The notes beneath the pieces were generated by a model. That model did not search any database. It saw only the letters and a program-made list of their open reading frames with translations, and was not told the origin of the DNA. A DNA stretch of 64,000 nucleotides, taken from NCBI GenBank assembly GCA_029254025.1, contig JAQWYK010000034.1, forward strand, positions 62,001 through 126,000, given 5' to 3'. Positions 1-64,000 of the stretch are shown in pieces. Made by a program: the position numbers and the translations under genes. This DNA is from Crocinitomicaceae bacterium (GTDB taxonomy: Bacteria > Bacteroidota > Bacteroidia > Flavobacteriales_D > Crocinitomicaceae). Every line of letters begins with the position of its first letter. Position 1 is the first letter of the stretch.

Positions 1-1208
1 ACTGCAAAATGGTAATTTTTATCCGCTCGGATTCCACGAGGAGTAAAAGAAGTTCCTGGACCAACATAAGCTACTTGTCCATCTCCTACAAGATCTCCTC
101 TTAAGTATTCAACCCCGTCGGTAGGTGCAGATGATGGAGCACTACCTTCTTTCCATACTACTAAGTAATTTTCTGCATCCGCCGAAGGCGCATAACTAGC
201 ACTCAAAGTATATGCTTTTACATTAGAAAATGTCAATGCTGAAGCTCCTGAACTTGGCTCAGTAGCTAAACCGTCGTTCCCAATCGCATATAAGTTCAAA
301 GTAAATATCGGTACGTCTGGGTCATCAGACTCAATGGACAAGACTCCTGTACGCGAACCATTACCTTGTGCATTGAATGTAATTTCATTATTAGTCTGAC
401 TAAAACCAGCTATAGCTCCAGGAACTATGTTTACTGAAAAATCTCCGCTAGAAGGACCTGTAATAGTGAAGTTGGAAACAGTTAAATTGTTTGTCCCAAT
501 GTTTTTAATAGTCAATGGTGTTGTGATCGTTGTACCAATGAAAGCAGTACTTCCATTCAAAACACTTACACCATTTACCTCAACATCAATTTTTTTGTCT
601 GGTGCCGCATATGGAAAGATATCGTTAGCATCTCTTGGAATAACTTGATAGGTTGCATTAAATTGACTATGCAAAGCAACAAGCGATTGAGGTCCGGAAG
701 GAATTGGCGTTCCAACCAAGTTAGTTCCAGAGTAAACGCGTAACTGACCAGTATTCGTCCCGTCGGTAAAGTTATAGTTCGTATTTCCAGCAAATGTACC
801 TCCAGCGTCGGGGAAAGTAATATTGTCAAACTGCACCAAACGTCCTTCAAACGTTTCACCCATATTCGCAATGGAAATTACCCAGGGAGCTACTTCTGAA
901 CCAACACCTTCATCCGTCCAGGAATTAATTGGGTCAATTTCTAAAAGTCCATTAAAATCCTTAATTACACCAGTTACAGTAACAGAGTCACCTCGTCCAA
1001 CACTGTTAATTGTCGCACCATAAACAGGCAAACCTCCCGTTGCATCTTGGATATAACGAATAGGACCGAATTCTCCTGCATTGGAAGACACTCCTTTGAT
1101 CGTTACTGTCTGCCCAACAGAAAAATTCTGTCGTGCATCATTTATGTTTGTTTGCGCGACTGCTACCGAAGCGAACGACACACTTAAAATAATTAATCCT
1201 TTTTTCAT
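1..1208 (-). CDS. Secreted multidomain protein (OB-like, choice-of-anchor D and FN3-like domains), 3' end missing
   Basis: The frame is open from ATG at 1206-1208 to the window edge (402 codons), so the C-terminus is missing. It starts with a Sec signal peptide ending near VAVAQ. An OB-fold-like region follows (about 25-120), with the pattern GQTVTIKGV and DSVTVTGVI. Next comes an Ig-like choice-of-anchor D segment (about 225-320) and then a fibronectin-III-like segment. Related Bacteroidota proteins of this build often carry an endonuclease-I or other catalytic domain and a T9SS tail beyond this point; that part cannot be seen here. It lies 21 bp downstream of the TonB receptor gene and is probably co-transcribed with it. 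The exact function is unknown. Confidence 0.75.
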   Translation of the reverse strand, partial: MKKGLIILSVSFASVAVAQTNINDARQNFSVGQTVTIKGVSSNAGEFGPIRYIQDATGGLPVYGATINSVGRGDSVTVTGVIKDFNGLLEIDPINSWTDEGVGSEVAPWVISIANMGETFEGRLVQFDNITFPDAGGTFAGNTNYNFTDGTNTGQLRVYSGTNLVGTPIPSGPQSLVALHSQFNATYQVIPRDANDIFPYAAPDKKIDVEVNGVSVLNGSTAFIGTTITTPLTIKNIGTNNLTVSNFTITGPSSGDFSVNIVPGAIAGFSQTNNEITFNAQGNGSRTGVLSIESDDPDVPIFTLNLYAIGNDGLATEPSSGASALTFSNVKAYTLSASYAPSADAENYLVVWKEGSAPSSAPTDGVEYLRGDLVGDGQVAYVGPGTSFTPRGIRADKNYHFA

Positions 1209-1229
1209 CTATCTTGTATTAAAACTAGT

Positions 1230-4001
1230 TTAAAATTCAAATCCTACGGAAAAGTTAAATCGTAGACCTTGTCCAAAAAATACGCCTGAAGAGGTTGCAT
1301 CAAATGCACTTCCATTTTGGTTATTCCGCGCATCGGAAACATACATCACATTGGTTGCATTGAACAAGTTTGCCTTAAAATTAAGGTTTGATTTATCCAT
1401 TTTGTGACGATAACCAGCACTAATGTCAATTAAACCGTAACCCGTTCCAAAAAAATTATTAAACGCGTTATGTGAATCATTGAAATTGTAATTCGTTATT
1501 CTCCAAGACTCACGACCGCCATTTCCATTAGCCACATTCAAACTGAACGGATCAAAATCACTATAGTATCGGTCGAAATAAGTATATCGAACACGCAAAT
1601 ATGCATTCTTCACAAACTCATACCTTACAGAAGCAGAGAAGGTTGTTTGTGCTGCGTCACCTACATGTACCCCGCGCGCATCAAACTCAAACTGAGTTCC
1701 AACAACATCAATTATCTCACTAGACTGCCAGGTCCAATCTCCAATAGAAATCATCCCCTCAAGAGAAACGCGTTTGTGAATTTTGTAGACTCCATCAAAC
1801 TCAATCCCAATATGCAAAGCATCCATTCCATTAACATTCGCCCGGATAAATTGAGTTGGATCCTGTGGGTCAGGAACGGCTACCCCAAATGGGAACGGCT
1901 TATTTTGCCAATACGTAAAGTAACTATTTACATTAAAACTAAATTTCTTTGAACGGTATCCGTACCCCATTTCAAAGGCATAAATGTTCTCATTTAGAAT
2001 TTCTGCAAAATATTCATTCGTATTGTTATCTATTACATTACTGAACTGAGGAGTTCTTGATAAGTACCCCAAATTCACAAAAAGATTAGAACGTTCCGTA
2101 ACGTTAAAGTTAGCTCCAGATTTAATAGTGAATCCAGGAATCCATTTGTATTCCGTTTGATTGTATTGTAATTCGGGAGAATCATTATTATAAGTTCTTC
2201 CATCCACATTAAGTGTGTCAGTAGCACCAATATAATAGATAGAATCGTTCAGGTGCAACTCCTTTTGCTTATGATAGTCAATTCCTTTATATCCATTCAC
2301 AACAGAAGATAAATTCACAAAAGCAGACCATCTTCCCTTGGAATACTCCGCTTGACCAAATCCACCGGCCCATTGAACGATTGCGTCACGGTGGTTATGG
2401 TAGGGCTGCCATCCTACTTTATCCCCTACTACTTTCATAGCGTTTGGATCATTTTGATCTTGGTTATTTACCCAATAATCACCTCCTAATAAATCACGCA
2501 ACTCAGTGTAATGTTCCCCTACATAATAGCGATAATCTAAACCTCCTGAGAAATTCCATACTTCATTCATCTTATAATCAAACTGAGTCACTCCACCTAT
2601 CCACATGTGATTATTGACGGAAGCTGTCAGCACCTGAGAGGATTTCAATAAAGTTGGATGATATGCCGGATCAGCTGTTGAATATTCCTGTCCAAATAAT
2701 AATTTCACCTGGTTCGCACGGATTATCTCGTCCCAATCAACCAAGCCTTCATCATCTCGAATAATTGCTCCAGAGTTACGCAAACGCTCTCCCCCACCTC
2801 GACCAATTGAAAGGTAAGCCATAGTTGACCAAGAAAGTCGCTCATTGACCTTCCAGAAATCCTTGAAAGTTATTTGCGGTTTATGGTAATAATTTCTGCG
2901 TTCAGAACGTGCAATACGATTACCATTTTCGTCTGTTTGATATCCCCAGTGTTGATTGTGACGAATACCAAAATCTAGATTTTGAGCCGTATCAGAAACT
3001 TCGACACCTTGATTTCTGGCAAATTCCGAATTCCAGTATTTGATTGGCTGATTAAAACTCCGCTGACCATGCTCTTGAGGAGCGCCAAATGCACTTACTG
3101 AGAGCAAATGATCACCCATTTGTTTTTGAACTTTTAGATAATAGAAGGCTCCTCGAGTGAAGAGACCATCTACCCATCCATCTCCTTCCTTATAAGAACC
3201 TGAGAATAATACTCCCCATCCATTCTTAAGCTGCCCGGATTTATATGACAATGATGTGCGTAAGAAATTTCCAGCACCGTATTCTTGATTCACTTTAATT
3301 TGGCGTTTACCTCCAGTAGGTTGGGTTATGATGTTCATTGTTCCTCCCACAGAAGGCATAGCCAATTTGGTCGCACCTAATCCACGTTGTACCTGTATCT
3401 GATTCGTAATTTGATCCAATCCGAACCAATTACTCCAATATACCCATCCATTTTCCATGTCATTTACAGGAACACCATCAATCATCACACCGACATTTCG
3501 TTGGTTAAATCCTCGAATGGTAATACGCGCGTCTCCATCACCTCCACCTTGTTGCGTAGCATGCACACCGGGAGTAGAATTTAATAACATCGGTAACTCT
3601 TGCGACCCCAGCTGCTCATTAATATCTTGAGCAGTCAAACGACTCACGGCAACAGGCGTCTTTCGGTCTATCGCCAGCTGGCCAACTACCTCTACCTCTT
3701 CCATCTCTTGGGTATTTCCAAGTGAAAAATCTAGATTGACAGACGGCTGTTCTATCGTTACATACATTATAAGCGTGTCGTATAGCATCATCGATACACG
3801 CACTTTATAATCTCCATACGGAAGACCACTAATTGTATATGAACCATCAAAATCAGCCTTTGCTCTATATTCATCAGAAATGTATATATAAGCTCCGATT
3901 ACCGCTTCTCCGGTTGAATGGTCTTTTACAATACCCGTTAAATTTCCCTTTTGACCTATTGTCAAAAGAGGAAGAAATAGTAAAATGAATAGGAATCTCA
4001 T
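1230..4001 (-). CDS. TonB-dependent outer-membrane receptor with carboxypeptidase-regulatory-like N-domain
   Basis: A 923-residue protein with a signal peptide (1-16). A CarboxypepD_reg-like beta-sandwich follows (about 19-95, GIVKDHSTGEAVIGA). The plug domain lies at about 115-225, with TIRGFNQRNVGVMIDGVPV and GGTMNIIT. A 22-strand-type barrel ends in a terminal aromatic residue (SVGFEF), the usual outer-membrane insertion signal. Such receptors take up ligands with energy from TonB/ExbBD. No SusD partner is adjacent, so a polysaccharide-utilisation role is not supported. The substrate may relate to the neighbouring lamin-tail and choice-of-anchor proteins. The family call is firm; the ligand is unknown. 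Confidence 0.92.
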   Translation of the reverse strand: MRFLFILLFLPLLTIGQKGNLTGIVKDHSTGEAVIGAYIYISDEYRAKADFDGSYTISGLPYGDYKVRVSMMLYDTLIMYVTIEQPSVNLDFSLGNTQEMEEVEVVGQLAIDRKTPVAVSRLTAQDINEQLGSQELPMLLNSTPGVHATQQGGGDGDARITIRGFNQRNVGVMIDGVPVNDMENGWVYWSNWFGLDQITNQIQVQRGLGATKLAMPSVGGTMNIITQPTGGKRQIKVNQEYGAGNFLRTSLSYKSGQLKNGWGVLFSGSYKEGDGWVDGLFTRGAFYYLKVQKQMGDHLLSVSAFGAPQEHGQRSFNQPIKYWNSEFARNQGVEVSDTAQNLDFGIRHNQHWGYQTDENGNRIARSERRNYYHKPQITFKDFWKVNERLSWSTMAYLSIGRGGGERLRNSGAIIRDDEGLVDWDEIIRANQVKLLFGQEYSTADPAYHPTLLKSSQVLTASVNNHMWIGGVTQFDYKMNEVWNFSGGLDYRYYVGEHYTELRDLLGGDYWVNNQDQNDPNAMKVVGDKVGWQPYHNHRDAIVQWAGGFGQAEYSKGRWSAFVNLSSVVNGYKGIDYHKQKELHLNDSIYYIGATDTLNVDGRTYNNDSPELQYNQTEYKWIPGFTIKSGANFNVTERSNLFVNLGYLSRTPQFSNVIDNNTNEYFAEILNENIYAFEMGYGYRSKKFSFNVNSYFTYWQNKPFPFGVAVPDPQDPTQFIRANVNGMDALHIGIEFDGVYKIHKRVSLEGMISIGDWTWQSSEIIDVVGTQFEFDARGVHVGDAAQTTFSASVRYEFVKNAYLRVRYTYFDRYYSDFDPFSLNVANGNGGRESWRITNYNFNDSHNAFNNFFGTGYGLIDISAGYRHKMDKSNLNFKANLFNATNVMYVSDARNNQNGSAFDATSSGVFFGQGLRFNFSVGFEF

Positions 4002-4041
4002 AAGTAGAAAAAAAGAAAAGGGAGACCTAAACCTCCCTTTT
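4001..4041 (-). terminator. Intrinsic terminator or attenuator between the lamin-tail and TonB receptor genes
   Basis: On the minus strand a 9-bp perfect stem (4033-4041 with 4016-4024, AAAAGGGAG type, 8-nt loop) is followed by a T-rich run that reaches the TonB receptor ATG at 4001. It starts 5 bp after the lamin-tail stop codon. It could end that transcript or attenuate expression of the receptor gene. Confidence 0.7.
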
Positions 4042-4046
4042 GATAA

Positions 4047-5039
4047 CTATTTTACAATAACTCTGTTTGAAGAAACAACTCCTTCTACAGATCTAATATT
4101 TACTAGATAAACGCCTTTCTTTGCTCCCAAATCAATGTTCGCTAAAGCAGCCATGTTTACATTTTTATATACCACCTGACCTAATCCGTTGTATACTACA
4201 ACCTCACGAATTCCCGATCCAGTTTTGATGGTGAATTGACCGGTTTCAGAAGGATTAGGATATATTTCAATCCCTTCAGATTCCGCTACAACCCCAGTAG
4301 ACAATGTCTCGCAGTCACATGCATGAACACCTAAAGAGGACCAATTCCCTACGTTATACCCCAAATCTGTGTCAAAAACTACAGGTGGAATAGAATCGTG
4401 CTCCAACAACGGATCAAAGAAAGAAATCAATGGATTTGTTACTCCTTTAAGCACTGTTGCTTTACGAATCAAAGAGTGGTCAGTAGTTACAACAACACCA
4501 GCTCCAACATATGGAAAATCAGTAGACCAACCATTATAATCTGTAGGTCCTACCACACCAATATCAGGATCTTCTCCAATTTTCCCAAAAATGTCAATCG
4601 CCTGAGAAGTAGCAACATTTGCAGTAGTTCCCTTTGCTAAAACAACCGCATCATTACCATTAAAATACATGGCATTCGATACGTTGTAATCTGGACAATA
4701 GAAGCCGTCTGCTATTACCTGCAATGAATCCCATACCGGCGCCTCTTGACCTGTTCCCGCTGGATCTTGCTTATCAATAACTGCCACATATGTACTGTAT
4801 GGCTGAATTGTTCCGGATAATTGAACAGCATTTGCAGCATTAGCAGATGTTGAACCGTTAGAATAGCGCACTATCATATATTGTCCTAGATTAATAGGTG
4901 CAGCTGTTGGATTGTAAATTTCCAATGCTTTGTTGTTTGACCAACCTTCTACGTACTCGGAGATAAAAAGGTCGCTGCAATCTTGTGAGATTGCAGAAGC
5001 TCCAAGAAGTAGGCTAACCGAAAGTAAAAATCGCTTCAT
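4047..5039 (-). CDS. Lamin-tail-domain secreted protein with T9SS type A sorting tail
   Basis: A 330-residue exported protein. The signal peptide is 1-18 (cleavage before QDC). An LTD (lamin-tail) Ig-like domain covers about 20-130, opening with LFISEYVEGWSNNKALEIYN and including the family pattern IYNPTAAPINLGQYMI. The C-terminal 75 residues form a T9SS type A sorting domain: IEIYPNPSETGQF, then VVVYNGLGQVV and a closing basic strand. It is therefore predicted to cross the outer membrane by T9SS and stay on the surface or be released. Lamin-tail domains in bacterial exoproteins often accompany nucleases or phosphatases, but no catalytic domain is seen here. It is the first gene of a three-gene minus-strand group with the TonB receptor. 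Confidence 0.85.
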   Translation of the reverse strand: MKRFLLSVSLLLGASAISQDCSDLFISEYVEGWSNNKALEIYNPTAAPINLGQYMIVRYSNGSTSANAANAVQLSGTIQPYSTYVAVIDKQDPAGTGQEAPVWDSLQVIADGFYCPDYNVSNAMYFNGNDAVVLAKGTTANVATSQAIDIFGKIGEDPDIGVVGPTDYNGWSTDFPYVGAGVVVTTDHSLIRKATVLKGVTNPLISFFDPLLEHDSIPPVVFDTDLGYNVGNWSSLGVHACDCETLSTGVVAESEGIEIYPNPSETGQFTIKTGSGIREVVVYNGLGQVVYKNVNMAALANIDLGAKKGVYLVNIRSVEGVVSSNRVIVK

Positions 5040-5407
5040 ATTATTTGTTTTGAGATTGTTTGCTCTGCTAGAGAACGAAAAAAAATAAGTACCCGTTTGG
5101 GGAAAGGCAGAAAAACTAAGTTTATCGTATCTTCATTTTTTTCTAGTTCTTATCTTTCTGTGGTTTCAGTAAACTGTGAACGTTTCTTCAAGGAGAACAC
5201 AAAAAGATTCATGCTACAAAATTAAGTCATTTTAGCGGAAAATATATTATTGAATTATTAACAATCGATTAGTTTTCATGAACAATTTGAATTCTAGGTG
5301 ACAAAACACACGTGTTTATTGCGGTAAATCAGCGCTTGAATACAATTCTTAAATCATCGAACGTTCCAAAGATTCAATTTCATCGTATTTTAGCATAAAA
5401 ATATGTT
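5040..5407. other. Gene-free AT-rich stretch
   Basis: About 370 bp between divergent genes. I see no convincing ORF. One CAAAATTA at 5217-5224 (minus-strand TAATTTTG) could be a -7 promoter box for the lamin-tail gene, but it would leave a long leader of about 170 nt, so this is weak. Confidence 0.4.
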
Positions 5408-5917
5408 ATGGATTTCATTGAAGGAATAGAATGGCAGCTCATCGAATCGGGAATCGTTATTCTACTATATGTGCTATTGCGAACGGTTTTTCACGCAATG
5501 ATTGACCGCGTTGGTCAATGACTCCTTTACCAAGCACCAAGAAGAAAATTAACTAAAAAAATCATTTCTATCCTTCTTTCTTTTATCAGTATTGGAGTAC
5601 TTCTATTTATCTGGGGAGTTGATCAATCTGATTTACTCTTCTTCATATCCTCTATGCTAACCATTGTAGGTGTTGCATTCTTTGCGCAGTGGTCCATCAT
5701 GTCGAACATTACTGCCACACTGATCATATTTTTCAATCATCCAGCTAAAATCGGAGATCATATCTCTATATTGGATAAAGAATATCAAATTGAAGGGACA
5801 ATATCAGATATAGGTGTATTCTTTATGCTTATTACTACTAGCGATGGACACAAAGTATCTATCCCTAGTAATCTTTTTCTTCAAAAAATGGTTCGGCACG
5901 ACTCTGGAAAGAAATAA
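5408..5917 (+). pseudogene. Small MscS-type mechanosensitive channel gene interrupted by an in-frame TGA
   Basis: Reading from ATG 5408 gives 37 codons ending ...MIDRVGQ, then TGA at 5519-5521. The same frame then stays open to TAA at 5915-5917. The joined product would be about 169 residues with two or three membrane helices. It ends in a beta-domain typical of MscS proteins: NITATLIIFFNHPAKIGD, then SIPSNLFLQKM. Both halves fit one small MscS-like protein, so a single base change (for example CGA to TGA) explains the break. A protein starting inside, at 5654, would lack the first helices. It may be a recent pseudogene or a sequencing error; recoding is unlikely. Confidence 0.75.
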
Positions 5918-5965
5918 TACCACATCCATATATCACCTCCTAAAAAACAACCGAAAGGATTTCGT

Positions 5966-5973
5966 TATATTTG
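5966..5973 (+). promoter_or_regulatory. TAnnTTTG -7 box for the family 9 glycosyltransferase gene
   Basis: TATATTTG matches the Bacteroidota -7 consensus exactly and ends 6 bp before the ATG at 5980. Transcription would start at or next to the start codon, giving a nearly leaderless mRNA. No clear TTG -33 box is visible. Confidence 0.55.
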
Positions 5974-5979
5974 CTCCCG

Positions 5980-6948
5980 ATGCGTCGATTCTTACTCATT
6001 CAAACAGCCTTTTTAGGAGATGTAATTCTCGCTACCCCTGTCTTATCAGAATTGAAACGTATATACCCTGACGCCCGCATCGATATTGTCGTTCGCAAAG
6101 GAAACGAACAGTTACTCGCCAACAATCCTCATCTACATACACTTTATATTTGGGATAAAAAAGAAGGGAAATATCGCTCATTATTCAAACTAATAAAAGC
6201 ACTTCGGAAAAATAACTACCACGAAATAATTACTCTTCAACGATACTCTAGTGCTGCATTAATAACTCTTTTCGTTCATTCAAAGAAAAAAATAGGATTT
6301 TCCACTTCGAGTTGGAGTTGGGTGTACACTATGACAGTCCCTCACTCTTTGCAAGAAGGTCAGCATGAAGTAACACGGAACTTAAGTACCATTCAACATC
6401 ATGGCGCAAAAGGATTAGCACGTCCCAAATTATTCCCAAGTAGAGAGGATTTTGAACATGTTTCCCACCTAAAAACAAAATCATATTTTTGTCTTGCACC
6501 AGCATCCGTTTGGTATACCAAACAGTTACCCAAAGTAAAATGGATAGAATTGGTCGATGAACTTTTAGGGAAAGGAAATATTTATCTACTAGGTGCACCA
6601 GGGGATGAAGAACTCTGTAAGGCGATTGCAACCAATCGAGAAGAGTGTACTGTCTTAGCAGGAAAGCTCACCTTACTTCAATCTGCTGCGCTTATGCGCG
6701 ATGCTCAAATGAACTACGTCAACGACTCTGGACCGTTGCATATCGCCTCAGCAATGAATGCTCCGGTTCGCGCATTCTTTTGCTCAACGGTTCCTCAATT
6801 TGGATTTGGACCACTTTCAGAAGACTCCAAAGTAATTGAACCCGCCTCAGCCATCCCTTGCCGACCATGTGGGAATCATGGCCATAAAGCATGTCCTCAA
6901 GGCCACTTTAAATGCGGCAATGAAATAGATATTCCTTCGTTTAGTTAA
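5980..6948 (+). CDS. Glycosyltransferase family 9 (heptosyltransferase-like)
   Basis: A 322-residue protein, with the start taken at ATG 5980 (MRRFLLIQTAFLGDVI). The upstream TTG at 5971 overlaps the promoter box. The N-terminal signature FLGDVILATPVLSELK and the C-terminal nucleotide-sugar lobe NDSGPLHIASAMNAPVRAFF are those of ADP-heptose:LPS heptosyltransferase-like GT-B enzymes (GT9). A Cys-rich tail near the end (CRPCGNHGHKAC) is common in the Bacteroidota members. It probably acts at the inner membrane in lipopolysaccharide core or surface-glycan assembly. The donor sugar cannot be told. Its 3' end overlaps the convergent porin gene by 8 bp. Confidence 0.88.
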   Translation: MRRFLLIQTAFLGDVILATPVLSELKRIYPDARIDIVVRKGNEQLLANNPHLHTLYIWDKKEGKYRSLFKLIKALRKNNYHEIITLQRYSSAALITLFVHSKKKIGFSTSSWSWVYTMTVPHSLQEGQHEVTRNLSTIQHHGAKGLARPKLFPSREDFEHVSHLKTKSYFCLAPASVWYTKQLPKVKWIELVDELLGKGNIYLLGAPGDEELCKAIATNREECTVLAGKLTLLQSAALMRDAQMNYVNDSGPLHIASAMNAPVRAFFCSTVPQFGFGPLSEDSKVIEPASAIPCRPCGNHGHKACPQGHFKCGNEIDIPSFS

Positions 6949-8683
6949 AGAAGTCCCAACTTAAGCCAACTCTTATGAAAAATGGCATAATAGGAAAGTT
7001 AGGGTCAATTCGATACGTTTCTGGATTCCAAAAATAGTCGACATTTTCTGCACGAATAAAGAATCGAAATTGTGAAATTTGAAACGCTGTAAACATATTT
7101 ACATGCATCATCGATGGGGTGATAAATACGGAAGAATTCGGATCAAGCGTTCCCGTCAAATTATTGTACGTAAAATGATTATACTCCGTATCGTATCCAA
7201 CATCTGCCCCTAATGCAAAAATCAACCGTTTCGTTTTAAACAATTTTGTTTTGTACACAAAGCGATTGCGCGTTGAAAAGTTGGGTTGAAAAGCAAAGTT
7301 GGTAGTATTGAAACGCAACGTCACCGAGGGATACAAGTGAAAACTTCCTACATGCAGCTCACCCTTCAGGCTCAATGCTCCCACTGTAATTAATCCTAAC
7401 GTATCTTGTCGCCAAATGTTATTTATGAAATAGAGTCCATTCGCAACATTCGTCCAATCCAATTGTGCTATAACTTTATTGGAATCACCATACGCTGCTT
7501 GACCACCGATATTCACTATTTGTTGTGCTTTTAATGCATTGAGCTTCCATTGGACATTGTTTCCTGCATAGAAACGCTGATGTGGAATCGGCATCCTATT
7601 CTCGAACAACAAGCGACCAGACACTTGAAATTTATCGGCTACATTGACAGAAGCATTAGTAAGGTTAGATAATTCACCCAATGCACCGAGCGTGTTTAAG
7701 AAGAACGTATTTCGCAACTGAAAATCACCTAATTTAAGCCATAGGTTGGAGTGGACAAATACCTCATTGGTGTCACGGAATCGACCTAAATTCTGATAGC
7801 GCCATAAGCGGTGGTTTAACGTTGCATCGATCTGGAAATATTTACTCGAAAAATAATATCCCCCCCCATTTTTAAAACTTGCCGTTTGATGTTGATCTCT
7901 TGTATTAAAGGTATCGATATAGATATTGTCATAATTTAGACCTAGAAAATCTTGCTCCTCATATACCCGACCTGATAATTCATAGCACGATTGAAACTTT
8001 ATCCCTTGCCCCAATACGGAGTCTCCCAGCAGACGATAATAATTTCGCCAATTGACGTCTACTTTTCTTATTTCAACCGCTCCACTAACTTGAACAGGGA
8101 TAAACTCAATTGGAAATATCGGAAGTAAACTATCGCTTTCTACACCTCGATTCTCTGCGTAATTATAAGAACCATAATAAGCATCAATGTGAGTCGCATA
8201 TCGCTTATTTTGATGAAAAAACTGAACGTTCACATCGCTTAGCGTAAAGTTACTGCTGCGTAACGCACCATTTGAAGTTACCCTATGCAAGTTGACATGA
8301 AGGTGTGTTTGAGGACGATAAAACAGATGAAATTCCGCGTTTAACGCTTGATTCCCATATGAACCAAACGCATATTGAAAGCCTAAATGAGGAAGCCCTG
8401 TAAATAGAATATTCGCTTTCCGCCGATAGTTGAGGTAAGAAAATAAGGACGGAGAACTCGCTATTTGCTTAGAAAGATTTAATTCAATTGTTTCTCCAAA
8501 GCCACCCGCTGAGCGCAAATTTTGTTGACCTACATTGATTGCATCCGTTGAATCGAGAGACACTCCACCAGCGCGGTACGATTGATTGATCGAATCCAAT
8601 TCTGGCGTATAGAGCTTAGCTTGACCATAAACGATCACGGGGAAAAAGAATACTATAAAGCGAAACCAATTTTGCACATACAA
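6941..8683 (-). CDS. Putative porin (PF14121-like outer-membrane beta-barrel)
   Basis: A 580-residue protein with a signal peptide (1-20, ending FPVIVYGQ), an extended N-terminal strand region, and many amphipathic beta-strands with aromatic girdles (for example YLNYRRKANILF and FYRPQTHLHVNLHRV). The C-terminus is FIRVGLSWDFFN, with aromatics near the end as in outer-membrane barrels. Length and pattern fit the putative porin family found in Bacteroidota. The substrate is unknown. It stands alone on the minus strand; its upstream AT-rich region holds only an imperfect -7-like TTTATTTG. It overlaps the convergent glycosyltransferase gene by 8 bp. Confidence 0.8.
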   Translation of the reverse strand: MYVQNWFRFIVFFFPVIVYGQAKLYTPELDSINQSYRAGGVSLDSTDAINVGQQNLRSAGGFGETIELNLSKQIASSPSLFSYLNYRRKANILFTGLPHLGFQYAFGSYGNQALNAEFHLFYRPQTHLHVNLHRVTSNGALRSSNFTLSDVNVQFFHQNKRYATHIDAYYGSYNYAENRGVESDSLLPIFPIEFIPVQVSGAVEIRKVDVNWRNYYRLLGDSVLGQGIKFQSCYELSGRVYEEQDFLGLNYDNIYIDTFNTRDQHQTASFKNGGGYYFSSKYFQIDATLNHRLWRYQNLGRFRDTNEVFVHSNLWLKLGDFQLRNTFFLNTLGALGELSNLTNASVNVADKFQVSGRLLFENRMPIPHQRFYAGNNVQWKLNALKAQQIVNIGGQAAYGDSNKVIAQLDWTNVANGLYFINNIWRQDTLGLITVGALSLKGELHVGSFHLYPSVTLRFNTTNFAFQPNFSTRNRFVYKTKLFKTKRLIFALGADVGYDTEYNHFTYNNLTGTLDPNSSVFITPSMMHVNMFTAFQISQFRFFIRAENVDYFWNPETYRIDPNFPIMPFFIRVGLSWDFFN

Positions 8684-8798
8684 ATAAAACTAAAATTGCG
8701 CGTTTTATTGTTGAATAACTTGAAATTTAATTCTCACAGATAAGAAGCAACTGAGGAAAACTTTACCTTTCAAATAACGATTATTCCTCCACAGTACT

Positions 8799-8806
8799 TA
8801 TATTTG
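8799..8806 (+). promoter_or_regulatory. TAnnTTTG -7 box for bioB-bioF
   Basis: TATATTTG, an exact -7 consensus, sits 16 bp before the bioB ATG, so the leader would be only about 10 nt. No obvious TTG at the -33 position. I saw no BirA-type operator. Confidence 0.6.
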
Positions 8807-8822
8807 TTTTAAATTTGATTGC

Positions 8823-9917
8823 ATGAAAGTAAATCCAACATACAATACGAAAGAAGCCCTTCTTGAACTCTACAATAAACCATTATTGGAATTAGTTTTT
8901 GAAGCCGCCACAATCCATCGTCAATATCACAATTCAAGAGAGGTTCAAATGTCCTCTTTATTGAGCATTAAAACTGGAGGATGTCCTGAGGATTGTGGAT
9001 ATTGTCCGCAAGCAGCGCGCTACCATACCGATGTTGAAGCGCACAAATTAATGACTGTTGAATCTGTTGTAGAGCAAGCTAAAAATGCAAAAGCAAACGG
9101 ATCCTCCAGATTATGTATGGGTGCCGCATGGCGAGAAGTACGCGACAATAGAGATTTTGACAGTGTGGTTGAAATGGTTCAAGCTGTGAATGACCTCGAT
9201 ATGGAAGTATGTTGTACACTCGGAATGTTAAACGAGGAGCAAGCGAAACGATTGAAAAATGCAGGATTATTTGCCTACAATCACAACCTTGATTCTTCGC
9301 GAGAGTTCTACAAAGACATTATCTCAACTAGAGAATATGACAATCGCTTAGAAACCATAGAGAACGCACGAAAAGCGGGCATTACTGTTTGTTCTGGCGG
9401 TATTATAGGAATGGGAGAAGCCGTTGAAGACCGCGTAGGTATGTTGTTGAGCTACATGGAAATGGAAACTCCACCAGACTCAATTCCCATCAACGCACTG
9501 GTTGCAGTTGAAGGAACACCTCTCCAAGACCAAAAGCCTATTGAACAGTGGGAAATGATTCGCATGGTTGCCACAACTCGTATTGCCTTTCCTCAATCGG
9601 TTGTGCGTCTTTCTGCGGGTAGAACTAAAATGTCGATGGAAGCACAAGCACTTTGCTTCATGGCAGGAGCAGGAAGTATTTTCGCGGGTGATAAATTATT
9701 GACAACTCCGAACCCAGAATTCAATGAAGACAAAGAAATGTTCAATATTCTTGGATTAATCCCAAAAGAGCCATTTCAAGAAGGAGAGAAACCAGTTTCT
9801 CAACCAGACGCCATTATTGAAGAAAAAAAGAAAAAAGCTGCGGAGCGACAGCTCGCACTTGAAAGGGCACGTAAAGAAGGTTTCTCACCGAGAAAAGTAG
9901 TCTCTGTAGGTAAATAA
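8823..9917 (+). CDS. bioB: Biotin synthase
   Basis: A 364-residue radical SAM enzyme that inserts sulfur into dethiobiotin in the last step of biotin synthesis. The radical SAM [4Fe-4S] cluster cysteines are C54, C58 and C61 (GGCPEDCGYC). Other BioB hallmarks are visible: SSRLCMGAAWR, YNHNLDSS, and GRTKMSMEAQALCFMAGAGSIF near the [2Fe-2S] site. The last 50 residues are a charged tail longer than in E. coli, as is usual in Bacteroidota. Its stop codon overlaps the bioF start by one base, so the two are translationally coupled. No bioA or bioD lies in the window. Confidence 0.98.
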   Translation: MKVNPTYNTKEALLELYNKPLLELVFEAATIHRQYHNSREVQMSSLLSIKTGGCPEDCGYCPQAARYHTDVEAHKLMTVESVVEQAKNAKANGSSRLCMGAAWREVRDNRDFDSVVEMVQAVNDLDMEVCCTLGMLNEEQAKRLKNAGLFAYNHNLDSSREFYKDIISTREYDNRLETIENARKAGITVCSGGIIGMGEAVEDRVGMLLSYMEMETPPDSIPINALVAVEGTPLQDQKPIEQWEMIRMVATTRIAFPQSVVRLSAGRTKMSMEAQALCFMAGAGSIFAGDKLLTTPNPEFNEDKEMFNILGLIPKEPFQEGEKPVSQPDAIIEEKKKKAAERQLALERARKEGFSPRKVVSVGK

Positions 9918-10999
9918 TGACCTCCTTTCCAACACGGCTAATAAAAAAACTTGAAGAACGCTCGGAGGCGGGAAACTTGCGTAAATTAGCCGTACGTGAT
10001 GAAGGAATCGATTTTTACTCGAATGACTACTTAGGACTTTCTAGTTACGAAACCACAGCTCAGACGAGCGCATATAGCTTTAGTCCAGGAAGCTCTCGAC
10101 TTATTGCTGGAACAACCAACGAACACCTCTCCTTAGAGCGTAAGTTCGCCCAGCAATTTACCCACGAAGCAGCACTCTTATTTATCAGCGGCTATTCTGC
10201 GAATTGTGGATTATTCTCTGCCATTGGCCTGAAAGACACCGTTTTTGTTTACGATGAATTTATCCATGCGAGCATCAAAGATGGATTACGTTTATCTTTT
10301 TCTAAGTCATTTAGCTTTAAACACAATGATTTAGGGGATGCAGAACGACTCCTGAAAAAATTCAAAGGACAACACGTTTTCATTGTTGTAGAATCTTTAT
10401 ATTCTATGCATGGTGATTTTGCCCCATTAAAGGAAATCGCACGTTTAGCCCAGGAATATGGCGTGGATTGGATAGTCGATGAAGCACATACCGGGGGCCT
10501 GTTTGGGAAAGGAGGCTACTGCGATTACTTATCCATTGAACCTCTGCCCATCGCCCGTATTGTAACGTTTGGCAAAGCCTATGGTAGTTCCGGAGCGTGT
10601 GTTTTGAGCTCTCAATTAGTCATCGATTACCTCATCAATTTCTCGCGTCCATTCATTTACACAACAGCACTTAGCTTGAATCACGTAAAGGAACTCGAAG
10701 AAAAAGTTATTCACTCAGACCTTAGCCAACGTCAGCAGCAACTGCAGGAAAACATTTCTTACTTTCGCGCACAATTTAAACAAAACGGGATGATTTCTGC
10801 TCCCACTTCCCCCATCCAAACGCTGCATATAGGTGATGCACTAGCAGCAAAATTGAGCGAACAGGAATGTGAAAAAAACGGGATTCATATAAAAGCAATA
10901 TTAGCACCAACAGTCCCTAAAGGTGCTGAGTCTTTGCGTATTTCAATGCATAGTTTTAATACACGAAAAGAAATCGATCAATTACTACAATTCCTTTAG
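9917..10999 (+). CDS. bioF: 8-amino-7-oxononanoate synthase (PLP-dependent aminotransferase fold)
   Basis: A 360-residue alpha-oxoamine synthase-family enzyme. Conserved features: FYSNDYLGLSS at the N-terminus, GSSRLIAGTTNEHLSLE, VDEAHTGGLFG (cofactor Asp), and FGKAYGSSGA with the PLP-binding Lys near 220. It condenses pimeloyl-ACP/CoA with alanine. Alpha-oxoamine synthases include close relatives (Kbl, serine palmitoyltransferase), but the direct coupling to bioB supports BioF. It is somewhat shorter than the E. coli protein, but the core is complete. Confidence 0.93.
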   Translation: MTSFPTRLIKKLEERSEAGNLRKLAVRDEGIDFYSNDYLGLSSYETTAQTSAYSFSPGSSRLIAGTTNEHLSLERKFAQQFTHEAALLFISGYSANCGLFSAIGLKDTVFVYDEFIHASIKDGLRLSFSKSFSFKHNDLGDAERLLKKFKGQHVFIVVESLYSMHGDFAPLKEIARLAQEYGVDWIVDEAHTGGLFGKGGYCDYLSIEPLPIARIVTFGKAYGSSGACVLSSQLVIDYLINFSRPFIYTTALSLNHVKELEEKVIHSDLSQRQQQLQENISYFRAQFKQNGMISAPTSPIQTLHIGDALAAKLSEQECEKNGIHIKAILAPTVPKGAESLRISMHSFNTRKEIDQLLQFL

Positions 11000-11002
11000 C
11001 TT

Positions 11003-11413
11003 ATGGAACTAGAAAACGAACAACCACTGCATATTCGAATTAAAAGAACACAACGTGCATCCAGAACAACGGGATTACTTTTCGTGATAACAGCACTCGT
11101 AAGCTTTGTACTCGGCTGTTTTTTTATTATTACCTCTTCAGACGTTCGATTTTTATCCGAATTCTATGTTGTGATGGGAATACTATTATTTATACTAACA
11201 GCAATCGTATTAGTTCCGGGGCTTCAATTTTTAAAATTCAGTGAGAATAAAATAATCACTTCTGAAGGCAGCTCGATCAATTATCGTTTCAAGACCTTTC
11301 GCAATTCACTTATTTATTTGTGTGTCATTTTTGGAATTGCAGCAGTAATCTCCTTTATAGGAGGTTCCGCTATTTTCCTGGAGGAAGTTACACGGAATTT
11401 TAGACAATATTAG
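11003..11413 (+). CDS. Small membrane protein of unknown function, three predicted helices
   Basis: 136 residues starting 3 bp after bioF. There is a short charged N-terminus, then two adjacent hydrophobic helices (about 24-47 and 52-77), a soluble segment of about 25 residues, and a third helix (about 102-126). I recognise no catalytic motif. Its layout matches that of the next gene, which suggests an ancient duplication. The tight spacing implies co-transcription with bioBF, but no role in biotin metabolism can be claimed. Confidence 0.7.
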   Translation: MELENEQPLHIRIKRTQRASRTTGLLFVITALVSFVLGCFFIITSSDVRFLSEFYVVMGILLFILTAIVLVPGLQFLKFSENKIITSEGSSINYRFKTFRNSLIYLCVIFGIAAVISFIGGSAIFLEEVTRNFRQY

Positions 11414-11414
11414 A

Positions 11415-11849
11415 ATGGAAATATTAGATCAAGATATTGAGAGAGATGACAACGAATTGCACAATACACAAGTCGTTCAGATTAAAGGAGTTTCCATTAG
11501 TTCGAGAATCTTAGGCATCATCTTTTTGATATTAGGTACAGGTGGTGTGTTAATGGCAGCCAGCTTTTTTCTGCGCTACAACAGGTATATTGATCGAGGA
11601 TGGGTGGATGATATTTCCCTCGAACTAGAACCAATTACGCTTTTTGGTTTAGGCGGGCTGTTAGCAGTTGTTACCGGATTTTTCTTTTTTAAGTCCGGCA
11701 TAAAAAGCGCTAGAGACATCCGACAGCTCAGAAATTTATCCGACAACACCTTAGTACTATGGAATAAGTCACTAATGATGATGTCATTGACTATAAGTTT
11801 TATTGTACTCTTCATTCTATATTTAATTGTTCAATACGGAATTGATTAA
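11415..11849 (+). CDS. Small membrane protein of unknown function, probable paralogue of the preceding gene
   Basis: 144 residues starting 1 bp after the previous stop. It has a soluble N-terminus of about 30 residues, helices at about 32-54 and 74-94, a basic linker (KSGIKSARDIRQLR), and a last helix at about 120-141. The order of helices and linker copies that of the neighbour at 11003, with weak residue similarity. Function unknown. Confidence 0.7.
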   Translation: MEILDQDIERDDNELHNTQVVQIKGVSISSRILGIIFLILGTGGVLMAASFFLRYNRYIDRGWVDDISLELEPITLFGLGGLLAVVTGFFFFKSGIKSARDIRQLRNLSDNTLVLWNKSLMMMSLTISFIVLFILYLIVQYGID

Positions 11850-11887
11850 TCCCAAATGCTTAAATTAGCCATCTAACATACACTAGC

Positions 11888-12877
11888 ATGAAAACAAGAA
11901 CTTTCGGATTAAGTATCTTATTCGTCGCTATGGCAACACTAAACGCCTGTGCACCGGTTTATAAATGTGGAGAAGATCGCCCAACTGGAAATCTTCCTGG
12001 AGGGAATAGACTTATTGCAGTAGTTGAAGAACGCGACGCATTGTGCGATGAGGTCAAAATAAAAGACGAGGAAAACAGATTTTTATTAAAAAAAAATCAG
12101 TCGCTTGCTTTTATGAATGACAGCTTGGTTTTGCGGAACAATGAACTAGTTGGTGAATATGCAGAATTGCAAGGCGAATACAACACGTTGAATACGAAGC
12201 ACGCAGAGCTCAAGAAAGAACACATCAATTTAGGCGAGCGATACTCCGCCATGATGTCTGACAACTTTCAACGAGGATATTATTATGAAGAACAGTTAAA
12301 AAATAGAGAGGCCAAAATTGCTCAACGCGAACGAGAGCTTGCTGAAGGAGAGCGCCGAATCAAAGAACTCGAACGAATCATTGCACGTCAAAACTCTATT
12401 GCAAAACGTTTGAACCAGTTACTACGAGATGCCTTACTTGGGTTCAAAGCCGACGAATTGACAATAGAAATCAAACAAGGAAAGGTATACGTATCCATGT
12501 CAGATAAACTGATGTTCAAATCAGGAAGTGCTGAGGTAGAGTCTAAAGGAAAAGAAGCTCTTACGATTTTAGGTCGTGTTTTGAATGCCAACCCAGAATT
12601 TGAAATTTCTGTGGAAGGTCACACAGACAATGTTCCGATTACGAATAGCAAGATTTACAAAGACAACTGGGATTTAAGTGTCGCACGTGCTACATCAATG
12701 GTTCGTTTGCTTACTGACACTCATCGTGTAGACCCGTTACGCGTAACTGCTTCAGGTCGAGGGGAATACAGCCCTAAAGCAACGAATAGCACTGCTGTAG
12801 GTAGAGCACAAAACAGAAGAACAGAAATCATTCTTTCCCCAAAATTGGAAGAGTTGATGATGTTGATTGGTGAGTAA
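11888..12877 (+). CDS. OmpA/MotB-family peptidoglycan-binding lipoprotein with coiled coil
   Basis: A 329-residue protein. The signal peptide ends in a lipobox (ATLNAC, Cys21), so it should be lipid-anchored in the outer membrane. Residues of about 50-170 form a long charged coiled coil with heptad-like repeats. The C-terminal domain (about 185-320) is OmpA-like: FKSGSAEVESKG, EISVEGHTDNVPI, then SVARATSMVRLL and GRAQNRRTEIIL. It would bind diaminopimelate in peptidoglycan and tether the outer membrane to the wall. It has no OmpA beta-barrel. A 38-bp gap follows the small membrane genes, so it could share their transcript. Confidence 0.9.
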   Translation: MKTRTFGLSILFVAMATLNACAPVYKCGEDRPTGNLPGGNRLIAVVEERDALCDEVKIKDEENRFLLKKNQSLAFMNDSLVLRNNELVGEYAELQGEYNTLNTKHAELKKEHINLGERYSAMMSDNFQRGYYYEEQLKNREAKIAQRERELAEGERRIKELERIIARQNSIAKRLNQLLRDALLGFKADELTIEIKQGKVYVSMSDKLMFKSGSAEVESKGKEALTILGRVLNANPEFEISVEGHTDNVPITNSKIYKDNWDLSVARATSMVRLLTDTHRVDPLRVTASGRGEYSPKATNSTAVGRAQNRRTEIILSPKLEELMMLIGE

Positions 12878-13022
12878 TATTTGATAAGACATCGCAAATT
12901 GGAAAGTCAAAAATTAGGAAGGCGATTATTATTTACTACTAGCCGTGTCTTCTTATCGTAGCGTTGTTCAAACTTATAGCCCGAAACTATTTAGGAGCTA
13001 GAGTAAGCTGTTACGAAAAAAA

Positions 13023-14111
13023 TCACATATCAAAAGACTTCCCGTCTTTAAAGAAGATAAAGTTACCTCGATTCACTTGAACACGAACAGTGGTACCATT
13101 CACTTCAAATGGCGCATTTGGCAGATTTGAAATAACCTTAACTTCACCATTCGCAAACATAGAAACTCCCCCATTGAGATTTCTAAAAGCGACAATTCCA
13201 TCACGAATTTTATATTCTTCGGGAATGTAGTTGGCTATTTCATATTTCTGTTTGCCATCAAAAGCAAAAAACAAACCTGCCTCATTCCAAACAACTGTAT
13301 TTCTAAACACCTCGTACGAACGTGCGGAATAGTTACTCAACTCAATCACTTCATTGTTCATATAACAGAGCAGCTGATCATTTAAATCTCTATACACAAC
13401 AAGGTCATTCCCTGCTTTATAATCCCGAATTTGAATGCTTTCAACGTCAACGATTTCCTTCGCCTGAACCACCGCAAAAGATTGATTAAAAGGATCGTTA
13501 AATGCTACTTTATTTCCGCCAGTTGAATACTTTACAACGTCATTAATAACACCGATTTCTAGGATTCGTCCTGCTACAAACGCATAGTGTACATTTCCAT
13601 TCCCTTCAAAAGCAACCGTGTTACTCCCCACCGCAGCCGGAAAAATAGGAGGCCCTACAGTTCTGTAAAGTTCATAAATGCTATCTTGATAATATACTCG
13701 AATGGCATTCTCCATTAAATCCTCGAACACTACAAGACTATCTGACACAACGTAATTACGACCGAAGCGTGTCAACGTACGCTTCTTTCCGTTGTCCCAA
13801 ACATTTAAAATGGGGCCTGTATTCCATGCCGCAATGTGATAACCAATTTGATAACTACTCGCCATATTTGAAAGCATTTCTTTTTGCCTTCCATCATAGA
13901 TAAATAAGTCATTTTTGTTGTCGATGTAAGCGATAATTTTTTCTGAATAGTTGACATCAACAGGAGGCAGAAATTCTACCTGGCGGGAAAAACCATTTTC
14001 AAAACTTCGCATGTAGCCAACGTTATCCATGTATGGAAACACGTCTTGTCCAACTACTGCAAAGGGAAAAAACACACTTATTAAAATAACCTTTATCAAT
14101 CCGTTGCTCAT
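13023..14111 (-). CDS. Exported repeat protein, possibly a beta-propeller; function unknown
   Basis: A 362-residue protein with a signal peptide (1-21, ending FAVVGQ). The rest holds about seven degenerate blocks of some 45 residues with the pattern VxYxDxxxxLxxYxNG followed by a Y-x-V/I-x(3-5)-VAW strand (for example DLVVYRDLNDQLLCYMNN, then NTVVWNEAGLFFAFDGK). This repeat suggests a propeller or stacked beta-blades. There is no T9SS tail and no catalytic motif. It lies downstream of the subtilase gene behind a terminator-like hairpin. Confidence 0.65.
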   Translation of the reverse strand: MSNGLIKVILISVFFPFAVVGQDVFPYMDNVGYMRSFENGFSRQVEFLPPVDVNYSEKIIAYIDNKNDLFIYDGRQKEMLSNMASSYQIGYHIAAWNTGPILNVWDNGKKRTLTRFGRNYVVSDSLVVFEDLMENAIRVYYQDSIYELYRTVGPPIFPAAVGSNTVAFEGNGNVHYAFVAGRILEIGVINDVVKYSTGGNKVAFNDPFNQSFAVVQAKEIVDVESIQIRDYKAGNDLVVYRDLNDQLLCYMNNEVIELSNYSARSYEVFRNTVVWNEAGLFFAFDGKQKYEIANYIPEEYKIRDGIVAFRNLNGGVSMFANGEVKVISNLPNAPFEVNGTTVRVQVNRGNFIFFKDGKSFDM

Positions 14112-14124
14112 ATCCCAAAATTAA

Positions 14125-14151
14125 CAAAAAAGGTGCCCAAAAATGGACACC
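14125..14151 (-). terminator. Intrinsic terminator after the 527-residue subtilase gene
   Basis: On the minus strand an 8-bp stem GGTGTCCA/TGGGCACC (14144-14151 with 14132-14139, one G.T pair, 4-nt loop) is followed by six Ts (14126-14131). It lies 29 bp past the subtilase stop codon. Confidence 0.75.
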
Positions 14152-14180
14152 TCTTAAAATTCACTTTCTCAATTATAGAA

Positions 14181-15764
14181 TTACTTTCCCGCAGAACGTT
14201 CCTCAGCTAACTTCACAGCTGCTAATACATTGACAACTTTACCTGTCGCGGAGAGCGTCTTAAACTTAACCATATCCCCGGTACCTGGCTGTGCTTGATC
14301 AGTTTCTGCAAAATCATCTCCTGCATCTAAAATCACTTGACGAATTTCAACCATAGACAAATTAGGGAAATATCCTTTCAACAATGCAGCTACACCTGAA
14401 ACCATTGGCGCTGCCATTGAAGTACCTTGTAACTCTTGGTAATTATTGTCCGGAACAGTATTATAGATTTCAGCACCAGGTGCAAAAATATCAACACGTG
14501 TAGTACTGTAGTTTGAAAAACCAGCAGCTAGACTACCGTCGTGGTTTCTCGTTGAAGCACCAATTGACAAATAGTTCGTAAACGGTACGTTTTGAAATGG
14601 GAACATATTCGCTGGATAGTTAGGATATTCATCCAAATTTTGACCAGAATTACCTGCAGCATGCACAAATAATACATCATTCTCTTCTGCATAACGCAGC
14701 GCGTTATATACTTCCTCTGGAAGTTGAGCATACGCCTTACCGAAAGAAGCATTGATTACTTTTGCTCCATTATCTACTGCATAACGAATTGCTAAAGCGA
14801 TGTCTTTGTCGAACTCGTCACCATCTGGAACTGCGCGTAATGACATTAACAATACATTATTAGCCACACCGTCTCCACCGATTTTATTTCCGCGAACAGC
14901 GCCAATAATTCCTCCAACGTGTGTGCCATGTAACGCATCAGTCCCCTCTACATCACTATTTCCATAGTTCAAGTCCGACAAATCCATATAGTCATCTCCG
15001 ATGATTGCTCGCTCCTCAAAATCTACGTTGTGATGGTGATCGACCATTGATTGAACTGCTTTGGCTTGCTCTTCCATCATTGGAGCAAACTCTCCGCTTA
15101 AGATCATTTTCCCTAATTCAACGTATTGGCGCTCCTGATCGTTCGAAGGCTTAAACTTTTTCAAGTCCTTTTCAGTAAAATCTTCTTTATCCAACATATT
15201 TGCAACCATGCCTTTCAGCATTGGCTCCATAGCCCCCATTTGGCTAATTTGCTCAAGAACTCCTTTATATTGTTCCAAGTTACCTTCCACCTCTTCCTTC
15301 AACTCAAGGAATAATTCGTAATCTTTACGGTCACCCTCTGCCACAGACTCTGCATTTTCTACTGACTCAAAACGTGGCTTCAACTTCGCGTAAATACGAG
15401 TTGCTTCTAAACGTGCGGGGCCCAAGTTGGTTCCATCAGAATTACCGAGAAAGTTCCAGCCGTGGATATCATCAATGTATCCATTCCCGTCATCGTCGAT
15501 TCCATTCCCAGCGATTTCTTTGGTATTGGTCCAAATGCGACCTTGCAGGTCTTCATGTTCGATATCAATTCCTGAATCAATTACCGCTACAACAACTGTT
15601 TCTGCTGTATTCTTCTTGAGGTACTTGTACGCATTTTCGGTCGACATTCCTGTTTTATCTGAGTTGTACCAATTCAATACATCTTTGTCAACTTGTGCAG
15701 TGGCTGTACTAAAGTAAGTACCAATCAACGCAGGTAAAATAATTCTTAAGGCTATTTTTCTCAT
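14181..15764 (-). CDS. S8 family serine peptidase (subtilase) with a long insert, no T9SS tail
   Basis: A 527-residue exported protease with a signal peptide (1-23, ending STATAQ). The subtilisin triad is complete: Asp63 in AVIDSGID, His279 in HGTHVGG, Ser449 in GTSMAAP; the oxyanion Asn is N372. More than 200 residues separate Asp and His, against about 35 in subtilisin. They contain a Glu/Lys-rich helical insert (about 115-245) that could act as an internal lid or binding module. The protein ends soon after the catalytic domain, so it is probably periplasmic or leaves by another route. Related single-domain subtilases are common in Flavobacteriales. Confidence 0.92.
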   Translation of the reverse strand: MRKIALRIILPALIGTYFSTATAQVDKDVLNWYNSDKTGMSTENAYKYLKKNTAETVVVAVIDSGIDIEHEDLQGRIWTNTKEIAGNGIDDDGNGYIDDIHGWNFLGNSDGTNLGPARLEATRIYAKLKPRFESVENAESVAEGDRKDYELFLELKEEVEGNLEQYKGVLEQISQMGAMEPMLKGMVANMLDKEDFTEKDLKKFKPSNDQERQYVELGKMILSGEFAPMMEEQAKAVQSMVDHHHNVDFEERAIIGDDYMDLSDLNYGNSDVEGTDALHGTHVGGIIGAVRGNKIGGDGVANNVLLMSLRAVPDGDEFDKDIALAIRYAVDNGAKVINASFGKAYAQLPEEVYNALRYAEENDVLFVHAAGNSGQNLDEYPNYPANMFPFQNVPFTNYLSIGASTRNHDGSLAAGFSNYSTTRVDIFAPGAEIYNTVPDNNYQELQGTSMAAPMVSGVAALLKGYFPNLSMVEIRQVILDAGDDFAETDQAQPGTGDMVKFKTLSATGKVVNVLAAVKLAEERSAGK

Positions 15765-15882
15765 ATTTTATTAATTACATGTTCATTCCACATAAACAAA
15801 ATTGCACTTTTCATCGAAATAAAAAAATAAATATCGTACATTTAATTGATTTTTATCCGCTATTGGTTTAAATTGATTACAA

Positions 15883-18438
15883 ATGGTATACCAGAGACTT
15901 CTTGTATGTTTCACTTTCCTTACACTATGGGCTAAGCAGCTTGTATTCTGTCAATTTACGGGATTGGGGTATGAACAATCCATAAGTTCCTACTCTGATC
16001 AAATTAGTACTGCACTTCCCTATTCCGAGGAGCATTTAGCACTATTAGAGCGCTACAACATTTCTCCAAAATATGCTACTCCAGATTGGATTTATTTCAA
16101 CCTATCAAAAAGTCAAATCACTGAACTGCGTTCACTCGAAGAGTTCAGTCAGGTCTATTTCGAATATGCACCACCGACATTACTGGATGACTCCGCACGC
16201 GTGATGCATCAAGTGGATGAGGTCCATGCTGGATTATTCCCATTACCTGAGGGATACACTGGGAAAGATGTAATCGTAGGAATTGTTGATGCTGGACTCG
16301 ACCATAATCATCCTGATTTTATCGACCCTAATGGAGTCAAACGACTTATCCGCTATTGGGATCAAGCCATTTATTCACCTAACAATCCACCACAACCATA
16401 CAATTATGGTCAGTTATGGACCGAGCAAGACATTCTAAACGGCACGATCACCTCGACAGAGACCAGTGTTGGACATGGAACAACCGTTACAGGAATTGCG
16501 ACGGGTAACGGACTTGGTAACGGACGTAACAAAGGAATCGCACCTGATTGCAAAATTATCGCTGTAAAATCAGACTTCACGCGACCCAATTGGACGCTCA
16601 CTGTAGCGGATGCGTGTGACTTTATTTTCAAAGTCGCAGACACCTTAGGAATTCCAGCGGTCGTGAATTTAAGTTTGGGAACCTATTTGGGGAGTCACGA
16701 TGCCCTTGACCCAGCAGGACAAGCAATAGATGCCATGTTGGATAGTAAATCCGGAAGAGTCGTGGTGTGTGCAGCTGGAAATTCAGGGTTTGTAGACAAG
16801 TACCATGTGCGGAACCCAGCCATCAATGCAAACACCTCCTTTGTTTGGTTCAAGAATAATCCTTCTGGTTCACTTGGTGCCAATACCATTTATTTTGATG
16901 TGTGGTCTGACTTACCTGAAGCGAATTATTTTTATTCGTTTGGGGCAAATCTACCCAATGGCACATTTGCCGAGCGCGGAACAAGTGGTATTCATTATGC
17001 CCAAAACAATCTAGGGGGAGAAGTTCGTGACACGATCTACAATTCCTCCGGACAACGAATAGCGACTATCAAGGCTTACCCTAGGGTTGTAGGGAGCAAT
17101 TACAACCTGGCCGTACTATTTAACACCGTTGATTCTACGAATTATAACTTCAGCTTTAAAACATCAGGATCAGGAAACTATGACTTATGGTCAGGTTCCT
17201 TTATCGGTTACAACAGTATTGTACAAGAAATCCCGGTAATCCCATTTTACCCTCCTATTGCTTATTATGTGCTACCAGACTCCTCACAAAGCATTGTTTC
17301 CTCTTGGAATTGCTCCGAAAAGGTGGTTTCCGTTGGTAACTTGCGTGCGCGTCTTGGGCACATTAATAAAAACAATGACCAATATTACCCTGCCGAGATG
17401 ACTACCCCAGGAAAAATTGGAAGAACCTCGAGCCGCGGTCCAACGCGAAAAGGGTATGTAAAGCCTGATATATGCGCTGGAGGTGACGTAACCCTTGCTG
17501 CAGGAACGGCTACAATATTAAATAATCCTGCAAACAACAGTAGAATTGATCAAGCAGGACTACATATTCGGAATGGAGGAACGAGCATGGCTTCTCCTGT
17601 GGTGGCGGGAACTGCTGCCCTATTTCTAGAAAATTGTCAACTCGGAAACTGGGAAGACTTTAAATCCGTTCTCATCGCAACGGCAGTGCAAGACTCATTT
17701 ACTAGTAACCTTCCTAACGAAACGTATGGTAATGGAAAATTGAATGCCTTTGATTTGATGAGTATACTTGTTAAACCACTGACCATTTTTGGGGATTCCA
17801 TCCTGTGCGCACAACCCCAACTCTTTGGCTCTTTCCCTCCAATGACAACCTACAGTTGGTCGAATGGCGACACTACACAAAATGCGCTTGCAGTAGATAC
17901 CGGTTACCTTTTCTTATTTGCAGAAAATGAAGCTGGATGCAATTCTTATTCCGACACTGTATTGATTACGCAAGGTTCTGTTCCTCCCACCCCTGCGATA
18001 ATACAAATCGATGGTGCATTAGTTGCCTCCAATGGCCAAAATATACAATGGTATTACAACGATAACCCTTTGGTGAATGACACGAATCAATTAATTTTCC
18101 CAGACCAATATGGTTTTTACAGTGTTTCATTTACTAGCCTAGATGGTTGCACCTCTTATTCTAATGCCTTTAATTGGACGGCACTTTCTTTGGAAAGTCA
18201 AAAAACGGAGGAACTATCTCTTTATCCGAATCCTACTACAGGAAGTATAACCATCGAAGGAAATGAACCCATCCGCAATATCGAAATTTGGAATTATACA
18301 GGGAAGAATTTATCCCGAATTGAAACCAATACAGAGAAGAAAGTTACTGTTTCTATTGAAGACCTATCTCCTGGAGCCTATTTTGTTAAAATACAGCTAA
18401 ATTCATCGATAAAAATGATGAAGTTAATCAAACAATGA
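15883..18438 (+). CDS. S8 family serine peptidase secreted by T9SS
   Basis: An 851-residue protein with an N-terminal signal (about 1-23) and a pro-region to about 125. The subtilase domain has Asp136 (GIVDAGLDHNHPDF), His198 (GHGTTVTG), oxyanion Asn300 (AAGNSG) and Ser568 (GTSMASP). About 270 residues between Asn300 and Ser568 hold a beta-rich insertion typical of the C5a-peptidase-like group. Ig-like segments follow (about 620-770). The last 75 residues form a T9SS type A tail (LSLYPNPTTGSITIEG, then LSPGAYFVKI). It should be a surface-bound or released protease. It is divergent from the neighbouring subtilase gene. Confidence 0.92.
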   Translation: MVYQRLLVCFTFLTLWAKQLVFCQFTGLGYEQSISSYSDQISTALPYSEEHLALLERYNISPKYATPDWIYFNLSKSQITELRSLEEFSQVYFEYAPPTLLDDSARVMHQVDEVHAGLFPLPEGYTGKDVIVGIVDAGLDHNHPDFIDPNGVKRLIRYWDQAIYSPNNPPQPYNYGQLWTEQDILNGTITSTETSVGHGTTVTGIATGNGLGNGRNKGIAPDCKIIAVKSDFTRPNWTLTVADACDFIFKVADTLGIPAVVNLSLGTYLGSHDALDPAGQAIDAMLDSKSGRVVVCAAGNSGFVDKYHVRNPAINANTSFVWFKNNPSGSLGANTIYFDVWSDLPEANYFYSFGANLPNGTFAERGTSGIHYAQNNLGGEVRDTIYNSSGQRIATIKAYPRVVGSNYNLAVLFNTVDSTNYNFSFKTSGSGNYDLWSGSFIGYNSIVQEIPVIPFYPPIAYYVLPDSSQSIVSSWNCSEKVVSVGNLRARLGHINKNNDQYYPAEMTTPGKIGRTSSRGPTRKGYVKPDICAGGDVTLAAGTATILNNPANNSRIDQAGLHIRNGGTSMASPVVAGTAALFLENCQLGNWEDFKSVLIATAVQDSFTSNLPNETYGNGKLNAFDLMSILVKPLTIFGDSILCAQPQLFGSFPPMTTYSWSNGDTTQNALAVDTGYLFLFAENEAGCNSYSDTVLITQGSVPPTPAIIQIDGALVASNGQNIQWYYNDNPLVNDTNQLIFPDQYGFYSVSFTSLDGCTSYSNAFNWTALSLESQKTEELSLYPNPTTGSITIEGNEPIRNIEIWNYTGKNLSRIETNTEKKVTVSIEDLSPGAYFVKIQLNSSIKMMKLIKQ

Positions 18439-18459
18439 TGTCAGTTTCCTGAATCTTTC

Positions 18460-18467
18460 TATTTTTG
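18460..18467 (+). promoter_or_regulatory. TAnnTTTG -7 box for the DUF5606-like gene
   Basis: TATTTTTG is an exact match to the -7 consensus. It lies 25 bp before the ATG at 18493, inside the 54-bp gap after the subtilase gene. This suggests independent transcription. Confidence 0.5.
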
Positions 18468-18492
18468 GTGGCTAGAAAAAAAAAATAAGTTT

Positions 18493-19089
18493 ATGAATCT
18501 AACTGGAATTATTTCCATCTCGGGAAAACCGGGACTTTTTAAAGTTGTAGCTCAAGGTAAGAACAACATCATTGTGGAATCTTTGATTGACGGAAAACGC
18601 TCTCCTGCATATTCTACGGATAGAATTTCGGCGTTAGAAGACATCAGTATTTATACAATTGAGGATGATTTCCCTTTGAAAGAAGTGTTCGCACTCATTT
18701 TTAAAAAAGAAAATGGTGGTGCAGCTCCTTCACACAAGGAAAGCTTAGCTACCCTAGAAGCGTATTTAAAAGACGTTCTTCCTACTTATGATAGTGAACG
18801 TGTTTATCCTTCTGATATGAAGAAAGTGTTTCAGTGGTACAACCTGCTTCACAAAGCTGACATTTTGAAATTAGAAGAAGAAGCTCCTGAAAAAGAGGGT
18901 GACACGCCTAAAAAAGAAGGTGATAAAGCACCGGCTAAAAAAGCGACTGCAACTAAAAAGGCTACAACTGCTAAATCTCCAGCGGCTAAAAAACCGGGGG
19001 CTCCAGCTGCAAAAAAGGCTTCAACAGCTGCAAAAGGTGGTGCCAAGAAATCATCTTCTGCGAAGACTGCCTCTGCGAAAAAAGGATAA
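18493..19089 (+). CDS. DUF5606-like protein with a histone-H1-like Ala/Lys tail
   Basis: 198 residues. The N-terminal 130 residues are a conserved Bacteroidota domain (DUF5606 by recognition: MNLTGIISISGKPGLF, then ALEDISIYT and MKKVFQWYN). The last 60 residues are almost only Ala, Lys, Thr, Ser and Pro, with repeated AAKKA/ATKKA units, like bacterial histone-H1-like proteins. Such a tail could bind DNA or RNA non-specifically. Function of the core is unknown. A strong terminator follows. Confidence 0.8.
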   Translation: MNLTGIISISGKPGLFKVVAQGKNNIIVESLIDGKRSPAYSTDRISALEDISIYTIEDDFPLKEVFALIFKKENGGAAPSHKESLATLEAYLKDVLPTYDSERVYPSDMKKVFQWYNLLHKADILKLEEEAPEKEGDTPKKEGDKAPAKKATATKKATTAKSPAAKKPGAPAAKKASTAAKGGAKKSSSAKTASAKKG

Positions 19090-19121
19090 ATCTCAGCACC
19101 TTTGTGCTTCACGAAATAGTC

Positions 19122-19159
19122 AAGCGCACTCTTCTGAACTAAGGGTGTGCTTTTTTTTT
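19122..19159 (+). terminator. Intrinsic terminator after the DUF5606-like gene
   Basis: A 12-bp stem (19122-19133 with 19141-19152, two G.T pairs, 7-nt loop) runs into nine Ts (19151-19159). A smaller 5-bp hairpin AGCAC/GTGCT lies just before it at 19095-19108. Confidence 0.8.
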
Positions 19160-19220
19160 GCACACGTTTAGAAACAAGGGTGCATTCCGTCTTCTAAAGT
19201 GAGATGAAATAAGGGAATAA

Positions 19221-19910
19221 TTACGGAGTAGAAAGACTCACGGGAAGGACCTTTCCGCGCATATAGTGGTGACTATTTCGCGTGAAGTCACAAATAAATT
19301 GCGCCATTTGTTGTGCCGTTAGTGGCGCCTCATATCCTGGAAATGCTTCTTCTAACATTTCCGTTTGAGCTGCACCAAGACACAAACAATTCATTGCTAT
19401 TTTCGTGTCTTTAAACTCTTCCGCAAAGAGCTCCGTAAAACTTACAACAGCCGCCTTAGAAGAAGAATACGCCGATAAGCCAGGGAACTTAACAGTCCCT
19501 TGAAACCCTCCCATAGTTGAAATGTTTACAATGTGTCCTCCAGCGGCTAACATTCTTGGAACTACCACTTGCGTGCATTCCATTACAGACATTGCATTGA
19601 CTTCATAGCATCCTCGAATATCCTTGGATGTCAATTCTAAAAATGGCTTATTTACGAGCATTCCTGCATTATTAATGACAAAGTCGATGTGCGGATAAGG
19701 AGAAAGAATTTCAGCCAATTCTTCTTTTCTTTTGGGAGAGGTCAAATCAAAACCGAACACATCCACATTAGGAGCGCTGAATGACTCTTTCATCGCTTTT
19801 ACATTTCGTGAAAGTGCAATGACACGAACTGAAGAATCTTGAGCGAAGTTAAGCACCAATTCTCGTCCTATACCTCTGCTCGCTCCTATGATTAAAACTG
19901 TTTTATTCAT
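19221..19910 (-). CDS. SDR family NAD(P)-dependent oxidoreductase
   Basis: A 229-residue short-chain dehydrogenase. Cofactor motif GASRGIG (8-14), structural NNAG, catalytic Ser in HIVNIST and YxxxK in SAYSSSKAA are all present. The specificity loop does not identify a substrate. Its start overlaps the stop of the upstream reductase gene by 8 bp, so it is translationally coupled to the two PaaE-type reductases. This suggests a shared redox pathway, perhaps on acyl or ring substrates; that is inference. Confidence 0.9.
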   Translation of the reverse strand: MNKTVLIIGASRGIGRELVLNFAQDSSVRVIALSRNVKAMKESFSAPNVDVFGFDLTSPKRKEELAEILSPYPHIDFVINNAGMLVNKPFLELTSKDIRGCYEVNAMSVMECTQVVVPRMLAAGGHIVNISTMGGFQGTVKFPGLSAYSSSKAAVVSFTELFAEEFKDTKIAMNCLCLGAAQTEMLEEAFPGYEAPLTAQQMAQFICDFTRNSHHYMRGKVLPVSLSTP

Positions 19911-20994
19911 CGTACGTAATTACTACTTTCTCACTCGCAGGATGCGCCTGACAGGTCAATACATAGCCTTCAGCAATTTCATTGTCCGTAAGCGACATGT
20001 TATTGTCCATGGTAGCTGCTCCCTCAACAATCTTCGCCTTGCACGTTGAACAAACTCCACCACGACATGAATAAGGCGCATCTATTCCATGCACATCTAG
20101 TTCATTTAAAATGGTATCGCCATCCGACGCCAATTCGAACGTCGTGTGCTCATCGTCTAAAATAATCGTTACTTCACTTACGCCATTAAAATCAGATAGA
20201 GCTGTTTTTTGAGTCGACTTCATGATCGTTGGCGCTGTAAATAATTCAAAATGTATTTTCTCTTCTGGAACGCCAAATGTCTGTAATGAGTTCTTCACCG
20301 TATAAATCATTTCTTCAGGGCCACACAGGTAGAATCCATCCGATTTCAACAATTCCAAATTTCCCTTAATGATTTGCGCTACATTTTCTTGGTCCAAGCG
20401 ACCTGACATGTAACCGTCTAACTTCTCCTGCGAAAGTAAATAGGTCGTTTGGATACCTTCATTGCGCAACTGTTCTAGCTCATCGTGGAAAATTATCCCA
20501 GAGGTTGACTTACTTCCATAAAACAGGTTCATTGACCCCTGTTTACCGATGGAAATTGCCTTAGCCATCGCCATAATTGGTGTAATACCGCTACCAGCTG
20601 CGAACGCTACATACGTACCTCCTATGTCATTCAATTTAAAATTCCCCGAAGGATATGCCAGCGTCACTTCATCTCCAATCTTCGCTTCGTTATTCATCCA
20701 GGTGGAAACGACGCCACCATCAACTTGTTTTACCGCAACTGCCAAAGGCTCATCGATACCACTGCATATGGAGTATGAGCGTCGCTCTTCCTTTCCATCA
20801 ATCACCATTGTCATTGTGAGGTATTGACCTGGAATAAATGTAAAGTTCTCTTTTTCTTCAGACGGAATGTCAAAAATTACTTTCACGGTGTCTTCTGTAA
20901 CTTTCACTACATCTTCTAGTTCTACCACACAAGAACTTTTCTTGACGCTATTAGATGACAGCTTCCCTCCGAATAATCTCTTAAAAAAACTCAT
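19903..20994 (-). CDS. PaaE-type flavin/2Fe-2S oxidoreductase, copy 1
   Basis: A 363-residue ferredoxin-reductase-like protein. An FAD-binding domain carries the flavin motif RRSYSICSG. The NAD(P) domain has GSGITPIMA and CGPEEMI. A C-terminal plant-type [2Fe-2S] ferredoxin domain has CRGGVCSTC and a distal Cys in LTCQAHP. This domain order is that of phenylacetyl-CoA epoxidase reductase (PaaE) and of electron donors to membrane desaturases. It is a tandem paralogue of the next gene, from which it is separated by 29 bp. No paaABCD is present, so the electron acceptor is unknown; the membrane desaturases at 28-30 kb are candidates only by inference. Confidence 0.88.
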   Translation of the reverse strand: MSFFKRLFGGKLSSNSVKKSSCVVELEDVVKVTEDTVKVIFDIPSEEKENFTFIPGQYLTMTMVIDGKEERRSYSICSGIDEPLAVAVKQVDGGVVSTWMNNEAKIGDEVTLAYPSGNFKLNDIGGTYVAFAAGSGITPIMAMAKAISIGKQGSMNLFYGSKSTSGIIFHDELEQLRNEGIQTTYLLSQEKLDGYMSGRLDQENVAQIIKGNLELLKSDGFYLCGPEEMIYTVKNSLQTFGVPEEKIHFELFTAPTIMKSTQKTALSDFNGVSEVTIILDDEHTTFELASDGDTILNELDVHGIDAPYSCRGGVCSTCKAKIVEGAATMDNNMSLTDNEIAEGYVLTCQAHPASEKVVITYDE

Positions 20995-21023
20995 AGTATA
21001 TTTTTAATTCAACCAGTTCATTC

Positions 21024-22103
21024 TTATTCATCAAAAGACACCACCAACTTATCGCTCGTAGGGTGTGCTTGACAGGTCAATATGTAGCCTGCCTCCACCT
21101 CATCTTTTTCTAACGCATAATTCACATCCATTCGCGCAGTACCTTCCAGTATCTTTGCTTTACATGTGCAACACACTCCTCCTTTACACGCAAAAGGGAG
21201 ATCGGCCCCCGCTTTGTAGCCAGCATCCAAAATTGAATCTCCGTCGGAATCTAGGGAAATTAACGTGTGTTCATCGTCGATAATAATCGTAACATTCGCA
21301 TTTACAAGTTGTTCATTTTCATGAGGCAATTCTACCGATTCCTTTTTTCCAGTAGTGGTTGGTGAGGTGAACAACTCATAGTGAATCGCTTCTTTCGGAA
21401 TACCATATCCCTCAAAAGCATCTGAAACCGCATGAATCATCTCCTCTGGTCCGCATACAAAGACTTCATCAATGGACTGTCCCTTCAGTAATGCGCTGTA
21501 AATTTTATCTATCTTCAGTTTATCTATTCTTCCTTTTTGAAGCGGATTTCCAATATTCTCACGGCTAAACACGTGAAACAAACGAAATGTATTCATGTGC
21601 TTATTTTTCAATGCGTCCAATTCTTCTTTAAAAATCACGGTATCTGTACCTTGATTTCCATAGATCAGTGTTACATCACTCAAAGGAGCTTCTTCGAGAA
21701 TAGTCTTTGTTAAAGACAACATTGGAGTAATCCCGCTACCTGCTGCAAAAAACACAAATGAATTATCCGTGGTTGCGTCTATAGGCGTTGTAAAATTCCC
21801 CATTGGCGTCATTACAGCTAATTGATTCCCTGCTCTTAACGTACGATTCGCATAGGTTGAAAAAACACCATTCGGTACTTCCTTTATTGCCACGCGCAAC
21901 TCACCATCATTTCTTCCAGAACAAATTGAATATGACCGACGCACATCCTCCCCATTCACCAAGGTACGCAACGTTAAATATTGCCCAGGTAAAAACTCGT
22001 AAACCTTTGATAAATCAGCAGGAATTTCAAAAGATACAGAGACAGCATTAGCCGTTTCGCGTCTGACTTCTTTTATCGTTAATTCATGAAAAGTAGGGTT
22101 CAT
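21024..22103 (-). CDS. PaaE-type flavin/2Fe-2S oxidoreductase, copy 2
   Basis: A 359-residue paralogue of the adjacent reductase with the same FAD (RRSYSICSGRNDG), NAD(P) (GSGITPML, CGPEEMI) and [2Fe-2S] (CKGGVCCTC, LTCQAHP) modules. It has one extra Cys in the cluster loop. It lacks the basic N-terminal stretch of copy 1. It is first in a three-gene operon with copy 1 and the SDR, read from the -7 box at 22126-22133. Confidence 0.88.
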   Translation of the reverse strand: MNPTFHELTIKEVRRETANAVSVSFEIPADLSKVYEFLPGQYLTLRTLVNGEDVRRSYSICSGRNDGELRVAIKEVPNGVFSTYANRTLRAGNQLAVMTPMGNFTTPIDATTDNSFVFFAAGSGITPMLSLTKTILEEAPLSDVTLIYGNQGTDTVIFKEELDALKNKHMNTFRLFHVFSRENIGNPLQKGRIDKLKIDKIYSALLKGQSIDEVFVCGPEEMIHAVSDAFEGYGIPKEAIHYELFTSPTTTGKKESVELPHENEQLVNANVTIIIDDEHTLISLDSDGDSILDAGYKAGADLPFACKGGVCCTCKAKILEGTARMDVNYALEKDEVEAGYILTCQAHPTSDKLVVSFDE

Positions 22104-22125
22104 AGCTATTCTATTTGATCGCTGA

Positions 22126-22133
22126 CAAATTTA
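22126..22133 (-). promoter_or_regulatory. TAnnTTTG -7 box for the reductase-SDR operon
   Basis: Minus-strand TAAATTTG, an exact -7 match, ends 22 bp before the ATG of the first reductase gene. I see no clear TTG 19 bp further upstream. Confidence 0.45.
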
Positions 22134-22262
22134 ACAACAATAATAGAAGTTGACCATGAAAATGGGTAATTTGTCTCAGAAAACATGAGATAAATCAGCC
22201 GAGTGAATACCTTCTTTTAAATTCGAGTAATGAGAAACGTTGTGCTGTTGAAAAGAACCCGT

Positions 22263-22484
22263 TTAGAACAAGATGACAGTCAATCCCAAAATAGCGTAGA
22301 CAGAAATTAAAAGGCAAACAATCAATTCAACCTGTGACGGATTTTTCCAAGAATTCGATTTATTCCTAGAAGTTATGCGGAAGGAAGATAACTCAGTATC
22401 AACATTGAGTATTGAATAATACTCCCTCGATTCTCCAATAAACATTAGATAGCGTTGATTGAACGATTTAGGTTGGAGATTCAA
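22263..22484 (-). CDS. Possible small tail-anchored protein
   Basis: 73 codons. The start overlaps the upstream membrane-protein gene by 17 bp. The first 50 residues are polar, and the last 22 (VELIVCLLISVYAILGLTVI type) form one hydrophobic helix at the very C-terminus. The position and tail-anchor shape make it plausible, but I recognise no family. It could be a chance ORF. Confidence 0.35.
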   Translation of the reverse strand: MNLQPKSFNQRYLMFIGESREYYSILNVDTELSSFRITSRNKSNSWKNPSQVELIVCLLISVYAILGLTVILF

Positions 22485-23043
22485 ACGATTGAGTTTTCTC
22501 CTTCATCATTAGGGTATAATGGATCAAACCAGTAATCAACATTACACCATAAAGGATTTTATCAAATAAAGAGATGTCCTCCAAAAAGTATTGAAAGCCA
22601 ATCATCAGAAACATACTTGTAAAGTGAACCATGAAACCACCAAAATAGAAAGAGGTGTAAAATCGTGACTTTCTGTAAAGCAACACGAGACCAATTAAAA
22701 TAACGATCCACACAAAAATAGAAAGGAAATAAAAGTCAGTTATGGCCTGAAGAAAATGTTCTCCATTAAATCCCAGTTCTCGACCTTTCCTGCGGAGTAT
22801 GGCCTTTACAGATAAGCCTTTGTTGTCGTATATCAATTGCGACATTTGCACCACACCGAAGCTAATCAGGTTCCATGCCATTAACAAAAACCAACTAATG
22901 AAATTAATGGTGTAAATCAACCGTGTAAATCCGTCCGGCTTCTTTTTTCCTAAAATAAAGCGGCGTATACGAATGAACAACGGAATGGCATCCTCTGGAG
23001 AAAGTTTATCCAATTTTTCTTTATCGATTCTTAATTTAGCCAT
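22468..23043 (-). CDS. Four-helix membrane protein of unknown function
   Basis: 191 residues with a basic, soluble N-terminus of about 40 residues. Hydrophobic helices lie at about 43-65, 100-122, 128-150 and 158-178. The C-terminal end is charged. No enzymatic motif is visible and I do not recognise the family. It stands between trmD and a possible small gene. Confidence 0.65.
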   Translation of the reverse strand: MAKLRIDKEKLDKLSPEDAIPLFIRIRRFILGKKKPDGFTRLIYTINFISWFLLMAWNLISFGVVQMSQLIYDNKGLSVKAILRRKGRELGFNGEHFLQAITDFYFLSIFVWIVILIGLVLLYRKSRFYTSFYFGGFMVHFTSMFLMIGFQYFLEDISLFDKILYGVMLITGLIHYTLMMKEKTQSFESPT

Positions 23044-23211
23044 TGCGTAAGCGAAAATAATCTTTTTTAGTTACAAGTCTGAAAGTCTAAAGTATCAAGC
23101 GTGATTCATTCTAATTTTAGGTTTTTGCGCTCCAATGTAAAAATTAACTGACACCCCTAATCCATGAACAAAACTGCTTTCCAACTTTCCAAATTTCGAC
23201 TTTTGGCTAAA

Positions 23212-23889
23212 TTATTCTCCCAATAAATCCGGACGGCGTTCTTTGGTACGTTTGTATGCTTCCTCTTCGCGATACGCCTCTATCAGTTTAAAATTTCCTG
23301 ACAACAATACATCGGGGACCTTATGCCCACGGAAATCTCTTGGCCGGGTATAAACGGGGGGAGACAATAAATTATCTTGAAAGCTATCAGTGAGTGCTGA
23401 CGTCTCATCATTTAACACACCGGGAATCAATCGAATGATACTATCGGCTAAAACCGCTGCGGCGAGCTCTCCTCCGCTCAAGACATACGAACCGATCGAA
23501 ATTTCCCGGGTGATAAAGAGTTCTCGTACACGCTCGTCGACGCCTTTGTAATGACCACATAAAATAATAATATTCTCCAACAAGCTCAATTGATTCGAAA
23601 GCCCTTGTTCCAGGATTTCACCATCCGGAGTCATGTAGATAATCTCATCATAGCTGCGTTCATCATGTAGCTTTTCGATACATGAGGCAATTGGCTCTAT
23701 AGACATCACCATTCCGGCTCCACCGCCGTATTGATAGTCATCTACATTCTTATGTTTATTGGTTGAGTAATCCCGCAGATTGTGCAGGTGCACCTCCACC
23801 AAACCTTTGTCCTGTGCACGCTTCAGAATAGAAGCCGCAAACGGACTTGTGAGTAACTCTGGTAAAACTGTGATGATATCAATCCGCAT
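23212..23889 (-). CDS. trmD: tRNA (guanine-N1-)-methyltransferase TrmD
   Basis: A 225-residue SPOUT methyltransferase that makes m1G37 in tRNA with S-adenosylmethionine. Diagnostic stretches: [13 protein letters not shown] at the start, [20 protein letters not shown] and [12 protein letters not shown] in the trefoil-knot SAM site. Length is normal. In many bacteria trmD sits with rpsP, rimM and rplS; here it stands alone. The -7 box lies only 4 bp before the ATG, so the mRNA is probably leaderless. Confidence 0.97.
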
Positions 23890-23893
23890 AAGG

Positions 23894-23901
23894 CAAAGTT
23901 A
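23894..23901 (-). promoter_or_regulatory. TAnnTTTG -7 box directly before trmD
   Basis: Minus-strand TAACTTTG, an exact consensus match, with 4 bp between its G and the start codon. Transcription would begin at the ATG itself. Confidence 0.55.
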
Positions 23902-24019
23902 GGGAATTATTTCTTTGAAGTGAATACCGCTGACGATTCTTTGGTGGTGTTCTCTACTCCCAAGAGTTTTACAAAAGTACAGCGCTTATTGTTTGATTAC
24001 TCTTTAAAAATCCCTAAGT

Positions 24020-24277
24020 TTGAATTATCGGAGTAAATTAAAGTGCGATTTCTACATACCTAGTTCCAAAACAGTAATCGAATATAATGGGCTACAACAC
24101 TACGAACCTATTTCTGTATTTGGAGGTTTAAAAGGACTCCAAGAAACTCAAAAAAGAGATGTGTTAAAGTACGATTTCCTAGTAAAAAATAACATAAAAC
24201 TAATAGTTGTTCGCTACGATACGGATGATATTGAGCTCTATCTAAAAGAAAAACTTAATGTTGCTAACAACGGCTAA
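24020..24277 (+). pseudogene. C-terminal fragment of a Vsr/PD-(D/E)XK-like nuclease
   Basis: An open frame of 85 codons with no ATG (TTG start at best) and a stop five codons upstream. It encodes CDFYIP, then VIEYNGLQHYEPI, FGG, QKRDVLKYDFL and IKLIVVRYD. This series is the C-terminal nuclease core found in Vsr-like/homing-type endonucleases (Asp, Glu-x-x-G-x-x-H, Lys). The N-terminal DNA-binding part is absent, so it is probably a remnant. Its stop codon lies within the folded repeat that follows, giving the C-terminus NNG. Confidence 0.6.
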
Positions 24278-24388
24278 AAAGCATACGGGTATATGCTTCG
24301 TTTTATCAATTTTGTATTGAAAAACTATTCCTAACTTTAAACGAAATTCTTGGCAAAGAGTCCGCACGACTTCCTAGCCTCGACCGTT
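24268..24388. repeat. Folded intergenic element with palindromic arms (attC-like in outline)
   Basis: About 120 bp opening with AACAACGGCTA and closing with TAGCCTCGACCGTTA, so the ends pair (AACG/CGTT and GCTA/TAGC). Inside is a perfect 7-bp hairpin AAGCATA/TATGCTT (24279-24285 with 24292-24298). Further in is a CGTTT/AAACG pair (24299-24303 with 24339-24343) and a short AGTC/GACT stem in the right arm. A GTTAAAT at the right end fits the GTTRRRY core of integron recombination sites, but the left end does not match well. I recall similar elements after small accessory genes in other Bacteroidota; copy number cannot be checked here. Confidence 0.5.
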
Positions 24389-24406
24389 AAATAAAATAGA
24401 AACATT

Positions 24407-25030
24407 ATGAAAAAAATATTTACAACAATCATACTCGGTATTTTAATAAAAACAAGCGCTTCGGCTCAGTGCAGTTGCTATACAGTGGGAGGCCTTAATA
24501 TTGTTGGGCAAGACTTTATGGAATTGATAGTAAGTAATAGTTGTGACCAAAATGTCTACCTAAACCTTTATGTTATCTCTACATTATTACCGTTAGATAC
24601 TTTAGGTAGACAGGAGCTGGAGAATGCCTTTTTTCCTCCAAATAATACACCCTTTTCTCAAATTTTAAATACTGAATTAACAACCGCCCCTGCTTTTGGG
24701 ACATATAGAGTAAGTATAACCAATGGCACGTTGGTATGTGATTCAATTCAATTTTCATTTCCGCTAAGTCTTACTGAAGTTAATCACAGTAAAGACAATC
24801 TCTTTAGTCCTAATCCTTTTTCTGAGCAAACTATTTTATTGTTCAATGCACCAATGAAAAATGCCAGATTGACTATCTACAGCTCGAATGGACAGATGGT
24901 TCGGCAAATTGAAAATATTTACGGTGAAAAAGTTATACTAAATCGTGAACATTTGCTAAGTGGTATCTATTTTGTTTCTTTGATAGAAGATAATCGATTA
25001 ATAATTAGCGGTAAATTAATGATTGATTAG
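24407..25030 (+). CDS. Small secreted protein with T9SS type A sorting tail
   Basis: 207 residues. The signal peptide is 1-20 (ending SASAQ). A short beta-rich, Cys-containing N-domain (C22, C24, C46) shows no known family. The last 75 residues are a T9SS type A tail: NLFSPNPFSEQTILLF, LTIYSSNGQMVRQI, then LLSGIYFVSLI. The gene is more AT-rich than its flanks and directly follows the folded element, which suggests an accessory cassette. Confidence 0.75.
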   Translation: MKKIFTTIILGILIKTSASAQCSCYTVGGLNIVGQDFMELIVSNSCDQNVYLNLYVISTLLPLDTLGRQELENAFFPPNNTPFSQILNTELTTAPAFGTYRVSITNGTLVCDSIQFSFPLSLTEVNHSKDNLFSPNPFSEQTILLFNAPMKNARLTIYSSNGQMVRQIENIYGEKVILNREHLLSGIYFVSLIEDNRLIISGKLMID

Positions 25031-25363
25031 AATCCTAAAATTTTCCAACAATTTATAAGTGGTATTAGAACAATGGCTTATAATTTCTATCAAAATTTGA
25101 GTTTAATGCTTCTATAAGTTACATCGGTTCTTAAAAGTTTTTACTGAGTTCCCTAAAAGGTAAATACGGATTAATTCTAAAGAGAGAAAACACCAATGCT
25201 TAAGCTCATGAAAACATTGAATTTTGCACTAAACTTATACGGTGATGATTTTACCTACTCCATCAAAATTCCTTCAAATCACATGCAACTTTTCCAATGG
25301 CTTTAATCAAATTTAATTTTTCCTTTCAGTTGAAAGAGAAGAAGAGGTTGAGTCAATTAAATT
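25031..25363. other. Gene-free AT-rich stretch
   Basis: About 330 bp. A 32-codon ORF at 25208-25306 has no recognisable product. No terminator, promoter box or repeat stands out. Confidence 0.4.
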
Positions 25364-26689
25364 CTATTTATTAATTCGCTTATAGGCCTCATAAACAACC
25401 AAACCAGCTGCTAATAATATTAAACCATAAAGAGCAGGCTCATTTCCTGAAGATAGTACCACTATTAAAAATCCGATTACAGCTGCCCCGAAAATTAACG
25501 GTAGGACTGGATAGAGCGGCAGTCGAAATACATACTTGTCTTTTGAAATAACCGACCGGAATTTAAACACAGCTAATCCTGCCATGAGCAAGAAAATCCA
25601 TTCTAGGAAGGTGACGTAATTGATTAAATCGTTGAAGGTCCCCCAGAAAATCACCAGCACAATCGACCACGCAGACTGAAGGATAATAGCGTTTGCCGGA
25701 GTATCAAACTGCTTATGGCGCCTAGCCAAGAACTTAAAAAAGACCTCGTCTTTTGCCATGGCATAATAGATTCTCGGAGCCGACATCGTAAAGATGAAGG
25801 CAGAACCAAAGGTCGAAATCACAATTAATAAGGAAATCCAAAATCCACCCGACGAAGAGAACGAACTTACTGCATCATAGGCTGCTTTCTTACTTACAGC
25901 TAATTCTGAAACACCTAAGAGGTGGATAAATGTGTAATTCACAAAAACATAGAGCAAGGTAACCACGAGAATACCGCTAATCATGGCACTGGGAACGGAC
26001 TTCTTGGGGTTGCGGGCATCACCTGCTAAAAAAGTAGCATGTTGGAAACCACCAAATGACCATAAAATGGGAATCATGGAAAGTGCGATTCCCGTCCAAA
26101 TAGATTTCGGAGTAGATGCAACAGTAGTTACTTCAGTTGACTCCCCCACAATTTGGGCACTGTAATAAACCCCGATTACAACAAGCAGAATGATTCCAAG
26201 GATTTTAACGACAGCCAAAATATTGTTAAAGATCTCCCCGACTTTAATACCGAGGGAGTGGATAATCGTATTAAAAACAATAATGCCAATGGTCAGCGCT
26301 AGAATTCCATTTTCGGTCAGTGCGCCTCCGAGTAATTCATTCGCGTAAGTGGAACACGCAAATGCGATGGCAGCGATAGATCCTGAAGTAATCACTGTTA
26401 ATACACTCCAGCCATATAAAAACGCGAAGCGCTTCCCGAAAGCTTCTTTGAGGTAAACATACACTCCACCAGCGCCTGGGAAGAGTCCTGCTAATTCGGA
26501 ATACGTTAATGCTCCTGCCAAGACAATTCCTCCACCAATTAACCAGGCTAAAATAATGTACGCTTCACTACCAATGAATTCAGCTGCAGCTTGTGGCGTC
26601 AAAAAAATACCCGAACCAATACACGCTCCAACAACCACCATGGCAAGTCCGAATGGAGAGATTTTTTGCTTGGACACTGTGTTTTTCAT
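25364..26689 (-). CDS. APC family amino acid permease
   Basis: A 441-residue transporter with about 12 membrane helices. The opening ISPFGLAMVVVGACIGSGIF carries the GSGIF helix-break motif of APC-superfamily substrate sites. FPGAGGVYVYLKEAFG is also characteristic. It is an inner-membrane importer or exchanger, and similar Bacteroidota proteins are annotated as amino acid permeases. The substrate cannot be read from sequence. It is divergently transcribed from the radical SAM gene. Confidence 0.9.
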   Translation of the reverse strand: MKNTVSKQKISPFGLAMVVVGACIGSGIFLTPQAAAEFIGSEAYIILAWLIGGGIVLAGALTYSELAGLFPGAGGVYVYLKEAFGKRFAFLYGWSVLTVITSGSIAAIAFACSTYANELLGGALTENGILALTIGIIVFNTIIHSLGIKVGEIFNNILAVVKILGIILLVVIGVYYSAQIVGESTEVTTVASTPKSIWTGIALSMIPILWSFGGFQHATFLAGDARNPKKSVPSAMISGILVVTLLYVFVNYTFIHLLGVSELAVSKKAAYDAVSSFSSSGGFWISLLIVISTFGSAFIFTMSAPRIYYAMAKDEVFFKFLARRHKQFDTPANAIILQSAWSIVLVIFWGTFNDLINYVTFLEWIFLLMAGLAVFKFRSVISKDKYVFRLPLYPVLPLIFGAAVIGFLIVVLSSGNEPALYGLILLAAGLVVYEAYKRINK

Positions 26690-26714
26690 ACAACGAATGT
26701 AGTGAATAAATGAT

Positions 26715-26722
26715 TACCTTTA
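26715..26722 (+). promoter_or_regulatory. -7-like box for the radical SAM gene
   Basis: TACCTTTA (7 of 8 to TAnnTTTG) lies 5 bp before ATG 26728. The alternative ATG at 26710 would lie upstream of this box, which favours the later start. Confidence 0.4.
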
Positions 26723-26727
26723 GCAAC

Positions 26728-27840
26728 ATGAAAACGAGACGCGTTGGTCCTACCGAATACAACGTCATTCGCCTTGGGATGTTGATCAACATCTGGTGGA
26801 TCGGTGTCCGTTTATACAAAAATCCGATCACTTCTTTTCGCGTGGTGCGCCAACTCATCCATAACTTCACGAAGATGATGGGGCGTGAAAAATTAGTACG
26901 TGCCTTTAAAACAGATGGGAAATACCATTGGGATATGTTTAATCCGGCTTGGCCATCCAAAGGGTTTGAAGCATTTTTTCGTGCACACTTGTTAGAACTT
27001 CAACCCGTGAATGGTAATGAACAATTACTTCGACGCTTACTCATTGCCATAACAAAACGTTGCCCCTTATCCTGTGAGCACTGCAGCGAAGCCGATACAT
27101 TGTACCAGAAAGACATTCTATCGTTCGAGGAGTTTTCTACACGGATCGATACATTCGTAGACAAAGGAGTTGGACAACTCGTATATTCTGGAGGAGAACC
27201 ATTGAGTCGATTCGATGACTTATTACGTTTCCTTGAACGATACAAAGGCCGATGTGACCAATGGATATACACCTCTGCATTCGGTTTATCACAAGAGAAA
27301 GCGAAGGCTTTAAAAGCAGCAGGACTCAATAGTGCAGCAGTAAGCTTAGATCATCATATTGAAGAAGAGCACAACCGTTTCCGAGGAAATAATAAATCCT
27401 TCTATTGGGTAATGGAGGGGATTAAAAATTTACAAAACGAGGGTGTTCTCGTCTCCATTAACGTTTGTCCAACCAAAGAATATATTGCACAGGGCGGACC
27501 GTCAAAAATGGTGGAATTCGCACATCAAAACGGTATTTCTATTGTGAACTTTTTGGAACCGCGCGCAGTGGGTGCCTATGCGAACAAGGAGGTTGAACTG
27601 AATCAAGAAGAAAAAGACAGCCTACACGAACTGAGTCTGAAATATAATTTCAACAAATCGCTTTTTATCTATCCAACGGTATTATTTCCTGCCGGATATC
27701 GCAAGGCACTTCCATGCGGAGGGGGACGTTCCTATTTACTCTTGGACTTCGACGGAACATTGTATCCGTGCCCGTTTTGCAAAACAAAACTACCTGCTGT
27801 AGCTCAACCTTCCGACGAGCGATTATGTGCTGCTAGTTAA
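26728..27840 (+). CDS. Radical SAM protein
   Basis: 370 residues from ATG 26728. About 105 residues of helical N-terminal extension precede the cluster motif CPLSCEHC (CX3CX2C). GGEP follows in VYSGGEPLSR. The C-terminus holds a second Cys group (PCGGG, then YPCPFCKTK) like a reduced SPASM/twitch domain. Such enzymes use a 5'-deoxyadenosyl radical to modify peptides or small molecules. The end after the CPFC motif is short and may be truncated. The next gene, 9 bp away, encodes a GNAT-like protein. No precursor peptide gene was found nearby. Confidence 0.85.
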   Translation: MKTRRVGPTEYNVIRLGMLINIWWIGVRLYKNPITSFRVVRQLIHNFTKMMGREKLVRAFKTDGKYHWDMFNPAWPSKGFEAFFRAHLLELQPVNGNEQLLRRLLIAITKRCPLSCEHCSEADTLYQKDILSFEEFSTRIDTFVDKGVGQLVYSGGEPLSRFDDLLRFLERYKGRCDQWIYTSAFGLSQEKAKALKAAGLNSAAVSLDHHIEEEHNRFRGNNKSFYWVMEGIKNLQNEGVLVSINVCPTKEYIAQGGPSKMVEFAHQNGISIVNFLEPRAVGAYANKEVELNQEEKDSLHELSLKYNFNKSLFIYPTVLFPAGYRKALPCGGGRSYLLLDFDGTLYPCPFCKTKLPAVAQPSDERLCAAS

Positions 27841-27849
27841 ACCGATAAG

Positions 27850-28437
27850 ATGAAAAGCGTTACCAAATTAACATTCTCAACTACACTATCGATTTTAACA
27901 TCAGCATTTCGAGATAACCCAGGTGTTATTTGGGTTGTAAAAAAAGATCAACGAATTTCAGCACGGGTTCAAGAGCTTTGTAGATTTTGTTTGACAACTG
28001 CCCTTCAAAAGGAGGGTGCTTTCATCACGGAAGACCAAAAAGGAGCGGCACTTTTGATTAAAAGTTGGAAGAAACAACCTCCTTGGAATTGGTTAATCGG
28101 TTACTTCCGACTCGGGCAACATTGTATCGGTTGGGATAGAGCGATTACCATTATAAAGCGAGAAAGAATAATTCAATCTAAACGACCAAAACAGAAGCAT
28201 TTGTACTTTTGGATGTTGGCCGTAAAGGACCATACGTATGGATTAGAAACCATTAAAGAGATTCGCGATTTCGTATTTGAGTATTCCGCAAAAGAACAAC
28301 TACCGATCTATGCCGAAACCACTATGAAATCAACCTTGAACTTGTATTTGCGCTATGGTTTTGAAATCTATGACACCTGGGAAACAGGAGAAAATGACAT
28401 CATCGTGTACTTTATTCGACGCGACTGGAAGCGTTAG
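27850..28437 (+). CDS. GNAT-like acyltransferase
   Basis: 195 residues, starting 9 bp after the radical SAM stop. The C-terminal half resembles GNAT N-acetyltransferases: LYFWMLAVKDHTYGLE (strand beta4 and acyl-CoA region), then PIYAETTMKSTLNLYLRYGFEIYDTW, the usual final motif. The Q/RxxGxG/A loop is degenerate. It is likely co-transcribed with the radical SAM gene. Its 3' end overlaps the convergent hydroxylase gene by 26 bp. Confidence 0.65.
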   Translation: MKSVTKLTFSTTLSILTSAFRDNPGVIWVVKKDQRISARVQELCRFCLTTALQKEGAFITEDQKGAALLIKSWKKQPPWNWLIGYFRLGQHCIGWDRAITIIKRERIIQSKRPKQKHLYFWMLAVKDHTYGLETIKEIRDFVFEYSAKEQLPIYAETTMKSTLNLYLRYGFEIYDTWETGENDIIVYFIRRDWKR

Positions 28438-29176
28438 TGCGTTTTTCGTTAATCCGTTGACTGAGTTCGTCAAAAGCAGCGTCGTACTTGGGATAGTCGG
28501 TTTTAAACCACTTATCCCACACATTCAAATAGATTCCGAAATTATAATGAACATGTTTATGATGTTGAAAATGATGTAAGGATGTATTAAAGACGCGAAA
28601 TACATTCAGTTTATTCGGTCGTAATTCATAGCCACAATGTCCATATACCGAGATGAACAATAGAAAAAAGGTAAATACCATTAATACGCCTTCATGAATA
28701 GGGAAAAGCCAGGCCACTATCGGAACTACGCCGATTTGAAACACGCCTTCCAGCGGGTGGAAGGAAAACGCTGACCAAGCATTCACCTTGTAAGATTCAT
28801 GGTGCCAAGCATGCACATATTTAAAAATCGGTCGATAGTGCAGCAACCGATGCGTCCAATAGAAGTAGATATCGTGAACTGCTAAAGCTGCGAAAAAGGT
28901 AGCAAGCAGGTAGACATAACCCATTATGGATGTGGGCCATTCCGCATACACTTGTGATGTTCCGTTGTATATCCAAAATGCTACAAGCCATCCAAATAAA
29001 GCAAAAACAAGCAGATTTAGTAACGTGTAACGTACCTCACTTGATTTTGGATTTACTGGAGACTCTCCTTCAATTAAAAAGGACTTTTTCTTGCCACCAA
29101 AGAACACATCAATGAGCTGGAAGTAAAGAATGAGCGCTAAAGCCATCAAAGGGATATAGAGGGGCCAAAATATCAT
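28412..29176 (-). CDS. Sterol desaturase/fatty acid hydroxylase family membrane protein
   Basis: A 254-residue protein with about four membrane helices and the eight-histidine di-iron signature: HDIYFYWTHRLLH, HAWHHES and HHFQHHKHVHYN. The family (FA_hydroxylase) oxidises lipid chains in the inner membrane using O2 and an electron donor. Its start overlaps the desaturase stop by 4 bp. It is the last gene of a four-gene operon. The lipid substrate is unknown. Confidence 0.9.
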   Translation of the reverse strand: MIFWPLYIPLMALALILYFQLIDVFFGGKKKSFLIEGESPVNPKSSEVRYTLLNLLVFALFGWLVAFWIYNGTSQVYAEWPTSIMGYVYLLATFFAALAVHDIYFYWTHRLLHYRPIFKYVHAWHHESYKVNAWSAFSFHPLEGVFQIGVVPIVAWLFPIHEGVLMVFTFFLLFISVYGHCGYELRPNKLNVFRVFNTSLHHFQHHKHVHYNFGIYLNVWDKWFKTDYPKYDAAFDELSQRINEKRTNASSRVE

Positions 29177-30252
29177 ACGCCTGGTTGAACTCCGTTATTT
29201 TTTAACAATCGAAAATGCGACAAGTAGGCATTAAAGAAACTATCTTCATGATTATATGGCAAGCCGAATTCTTGGGCTGTCTGTTTTATAATTGGAGTAA
29301 TTGCTGTACAATGTGTATGATTAATTGACGGAAACAAATGATGCGCCACGTGATGATTGAATCCCCCAAAGAAAAAGTTTAAAAACCAATTATTAGTCGC
29401 AAAATCAATTACTGACAGCACTTGGTGGTGCGACCAAGAGTTAGGCATAACTCCTTTGTTATTAGGTAATAAGAATAAGGAATTCTCTGCGACATGAGAA
29501 GGAATTAGCGCTAAGGTAATAAGCAAACTCGCCATAAAATTCATTCCTAAAAAGGCCAACAACACCATTTCCCAGGATAAGCGGGAAAAAAGCATGGGCA
29601 AAATAAGGATATAACTAACATAGAACAGTTTAAATAGAACCAGCTTTACAATCACTGCGACCTTATGTTTTTTCATCTCCAACGACCCAATGCGCTTTTG
29701 AAAATAATCTTGGTAGTCTCTAAAAAACAACCAATTCAATGTGTAGAGCAAGTACAGGAAGGGTGCATAAATAAACTGGTAGCGATGAGCGGGTAATACT
29801 TCGTCGTTTGGAAAAATTCTAACGAGTGGATTTTGCTTTAAATCTGCATCGTTATTCAAAATATTTGGAAAAGCATGATGCGAATATACATGGCGACGCT
29901 TCCACATGTATGAATTGGCTCCTAAAAGATCAAAGCAATTTAAGAATAAGGTATTTACCCAAGCTTTTTTAGAAATCGAATTGTGCGCAGCGTCATGGGC
30001 AACATTAATCCCGATAAGAATTGCAAAGGGTCCCATGAGTAACATGCTCGAGAAAACCAATACGTCGTTGATTGACCCCATCAATACGGCATAAAGACCT
30101 ATGTAGGTCCCAATCAACACGAATGCTTTAAAGAAAAAGAATGAGTTGGCTTGTTTCGCTTGTCCGCTTTCCACAAAATAATTATCCACCCGCTCTTTTA
30201 CCACTTCGAAAAAAGCATCAGGTTCTTGTTGAAAAGTTACGTTTTGATGCAT
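29173..30252 (-). CDS. Acyl-lipid fatty acid desaturase
   Basis: A 359-residue membrane di-iron desaturase. Histidine boxes HDAAHN, HVYSHHAF and HHVAHHLFPSINH are in the order and spacing of front-end/delta-5,6-type acyl-lipid desaturases. There are four to six membrane helices between them. No fused cytochrome b5 domain is present, so it needs an external electron donor. Its start overlaps the upstream lipoprotein stop by 1 bp and its end overlaps the hydroxylase by 4 bp. Confidence 0.92.
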   Translation of the reverse strand: MHQNVTFQQEPDAFFEVVKERVDNYFVESGQAKQANSFFFFKAFVLIGTYIGLYAVLMGSINDVLVFSSMLLMGPFAILIGINVAHDAAHNSISKKAWVNTLFLNCFDLLGANSYMWKRRHVYSHHAFPNILNNDADLKQNPLVRIFPNDEVLPAHRYQFIYAPFLYLLYTLNWLFFRDYQDYFQKRIGSLEMKKHKVAVIVKLVLFKLFYVSYILILPMLFSRLSWEMVLLAFLGMNFMASLLITLALIPSHVAENSLFLLPNNKGVMPNSWSHHQVLSVIDFATNNWFLNFFFGGFNHHVAHHLFPSINHTHCTAITPIIKQTAQEFGLPYNHEDSFFNAYLSHFRLLKNNGVQPGV

Positions 30253-31901
30253 TATTTGGCCACCATTTCTTGCATTACGTTGTAATATAATTCTCGTGAG
30301 AAGCGAGAAAGCTCTCCTGGGTTTACAAAGTACTGTAAACGCTTTCTGTCTGTTTTCCCAGTGTATTCACTCTTTGGAACATAATACCCCTTACTTTTTA
30401 AGATTAACGTGCGCTGAAGTGAAGTATCAACAGGAAGGTTCGCATAATAGACTTCCGTAGAATTAAATTCTTCTTTCTGTGCATGTTGCATATAATCATT
30501 GTCGTCAAAACTCAATTGTTGTGTGAAATCAGTACCATTATTCCCCGTTGCTTTTGCAGGTTTATGCACCTGAACCTCAACCGATTCATTAACTGAGAAA
30601 TCTAATCCAACATAGTCTAGTTCCCAGAACATAAAACCAGAACGTAAACGCACCTCCAATTCTTCTCCAAACAAGTTTCGCTGAATCGGAATCACTACTT
30701 GATTCATCGAAGGGTCCCCAACTACTTCTACCTCATCGTAGGTTACCCACTTTTCACCTTGCTTAATGTCCACCATCAATTTAATCCCTTGTTCCCGCAT
30801 CCATTTCTCACGCTCCATTTTTGATTTATCTCTGTTCATTTCGACCCACTTCCCGTGGTTCTTTCCGAATAATTTATTAAACTCATCATATACATAGCCG
30901 GACCACATCGTATTTCTTGCACGAATTAAGAGTTTAGCATCATTTGATTGATTTTTAGCATCGAATGTCATTGCCACTTCAGCCAAATCGTCAAATTGTA
31001 ACGGATTAAATCTATACGGATAATCATCGCGTGCCGCTAAATAGGATAAAACCGAGATGTTCGAATTATCAATGGCACGCATTGGCGGCTCTAGCTTTTG
31101 TAGGGTATGAATCTCTCCGTTTTTATCAGCAACTACCTCTATTCGCTTCTGATGCATCACAGTAACCACTTCTACTAAATTTGTAAATTGATCCTCGTTA
31201 TCCTCGTTCTTAATCTGAATTGTATAATCAGAAGACGTCGGCAAGTAATCTGGTAATTCCTTATAGTCAAAGCGTTCTAGTTGTTTGGCTTTCGCGCCTG
31301 TAAACAGAGTATTATTATATTCTAATTCCTCTCCATTATCAATATAGACATGAGGACAGTTGCACACAATGAGAAGAAAAGCCGTTAACCCTACCGCGGC
31401 AGATCCGACGGCAATTCCGGTGGTTGCTAGTGCGTTGAGGAATACGGCATTTTTAGTCACGTCCACTTGAAAAATGTCACTTGCTGCAAAGGCAAGTTCA
31501 GCCTCATTCAACTTTTCATATTCATTGATGAACAAATGAACTTGACGTATATCACTCGGGTAGGTATCCGAACTACGCAGTGCAGTTTGACTTCTTTTCT
31601 CTAAAACCTTTTGATAACTTGCAAAGGGAGCGCCATCAAAAGCACGAAAATTAGCACGAATGGAATCTGTGGCTTCATCATATTTAATCGCATAAACTTC
31701 TTGCATTTCATTACCTACATGAATGACGATATGATTATTGGATTCCATCATACGCCATTGTGCGTAAAGGGAATTCTCCACATTATTTGCTGTTTTAAAA
31801 TCCTTTATTGAGTGCTTATAAATTCGCTTAACACAGCCCAATTGCAGTGCAGAAAAAATGAGTAAAAGCCCAATTGTACTGGTAATTTGTTTTAATTTCA
31901 T
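30252..31901 (-). CDS. Large lipoprotein of unknown function
   Basis: 549 residues with a lipobox (QLGC, Cys23). A hydrophobic, Gly/Ala-rich segment (about 152-182) precedes a Cys pair (IVCNCPHVYI). The rest is a mixed soluble region ending in a beta-rich part. The family is not recognised. It is embedded between an outer-membrane protein gene and the desaturase, with gaps of 2 and -1 bp, so it is part of that operon. Confidence 0.75.
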   Translation of the reverse strand: MKLKQITSTIGLLLIFSALQLGCVKRIYKHSIKDFKTANNVENSLYAQWRMMESNNHIVIHVGNEMQEVYAIKYDEATDSIRANFRAFDGAPFASYQKVLEKRSQTALRSSDTYPSDIRQVHLFINEYEKLNEAELAFAASDIFQVDVTKNAVFLNALATTGIAVGSAAVGLTAFLLIVCNCPHVYIDNGEELEYNNTLFTGAKAKQLERFDYKELPDYLPTSSDYTIQIKNEDNEDQFTNLVEVVTVMHQKRIEVVADKNGEIHTLQKLEPPMRAIDNSNISVLSYLAARDDYPYRFNPLQFDDLAEVAMTFDAKNQSNDAKLLIRARNTMWSGYVYDEFNKLFGKNHGKWVEMNRDKSKMEREKWMREQGIKLMVDIKQGEKWVTYDEVEVVGDPSMNQVVIPIQRNLFGEELEVRLRSGFMFWELDYVGLDFSVNESVEVQVHKPAKATGNNGTDFTQQLSFDDNDYMQHAQKEEFNSTEVYYANLPVDTSLQRTLILKSKGYYVPKSEYTGKTDRKRLQYFVNPGELSRFSRELYYNVMQEMVAK

Positions 31902-31903
31902 GA

Positions 31904-33010
31904 TTAAGGCTTGTTAAAATGATAGATTAATTTAAATCTCAATAAGACGTTGTTCGAAAAATTAAAGCGATTTCCCCAATTCGGATAAGGGTCGATACCC
32001 TCATATACCTTTTGATATTCTCCATCATCAACTCGAGCATACACAATATCAGAAAATGCTCCTTTGTTTTTCGGATTGTGCGTCACCGCTAAATCGATAT
32101 TGAATGAGAAATTTTTATTTAAAATGAAATTATAGCCTAATCCAGCCTCCGGACGAACGAAAAAATATTCATTACTTTGAACATCCACAATTCTGTTCAC
32201 GTAATCGACACGAGGATATCCCCATTCATCCACTGTTGATTCAAAACTATCAAATATCGTGACCGCATTGTAATCAGCTATTCCTAACACAAACCCTAAA
32301 TGAAGAAAAAATCGTTCTCTAAATTTTCGATTCGGCCAAAATTTCAAGGTCATACCCGATTGTAAGGGAATGTAGCGACCGATGTAATTTGGTCGATAAT
32401 AATATCGTTGCACATCAAAATTCACGTTATTATTCTCGTCCGTATAATGATAATAATATACGATTCCATTGGCAGTAGAATACCCATTATTTTGTGGGGA
32501 AAATTCAGGAAAAATGCCTACTTCCGGGAAAGGTAATCCAATATCCAAATTTCCTTTGATACTAAGCCATTCATTGGAGAAGCGATATTCCGGTTCTACC
32601 GTAATCATTCTTCGAATGGAGTGATTCAAGCCTAATCCTTCTGGGCTAAGAAAGGAGCTAATATTTGTTCCAACCGACCATCTGCTCCGCACATCAAGGA
32701 AATTGCGGTTAATCAATCTGTCCTGGATTTCTACGGGGTAATTTGCGACCGATGATGTCCCTCCAACCTCAATCCATCTATCTTCGTACTTGTAGCGCAC
32801 TAATGCACTCATGGAGATCACTCTGGTGCGTTCGTTAACAGTATACTCAATCGTCAATGACTCTTGTGAAACACTTGTAATTTTAATAGGCCTTACTGAA
32901 CCATTGGAGAAAATCAGCGTATCTTGGGCACTGATTAAGTTGGTTACTAGTATCAATAAAAGTATTATAGGTAATCGATTAGAGATTAGTTGAAAGAAAG
33001 TAATGTACAT
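31904..33010 (-). CDS. Outer-membrane protein of unknown function (predicted beta-barrel)
   Basis: 368 residues with a signal peptide ending near ISAQ (about 1-28). The N-terminal part resembles a short beta-sandwich with SNGSVRPIKITSVSQ, and a barrel-like region from about 110 on alternates polar and hydrophobic residues with many Tyr. The end NNVLLRFKLIYHFNKP suits an outer-membrane strand. It is first in the operon with the lipoprotein and two lipid enzymes. Confidence 0.7.
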   Translation of the reverse strand: MYITFFQLISNRLPIILLLILVTNLISAQDTLIFSNGSVRPIKITSVSQESLTIEYTVNERTRVISMSALVRYKYEDRWIEVGGTSSVANYPVEIQDRLINRNFLDVRSRWSVGTNISSFLSPEGLGLNHSIRRMITVEPEYRFSNEWLSIKGNLDIGLPFPEVGIFPEFSPQNNGYSTANGIVYYYHYTDENNNVNFDVQRYYYRPNYIGRYIPLQSGMTLKFWPNRKFRERFFLHLGFVLGIADYNAVTIFDSFESTVDEWGYPRVDYVNRIVDVQSNEYFFVRPEAGLGYNFILNKNFSFNIDLAVTHNPKNKGAFSDIVYARVDDGEYQKVYEGIDPYPNWGNRFNFSNNVLLRFKLIYHFNKP

Positions 33011-33024
33011 TGTCTATCTTTTCT

Positions 33025-33032
33025 CAAAGATA
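33025..33032 (-). promoter_or_regulatory. TAnnTTTG -7 box for the outer-membrane protein/desaturase operon
   Basis: Minus-strand TATCTTTG, an exact consensus match, ends 14 bp before the ATG of the first gene at 33010. The expected leader is about 10 nt. Confidence 0.6.
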
Positions 33033-33073
33033 CACAAATTAATCCTAAACGAAAAGAATAATGATTGCTCTAC

Positions 33074-33952
33074 CTAGACAAGTAAACCTCTCATTGCATG
33101 TGCAATATCAGCATGCAATTCAGGAGTCACGTTAACCAGTGGAAGCCTGAGAGTTGCCCCGATGATTCCCCGTTCTTTCAAAGCTGCCTTCACTCCAGCC
33201 GGATTTCCCTCAGCAAAGAAGAGCTTGGTGATTTCCAACAATGCATAATGTTGTTCGCGCGCAAGAGACCAATCACCTTTCAATGCTGCGTTGACCATTT
33301 CAGTATATCGCTCAGGTAAGGCATTTGCTACCACAGAAATAACACCTTTTGCACCTACAGAAATCATAGGAATAGTCAATGCATCGTCTCCTGAAAGCAC
33401 ATCAAATCCCTCTGGCGCATGCTGTATGATTGACATAATTTGTTCCATATTTCCAGAAGCTTCCTTCATCGCTACTACATTCTTGAATTCCGTGAGGCGT
33501 AAGGTAGTTTCTGCTAACATATTTCCACTGGTACGGCCTGGTACATTGTATAGAATAATGTCTTTGTCTGTCGCTTCGGAAACTGCTTTGAAGTGCTGAT
33601 AAATTCCTTCTTGCGTCGGTTTGTTGTAATACGGCGAAACACTCAACAAACCATCAACACCTGCTAAGTCCAATTGCCCTAATTTCTTGACGAGTCCATC
33701 CGTGTAATTTCCTCCAGCACCCAAAACTACCGGAAGTCTTCCTGCGTTCTCATCAATAACGGTTTCCAAAATCAATTGCTTTTCTGAATCAGAAAGCACA
33801 GGCGTCTCACCTGTTGTGCCTTGAACTACTAAAAAATCAGTTCCACCTGTAAGTTGAAGTTGAACCAAGCGACGCAAGGCGGCTGTATCTACCTCACCAG
33901 TTGATGTAAATGGCGTAACCAATGCTACACCCGTTCCGCGGAATTTATTCAT
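33074..33952 (-). CDS. dapA: 4-hydroxy-tetrahydrodipicolinate synthase
   Basis: A 292-residue (beta/alpha)8 aldolase that condenses pyruvate with aspartate semialdehyde in lysine and peptidoglycan-precursor synthesis. Catalytic residues are visible: Schiff-base Lys163 (VAMKEASGNM), Tyr135 (LYNVPGRT) with Arg140, and the Thr pair in GTTGETP (46-47). Length is normal. It follows the DUF6913-like gene with a 1-bp gap, likely one transcript with ligA. Confidence 0.96.
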   Translation of the reverse strand: MNKFRGTGVALVTPFTSTGEVDTAALRRLVQLQLTGGTDFLVVQGTTGETPVLSDSEKQLILETVIDENAGRLPVVLGAGGNYTDGLVKKLGQLDLAGVDGLLSVSPYYNKPTQEGIYQHFKAVSEATDKDIILYNVPGRTSGNMLAETTLRLTEFKNVVAMKEASGNMEQIMSIIQHAPEGFDVLSGDDALTIPMISVGAKGVISVVANALPERYTEMVNAALKGDWSLAREQHYALLEITKLFFAEGNPAGVKAALKERGIIGATLRLPLVNVTPELHADIAHAMRGLLV

Positions 33953-33953
33953 C

Positions 33954-34427
33954 TTATAATTGTTTCAAATATTTAACGGTCAATTGTATCAATTGCTCCT
34001 CCGACTTTTCTTTGAGAGAAAAAGCAAGGTCAAAGTTAGGCAAAGATTCTCTTTCGTATCCTATGCGATATTTAATTTTTAAACTATTTGTGAATTTTAA
34101 AACACTTTTATTCATTTCCCAGCACAAACATATCAGTGCATCGAAGCTATGATAAGCAGCAAATGATTTTAGTTTTTCATTTTTCAGTGCACCCACAAAA
34201 TTAAAATCACCCGAACAGATATAATTTATTCCTTTAAAGGCAGGGAGCATATCAGGCAACTTTTTCTCTGGAACGACAAATAAAAATTCGAGCGCAATTC
34301 CTTTCGAAAAAGCTGCTGTTGTCAACTTCACGAACTGTTTTAACTCTTTAGCAGAGCGATACTCTGTCACCACTAATATATCAGTTACTTGGTTAAAAAA
34401 CGTATTATCTGGAGTAGATTTAATCAT
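33954..34427 (-). CDS. DUF6913-like conserved protein
   Basis: 157 residues, no signal peptide or helix. The pattern with a central beta-strand core (FDALICLCWEMNKSVLKF, then KIKYRIGYE) matches a family I know from Bacteroidota as DUF6913, often next to dapA. Function unknown. Gaps to ligA (4 bp) and dapA (1 bp) point to an operon. Confidence 0.7.
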   Translation of the reverse strand: MIKSTPDNTFFNQVTDILVVTEYRSAKELKQFVKLTTAAFSKGIALEFLFVVPEKKLPDMLPAFKGINYICSGDFNFVGALKNEKLKSFAAYHSFDALICLCWEMNKSVLKFTNSLKIKYRIGYERESLPNFDLAFSLKEKSEEQLIQLTVKYLKQL

Positions 34428-34431
34428 AACT

Positions 34432-36441
<2,010 letters not shown>

Positions 36442-36457
36442 TCAACTCTGTTTATAA

Positions 36458-37324
36458 CTACATCCAAGCCTTCAACATTCTATTTCTCCCTTGAAGATCT
36501 TGTCGTATCTCGGTATTGTTAAACCCTAACTCAGTCAATAAAACCTTTGTTTCCTGCGCTAAATCTTCATTTAACTCGAAATACAATGCACCGTTCAAAG
36601 CTAACTTTTTTACTGCTAATTCGGCAATTTTTTGATAAAAAATCAAAGGAGATTCGTCTTCCACAAAAAGGGCTAATTCCGGTTCGAAATCGAGTACATG
36701 TCGAGCCATCCGGATGCGGTCTCTCATGGGGATATATGGTGGATTTGAAACAATAACTGTATAACTCTCGGCGTAAAAATCATATGAAAAATCAAGAGCA
36801 TTATCTTCAATTAGCTCTATATCTAATTCATTTTTCAGCGCATTTTGCCGAACTAAATTTAACACGTCTTTCGAAACATCCACCGCCGAAACTGTCCAGT
36901 CGGGAAAAACACTTTTCAAGGCTAATGCTATACATCCAGACCCAGCACCCACATCCAATAGCCGTCCTTCCGAACAGCTGGAAAAATCTTTCATGATCCA
37001 ATCGACAAGTTCTTCTGTTTCAGGGCGAGGGATTAATGCCCTAGCATCTGTATCCAATTCCAAGTTGTAGAAAAACGATGTCCCCAAGACATACTGGTAT
37101 GGTTCTCCAGCTAGAATTCGTTTTACGGCACTTCGGAAATAGAGTAAATCAGATTCTGATACTGTATCTTTCTGCCGAATTAAAAAATTAGATGAATCCC
37201 ATCCTAATCGCTTCACAATAAAAGATTTGGCAATCATCTTTCCTTCTCGATTGGAGAAAACTGGAGATAAGCGCTCTTCAAAATAGCGAACAACGGAAGC
37301 AATCGTGTTGTCTCTAACGAACAT
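36458..37324 (-). CDS. prmC: Peptide chain release factor N5-glutamine methyltransferase
   Basis: A 288-residue SAM methyltransferase that modifies the GGQ Gln of release factors. The catalytic NPPY (VSNPPYIP) and SAM site LDVGAGSGCIAL are present, after an N-terminal helical domain with GEPYQYVLG and LIPRPETEELVDW. Its start overlaps the upstream small gene by 11 bp. Confidence 0.96.
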   Translation of the reverse strand: MFVRDNTIASVVRYFEERLSPVFSNREGKMIAKSFIVKRLGWDSSNFLIRQKDTVSESDLLYFRSAVKRILAGEPYQYVLGTSFFYNLELDTDARALIPRPETEELVDWIMKDFSSCSEGRLLDVGAGSGCIALALKSVFPDWTVSAVDVSKDVLNLVRQNALKNELDIELIEDNALDFSYDFYAESYTVIVSNPPYIPMRDRIRMARHVLDFEPELALFVEDESPLIFYQKIAELAVKKLALNGALYFELNEDLAQETKVLLTELGFNNTEIRQDLQGRNRMLKAWM

Positions 37325-37577
37325 AATTAGCGTTTTCTGGTAGAGTTACTTGTTCCTGCAGACAACGATTGAGGTCCTGATACAAAATGCGTACGCTGTC
37401 CCTTGAAGTGATTAAATCATAGGTCAAGACATCGACATCCCCTTGTAACGCTTCAAATTTCATTTTATGAAAATCTTGAGATTTATTGACCTCCTCTAAT
37501 TTATTCAAGAAGATAATATTTGAAATCAACAATCCTGAGATTACAATAATTCCTACCAACACCATTGGAAGTTTCAT
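37314..37577 (-). CDS. Small N-terminally anchored coiled-coil protein
   Basis: 87 residues: one membrane helix (about 5-27), then a charged amphipathic segment with heptad character (KLEEVNKSQDFHKMK onward). No family recognised. It overlaps prmC by 11 bp and follows acs by 2 bp. Confidence 0.6.
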   Translation of the reverse strand: MKLPMVLVGIIVISGLLISNIIFLNKLEEVNKSQDFHKMKFEALQGDVDVLTYDLITSRDSVRILYQDLNRCLQEQVTLPENANYVR

Positions 37578-37579
37578 AG

Positions 37580-39475
37580 CTATAATTTTCCTTTAATAAT
37601 ATCCTCTACGCATTCCGGGTTCAATAGGGTAGAAGTATCCCCCAGTTGATTCAAATCTCCTGTAGCTACTTTTCTCAGTATGCGGCGCATTATTTTCCCA
37701 GAACGCGTTTTCGGTAATCCATTGGTAAACTGAATGTAGTCCACTTTTGCAATTGGCCCAACGCGCTCAGAAATATATGCATTTAATTCGTTCGTAAGTT
37801 GTTCTTTATCTTGGGAGTGATCATTGATGGTAACAAAACCATACAATGCATTTCCTTTGATGTCGTGTGGTACTCCGACAACTGCAGATTCAATAACAAG
37901 CGGGTGCTCATTTATTGCATCTTCAATAGGAGCAGTCCCAAGATTGTGCCCAGAAACTATGATAACATCATCTACCCTTCCTGTAATGCGATAATAACCT
38001 TCCTGATCCCTCAAGGATCCATCTCCTGTAAAATAATATCCAGGATACGCAGAAAAATAGGTATCAATGTAACGTTGGTGATCCCCCCAAATTGTGCGCG
38101 CCATTGACGGCCATGGAAATGAAATACATAAATTTCCATCCACTGACTTCCCTTGAATTTCATTGCCCTCGGGATCCATGAGTACTAACTGAACACCTGG
38201 AAGAGGCCATGTCGCGAAAGTCGGTTTGGTTGGCGTAGAATAAGGAATTGGGGATATCATTATCCCTCCAGTTTCAGTTTGAAACCATGTATCAACAATT
38301 GGACATTTACCTTTTCCCACGTGCTTGTCATACCAATGCCACGCTTCCTCATTAATCGGTTCTCCGACAGTTCCAATAACTTTCAAAGATGATAAGTCAT
38401 ATTTTTCTACTAACTCCGAGGGCTGTTTAGCGAGTACCCGAATAGCTGTTGGAGCTGTATAAAATTGATTCACTCCATACTTTTCAATGACTTGCCAAAA
38501 GCGTCCGTAATCAGGGAAACTAGGCACACCCTCGAACAATAGTGAAGTAGCACCATTGAGCAACGGACCATAAATGATGTACGAATGTCCAGTGATCCAC
38601 CCAACATCAGCGGAACACCAATAGATGTCATTTTCCTCGTATTGAAAAACTTGTTGAAACGAATACGCAGCATATACCATATAACCACCGCAGGTATGTA
38701 CCATTCCTTTAGGCTTACCAGTAGATCCTGAGGTATACAAAATGAACAATGGGTCTTCCGCATCCATCATTTCAGGTTCACAGGTTTTAGCTGCCCGATC
38801 AATTAACGGCTCCAACCATTTATCTCGTAATTCATCCATGGCAACTTTTGTTTGAGTATGTTTTACCACCAGAACACACTCTACACAAGAAACATCATTC
38901 ACCGCATTATCTACAATATTCTTTAAATCAATCACCTTATCTCCCCGTTTACCTCCATCTGCTGTAATCACAATCTTACACGCTGCATCCTCTATCCGAG
39001 AGCGCAGCGCCGACGCAGAAAAACCGGCAAAAACTACCGAATGAATAGCACCAATCCTTGCACACGCCAACACACTAATGGGAAGCTGAGAAATCATGGG
39101 CAAATAAATGCACACCCGATCTCCTTTTTGAACGCCTTGAGCCTTCAATACGTTCGCTAGTTGATTGACCTGTTCATATAGCTCGAAATAGGTTATTTTA
39201 GTTGGGGCATCATTGGGATTATTCGGTTCAAAAAGGAGTGCAACTTTATCTGGAGTATCCGCAGCATGTCGATCAATACAGTTCTCGGTTATGTTCAATT
39301 TGCCCCCGACAAACCAATTCACCTCGGCCTGATGAAGATTATACTTCAACACTTTATCCCACTTTTTCTGCCATGTGAAGGTCTTTGCAATCTTCGCCCA
39401 AAATTTTTCAGGCTCCTGTATTGATTTATCGTATTGCTTGAAATAGTCTCTTAAATCTGTTATCCGCTGAATCAT
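37580..39475 (-). CDS. acs: Acetate--CoA ligase
   Basis: A 631-residue AMP-forming acetyl-CoA synthetase. P-loop YTSGSTGKPKGMVHT, core VDTWFQTETGG, YFTGDGSLRD hinge, and the C-terminal PKTRSGKIMRRILR with the regulatory acetylation Lys are all present. It makes acetyl-CoA from acetate and ATP. It is preceded by a good promoter. Confidence 0.97.
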   Translation of the reverse strand: MIQRITDLRDYFKQYDKSIQEPEKFWAKIAKTFTWQKKWDKVLKYNLHQAEVNWFVGGKLNITENCIDRHAADTPDKVALLFEPNNPNDAPTKITYFELYEQVNQLANVLKAQGVQKGDRVCIYLPMISQLPISVLACARIGAIHSVVFAGFSASALRSRIEDAACKIVITADGGKRGDKVIDLKNIVDNAVNDVSCVECVLVVKHTQTKVAMDELRDKWLEPLIDRAAKTCEPEMMDAEDPLFILYTSGSTGKPKGMVHTCGGYMVYAAYSFQQVFQYEENDIYWCSADVGWITGHSYIIYGPLLNGATSLLFEGVPSFPDYGRFWQVIEKYGVNQFYTAPTAIRVLAKQPSELVEKYDLSSLKVIGTVGEPINEEAWHWYDKHVGKGKCPIVDTWFQTETGGIMISPIPYSTPTKPTFATWPLPGVQLVLMDPEGNEIQGKSVDGNLCISFPWPSMARTIWGDHQRYIDTYFSAYPGYYFTGDGSLRDQEGYYRITGRVDDVIIVSGHNLGTAPIEDAINEHPLVIESAVVGVPHDIKGNALYGFVTINDHSQDKEQLTNELNAYISERVGPIAKVDYIQFTNGLPKTRSGKIMRRILRKVATGDLNQLGDTSTLLNPECVEDIIKGKL

Positions 39476-39503
39476 ACCCTTGTTGTTTAGTGCACTGTTA
39501 TTT

Positions 39504-39532
39504 CAAAGTTAACAAAAAGAGCAGAAGACCAA
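39504..39532 (-). promoter_or_regulatory. Promoter of acs (TTG, 18 bp, TAACTTTG)
   Basis: Minus-strand -7 box TAACTTTG at 39504-39511, exact to consensus, with TTG at 39530-39532, an 18-bp spacer. The leader would be about 25 nt. Confidence 0.65.
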
Positions 39533-39607
39533 TTACGGGGAGACTGAATTTGACCGTATCTTGAATTAAAGTAATCCGATATGATTCTTTGAAAATAAGT
39601 ATACCTG

Positions 39608-40356
39608 TTATTTCAAAATAAACAATTTCGCCAGCATCACAAGTCCTTTTGCGAATACAAAGAAGAGGGATAGTCTGCGGAACTTCGACTGTGGAAAATA
39701 TTCAAGTAACTTCTTTCCTAAAAATGACCCTACAACTCCAATTATTAAAAGGTAGGAAACGCATTTAAGATGTTCATCTGAATATAGCCGTTTTGATAAT
39801 AGACAATTGTACGAGAAAAATCAATCAATGCCGAAGTGGAGATAAGCACGCTTTTCTCAACATTGAATGCCGCCAAAATTAATCCGCGAATTGTACCTCC
39901 TGTAGCTAATAATTCAGCGGAAAAGACAGAAAGAGCTCCTGCAGCAATTGCATTTCGATTGGACGGCGTAACTTCTAGTTGCCATTATATTAAAAAGACT
40001 AAACTAAATGCTAGCAGAAACACTCCTAAAATTACATCCAAATAGAAACTCTTGAAGTAGTTTGATAAATCTCCCCCTAACACCACGAATAAAATTGATG
40101 GAACACCAATGTATATTATAAGAGTTTGTTTAAACCCTTTCGAAACAACATATTTTCACTTATGTTACTGAAATGGTGAAAATTGATGTAAGTCCTAATA
40201 CCGAATGAAAGTCAACATAAAAGTTGGCTATCGGTACGAAAAAAACAGACGAACCAAAGCCACCAACGGTACCAATTATCTCCGCTAGAAGTGCTAATAA
40301 CATAAAGGTGAAGCCCACGTCTTTTATACTGGGATACTTGTATTATCTGTGTCCAT
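39608..40356 (-). pseudogene. Decayed TauE/SafE (TSUP) family transporter
   Basis: Translating the minus strand in pieces gives a nearly complete TauE/SafE protein. It runs from MDTDNTS at 40356 through LLALLAEIIGTVGGFGSSVFF, HFSNI and RKGFKQTLIIYIGVPSI. Later parts are GGTIRGLILAAFNVEKSVLI, SALIDFSRTIVYYQNGYI, GVVGSFLGKKLLEYFPQS and a final AKGLVMLAKLFI. The pieces lie in different frames: shifts occur near the start, at about 40170, about 40140 and about 39775. A TAA also falls in frame at about 39988. Several independent lesions mark a genuine pseudogene rather than one sequencing error. The intact protein would export sulfur compounds or other anions. Confidence 0.85.
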
Positions 40357-40499
40357 AAAAGTAGTGTTCCTCGTAGTACTGACAGCTATCCTCTGACTCT
40401 AAACATACAGAAATTTTTCGAGCTCCAATACTGGATTTCTTACAATCCTGTAACGGCGCTTACTCCAAAACATCGCTCTAGTTCCATTCTAAGATTTTA

Positions 40500-40507
40500 T
40501 ATCTTTA
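40500..40507 (+). promoter_or_regulatory. -7-like box for the HD hydrolase gene
   Basis: TATCTTTA, 7 of 8 to TAnnTTTG, ends 11 bp before ATG 40519. No -33 TTG at the expected place. Confidence 0.35.
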
Positions 40508-40518
40508 CGAAAAAAACT

Positions 40519-41175
40519 ATGCACCCAGCTATTCCAGCCATTCGATCAATTGTTGAACATCAATTTTCAGAAGAATCTACGGGCCATGACTGGCATCACA
40601 TTGAGCGTGTAACGAAACTCGCCTTGCGCATAGGAGAAAAAGAAGGTGCCAATTTAACGGTTATTGAACTTGCCGGACTCTTACACGACATCTCGGATCA
40701 TAAATTCAATGGAGGTGATTTTAACAAAGGAGGACATTTAGCGGCTCTTATTCTGCAAGAAATTGATGTAGAAAGCGTAATTATTGACCAAGTTATCCAT
40801 ATTGTCAATAACATATCCTATAAAGGTGCTCATGTAGTGAACACCATGCAATCACTCGAAGGGAAAATTGTACAAGACGCAGACAGACTTGATGCGATTG
40901 GTGCCATAGGAATAGCAAGAACCTTTGCATATGGTGGGCACAAAGGTCATCCAATTTATAAACCCAGCATACCACCTACACTTCATTCCTCCCCAGAGGA
41001 ATATCAAAAGACAACACACACCATTAATCATTTCCATGAAAAGCTGTTACTTTTGAAAGACCGAATGCATACGGAGACAGGAAGAAAAATCGCCGAGACA
41101 CGCCACCAGTTCATGGAGGAATTTTTAAACCAGTTTCATGATGAATGGAACTCGGTTGACAGCACCTATGAATAA
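40519..41175 (+). CDS. HD-domain phosphohydrolase
   Basis: 218 residues. The HD metal signature is complete: H-x-x-E near the start (HDWHHIERV), HD in LLHDISDHK, then an Asp in QDADRLDAIG. This set binds a divalent metal and hydrolyses nucleotide phosphate esters. The PGHRSP-like GHPIYKP loop is family-typical. The substrate is unknown. It is convergent with der, 3 bp between stops. Confidence 0.88.
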   Translation: MHPAIPAIRSIVEHQFSEESTGHDWHHIERVTKLALRIGEKEGANLTVIELAGLLHDISDHKFNGGDFNKGGHLAALILQEIDVESVIIDQVIHIVNNISYKGAHVVNTMQSLEGKIVQDADRLDAIGAIGIARTFAYGGHKGHPIYKPSIPPTLHSSPEEYQKTTHTINHFHEKLLLLKDRMHTETGRKIAETRHQFMEEFLNQFHDEWNSVDSTYE

Positions 41176-41178
41176 TTC

Positions 41179-42483
41179 TTATTTTTTACGAAAGAATATA
41201 CGTACAGGAACACCTTCGAAATCAAAGTTTTCCCTCAATTTGTTCTCTAAAAATCGTTTATAATCATCCCGAACATACTGCGGCAAATTGCAGAAAAATG
41301 CGAATGCAGGGGCGTGAGTAGGAAGTTGTGAAACGTATTTAATCCGAATATATTTACCTTTTACAGAGGGAGGTGGATTTATTTCCATCACAGCTTGCAT
41401 GACTTCATTCAACCGCGATGTAGGTATTTTCTTGATTCTATTTTCATACACTCGCATTGCTTCTTCTAAAGCTTTATGAATCCTTTGTTTTGTGACAGTA
41501 GATGTAAATAGGATTGGTACATCATTAAATGGTGCCAATTGACTCCGTAATCTCTCTTCGAACTCCTTCGTTGTCTTGTGATCTTTTTCTATTAAATCCC
41601 ACTTATTCACCAAGAAAACTACTCCCTTATGATTCTTCTCACAGATATAATAAATTGCTAAATCCTGCTTTTGAATTCCTTCCGTTGCATCAATCATCAT
41701 AATACAAACGTCTGCACTTTCGATAGTTCGAACAGATCGTAAAACAGAATAATATTCTATATCCTCATGAACTTTAGCCTTCTTTCGAATTCCTGCTGTA
41801 TCAATTAAAACAAAATCAAATCCAAAGGCATTATAACGAGTATTGACACTATCACGAGTAGTACCAGAGATAGGTGTGACAATATTTCGTTCTTCACCAA
41901 TAAGCGCGTTAACTAAAGATGATTTCCCCACATTTGGTTTACCAATAATCGCAATTCGTGGCAAATCATCGTCCGACTCAATTATAGCATTTTCAAAATG
42001 CTTTACTACTGCATCTAAGACCTCACCAGTTCCTGCCCCATTAGTGGCCGAAACATCAAATACATCTCCAATACCAAAAGACCAGAACTCCGACGATAAA
42101 CCAACGCGCTGTGTATTATCAACTTTGTTAGCAACTATGTAAATCGGTTTTTTCGTTTGACGTAACATATTCGCAACAGTTTCATCAAGATCTGTTATTC
42201 CAGCCGTTACGTCCACAACAAACAATATTACATTTGCTTCATCAATAGCAATTTCAACTTGCTTACGAATTTCATCTTCAAAGATGTCCTCTGAACCTTT
42301 TACGTAACCACCTGTGTCAATTACTGAGAATTCCTTACCAATCCATTCCCCACGTCCATAAATTCTGTCACGTGTTACACCACTCACCTCTTTAACAATT
42401 GCTTGGCGAGATTCTGTCAACCTGTTGAACAAGGTAGACTTCCCTACATTAGGGCGTCCAACAATGGCAATAATATTTCCCAT
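41179..42483 (-). CDS. der: Ribosome biogenesis GTPase Der (EngA)
   Basis: A 434-residue protein with two tandem G domains, each with P-loop ([12 protein letters not shown] and [12 protein letters not shown]), DTAG/DTGG and NKVD/NKWD motifs, and a C-terminal KH-like domain. It is needed for 50S assembly. It is 2 bp from era, so probably co-transcribed. Confidence 0.97.
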
Positions 42484-42485
42484 AA

Positions 42486-43361
42486 CTAATATCCATATTT
42501 TTTTAGTTTCCCTTCAGAAGAGCGCCAGTCCTTATCGACCTTCACGAAGGTTTCTAAAAATACTTTCTTCCCGATAAAACTTTGTAAATCTTTTCGTGCA
42601 TCTATACCGATATATTTGAGCTGATTCCCTCCTGCACCAATGATAATACCTTTCTGCGAATCGCGCTCCACAATGATGACCGCACGTATTTTAACTATTT
42701 CTTCTTCCTCAATGTAATCAGTGATTTCCACTTGACAGGCATAGGGTACTTCTTTTTTTAAATTCAGAAATATCTTTTCACGAATAATTTCAGAAACGAA
42801 GAAGCGCATTGGCCGATCAGAAATCGCATCCTTTTCGTAATACGCTGGAGATTCAGGAAGGAGTTCTAGGATCACATCTAAAATCACATCTGTATGAAAT
42901 CCATGCAATGCGGCAATTGGTAAAACCTTTGCTTTAGGCAGTTGTTCTTGCCAGTATGTCAATCGTTCAGCAACCTCGGCTTGTGGTTTCAAATCAATTT
43001 TATTCACCAAACAAATCACAGGCTTATTCAATTTCTTAATTCGCTCTAATGTTTCCACATGATTCATTTGGTTCTCGAATACGTCCGTAATAAATAACAA
43101 GACATCCGCATCTTTCAATGATGCATCAACATAACTCATCATTGAATTATGAAGCTCATAAGAAGCATTTACGACCCCTGGAGTGTCTGAAAATACGATT
43201 TGATAATCCTCATTATTCAATATTCCGTGAATCCGATGACGGGTAGTCTGTGCTTTCGAGGTGACAATCGAAAGTTTCTCTCCCAACATTTTATTCATCA
43301 ATGTAGACTTTCCTACATTCGGACTACCAACAATATTAACAAAACCAGACTTGTGTGCCAT
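42486..43361 (-). CDS. era: GTPase Era
   Basis: A 291-residue protein: a G domain with [16 protein letters not shown] and NKID motifs and a C-terminal KH domain ([16 protein letters not shown]). It acts in 16S rRNA maturation and 30S assembly. It is first of the era-der pair and has its own promoter box. Confidence 0.97.
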
Positions 43362-43383
43362 GTAAAAAAACTATTTAAGAGGG

Positions 43384-43391
43384 CAAAGGTA
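43384..43391 (-). promoter_or_regulatory. TAnnTTTG -7 box for era-der
   Basis: Minus-strand TACCTTTG, exact consensus, 22 bp before the era ATG. It lies beyond the rplQ terminator, so era-der is separate from the ribosomal cluster. Confidence 0.6.
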
Positions 43392-43530
43392 CGGAACTTG
43401 CCGAAATAATTTACGAAAAAAAATGAAAGTCAAACGTTGGGAAAGGCACCAACATCGCAGATTCAGAACAAACTCTAATTTGAGGTAATGGGTTCAACAG
43501 ATAAAACGCTTATAGAAAAGGTATATTCAC

Positions 43531-43567
43531 AAAAAAAGGACTGTCTTCATAAAGAAGACAGTCCTTT
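43531..43567 (-). terminator. Terminator of the str-S10-spc-alpha cluster
   Basis: A 14-bp perfect stem (43554-43567 with 43535-43548, 5-nt loop) is followed on the minus strand by a T-run (43531-43537, partly within the stem). It lies 21 bp after the rplQ stop codon. Confidence 0.9.
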
Positions 43568-43588
43568 CATATGAGTAACTAGCCGAGG

Positions 43589-44206
43589 CTAGTCTTTCTT
43601 CTCTTCTTCGCTATCATCCGATTTCTCTTCGGTAGCAGGTGCCTCGGCGGCAGGACTTTCGGCAGCAGGCGTCTCCTCAACTACTTCTTCAGTAGCCTCT
43701 GTCGATTCAGCCTTTACTTCTTCTGCTTCTTCTACTTTTTCTTCTATTGCGTCTGCAGCAGGAGTAGTAGCCTTAGCTGTGCTTGAACCACCACGACGTG
43801 AACGACGTGTTGTAGCTTTCTTCTCAGACTTACCAGCCAACATCAATTCATTGAAGTCAACCAACTCGATCAAACACATTTCCGCGTTGTCCCCTAAACG
43901 GTTACCTGTGCGGATGATGCGCGTATAACCTCCTTGACGGTCTGCGATTTTTGGAGCAACATCTCTAAATAGTTCAGTGACTACTTCTTTATTTTGTAAG
44001 TAGCTAAATACAACACGACGCGAGTGCGTTGAATCCGTTTTCGACTTTGTCAAAATTGGTTCAACGAAAACACGCAATGCTTTTGCTTTTGCTACGGTGG
44101 TAGTAATTCTCTTGTGCTCAATCAACGAGTTTGCCATATTGGAAAGCATCGCTTTTCTGTGCGCAGATTTTCTACCTAAATGATTAAATTTCTTACCGTG
44201 TCTCAT
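43589..44206 (-). CDS. rplQ: 50S ribosomal protein L17 with long acidic Ala/Glu tail
   Basis: 205 residues. The first 120 are canonical L17 ([20 protein letters not shown], then [12 protein letters not shown]). The last 85 are an Ala/Glu/Lys/Ser-rich, mostly acidic extension ([19 protein letters not shown]) that is longer than in most L17. Last gene of the cluster, before the terminator. Confidence 0.96.
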
Positions 44207-44229
44207 TTTAAAATCTTATATCAATGTTC

Positions 44230-45222
44230 TTATTCCTTGTCTAACTTGTATTTCGCTACATTCATTCCAAATGAAAGTCCCTTAGCATCTACAAGATCTT
44301 CCAACTCCGTTAATGACTTCTTACCGAAGTTACGGAATTTCAAGAGGTCGTTCTTGTTGTAAGAAACGAGGTCACCCAACGTTTCAACATCTGCTGCTTT
44401 CAAACAATTCAAGGCACGTACAGATAAATCCATATCTACCAATTTCGTTTTCAACAATTGACGCATGTGTAAAGAGGTTTCATCGAACTCTTCTGTTTCT
44501 GACTTAATTTCACTATCTAACGTAATGCGCTCATCAGAGAACAACATAAAGTGGTGAATCAAAATCTTTGCAGCCTCTTGTAACGCATCTTTTGGATGAA
44601 TTGAACCATCAGACTTTATTTCAAGGACTAACTTCTCGTAGTCTGTCTTTTGCTCAACACGATAATTTTCTACGGCATACTTTACGTTTTTAATTGGCGT
44701 AAAGATAGAGTCGATAAAAATTGTTCCAAAAGGAACGTTTGATACCTTATTCTCTTCCGCGTTAACGTATCCTCTACCTTTGATAATGGTGAGCTCGATA
44801 TCCAACTTTACAGAAGGCTCCATGTTACAAAGTACCAAATCTGGATTTAATACCTGAAAACCAGAAGTGAATTTACCGATATCTCCAGCAGTAAATTTAT
44901 CTTGACCAGAAACGCTGATTACAACAGTTTCAGTATCTTGACCCACTATCTGTTGCTTAAAACGTACTTGTTTCAAGTTCAGAACGATTTCTGTTACATC
45001 TTCTACAACACCTTTGATTGTAGAAAACTCGTGATCTACACCTTCGATTCGAATAGAAGAAATAGCAAACCCTTCTAACGAGGAAAGCAAGATTCTTCTA
45101 AGCGCATTACCAACAGTAATACCATATCCAGGTTCTAGTGGACGAAACTCGAATTGACCTTCGTGTTCATCCGATTGTATCATTATTACCTTGTCAGGCT
45201 TTTGAAAATCTAAAATAGCCAT
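44230..45222 (-). CDS. rpoA: DNA-directed RNA polymerase subunit alpha
   Basis: 330 residues from ATG 45222 ([12 protein letters not shown]); an upstream in-frame start would extend it into rpsD. The N-terminal dimerisation domain ([24 protein letters not shown]) and the C-terminal domain with FGKKSL are intact. Bacteroidota sigma factors use this polymerase on TAnnTTTG promoters. Confidence 0.97.
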
Positions 45223-45238
45223 GTTAATTGAGTTATGT

Positions 45239-45844
45239 TTATTTAGAATATAATTCGACAATTAGTTGTTCCTTAATGTTCTCAGGAATCACTTCTCTTG
45301 AAGGAACACTAATCATAGAACCGCTCATAGATGAACTGTCCCAATTTAACCAATCATACTTTGTATTACTTGATGCTAAGGAATTTGAGATTGCCTCCAA
45401 TGACTTAGACTTTTCACGCACACCTACTACATCACCTACTTTCAAACTGTAAGAAGGGATATTTACAACGTTTCCATTTACAGTAATGTGCTTGTGTCCT
45501 ACTAATTGACGAGCACCTCTGCGAGATGGAGCAATACCTAAACGGAAAACTGTATTGTCCAAACGTGACTCACACAATATCAATAAGTTCTCTCCTGTAA
45601 TTCCTTTCATGGCCGAAGCCTTTTTGAAGAGGTTAGAGAATTGACGCTCTAGAATACCGTAAGTATACTTTGCTTTCTGTTTTTCACTTAGCTGGATAGC
45701 ATATTCAGACTGCTTACCCATTCTTTTGTTAGGACCGTGTTGACCCGGACCGTAACTTCTTCTTTCCAGCGCTTTGTCTGGACCAAAAATCGGCTCTTTA
45801 AATCGACGAGCAATTTTGGATTTTGGACCTGTATATCTTGCCAT
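45239..45844 (-). CDS. rpsD: 30S ribosomal protein S4
   Basis: 201 residues from ATG 45844 ([15 protein letters not shown]); a longer reading would add 17 residues unlike the family. Core S4 domain with [10 protein letters not shown] and an RNA-binding loop HKHITVNG. S4 nucleates 30S assembly on 16S rRNA. Confidence 0.97.
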
Positions 45845-45921
45845 TTTACTTGTATTATGAAGGGAATTGGGAATTAAGGCATCCTCCTCCGCCAATTAGC
45901 CCCCTTCGTTGATTAAAAAAA

Positions 45922-46308
45922 TTATACTCTTCTTGTTTTTGGTGGACGACAACCATTGTGCGGAAGTGGAGTAACGTCTACAATTTCCATTACTTCAATT
46001 CCAGTATTGTGTATTGAACGAATTGCAGATTCTCTTCCTGCTCCTGGTCCTTTCACGTATACTTTCACTTTGCGTAGTCCGAAGTCATGAGCTTCCTTAG
46101 CACATTCCTCAGCAGCAACTTGTGCAGCATATGGAGTGTTCTTTTTGGAACCTTTGAAGCCCATCTTTCCAGCAGAAGACCAAGAAATCACTTGACCACT
46201 ACCGTTTGTTAAAGAAATAATGATGTTATTGAAGGTAGCTTGAATATGCGCTTCGCCAACTGCATCTACTTTAACATTTTTCTTCTTCTTTTGATTCGAT
46301 TTTGCCAT
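45922..46308 (-). CDS. rpsK: 30S ribosomal protein S11
   Basis: 128 residues with the family signatures [22 protein letters not shown] and the end [18 protein letters not shown]. Binds the 30S platform near the E site. Confidence 0.98.
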
Positions 46309-46316
46309 CTTACTTA

Positions 46317-46691
46317 TTATTTAGTTGCTTTTTTCTTGTTAGCAACAGTTTTTCTCTTACCTTTTCTTGTACGTGAGTTGTTTTTCGTACGTTGACCTCT
46401 CAATGGAAGACCAGCTCTGTGACGAATACCTCTGTTACATCCGATATCCATCAATCGCTTGATGTTTAATTGAACTTCTGAACGAAGTGCACCTTCCACT
46501 TTAATGCTGTTGATAGCATTACGGATTAATGCAATTTGATCATCATCCCAATCCTGTACCTTGATGTTAACATCGATACCGTTTCCGCTCAAAATTTCTT
46601 GAGCAGTGCTGCGTCCGATTCCATAAATGTATGTCAAACCGATTACACCACGCTTGTTTTTTGGTAAATCTATACCTGCAATTCTAGCCAT
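46317..46691 (-). CDS. rpsM: 30S ribosomal protein S13
   Basis: 124 residues beginning [19 protein letters not shown], with helix-two-turn-helix region and [19 protein letters not shown] near the end. Contacts the P-site tRNA and L5. Confidence 0.98.
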
Positions 46692-46706
46692 AATTGTATA
46701 ATTATC

Positions 46707-46823
46707 TTAACCTTGACGTTGTTTAAACTTAGGGTTCTTTTTGTTTATCACATAAACCCTTCCCTTTCTCTTCACGATCTTGCAATCTGCCGATCTCTTT
46801 TTTACTGATGCTCTTACTTTCAT
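46707..46823 (-). CDS. rpmJ: 50S ribosomal protein L36 (zinc-free form)
   Basis: 38 residues read by hand: [20 protein letters not shown] at the start, ending PKFKQRQG. Only one Cys (14) of the Cys3His zinc knuckle remains, so this is the zinc-independent form, usual in Bacteroidota. Confidence 0.95.
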
Positions 46824-46851
46824 CTCAAATTTATTTTCGGGTTTCCCCAAT

Positions 46852-47070
46852 TTATTTGTATCTAAATGTTATTCTACCTTTCGTTAAATCATAAGGGGAC
46901 ATTTCCAACTTCACCTTATCTCCAGGAAGAATCTTAATGTAGTGCATTCTCATCTTACCAGAAATATGTGCTGTAATCACATGTCCATTCTCTAATTCAA
47001 CTCGGAACATCGCATTTGACAATGCTTCTACGATTGTTCCATCTTGTTCTATTGCTGCTTGTTTTGCCAT
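46852..47070 (-). CDS. infA: Translation initiation factor IF-1
   Basis: 72 residues from ATG 47070; the earlier TTG at 47076 is unlikely. An S1-type OB fold with [16 protein letters not shown] and [14 protein letters not shown], ending in RITFRYK. It assists IF-2 and IF-3 in 30S initiation. Confidence 0.97.
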
Positions 47071-47076
47071 AATCAA

Positions 47077-48381
47077 TTACATTCCTGATAATTCTCCTTG
47101 AGATCTTCTACCACGAATTTTTGTTCCTTCCATCAAACCATCGTAATGACGGTTTAATAAATACGACTCAATTTGTTGCAATGTATCTAATACTACACCT
47201 ACCATAATTAGCAAGGATGTTCCACCAAAGAACAATGCAAATGCATCACCCACTCCGAACTGAACAGCAATTGCAGGAAGGATAGCGATTAACGCAAGGA
47301 AAATAGATCCTGGCAATGTAATCTTAGAAACCAAGTCATCAATAAAATGTGCCGTTTCATCTCCTGGGCGAACTCCTGGAACAAATCCACCGTTACGCTT
47401 CAAATCGTCAGCCATTTTCTTTGGGTTAATCATAATTGCCGTATAGAAATACGTAAAAACAATGATTAACAACGCAAGAACCAAATTGTACCAAAATCCG
47501 AAGATACCGAATTGGGTTCCTATTAACATTACTGGCACTGTCATAATCGCCTGAGCAAATATAATCGGCATAACACCCGAAGAGTTTACTTTTATTGGCA
47601 AATACGAACGTGCACCTTGTGCCGATGACGCATCACCTCTCATACCTGCAACACGTTTTGCATAGTTCATTGGGATCTTGCGAACACCTTGAACGATTAA
47701 AACGGTTGCCATAACGATAAGCATGAATACGACTACCTCGATAATCACTTTCAAAGGCGCATTAGAAATAGATTCAGCAACGAAAGCTTGTGGCAAGCGC
47801 GCGATAATACCTACAGTAATCAACAAAGATATACCGTTACCAACACCTCGATCAGTGATACGCTCTCCTAGCCAAACAGCAAACATAGCACCTGCCACTA
47901 ATACAAGTACGGACTGTGTCCACCATAGAGGAGAGTCGATAAATTCAGCAGGAATAGCACCCTTACCGTGAACATACAATGTTAGGTAACCAGGAGCCTG
48001 TACGGCACAAATGATAATGGTTAAAATTCGTGTATAATTATTAATTCTTTTTCTACCGCTTTCCCCTTCAGCTTGCATTTTTTGAACAGCGGGAACTGCC
48101 ATTCCCATCAGTTGCATAATAATAGATGCAGAAATGTACGGCATAATTCCAAGTGCTAAAAAAGAAGCATTGGTAAAACCACCACCAGATAACAAACCAA
48201 GTAACCCTTCGATTGTACCTGCATCAGCTGCTTCAGTACCCAATTTGGCACTGTCCACACCAGGAAGAACGATAAAACTTCCAATACGGAAAACAAGAAT
48301 CAGAGAGAAAGTCACAATCAACCTTCTTCTGAGTTCTTCAACTTTCCAGATATTCTTTAAACCTTCAATAAACCTTTTCAT
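47077..48381 (-). CDS. secY: Protein translocase subunit SecY
   Basis: 434 residues, ten membrane helices, with LGIMPYISASIIMQL (plug/helix 2 region) and GTSLLIMVGVVLDT near the end. Channel of the Sec translocase. No adk or map gene follows, and infA comes next. Confidence 0.97.
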   Translation of the reverse strand: MKRFIEGLKNIWKVEELRRRLIVTFSLILVFRIGSFIVLPGVDSAKLGTEAADAGTIEGLLGLLSGGGFTNASFLALGIMPYISASIIMQLMGMAVPAVQKMQAEGESGRKRINNYTRILTIIICAVQAPGYLTLYVHGKGAIPAEFIDSPLWWTQSVLVLVAGAMFAVWLGERITDRGVGNGISLLITVGIIARLPQAFVAESISNAPLKVIIEVVVFMLIVMATVLIVQGVRKIPMNYAKRVAGMRGDASSAQGARSYLPIKVNSSGVMPIIFAQAIMTVPVMLIGTQFGIFGFWYNLVLALLIIVFTYFYTAIMINPKKMADDLKRNGGFVPGVRPGDETAHFIDDLVSKITLPGSIFLALIAILPAIAVQFGVGDAFALFFGGTSLLIMVGVVLDTLQQIESYLLNRHYDGLMEGTKIRGRRSQGELSGM

Positions 48382-48406
48382 TTGGTAAAATAGTTTGCAA
48401 AGTTAA

Positions 48407-48853
48407 TTAGATTTCTGAACAATTCCCACCTTGGGCTTCTATTCCTGCTTTCGCAGAAGAAGAAAATTTGTGAGCAGTCACATTAATCTTTGCATTGAGT
48501 TCACCACGTCCAAGAATTTTTACCAATTCATTACGCCCAACAAGTCCATTTTCACGCAATACTTCTGGAGTAATTTCAGTAACATTTTTCTTATCTACAA
48601 GTGTTTGGATGATATCAAGATTGATAGCTTTGAATTCAACACGGTTAATGTTCTTAAAACCAAATTTAGGAACACGACGTTGAAGAGGCATTTGCCCACC
48701 TTCAAAACCTACCTTCTTGCTATAACCAGATCTTGATTTCGCTCCTTTGTGTCCGCGAGTAGAAGTGCCTCCATAACCGGAACCTTGACCTCTACCAATA
48801 CGACGCTGACTTTTTACGGCGCCTTTCGCTGGAGTTAAATTATTTAGATTCAT
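48407..48853 (-). CDS. rplO: 50S ribosomal protein L15
   Basis: 148 residues from ATG 48853 ([13 protein letters not shown]); the longer TTG reading is discarded. Gly-rich N-terminus [20 protein letters not shown], globular C-domain with VTAHKFS. Late 50S assembly protein. Confidence 0.97.
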
Positions 48854-48874
48854 TTCTTTCAATTTTTAAGGGTT

Positions 48875-49051
48875 CTACTCAACAACTTCTATTAAGTGTT
48901 GAACTTTTTTCACCATACCAAGAATCTGAGGAGTTGCCTCTTTCTCAACGATATGATTTAACTTTCTCAATCCTAACGCTTTGATCGTGTCTTTTTGTCT
49001 TTTCGGACGACGAATAGCGCTTCTTACTTGCTTAATTTTAATTGTAGCCAT
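48875..49051 (-). CDS. rpmD: 50S ribosomal protein L30
   Basis: 58 residues read by hand: [20 protein letters not shown], then LGLRKLNH and a C-terminal HLIEVVE. Length and position between L15 and S5 are as expected for L30. Confidence 0.95.
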
Positions 49052-49062
49052 TTCGTTTGTAA

Positions 49063-49581
49063 TTATCCGTTAAACACTTGATCAATCGTAATTCCTCTTT
49101 GCTTCGCTACAGATACTGCATCTCTCATTTGAGAAAGTGCATCTATAGTCGCTTTCACCACGTTGTGTGGGTTAGAAGAACCTTGAGATTTCGCTAATAC
49201 ATTGTGAATTCCAACACTCTCAAGTACAGCACGCATCGCACCACCTGCGATTACCCCTGTACCATTTGAAGCTGGCTTAAGTAGAACTCGAGCTCCACCA
49301 AACTTACCTTTTTGTGCATGTGGCACAGTATCGTTGATGATAGGAACTCTAATTAGGTTTTTCTTAGCGTCATCAATACCTTTAGAAATTGCTTCTGTTA
49401 CTTCTTTCGCTTTACCTAATCCATGACCTACGATTCCGTTTTCATCTCCAACCACAACGATTGCAGAGAAACTAAACGTACGTCCACCTTTAGTTACCTT
49501 AGTAACTCTATTTACCCCAACCAATTTGTCTTTCAACTCAATTTCTGAGGATTTTACTCTATTTAAAACTTTTGCTGCCAT
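49063..49581 (-). CDS. rpsE: 30S ribosomal protein S5
   Basis: 172 residues with the double-stranded RNA-binding motif [19 protein letters not shown] and the [10 protein letters not shown] helix. Involved in decoding accuracy and mRNA entry. Confidence 0.98.
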
Positions 49582-49586
49582 CTCAA

Positions 49587-49940
49587 TTAAAATTTAAGTC
49601 CACCTTCACGAGCTGAATCTGCTAGAGACTTTACTCTTCCATGATACAAATATCCATTTCTATCGAAAACAACTTGGCTTACACCAGCTTTAACAGCTTT
49701 CTCAGCAATCAATTTACCAACCGCTGCAGCTTGTTCGATTTTTGGAAGTTTTTCAGTTTCTTTCATCATCTGTGATGAAGCGGATACTAATGTTATTCCT
49801 TTTAAATCGTCTACAATTTGAGCATAGATTTGCTTGTTGCTTCTATACACAGTAAGACGAGGAATATCTGCATTACCAAAAACTCTCTTTCTGATTCTGC
49901 GTTTTATTTTAGCTCTACGAGCTATTTTACTAAATGCCAT
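49587..49940 (-). CDS. rplR: 50S ribosomal protein L18
   Basis: 117 residues with [19 protein letters not shown] and [20 protein letters not shown]. Binds 5S rRNA. 5 bp from rpsE. Confidence 0.98.
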
Positions 49941-49960
49941 AATACAATTAATTAAGGTTA

Positions 49961-50512
49961 TTACTTACCTGCGGATTTACCGGCTTTTCTTCTTACTTCT
50001 TCTCCTCGATAGCGGATACCTTTTCCTTTGTAAGGTTCGGGTTTGCGGAAAGAACGAATTTTGGCAGCTACTTGTCCAATCAGTTGCTTGTCGTGAGACT
50101 CAAGAGAAACAACCGGTGCCTTACCTTTTTCAGTAAGTGCAGATACCTTAACTTCTTTAGGAATATCGATAATTATTGGGTGAGAATAACCAACAGACAT
50201 ATTCAAGAGTTGACCTTGAGCTTCTGCACGGTAACCTACACCGATAACTTCTAATTCCTTCTTATACCCTTCCGAAACACCAACTATCATGTTATTAACC
50301 AATGCACGGTATAAACCATGCTTCGATCTATGATCTGGCGCATCTGTCGCGCGATGGAAAGTGAGTACACCGTCCTCCTGAGAAATAGTCACAGATGCAT
50401 CAACTTCTTGAGTCAATTCACCTTTAGGGCCTTTCACAGTGATAACGTTTCCGTCAACTTTCACTTCAATTCCACTCGGGATTGTAACTGGGGATTTACC
50501 TATCCTTGACAT
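49961..50512 (-). CDS. rplF: 50S ribosomal protein L6
   Basis: 183 residues; [15 protein letters not shown] start, [10 protein letters not shown]-like motif, and the [14 protein letters not shown] signature near the end. Lies at the GTPase-associated region. Confidence 0.98.
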
Positions 50513-50532
50513 TTTTGTTATTTACTTTAATA

Positions 50533-50931
50533 TTAATATACGTAACAAAGTACTTCTCCACCAACTTTCAAATTACGTGCTTCTTTATCGGTAATGATAC
50601 CTTTTGAAGTAGAGATAATTGCTACTCCAAGTCCATTAATAACTCTTGGAAGTTCAGTTGAGTTCGTGTACTTTCTTAAACCTGGCTTAGAAATACGCTG
50701 AAGCGATGTAATCGCTGGCGTTTTTGTAGACGGGTTATACTTTAATGCAATCTTAATAGTGCCTTGTTTGTCGTCCTCTTGGAATGCAAAATTTGTGATG
50801 TATCCTTTTTCAAAAAGGATCTTAGTCATCGCTCTTTTTACATTAGAACCAGGGATTTCAACTACTTTTTTACCGGCACTACTCGCGTTTCTTATACGCG
50901 TTAAATAATCTGCTATCGGGTCTGTATTCAT
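50533..50931 (-). CDS. rpsH: 30S ribosomal protein S8
   Basis: 132 residues from ATG 50931 (MNTDPIADYLTRIRNA); a 20-residue longer frame overlaps rpsN and is discarded. Ends in GVAIISTSKGIITDKEAR and GGEVLCYVY. Primary 16S rRNA binder. Confidence 0.97.
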   Translation of the reverse strand: MNTDPIADYLTRIRNASSAGKKVVEIPGSNVKRAMTKILFEKGYITNFAFQEDDKQGTIKIALKYNPSTKTPAITSLQRISKPGLRKYTNSTELPRVINGLGVAIISTSKGIITDKEARNLKVGGEVLCYVY

Positions 50932-50950
50932 TTTCTTTCTAATAATATGA

Positions 50951-51220
50951 TTACCAACTAGCCTTTTTAATACCTGGGATTTTCCCAGCAAGCGCCATTT
51001 CTCTGAATGTCACCCTTGAGATACCAAACTGTCTCATGTATCCTCTCGGACGTCCAGTAAGACCGCAACGGTTATGCAATCTAACTTTCGATGAGTTCGC
51101 TGGTAACTTTTGAAGTGCATCCCAATCACCGGCCTCTTTCAAAGCAGCTCTTTTCGCAGCATACTTCTCTACTAAGGCTTCTCTTTTGCGCTCACGCGCT
51201 TTCATTGATTCTTTTGCCAT
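50951..51220 (-). CDS. rpsN: 30S ribosomal protein S14 (zinc-free form)
   Basis: 89 residues from ATG 51220 ([14 protein letters not shown]). The long, non-zinc type: a single Cys in [17 protein letters not shown] instead of the Cys4 ribbon. Confidence 0.97.
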
Positions 51221-51224
51221 AATC

Positions 51225-51776
51225 CTATTTTTTCGTGAATGGAAAACCAAACGCATCTAACAAAGCTTTTCCTTCCTCGTCGTTAGGAGCACTTGTTACG
51301 ATGGTAATATCCATACCTAAAATTTTGTTTACTTTATCTATATCAATCTCTGGGAAGATGATGTGTTCTTTAACACCCATGTTGAAATTTCCACGTCCAT
51401 CAAACCCTTTCGCAGGTACACCTTTAAAATCACGTGTACGTGGAAGAGCGATTGAAATCAAACGATCCAAAAATTCATACATTTTATCACCGCGCAAAGT
51501 AACTTTAGTTCCAATAGGCATCCCTTTTCTTAACTTAAAGTTAGAAACGTCTTTCTTGGAAATAGTAGCTACGGCTTTCTGTCCTGTGATGGTTGTTAAA
51601 TCATCTACTGCGCTATCAACAATTTTCTTGTCAGCAACAGCTTCACCGATACCTTGAGAGATAACGATTTTTTCTAACTTGGGAACTCTCATTACAGATT
51701 TGAACCCGAATTTCTCAGTCAATGCAGGGATAACCTCCGTTGCATACTTTTCTTGAAGTCTTGGTTTGTGTGTCAT
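51225..51776 (-). CDS. rplE: 50S ribosomal protein L5
   Basis: 183 residues with [17 protein letters not shown] and [20 protein letters not shown]. Contacts 5S rRNA and P-site tRNA. Confidence 0.98.
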
Positions 51777-51778
51777 GA

Positions 51779-52093
51779 TTAAATTTCCTCCCCTGTCTTT
51801 TTAGCGAAACGAACTAGTTTTCCATCTTTGTTCTCACGACGACCAACACGTGTTGCTTCACCGTTATGAACAAGCATGAGGTTAGATATGTGAAGACCCG
51901 CTTCTTTCTCCACAATTCCACCTTGAGGGTTCGCAGCACTTGGCTTAGTGTGACGTTTTACAACGTTTACACCTTCCACTACTACGCGCTCTTTGTTACG
52001 ATCAATAGACAATACTTTACCTTCTTGACCACGTGCTTCACCGCTTAAAACTTTAACAGTGTCACCTACTTTAATGTGTAATTTCTTTTGCAT
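51779..52093 (-). CDS. rplX: 50S ribosomal protein L24
   Basis: 104 residues with a KOW motif: [20 protein letters not shown], then [11 protein letters not shown]. Early 50S assembly initiator. Confidence 0.97.
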
Positions 52094-52105
52094 AATTTTA
52101 CAATT

Positions 52106-52474
52106 TTAAAGTACTTCTGGAGCAAGTGAAACAATCTTCATATAATTGTTTTCACGTAACTCACGGGCTACTGGTCCGAAAATACGAGTACCTCTCATCT
52201 CGTTTGCTTGGTTTAAAATAACCACAGCATTATCATCAAAACGAATATAAGAACCATCTGCACGACGGATTTCTTTTTTCGTTCTAACTACTACCGCCTT
52301 GGCAACCTGTCCTTTTTTGACAGCTCCAGAGGGCATTGCGCTCTTGACAGCAACGACTATTTTATCTCCAACGGAGGCATAGCGACGCTTTGTACCGCCT
52401 AAAACGCGAATACACAACACCTCTTTGGCTCCACTGTTGTCTGCTACTGCAAGTCTTGATTCTGTTTGTATCAT
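52106..52474 (-). CDS. rplN: 50S ribosomal protein L14
   Basis: 122 residues: [20 protein letters not shown] and [13 protein letters not shown], both universal L14 signatures. Confidence 0.98.
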
Positions 52475-52484
52475 TACTTAATGA

Positions 52485-52742
52485 TTATTTAGCTCTTTCT
52501 ACAATTTCTACTAATCTCCAGTTCTTTAATTTACTTAAAGGACGGGTCTCCTGAATTTTCACGGTGTCACCTTCGTTACACTCGTTTTTTTCGTCGTGGG
52601 CGACAAATTTAGTAGTTTTTTTAATGAACTTACCATATTTTGGGTGTTTTACTTTACGCTCAACCATAACAACGATGGATTTATCCATTTTGTCACTGGT
52701 TACTACACCTGTACGTTCTTTTCTTAAATTACGCTTTTCCAT
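52485..52742 (-). CDS. rpsQ: 30S ribosomal protein S17
   Basis: 85 residues from ATG 52742 ([14 protein letters not shown]). OB-fold with [14 protein letters not shown] and the C-terminal [18 protein letters not shown]. Confidence 0.97.
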
Positions 52743-52766
52743 TTCGAGCAATTCTAATTAACAAGC

Positions 52767-52961
52767 TTAAGCTTGTGTGTTTCTTTTACTCAATTCCGTA
52801 TTCAATTTCGCGATCGTTTTTCTTAAATGACGAATTTGCAAAGGGTTTTCTAATGGAGCTACTTTATGATTTAAAAGCAACTTCATCATTTTCTCTTTGG
52901 ATTCATCTAAACGGTCGTTTAAATCTCCTAACGATAATTGTACGATTTCTTCTTGTTTCAT
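52767..52961 (-). CDS. rpmC: 50S ribosomal protein L29
   Basis: 64 residues forming the two-helix hairpin of L29, with IRHLRKTIAKLNTEL near the end. Located at the tunnel exit. Confidence 0.95.
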   Translation of the reverse strand: MKQEEIVQLSLGDLNDRLDESKEKMMKLLLNHKVAPLENPLQIRHLRKTIAKLNTELSKRNTQA

Positions 52962-52969
52962 TTTCCTTC

Positions 52970-53398
52970 TTATTTTCCTGGGATAACATAATCGTTGCGA
53001 ACAACGAATTTACATTTAACCGGCAGCTTCTGAGCAGCCAAACGAAGTGCTTCTTTTGCAGTTTCGTAAGGTACACCATCAGCTTCGAACATGATTCTAC
53101 CTGGTTTCACAACAGCTACCCAATGACTAGGAGCTCCCTTACCTTTACCCATCCTTACCTCTGCAGGCTTAGAAGTTACAGGTTTGTCCGGGAAGATACG
53201 AATCCAAACTTTACCTTCTCTCTTCATGTAACGAGTAACGGCGATACGTGAAGCTTCGATTTGTCTGGATGTGATCCATCCTGGCTCAAGGGTTTTTAAT
53301 CCGAAAGATCCAAAAGCGATTTGACTACCTCTATGAGCAATTCCTCGGTTTCGACCTTTCTGAGCTTTTCTAAATTTAGTTCTCTTTGGTGATAACAT
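52970..53398 (-). CDS. rplP: 50S ribosomal protein L16
   Basis: 142 residues: [19 protein letters not shown] start, [19 protein letters not shown], and [20 protein letters not shown]. Near the A-site tRNA. Confidence 0.98.
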
Positions 53399-53424
53399 CT
53401 CAATTAGTTTTTAAAGTCAAACAC

Positions 53425-54141
53425 TTATTTCTTTCTACGTTGTTTTACACCACCTTTAGCACGGGGTCCGCCACCTTTCTTAGAATCCAAACCAATGTTT
53501 GGAGACAAGTCACGCTTTCCGAACACCTCACCCTTACAGATCCATACCTTGATACCGATACGTCCATAAGTAGTATGCGCTTCCGCTAATGCGTAATCAA
53601 TATCTGCTCTAAAGGTATGAAGAGGGGTTCTACCTTCCTTGTACATTTCTGAACGTGCCATTTCAGCACCATTCAAACGACCAGATATTTTTACTTTTAT
53701 TCCTTCAGCACCCATTCTCATTGTAGAGGCGATTGACATCTTAATCGCTCTACGGAAAGAAATACGTGCTTCAATTTGACGAGCAATTCCATCGGCTACC
53801 AACTGAGCATCCAATTCAGGACGTTTAATCTCAAAAATGTTGATTTGAATTTCCTTGTTCGTCAATTTCTTTAATTCCTCTTTTAGTTTATCCACCTCTT
53901 GACCACCTTTTCCGATGATAACACCTGGACGAGCAGTATTAATTGTTACCGTAACTAACTTTAACGTTCGTTCGATAATAATTTTAGAAATACTCGCGCG
54001 ATTCAAACGAGCACCAAGGTATTTACGGATTTTATCATCCTCTACGATTTTATCACCGTAGTTATTACCTCCATACCAGTTCGATTCCCATCCGTGGATA
54101 AAACCTAATCTGTTTCCTATTGGATTTGTTTTTTGTCCCAT
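53425..54141 (-). CDS. rpsC: 30S ribosomal protein S3
   Basis: 238 residues: start [18 protein letters not shown], type-2 KH motif [17 protein letters not shown], and C-terminal [14 protein letters not shown]. Helps unwind mRNA at the entry tunnel. Confidence 0.98.
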
Positions 54142-54144
54142 TTC

Positions 54145-54543
54145 CTAATTTTTAATACCGTCCACAACAATCTTCACGTGGTTGGATCGTTTTCTAATTC
54201 TGTGTGCTCTACCCTGAGGAGCTGGTTGAATTCTTTTCAACATTGTAGCCGGAGAAACTTCAATCGTTTTCACGATAAGTTGTTCATCCTCGAGACTCTT
54301 ATCTTCATTCTTAAGCTCCCAATTAGCAATTGCAGAACGCAATAACTTTTCGAGGCTCTTTGAAGCATGTTTAGGATTGTGTTGCAATATACCTAGAGCT
54401 TTATTTACTTCAACTCCCCTTAAGAGATCTGCAACTAATCTCATCTTTCTTGGAGCAATAGAAGAGTTCTTCAATGCTGCAAATGCAACACTCTTATTAT
54501 CTTCTTTTCTTTTCTCAGCTCTTAATCTTTTTCTAGCGCCCAT
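54145..54543 (-). CDS. rplV: 50S ribosomal protein L22
   Basis: 132 residues; [17 protein letters not shown] at the N-side and the tunnel-loop region [20 protein letters not shown]. Length is normal. Confidence 0.97.
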
Positions 54544-54562
54544 GTCTTAGAAATATTTAATA

Positions 54563-54841
54563 CTATCTTCTTTTATCTTTCTTATTACCAGCATGACCAC
54601 GGAAATTACGCGTTGGTGCGAATTCTCCTAATTTGTGACCTACCATATTCTCAGTTACATACACAGGGATAAACTTGTTACCATTGTGCACTGCTATTGT
54701 CAAGTTTACAAAGTCAGGTGTAATTGTAGAGGCTCTTGACCACGTTTTGATTACACTTTTTGACCCTGATTCTTGCGCTTCATCCACTCGTTTCGATAAT
54801 TTATAATGAACGAATGGTGGTTTTTTTAACGAACGACTCAT
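54563..54841 (-). CDS. rpsS: 30S ribosomal protein S19
   Basis: 92 residues: [15 protein letters not shown] and [18 protein letters not shown], the S19 hallmark. Partner of S13 in the head. Confidence 0.98.
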
Positions 54842-54848
54842 ATCCTAC

Positions 54849-55673
54849 TTATTTCTTTCTTTTCTCAATAATAAACTTGTCAGAATACTTCTTCTTAGCA
54901 CGAGTTTTGTATCCTTTCGCTGGAACACCATTACGCGATCTTGGATGACCACCAGAGTTACGGCCTTCACCACCACCCATCGGGTGATCAACAGGGTTCA
55001 TAACTACACCGCGTACACGTGGACGTCTTCCCAACCAACGAGATCTACCCGCCTTACCAGAAACAACTAAACTGTGTTCAGAATTAGAAACCGCACCGAT
55101 TGTCGCTAGACACTCAGTAAGGATCATTCGAGTTTCACCAGATGGCATTTTCACAATTGCGTATCTACCATCACGCGCATTTAACTGAGCATACGTACCT
55201 GCTCCTCTTGCAATAGCACCACCTTTACCAGGCTTCAACTCAATGTTATGAATTACAGTTCCTAAAGGAATAATTTCCAATGGAAGTGCATTTCCTACAT
55301 TAGGCTGAGCATTAGCTCCAGATAATACTGAATCTCCTACTTTTAATCCATCCGGTGCGATAATGTATCGCTTTTCACCGTCTGCATAAAACAACAAAGC
55401 AATACGAGCTGTCCTGTTCGGATCATACTCGATTGATTTAACAACAGCAGGAATATCATGCTTATCTCTTTTAAAGTCGATAATACGATACTTTTGCTTG
55501 TGACCACCACCGATATAACGCATCGTCATTCTACCAGAGTTGTTACGCCCACCAGACTTCTTTTTAGAAGCGATGAGTGATTTCTCAGGAGTTGACGTGG
55601 TTACTTCCGCGTAATCACTGTTAATTTTGTGTCTCTGCCCTGGAGTTGTAGGCTTGAATTTTTTAAGACCCAT
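54849..55673 (-). CDS. rplB: 50S ribosomal protein L2
   Basis: 274 residues with [20 protein letters not shown] and [19 protein letters not shown], the peptidyl-transferase-proximal loop with the conserved His. Confidence 0.98.
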
Positions 55674-55683
55674 TTTAAATTAA

Positions 55684-55980
55684 TTAAATGTTAGTAAACA
55701 AATCAATCGTCTCTCCATCTGCAACAGTAACAACTGCTTTTTTATAACGTGCGTTACGTTGCTCAACGATACCTTTGTTAGTATATTTAACAGAGGATTT
55801 ACCACCGCCATAATTCATGGTACGCACACTACGAATAGTGACACCATACATGTTCTCGACGGCATTTTTTATTTCAATCTTGTTCGCCCTACGGTCTACA
55901 ACAAACGTAAAACGATTATTCATTTCGCTATCACTTGTAGCTTTCTCCGTAATTAGAGGCTTTTTAATAATTGTGTTCAT
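55684..55980 (-). CDS. rplW: 50S ribosomal protein L23
   Basis: 98 residues from ATG 55980 (MNTIIKKPLITEKA). ENMYGVTIRSVRTMN and the two-stranded tunnel-exit loop are visible. Trigger factor and SRP dock here. Confidence 0.96.
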   Translation of the reverse strand: MNTIIKKPLITEKATSDSEMNNRFTFVVDRRANKIEIKNAVENMYGVTIRSVRTMNYGGGKSSVKYTNKGIVEQRNARYKKAVVTVADGETIDLFTNI

Positions 55981-55986
55981 CACCAA

Positions 55987-56613
55987 TTAGTTTAAGATCT
56001 TTTCAATTACTTCAACTGAGCTTTTTGCAAGCACAACTTTCTTCGCATTTAATACGTCGTAAGTGTTCAATAAATCAGCAGTAACTACTTTCATAGTTCC
56101 TATATTTCGAGCTGATAAATAAACGTTGTCGTTTTTACTTCCTAGTACCAAAAGTACTTTGTCATTTTCTAACTTCAAGTTTCCTAAAAGAGACTTAAAT
56201 TCTTGTGTCTTTGGAGTTTCAAAATTGAAATCTTCCAATACAAGAAGTCCGTCATTTTGTGCCTTGTAAGACAACGCAGAACGACGAGCTAATCGCTTCA
56301 ATTTAGTATTTAACTTGAAGGAATAGTTTCTTGGTCTTGGTCCGAATACACGACCTCCACCTCTAAAAACTGGGGATTTAATTGAACCAGCACGCGCTGT
56401 ACCTGTTCCTTTTTGCTTCTTAATCTTACGCGTACTTCCTTGGATTTCCGCTCTTTCTTTCGATTTGTGCGTTCCTTGGCGCTTATTCGCTAAATGTTGT
56501 TTCACATCTAGGTAAATCGCATGATCATTTGGCTCAATTGCAAAAACTGAGTCAGAAAGATTCACTTTCGTTGAAGTAGCTTTTCCTTTTGTATCTAAAA
56601 CTTTTACTTCCAT
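55987..56613 (-). CDS. rplD: 50S ribosomal protein L4
   Basis: 208 residues; [20 protein letters not shown] and [20 protein letters not shown], the L4 tunnel loop. One-base overlap with rplC. Confidence 0.98.
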
Positions 56614-57227
56614 TATTTCTCAATTATTACTGTTGAACCTTTAGCTCCAGGAATGGAACCTTTAACTACTAGCAAATTCTTGTCTGTAAGAACTTTCAAA
56701 ATCTGAAGGTTTTCGATAGTAACAGTTTTGTTACCCATCTGTCCAGCCATACGCATTCCTTTGAATACACGCGCTGGATAAGATGCAGCACCGATAGATC
56801 CAGGAGCTCTCAAACGGTTATGTTGACCATGCGTTGCTTGTCCAACACCACCAAAACCGTGACGTTTTACAACACCTTGAAAACCTTTACCTTTTGAAGT
56901 TCCAGAGATACTTACGAACTCACCTTCTTCAAACAATTCTACATTTACAGATTCTCCAAGGTTTAAACCTTCGAATCCATCAAACTCTACCAATTCGCTT
57001 TTTGGTGTAGTACCCGCTTTCTTAAAGTGTCCTTTAAGCGCACTTGGAGTATTGTTCTCCTTGCGCTCACCGAAACCTAATTGAATTGCTTCGTACCCAT
57101 CACGATCTTGTGTCTTCACTTGCGTTACTACGCAAGGACCAGCTTCTATCACTGTGCATGGTGTTGCCTTACCCTCGGCACTGTAGATGCTAGTCATTCC
57201 GACTTTTCTTCCTATTAATCCAGGCAT
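56613..57227 (-). CDS. rplC: 50S ribosomal protein L3
   Basis: 204 residues; [20 protein letters not shown] at the start and [20 protein letters not shown] in the long extension reaching the peptidyl-transferase centre. Confidence 0.98.
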
Positions 57228-57244
57228 TCTTTATTTATTATAGA

Positions 57245-57550
57245 TTATACTTTAATTTCTACGTCAACCCCACTTGGTAACTCCAATCGCATAAGCGCAT
57301 CAACTGTTTTTGATGAAGAGCTGTAAATATCAAGCAAACGCTTGTAAGAACACAACTCAAACTGCTCACGTGCTTTTTTGTTAACGTGTGGTGATTTCAA
57401 TACTGTGTAAATTCTCTTGTGTGTAGGTAATGGAATTGGTCCACTAACAACCGCACCTGTAGTTTTCACAGTTTTAACGATTTTCTCAGCTGATTTGTCA
57501 ACCAAGTTATGATCGTAAGACTTCAATTTTATTCTAATTCTCTGACTCAT
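57245..57550 (-). CDS. rpsJ: 30S ribosomal protein S10
   Basis: 101 residues with [20 protein letters not shown] and [20 protein letters not shown]. Head protein, also a NusB partner in antitermination. It follows fusA directly; no tuf gene intervenes. Confidence 0.98.
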
Positions 57551-57561
57551 CGACTTTAATA

Positions 57562-59667
57562 TTAAGCGGAAACATTTCCTTTTACTTTAGCAATAACTTC
57601 ATCTGCAACGTTACGAGGACATACATCAAAATGAGAGAATTCCATAGAAGAATTCGCACGTCCAGATGTAATTGTTCTCAACGTAGTTACGTATCCAAAC
57701 ATCTCAGAAAGTGGAACGATAGCTTTCACTACTTTCGCGCCAGCACGATCGTCCATTCCTTGCATTTGTCCACGACGACGGTTAAGGTCAGCTACAACAT
57801 CACCCATGTTTTCTTCTGGTGTAATCACTTCTAACTTCATGATTGGCTCAAGAAGTTCTGGACTACACTTAGGAAGAGCATGTCTGTATGCCATTTTCGC
57901 ACACACTTCAAATGATAAAGAATCTGAATCGACAGCGTGGAATGAACCATCACGTAATTCAACTTTCAATGAGTCCACTGGGTAACCAGCTAAAACTCCA
58001 TTTGACATTGCTTCTTTGAATCCTTTTTCAACCGAAGGGATAAATTCTTTAGGAACGTTACCACCTTTGATGCTATTGATAAACTCAAGTCCTGTTTTTT
58101 CTTGGTCTTCTTGCGGGCTAATTGTGATAACAATATCAGCAAATTTACCACGTCCACCAGATTGCTTCTTATAAACCTCTCTGTGTTCGATAGTACCAGC
58201 GATACGCTCACGGTAAGTTACCTGCGGAGCACCTTGATTAACTTCTACTTTAAATTCTCTTCTCAAACGATCAACAATGATATCTAAGTGAAGCTCACCC
58301 ATACCACTAATTACAGTTTGTCCAGAATCTTCATCCGTATGAACACGGAATGTAGGATCTTCTTCAGCTAACTTCTGTAAACCATTTGATAATCTGTCAG
58401 AATCTGCTTGCGTTTTTGGCTCAATTGCCAAACCGATTACAGGCTCTGGGAAGTTCATTGATTCCAAAATAATCGGACTACCTTCAGCACATAAAGTGTC
58501 TCCAGTTTTAATGTCCTTAAATCCTACAACCGCACCAATATCACCAGCTCCTAATTCAGGAATTTGATTTTGCTTGTTCGCGTGCATCTGGAAAATACGA
58601 GAAATACGTTCTTTGTTTCCTGAACGTGTATTGTAAACATATGAACCAGCAGGAAGAACTCCTGAATATGCTCTAACGAAACATAAACGACCAACAAATG
58701 GGTCAGTTGCAATTTTAAATGCTAAAGCAGAAAACGGCTCATCAAAGCTTGGTCTTCTTTTTTCTTCTGCATCTGTTTTAGGATTTGTACCAACAATTGC
58801 TTCAACATCCATCGGAGAAGGTAAAATTTCCATTACCATATCCAACATCGCCTGAACACCTTTGTTTTTGAACGCAGAACCACACATCATAGGAACAACT
58901 TTCCCTGCGATTGTAGCTTCACGTAAAGCATCTAAAATCTCTCTTTCAGTAAGTGACTCTGGATCCTCAAAGTATTTCTCCATCAATGTATCATTGAACT
59001 CAGCTACTGCTTCCAATAACTGCTCTCTCAACATTGTTGCTTCTTCTAATACATCTTCTGGAATTTCGATTTCTTGGAAAGTCATTCCCATATCCTCTTC
59101 ATTCCAAGTAATTCCACGGAAGTTAATTAAATCAACTACTCCTTTAAAATTATCTTCAGCACCGATGTTAATCTGCAAAGGCAACGCGTGGCTACCTAAC
59201 ATTTCTCTTACTTGCTTACACACGTTCAAGAAATCAGCACCAGAACGGTCCATCTTATTCACAAAACCAATTCTAGGAACATTATAGTTGTTCGCAAGTC
59301 TCCAGTTTGTTTCAGATTGTGGCTCAACACCATCAACCGCAGAGAATAAGAATACCAATCCGTCCAAAACACGTAATGAACGATTCACCTCTACGGTGAA
59401 GTCCACGTGTCCTGGAGTGTCAATAATGTTTACGTGGTACTTTTGGTCTCTGTACATCCAGTTAAGCGTCGTAGCAGCAGAAGTAATTGTAATACCTCTT
59501 TCTTGCTCTTGCTCCATCCAGTCCATTGTAGCAGCACCATCGTGTACTTCACCAATCTTGTGGCTTACACCACCGTAATATAGAATACGCTCCGTTGTTG
59601 TTGTTTTACCAGCATCAATGTGCGCAGCGATACCAATGTTTCTTGTATATTTAAGATCTCTAGCCAT
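57562..59667 (-). CDS. fusA: Elongation factor G
   Basis: 701 residues. G domain with P-loop [15 protein letters not shown], switch-[11 protein letters not shown] and NKMD. Domain IV tip and the C-terminal domain V are present. Drives translocation of tRNA-mRNA with GTP. Confidence 0.98.
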
Positions 59668-59670
59668 TCC

Positions 59671-60141
59671 TTAAAATCTAAAATGTGAAAATGCTTTATT
59701 TGCTTCTGCCATACGCAACGTGTCTTCTTTCTTTTTAAAAGCAGCACCTTCTTCTTTTGCAGCAGCCATAATTTCATTCGCTAATCGCTGAGCCATAGTT
59801 TTCTCATTTCTCTTACGAGAATACGAAATCAACCACTTCATTGCTAAAGAATGTTTTCTAGACTCACGAACAGGAGTAGGGATTTGGAAAGTAGCACCAC
59901 CTACTCGACGGCTTCTAACTTCTACAGGAGGAGTAATATTCTCCAACGCTTTTTTCCAAACTTCTAATGCATTCTGATCTTCTAATTTCGCATCGATGAT
60001 ATCAATAGAATCATAGAAAATTTTGAATGCAGTACTTTTTTTACCGTCCAACATCAAGTTGTTGACGAATTTTGTTACTTGAGTATCCTTGAACTTTGGG
60101 TCCGGAAGGATCTCAATCTTTTTGGCTTTTCTTCTTCTCAT
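59671..60141 (-). CDS. rpsG: 30S ribosomal protein S7
   Basis: 156 residues: start [17 protein letters not shown], central GKKSTAFKI and [17 protein letters not shown]. Binds 16S rRNA near the E site. Confidence 0.98.
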
Positions 60142-60153
60142 CTCTTAAAAGCT

Positions 60154-60531
60154 TTACTTGGTTTTAGGTCTTTTCGTACCATACTTTGAACGACGCTGTG
60201 TTCTTCCTTCAACACCCGCTGTGTCTTCCGCACCGCGAACGATGTGGTAACGTACCCCTGGAAGGTCTTTTACCCTTCCACCGCGTACAAGTACCATCGA
60301 GTGTTCTTGTAAGTTGTGTCCTTCTCCGCCGATGTACGCATTGACTTCTTTACCATTTGTTAAACGCACTCTGGCAACTTTTCTCATTGCAGAGTTTGGC
60401 TTCTTAGGTGTAGTGGTGTACACACGCACACATACTCCTTTACGCTGCGGACAAGAATCAAGTGCTGCTGACTTGCTTTTCTTTACCGGCGCTGTTCTAC
60501 CCTTGCGAACTAATTGCTGAATAGTTGGCAT
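60154..60531 (-). CDS. rpsL: 30S ribosomal protein S12
   Basis: 125 residues with [20 protein letters not shown] and [17 protein letters not shown]. The lysines whose substitution gives streptomycin resistance (in PKKPNS and GRVKDL) are wild type. First gene of the cluster. Confidence 0.98.
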
Positions 60532-60563
60532 ATTTTTCTTTAATTTTTACAAATAAATACTAT

Positions 60564-60583
60564 CCCCAAAAACACTTTAGGGG
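60564..60583 (-). promoter_or_regulatory. Hairpin at the 5' end of the rpsL leader
   Basis: On the minus strand CCCC (60580-60583) pairs with GGGG (60564-60567), with an inner AAA/TTT pair and a GTGT loop. It lies right after the predicted transcription start and may stabilise the long mRNA or be a regulatory site. Confidence 0.45.
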
Positions 60584-60586
60584 CGG

Positions 60587-60616
60587 CAAAGATAGGTAAA
60601 TCAAATTATAATGCAA
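60587..60616 (-). promoter_or_regulatory. Promoter of the str-S10-spc-alpha cluster
   Basis: Minus-strand -33 TTG (60614-60616), 19-bp spacer, and -7 TATCTTTG (60587-60594), a full match to the Bacteroidota promoter. The leader before rpsL is about 50 nt. Confidence 0.8.
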
Positions 60617-60776
60617 CAGTTTGGATGAAAAACTTTGATTTTTATTTCAAGGGAGGTGATTCACATCACGCATCAACTCTTCGCTTTGCGCAATTCAATT
60701 TTTAAAAATGACTGTTTCTTTCGCACATTCATCCGATTATTTTCTGAAAGAGTCAAAAAAGGATGAGTACTCTTAT

Positions 60777-61148
60777 TTATCTGTGTTGGTCCAATAAGAT
60801 AATGTTTCCGTCTGGATCTGAGATCATGGCACTTGCAGGTCCGCTTCCTTCTTCATCCGCTTCACTTATCATCTCCAAACCTACTGATTTGAGGGCCTTT
60901 TGTATTGTTCGAATATCTTGAAATTCTTCCACATTCTCGGCATTCTCATCCCATCCAGGGTTAAATGTCAAGATATTCCCCTGAAACATCCCTTGAAACA
61001 AACCAATGATGGCTTGTTCATTTTTCATTATGAGGTAATTATCCGCCATACTCCCTCCCATCACTTGAAAGCCCAGCTTTTCATAGAACGATTTAGACAC
61101 TGACAGATCCTTTACATTTAAACTCATTGAGAATACTCCTAATTTCAT
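60777..61148 (-). CDS. VOC superfamily protein (glyoxalase/bleomycin-resistance-like)
   Basis: 123 residues with two beta-alpha-beta-beta-beta modules; SLNVKDLSVSKSFYEKLGFQV at the start and ISDPDGNIILLDQ at the end. The His/Glu metal set is incomplete by eye, so catalytic type is open. It has its own promoter. Confidence 0.85.
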   Translation of the reverse strand: MKLGVFSMSLNVKDLSVSKSFYEKLGFQVMGGSMADNYLIMKNEQAIIGLFQGMFQGNILTFNPGWDENAENVEEFQDIRTIQKALKSVGLEMISEADEEGSGPASAMISDPDGNIILLDQHR

Positions 61149-61208
61149 ATACTTCTACTATAATACAACTAATAATTCGAGGGAGCAGTCGATAGCCACC
61201 TTCGAAAA

Positions 61209-61238
61209 CAAAGCTAAGCACTATTTACAGTTTTTCAA
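61209..61238 (-). promoter_or_regulatory. Promoter of the VOC gene (TTG, 19 bp, TAGCTTTG)
   Basis: Minus-strand -33 TTG at 61236-61238 and -7 TAGCTTTG at 61209-61216 with exactly 19 bp between. Leader about 55 nt. Confidence 0.65.
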
Positions 61239-61292
61239 AAGAATACAAAAAACATATTTATGGAAGTAAATAATCTTAATAACAATATTGCT

Positions 61293-61307
61293 ATATAATT
61301 ATATTTA
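61293..61307 (+). promoter_or_regulatory. Putative ArsR operator and -7 box
   Basis: A 12-bp perfect palindrome ATATAATTATAT (61293-61304) overlaps a -7-like TATATTTA (61300-61307), 13 bp before the ArsR-family start codon. A second 8-bp palindrome CAATATTG is at 61283-61290. This placement suits autorepression, but the region is very AT-rich. Confidence 0.4.
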
Positions 61308-61320
61308 TTAATTTTACATC

Positions 61321-61653
61321 ATGGGAACAACAAACACAACCCTTTACACAAAAGAACACAATGAACAAGCAGAACTATTCAAGGCTCTTGGGCATCCTGC
61401 TCGGTTAAAGATCATAACACATCTACTCGCGGTTAAGTCATGTATCTGTGGAGATATTGTTAGCGCTATTCAATTATCCCAACCAAGTATTACTCGGCAT
61501 TTAAAAGTACTGAAAGACGCTCGAGTAATTCAAGGAACTATAGAAGGCAACTCTGTTTGCTATTGTTTGGACCCTCAAACCATTTCAAAATTAAACGAGC
61601 TTGTTTCGTTGATGGCAATAGACATTGAATCGACCAATGAACAATGCTGCTAA
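61321..61653 (+). CDS. ArsR-family metal(loid)-sensing repressor
   Basis: 110 residues with a winged helix-turn-helix: FKALGHPARLKIITHLL, then LSQPSITRHLKVLKDARVI. Cysteines at 41 and 43 (SCICGD) sit where ArsR binds arsenite, and a C-terminal Cys pair ends the protein. It should repress its own operon until metalloid binds. The next two genes belong to arsenic-type clusters. Confidence 0.9.
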   Translation: MGTTNTTLYTKEHNEQAELFKALGHPARLKIITHLLAVKSCICGDIVSAIQLSQPSITRHLKVLKDARVIQGTIEGNSVCYCLDPQTISKLNELVSLMAIDIESTNEQCC

Positions 61654-61664
61654 AACTAATAAAG

Positions 61665-62135
61665 ATGAAAATAAGTGAAATAAGAAGTATACTTAATGGA
61701 TTAGAGAAACTAGTATTTCAATTACCTGATGGAAGCACCGTCCCTAATCATTTCCATGTAACCGAAATCGGAGCTGTAACACGTCACTTTATTGACTGCG
61801 GAGGAACTGAGCGCATAGAGAAGAAAATTAATTTTCAGCTATGGGAGGCGGATGATTTTGACCATCGTCTTGCACCAGAGAAACTTTCAAGAATCATTGA
61901 CCTTTCCATAAACAAACTTGGATTAGGTGATTTAGATGTTGAAGTAGAGTACCAGAAAGACACAATTGGAAAGTACAATCTTCAATTCGATGGTAATATT
62001 TTTCAATTGACCTTTACGAAAACAGCTTGTCTCGCAGAAGATAGTTGTGGAATCCCGGCTTCAAAAACAAGAATTCAGCTCCAAACCCTAGGGAATGATA
62101 ATGCTTCCTGTACCCCTGGAGGAGGCTGTTTCTAG
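61665..62135 (+). CDS. DUF6428-like protein of arsenic clusters
   Basis: 156 residues from ATG 61665; a start at 61644 would overlap the regulator stop. It has no signal or helix. VPNHFHVTEIGAVTRHFIDC and QLWEADDFDHRL match the family I know as DUF6428, usually placed with arsR in Bacteroidota. Cys residues near the end (CTPGGGCF) could bind metalloid. Function unknown. Confidence 0.75.
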   Translation: MKISEIRSILNGLEKLVFQLPDGSTVPNHFHVTEIGAVTRHFIDCGGTERIEKKINFQLWEADDFDHRLAPEKLSRIIDLSINKLGLGDLDVEVEYQKDTIGKYNLQFDGNIFQLTFTKTACLAEDSCGIPASKTRIQLQTLGNDNASCTPGGGCF

Positions 62136-62174
62136 CACTCTGAATTCCAACCATGCTAAATTCCGCACAGTATT

Positions 62175-62786
62175 ATGTACCTTACTATTAGAGATTATTG
62201 TATACAAAGGATAAAAGAATTTGATCATATACCCCAAGCTCGCAAGGATTTATTAAGACATATTGCATAATATATAGTCCAAAATAAAAACAAAAAATAT
62301 CCAATTCAGCTTGTATATATGTGCACTCACAACTCACGTCGGAGTCATTTTGGGCAAATATGGGCTGCGGTGGCTGCTGATTATTACGGTATTGAAAATG
62401 TTATAACCTATTCTGGAGGCACAGAAGCTACAGCCTTACATGAAAATGCTATTTATACCTTATTATCAGTTGGTTTTGATCTTATTGCAGAAGATGATAC
62501 AGAGAATTCCAAATACACTTTTCTATTTGGAAAAAATAAATCGACCGTATGTTTTTCTAAAACATATGACTCCCCAGAAAACCCTAAAGAAAACTTCGCG
62601 GCGATTATGATGTGTTCTGATGCAGAGGATAACTGTCCGTTTATTCCTGGTGTCGATTTGAGAATAGCCACTACTTACGACGACCCTAAGAATTTTGACA
62701 GAACAGATTTACAAACAGAAAAGTATGCGCAACGATGTTCTCAAATTGCTCGAGAATGTCTATTTATGTTTAGCCTTGTAGACTAA
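62175..62786 (+). pseudogene. Low-molecular-weight phosphatase/arsenate-reductase-like gene with in-frame TAA
   Basis: Reading from ATG 62175 gives MYLTIRDYCIQRIKEFDHIP..., a helical N-domain, with TAA at codon 32 (62268-62270). The frame then continues YIVQNK...PIQLVY into the catalytic CTHNSRRS (CX5R, Cys50-Arg56 of the full reading). It ends ...CLFMFSLVD. The full 203-codon frame fits the family. A protein from ATG 62319 would lose the strand before the P-loop. A single C-to-A change (TCA to TAA) would explain the stop. The family reduces arsenate or removes protein phosphotyrosine. Confidence 0.75.
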
Positions 62787-62860
62787 AGTTAGCTTCACCT
62801 CTCTTTCACGTTTCGACGCCATCAACTCTTCTTTCAATCTAAAAAGTAAACATCACTATT

Positions 62861-64000
62861 CTACTTTCTAAAGTCATACTTTAATACATGAACGCGTTGA
62901 GCCGAGTACACAGTTGTTCTTCCAGATGTGTAAAACGCTACTACACACACCAATAAATACCATAAACCTCCTGTAGGACCAAACATTTCCACACCCATAA
63001 TAGCGCAAGCCAAGGGTGTATTTGTAGCACCCGCAAAGACAGCTATAAAACCAAGACCAGCAACAAACGATAAAGGCAATCCAAAGTATATGGCCAAAGT
63101 ACTTCCTAATGTTGCGCCGATAAAAAATAAAGGGGTCGCTTCGCCACCTTTAAACCCTACCGCTAAAGTGAACAGAGTGAATAAAAACTTCACAGCGAAC
63201 ACTCCTCCATGAGAAGCCTCGGTAAAAGCATCTTGTATTATTGGGATCCCCAACCCGGAATATGCCTCTAAATTTAGGGTGACAAAAACGACTGCTAGTA
63301 ATAAGCCTCCTAGCGATAAACGAACAATTGAATTGGGTAATAGTTGTTGAACCCCCTCTGTGAGATATTTTTTACCCCAACTAAAAAGCCCTGCTACTCC
63401 TCCGAAAATCCCTCCCAAGAATAGAACAGAACCGATATGCTGTAAGGTGAAAATTGGGACTTCCGAAATGGTATACCCAGTATGCGAAACACCCCATACT
63501 TGACAAGATAAATCTGACAGAAAACTGACTAGTACAATCGGCAATAGGCCTATTAAATTGAAAGCTCGGGCCCTATCTAATTCTACAGCAAAAACAGCTC
63601 CTGCTAATGGCGTCCCGAAGACACCTGCAAATCCCGCAGCCGCTCCCATTCTTAAAATAATTTTTCGGTTTAACTGTATCGTTTTAAACAATCCCCCTAT
63701 CCAATCCGCTATTGCGCCTCCCATTTGAACAGCCGTCCCCTCTCTTCCAGCGGAACCACCAAACAAATGCGTTAAAAGAGTACCAACAACAACCAAGGGC
63801 GCTAACTTCCAATGAATCCTTCTATGAGGCTCCACCATTTCATCGATCAATAAATTGGTCTCTTTTTCAACTCCGTTTGCAAAGAAGTGATAAACAATTC
63901 CAATGATTAATCCACCTAATGGCAAGAAAAATATCAGTACTCCATAATTCGTGCGTGCTTCAGTCACTACGTCAAGTAACCATAGAAATAATGCAGAGGA
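62861..64000 (-). CDS. Voltage-gated chloride channel family (ClC) protein, N-terminus outside window
   Basis: Open frame from the window edge (SSALFLWLLDVV...) to TAA at 62861, about 379 residues seen. The anion-selectivity motif GSAGREGTAVQMG with the gating Glu and GLGIPI are present. There are about ten helices. The GTG at 63967 is internal; the true start is upstream of the window. No CBS domain. It may act as a chloride or fluoride channel or exchanger. Confidence 0.9.
   Translation of the reverse strand, partial: SSALFLWLLDVVTEARTNYGVLIFFLPLGGLIIGIVYHFFANGVEKETNLLIDEMVEPHRRIHWKLAPLVVVGTLLTHLFGGSAGREGTAVQMGGAIADWIGGLFKTIQLNRKIILRMGAAAGFAGVFGTPLAGAVFAVELDRARAFNLIGLLPIVLVSFLSDLSCQVWGVSHTGYTISEVPIFTLQHIGSVLFLGGIFGGVAGLFSWGKKYLTEGVQQLLPNSIVRLSLGGLLLAVVFVTLNLEAYSGLGIPIIQDAFTEASHGGVFAVKFLFTLFTLAVGFKGGEATPLFFIGATLGSTLAIYFGLPLSFVAGLGFIAVFAGATNTPLACAIMGVEMFGPTGGLWYLLVCVVAFYTSGRTTVYSAQRVHVLKYDFRK

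Follow-up and report, generated by a model that had tools for sequence, protein, structure and literature searches.

A lipoprotein-radical-SAM gene pair recurrent in Bacteroidota at the core of a putative six-gene envelope-lipid module

Four tightly packed minus-strand genes at 28412-33010 of the window (the whole 64,000-nucleotide stretch of Crocinitomicaceae DNA analysed here) raise the question of what a predicted barrel (BAR) and a lipoprotein (LIP) do beside a desaturase (DES) and a hydroxylase (HYD), and of where the unit ends. The packing, as described in the initial annotation, is real: LIP and BAR lie 2 nt apart, DES overlaps LIP by 1 base and HYD overlaps DES by 4 bases. On the plus strand, a radical-SAM enzyme (rSAM) and a GNAT-type transferase converge on this set, with the 3' end of GNAT running 26 bases into HYD (Table 1). 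Separating gaps within the six genes measure 2 and 9 bases, all other junctions being overlaps, and therefore leave no space for a separate precursor gene between them. The promoter earlier placed at 33025 fits the TATCTTTG box, which we read as promoter-like on the basis of TAnnTTTG, presumably the Bacteroidota promoter consensus; a sigma-70 promoter scan listed nothing at this site, and a second box of similar kind, TATATTTG, is found in the copy of genome UBA2104. The GC content of the module (0.38-0.43) is similar to that of the flanking DNA, and we rejected a horizontal island by composition.

Table 1. Features of the six-gene module in the window
Feature	Positions	Strand	Remarks
BAR (small barrel)	31904-33010	minus	368 aa ORF; no Pfam cut-off passed
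LIP (lipoprotein)	30252-31901	minus	549 aa ORF; no Pfam cut-off passed
DES (desaturase)	29173-30252	minus	359 aa; PF00487
HYD (hydroxylase)	28412-29176	minus	254 aa; PF04116
GNAT-type acyl/acetyltransferase	27850-28437	plus	convergent with HYD; GNAT structure profile matches
rSAM (radical-SAM enzyme)	26710-27840	plus	PF04055; convergent with the four-gene set
TATCTTTG promoter-like box	33025-33032 (read 33032-33025)	minus	upstream of BAR

The initial annotation proposed an operon of BAR, LIP, DES and HYD, and made this reading depend on the four genes co-occurring in other genomes. They do so, in identical order, in the Flavobacteriales genome UBA2104 (L094, which is L114). This shared order and the packing as one transcription unit would suit a system in which DES and HYD by themselves make a lipid that BAR and LIP move or sense, rSAM and GNAT being uninvolved. 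We consider such a system highly unlikely, and an operon of the four alone was rejected, because rSAM and GNAT, which had been omitted, accompany DES-HYD in every one of the four copies and are conserved about equally well, whereas BAR is missing from two. Rather, the conserved enzyme unit is rSAM-GNAT-DES-HYD, a quartet found in four genomes including the window, among them two further genomes, L115 and L221, in which DES-HYD also occurs with LIP. The quartet comes in two arrangements, which argues against mere inherited gene order. Identities to the window proteins in L114, L115 and L221, respectively, are 72, 61 and 52% for rSAM, 65, 60 and 48% for GNAT, 72, 63 and 53% for DES, 62, 49 and 45% for HYD, and 56, 40 and 28% for LIP; BAR is 39% identical in L114 and absent from the other two. 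LIP evolves faster than the quartet enzymes, and the barrel is optional. The quartet rSAMs form one clade (SH-aLRT 100) and the quartet LIPs do not (AU p 0.008, a value partly dependent on the long L221 branch of 2.4).

Beyond these copies, LIP and rSAM form a conserved, widely recurring gene pair in Bacteroidota, whose carriers include isolates of Hymenobacter, Flavisolibacter and Segetibacter. An rSAM gene lies near LIP in 58 of 73 LIP loci, a count that includes near-duplicates (seven pairs above 85% identity); within the first 64 loci it is present in 50, directly adjacent in 41 and on the same strand in 44, and the two genes often overlap or nearly touch. Across 395 genomes of the phylum, rSAM exceeds 280 bits in nine, all of which are among the ten with LIP above 260 bits (p 1.7e-17), both cut-offs having been chosen after gaps were seen in the lists. 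Strictly obligate partnership was nevertheless rejected, as 15 of the 73 loci have no rSAM nearby. The genomes of 11 of these 15 and of L161, 12 in all, were probed, with L141 and L160 as positive controls; by contig name, L116, L173 and L174 belong to the genomes of L123, L165 and L166. This probing located rSAM elsewhere in six genomes and gave none in the other six (L127, L138, L146, L149, L153 and L165, with L127 and L146 on contigs of 4-5 kb), and the phylum survey gave no rSAM match for L224 (G286). The LIP-rSAM pair is the phylum-wide core of the six-gene unit, a core for which we found no family name: neither LIP nor this rSAM is covered by a Pfam or NCBIfam family, and literature searches with little coverage of subscription papers gave no description of the pair.

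LIP carries a hydrophobic stretch at residues 6-24 and a signal sequence ending in Cys23, which is conserved in all 54 aligned relatives. Judged by these sequence features, it is a predicted bacterial lipoprotein, in agreement with the initial annotation, although the -3 residue in the window is a Gln, which we take to be atypical for a lipobox. LIP also has a hydrophobic stretch at about 152-183, an SCP-type motif (Cys182-Pro183) and a C-terminal beta region that may contain a galactose-binding-like domain, at about 263-440. This putative domain resembles the carbohydrate-binding or galactose-binding-like jelly rolls of CBM6, CBM32, CBM35 and BcsB over 109-125 aligned residues (rmsd 3.0-4.1), with VIA Z scores of 9-10 in many matches to the CBMs but weak Foldseek E-values and an identity of just 4-14%. 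None of the 54 LIP members matches an NCBIfam model, and a sequence search of solved structures returned no match for LIP, DES or HYD. BAR comprises a signal sequence, a small N-terminal beta domain and a predicted eight-stranded outer-membrane barrel. The barrel proposed earlier is supported by an AlphaFold model (mean pLDDT 70) that aligns to OprF (VIA Z 14.9; 133 residues, rmsd 2.6), OmpA (14.3) and OmpW (13.2), and we regard BAR as OmpA-like by predicted fold, although it matches no Pfam family at E values up to 1 and does not belong to an OmpA-like family by sequence. Likeness to these and to the small barrels PagL and PagP (Z 14.9 to 10.6) implies no function, and the N-terminal beta domain of BAR is an addition to them. 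BAR homologues adjoin LIP in L114, L116, L118, L120, L121 and L142.

The rSAM belongs to the radical-SAM superfamily (PF04055, 61.6 bits against a cut-off of 29.5) and contains a CxxxCxxC motif at 118-125, the three cysteines of which are invariant among 46 members. Further, SPASM/twitch-like cysteines, C336, C354 and C373, are likewise invariant, and C357 is present in at least 90% of the 46; in SPASM/twitch enzymes a C-terminal cysteine set binds an auxiliary 4Fe-4S cluster. The LIP-rSAM pairing recalls the systems of TIGR04133 (rSAM_w_lipo), which, going by the name, presumably pair a radical-SAM/SPASM-type enzyme with a lipoprotein as in the window. However, the rSAM of the window reaches 55 of the 425 bits required (best E-value among other members, 1.3e-18), and LIP has no NCBIfam match. 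SkfB and PqqE, which we take to act on peptides, are among the solved structures nearest to the rSAM profile, as are MoaA and a tetraether-lipid synthase. The main rival to a role in lipid synthesis is one in which rSAM matures LIP by radical modification before export, in the manner of SPASM enzymes acting on peptides and sulfatases, DES, HYD and GNAT being separate. The likeness to SkfB and PqqE and the conserved, often overlapping or nearly touching gene pair speak for it, as does the C-terminal tail of LIP, which goes with rSAM: in the nine strong-rSAM genomes, the profile match of LIP extends to 543-547 (to 527 in G304), whereas the match ends at or before 531 in 20 of 21 other long relatives examined. 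We nonetheless judge LIP maturation unlikely, given that MoaA and tetraether-lipid synthase are equally among the nearest structures, that some LIPs occur in genomes where no rSAM was found, and that the quartet rSAMs form a clade that their LIPs do not. In addition, C182, the sole invariant non-lipobox cysteine of LIP, was rejected as a specific target, since relatives in genomes lacking a strong rSAM (G187 and G405 among them, with a weaker one) have the SCP motif as well; three rSAM-positive LIPs (L180, L181 and L184) did not match a regular expression for the motif. A ribosomal-peptide cluster, in which rSAM would modify a small precursor for the other genes to lipidate and export, seems very improbable: GNAT and the desaturase could lipidate a peptide, and rSAM is about equally similar to peptide maturases and to other radical-SAM groups, but it falls below every peptide-maturase cut-off and the gene junctions leave a precursor no room.

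The identities first assigned to DES and HYD hold. DES is a fatty acid desaturase (PF00487, 112.1 bits against 29.7) with His boxes HDAAH, HVYSHH and HHVAHH and equivalents in all four copies, and it falls outside the housekeeping desaturases, in a specialised clade. HYD is by sequence a fatty-acid-hydroxylase (sterol desaturase superfamily) enzyme (PF04116, 86.3 bits against 31), with His boxes in all four copies, and most LIP-linked HYDs group in two clades (support 100/100 and 92/87). GNAT passes no Pfam cut-off, and its profile matches to structures 2qec (5.4e-6) and 7k09 (2.3e-5) place it in the superfamily. A fatty-acid-hydroxylase family protein together with an N-acyltransferase-like GNAT recalls ornithine-lipid synthesis, where OlsB is a GNAT-type enzyme alongside an OlsE-type hydroxylase. 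However, HYD scores 34.7 bits against OlsE (NF052566), its nearest named lipid enzyme, where 475 are needed, and to our knowledge the ornithine-lipid pathway has no place for a desaturase or an rSAM. Sphingolipid- and sulfonolipid-type clusters combine an alpha-oxoamine synthase, an acyltransferase and a desaturase. DES relatives do stand beside alpha-oxoamine synthases in L160, there between LIP and rSAM, and in L261, the synthases scoring below the NCBIfam serine palmitoyltransferase cut-offs, but none of the six module genes encodes one. Another DES relative occurs with a ketoacyl synthase III and a sulfotransferase (L111), and a GNAT accompanies DES relatives in L108, L163 and L261. The wider GNAT family is found in 12 other genomes of 395, mostly away from desaturases, and as proof of a lipid pathway GNAT is weak, a desaturase adjoining its relative in just one of 13 neighbourhoods fetched (L261).

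In 12 of the 73 loci, HYD or DES is no more than five genes away from LIP, and rSAM is present every time. Thus, of the tie first drawn between two di-iron enzymes and an envelope pair, the lipoprotein link recurs, whereas the barrel is lacking in two of the three other quartet copies. The 607 genes located up to five positions from LIP include 11 HYD and 7 DES matches, and the 361 farther genes none of either (p 2e-4 taken together). This enrichment, the matching rSAM and HYD clades and the occurrence of one gene set in two arrangements make it distinctly improbable that DES and HYD are ordinary neighbours that tailor chains, for example for membrane fluidity, beside an unrelated LIP-rSAM pair by chance. 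Desaturases are nevertheless found in 143 and hydroxylases in 54 of 149 relatives, most LIP-rSAM loci lack both, and a lipid is not evident at most LIP loci, since HYD and DES are both missing from the stretch fetched for 61 of 73.

We suggest, at about even chances, that the six genes constitute an envelope-lipid module whose enzymes make a modified, probably amine-linked, putative envelope lipid, with LIP and BAR as envelope partners. rSAM, GNAT, DES and HYD would form a single cytoplasmic or inner-membrane pathway. In it, GNAT may attach an acyl chain to an amine; desaturation and hydroxylation, of either that chain or the head group, may fall to DES and HYD; and rSAM may contribute a further, radical-based step, acting on the lipid or on a precursor of it. 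In the outer membrane, BAR and the periplasm-facing LIP, with its sugar-binding-like fold, would bind, place or stabilise the product. The four enzymes are a set whose deletion should alter one lipid, and a lipid shaped by radical-SAM chemistry would, if real, add a chemistry to those of bacterial outer membranes. Were LIP instead the target of rSAM, a large exported lipoprotein would join the known radical-SAM maturase substrates; in either case, a lipoprotein family with neither a Pfam nor an NCBIfam model would gain a function.

In other Bacteroidota, the LIP-rSAM pair may be served by other lipid enzymes. Different sets indeed accompany it, namely a ketoacyl-synthase III with HYD, or a desaturase with an alpha-oxoamine synthase and a sulfotransferase. 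A broader and more tentative reading, somewhat doubtful at present, is an unnamed LIP/rSAM envelope system of the phylum, in which radical chemistry builds a putative outer-membrane lipid, swappable enzyme sets (desaturase, hydroxylase, GNAT, ketoacyl synthase III, alpha-oxoamine synthase and sulfotransferase) supply different lipids, and LIP and the barrel place the product. The gene pair itself links two unnamed protein families, present in much of the phylum, in a specific way that can be tested. Biotin genes adjoin L150, and we deem them incidental because L144, L155 and L156 have the ketoacyl-synthase-III/HYD pair but no such genes beside it.

The four open reading frames that the initial annotation had joined into an operon behind a promoter at 33025, encoding a small barrel (BAR), a lipoprotein (LIP), a desaturase (DES) and a hydroxylase (HYD), are all present on the minus strand at 28412-33010. 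Neighbouring frames are separated by a 2-base gap or overlap by 1 and 4 bases, and a TATCTTTG box lies at 33032-33025. The unit as drawn is nevertheless too small, leaving out two genes that converge into HYD and encode a radical-SAM enzyme (rSAM) and a GNAT-type protein (GNAT). The starts of rSAM and of a minus-strand gene divergent from it, which by its sequence we take to be amino-acid-permease-like, are only 20 bases apart (26689-26710), and their promoters must therefore overlap. Elsewhere in the window, an S4-Flavobacteria ribosomal leader at 45865-45897 (minus strand) scores marginally above its cut-off (35.3 versus 35.2 bits).

Genes converging on HYD in the window
Feature	Position	Strand	Remark
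rSAM, radical-SAM enzyme	26710-27840	+	Convergent toward HYD
GNAT-type protein	27850-28437	+	Convergent; overlaps HYD by 26 bases

Gene order, which the initial annotation proposed to check within Flavobacteriales, is indeed conserved in UBA2104, where all six genes keep their order between different flanks. A Cyclobacteriaceae MAG carries LIP-DES-HYD convergent with GNAT-rSAM and lacks BAR, and in a third genome, of the same class (G304, locus L221), DES-HYD converge with GNAT and rSAM, and LIP lies upstream of the latter. Across these three copies, the identity of the four enzymes to those of the window declines in parallel (62-72 %, 49-63 % and 45-53 %), while LIP is 56, 40 and 28 % identical and BAR is kept in UBA2104 only (39 %).

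LIP relatives occur in 13 of the 149 genomes nearest to the window, its own included, and a scan of species genomes yielded 64 LIP loci, mostly in Bacteroidota, with one each in Candidatus Delongbacteria, Neomarinimicrobiota and an FCB-group MAG. An rSAM is present at 50 of the 64 loci with a LIP frame (63 from the scan plus the window), directly adjacent in 41 and on the same strand in 44, the adjacent pairs mostly being spaced between a 20-base overlap and a 60-base gap. With nine loci from a phylum survey added, the count becomes 58 of 73. Among the 395 genomes sampled in that survey, LIP exceeds 260 bits in 10 and rSAM 280 bits in 9; all 9 are shared, with the two genes at most four genes apart in each, an overlap with a chance of 1.7e-17 if the two were independent, kinship being ignored. 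The genomes are mostly metagenome bins, frames were called with our own script (longest frame wins), and near-duplicate loci remain in the counts. At L131:11487-12735, two overlapping frames (287 and 157 aa) represent a split rSAM gene, which is a frameshift or an assembly error.

DES and HYD pass Pfam cut-offs and retain their His boxes. Profiles made from relatives of each match 11 HYD and 7 DES in the 607 genes that lie no more than five genes from LIP, and none of 361 genes further away. Matches above 100 bits occur at 12 of the 73 LIP loci, all 12 with rSAM. In the tree, 10 of the 11 LIP-linked HYDs fall into one broad group, comprising a clade of HYDs from loci with the window-type set of rSAM, GNAT, DES and HYD (support 100/100), a five-member clade with the order LIP-rSAM-HYD (92/87; a ketoacyl-synthase-III-like gene in three) and the unplaced L155; the eleventh, a second HYD of L220, is distant. 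HYD and such a synthase gene adjoin LIP-rSAM at four loci (L144, L150, L155, L156).

Housekeeping desaturases form a clade that does not include the window DES. Relatives of this DES have an alpha-oxoamine synthase plus GNAT as neighbours at L261, GNAT and another desaturase at L108 and L163, and ketoacyl synthase III alongside a sulfotransferase at L111; at L160:9431-17365 the relative belongs to a row made up of LIP, this desaturase, an alpha-oxoamine synthase, a putative transferase, a sulfotransferase and rSAM. The row at L108:4884-11540 contains GNAT, both desaturases, a glycosyltransferase, PAP2, PMT_2 and a possible barrel gene; LIP and rSAM are absent from it. Around LIP at L095-L098, L117-L119, L122 and L126 are varying sets drawn from an HMG-CoA reductase with a fused APH-type kinase, a desaturase-like membrane enzyme, a PEP-synthase-like protein, a PF14907 nucleotidyltransferase and an epimerase; these may represent a further product line linked to the LIP-rSAM pair.

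We suggest, at about even odds, that GNAT, DES, HYD and rSAM together produce a single lipid, in or at the inner membrane, and that LIP, probably on the periplasmic face of the outer membrane, would bind or place it together with the barrel. BAR is predicted to form an OmpA/OprF/OmpW-like barrel preceded by a small N-terminal beta domain. In LIP, Cys23 closes the signal sequence and a hydrophobic stretch spans residues ~152-183; the rest is beta-rich, and residues 263-440 tentatively resemble carbohydrate-binding jelly rolls, a likeness that would be in keeping with a polar or sugar head group on the lipid.

In the chief alternative, LIP itself could be the target that rSAM modifies, which would explain why its C-terminal tail is found mostly in rSAM-bearing genomes. 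We consider this improbable. The obvious candidate target, the Cys-Pro motif (SCP-type, Cys182-Pro183), is also present in relatives whose genomes lack a strong rSAM, which points toward an rSAM working in the pathway of DES, HYD and GNAT rather than one fitted to LIP. Trees of the 56 loci carrying both proteins lean the same way: the rSAMs of the four-enzyme loci form one clade (SH-aLRT 100) that leaves those of the second HYD group unsplit (100, rows of no group left out of the count), whereas the corresponding LIPs do not, and constraining them to group is rejected (AU p 0.008). Because L221 contributes a long-branched LIP, this comparison is suggestive only.

DES, HYD and rSAM are members of their respective superfamilies. 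Membership tests place HYD outside OlsE, rSAM outside TIGR04133 and the module outside the sphingolipid clusters. None of 54 LIPs matches an NCBIfam model and Pfam models touch only single members, while the window rSAM stays below every NCBIfam cut-off among the families listed; we found no named family for LIP or this rSAM subfamily, nor, in the accessible part of the open-licence literature, an account of the pair. A wider family with the SCP motif (L188-L207; about 510-640 aa) occurs in genomes most of which lack this rSAM; larger proteins (about 900-1200 aa) matched in the phylum survey share with LIP mostly the stretch around this motif.
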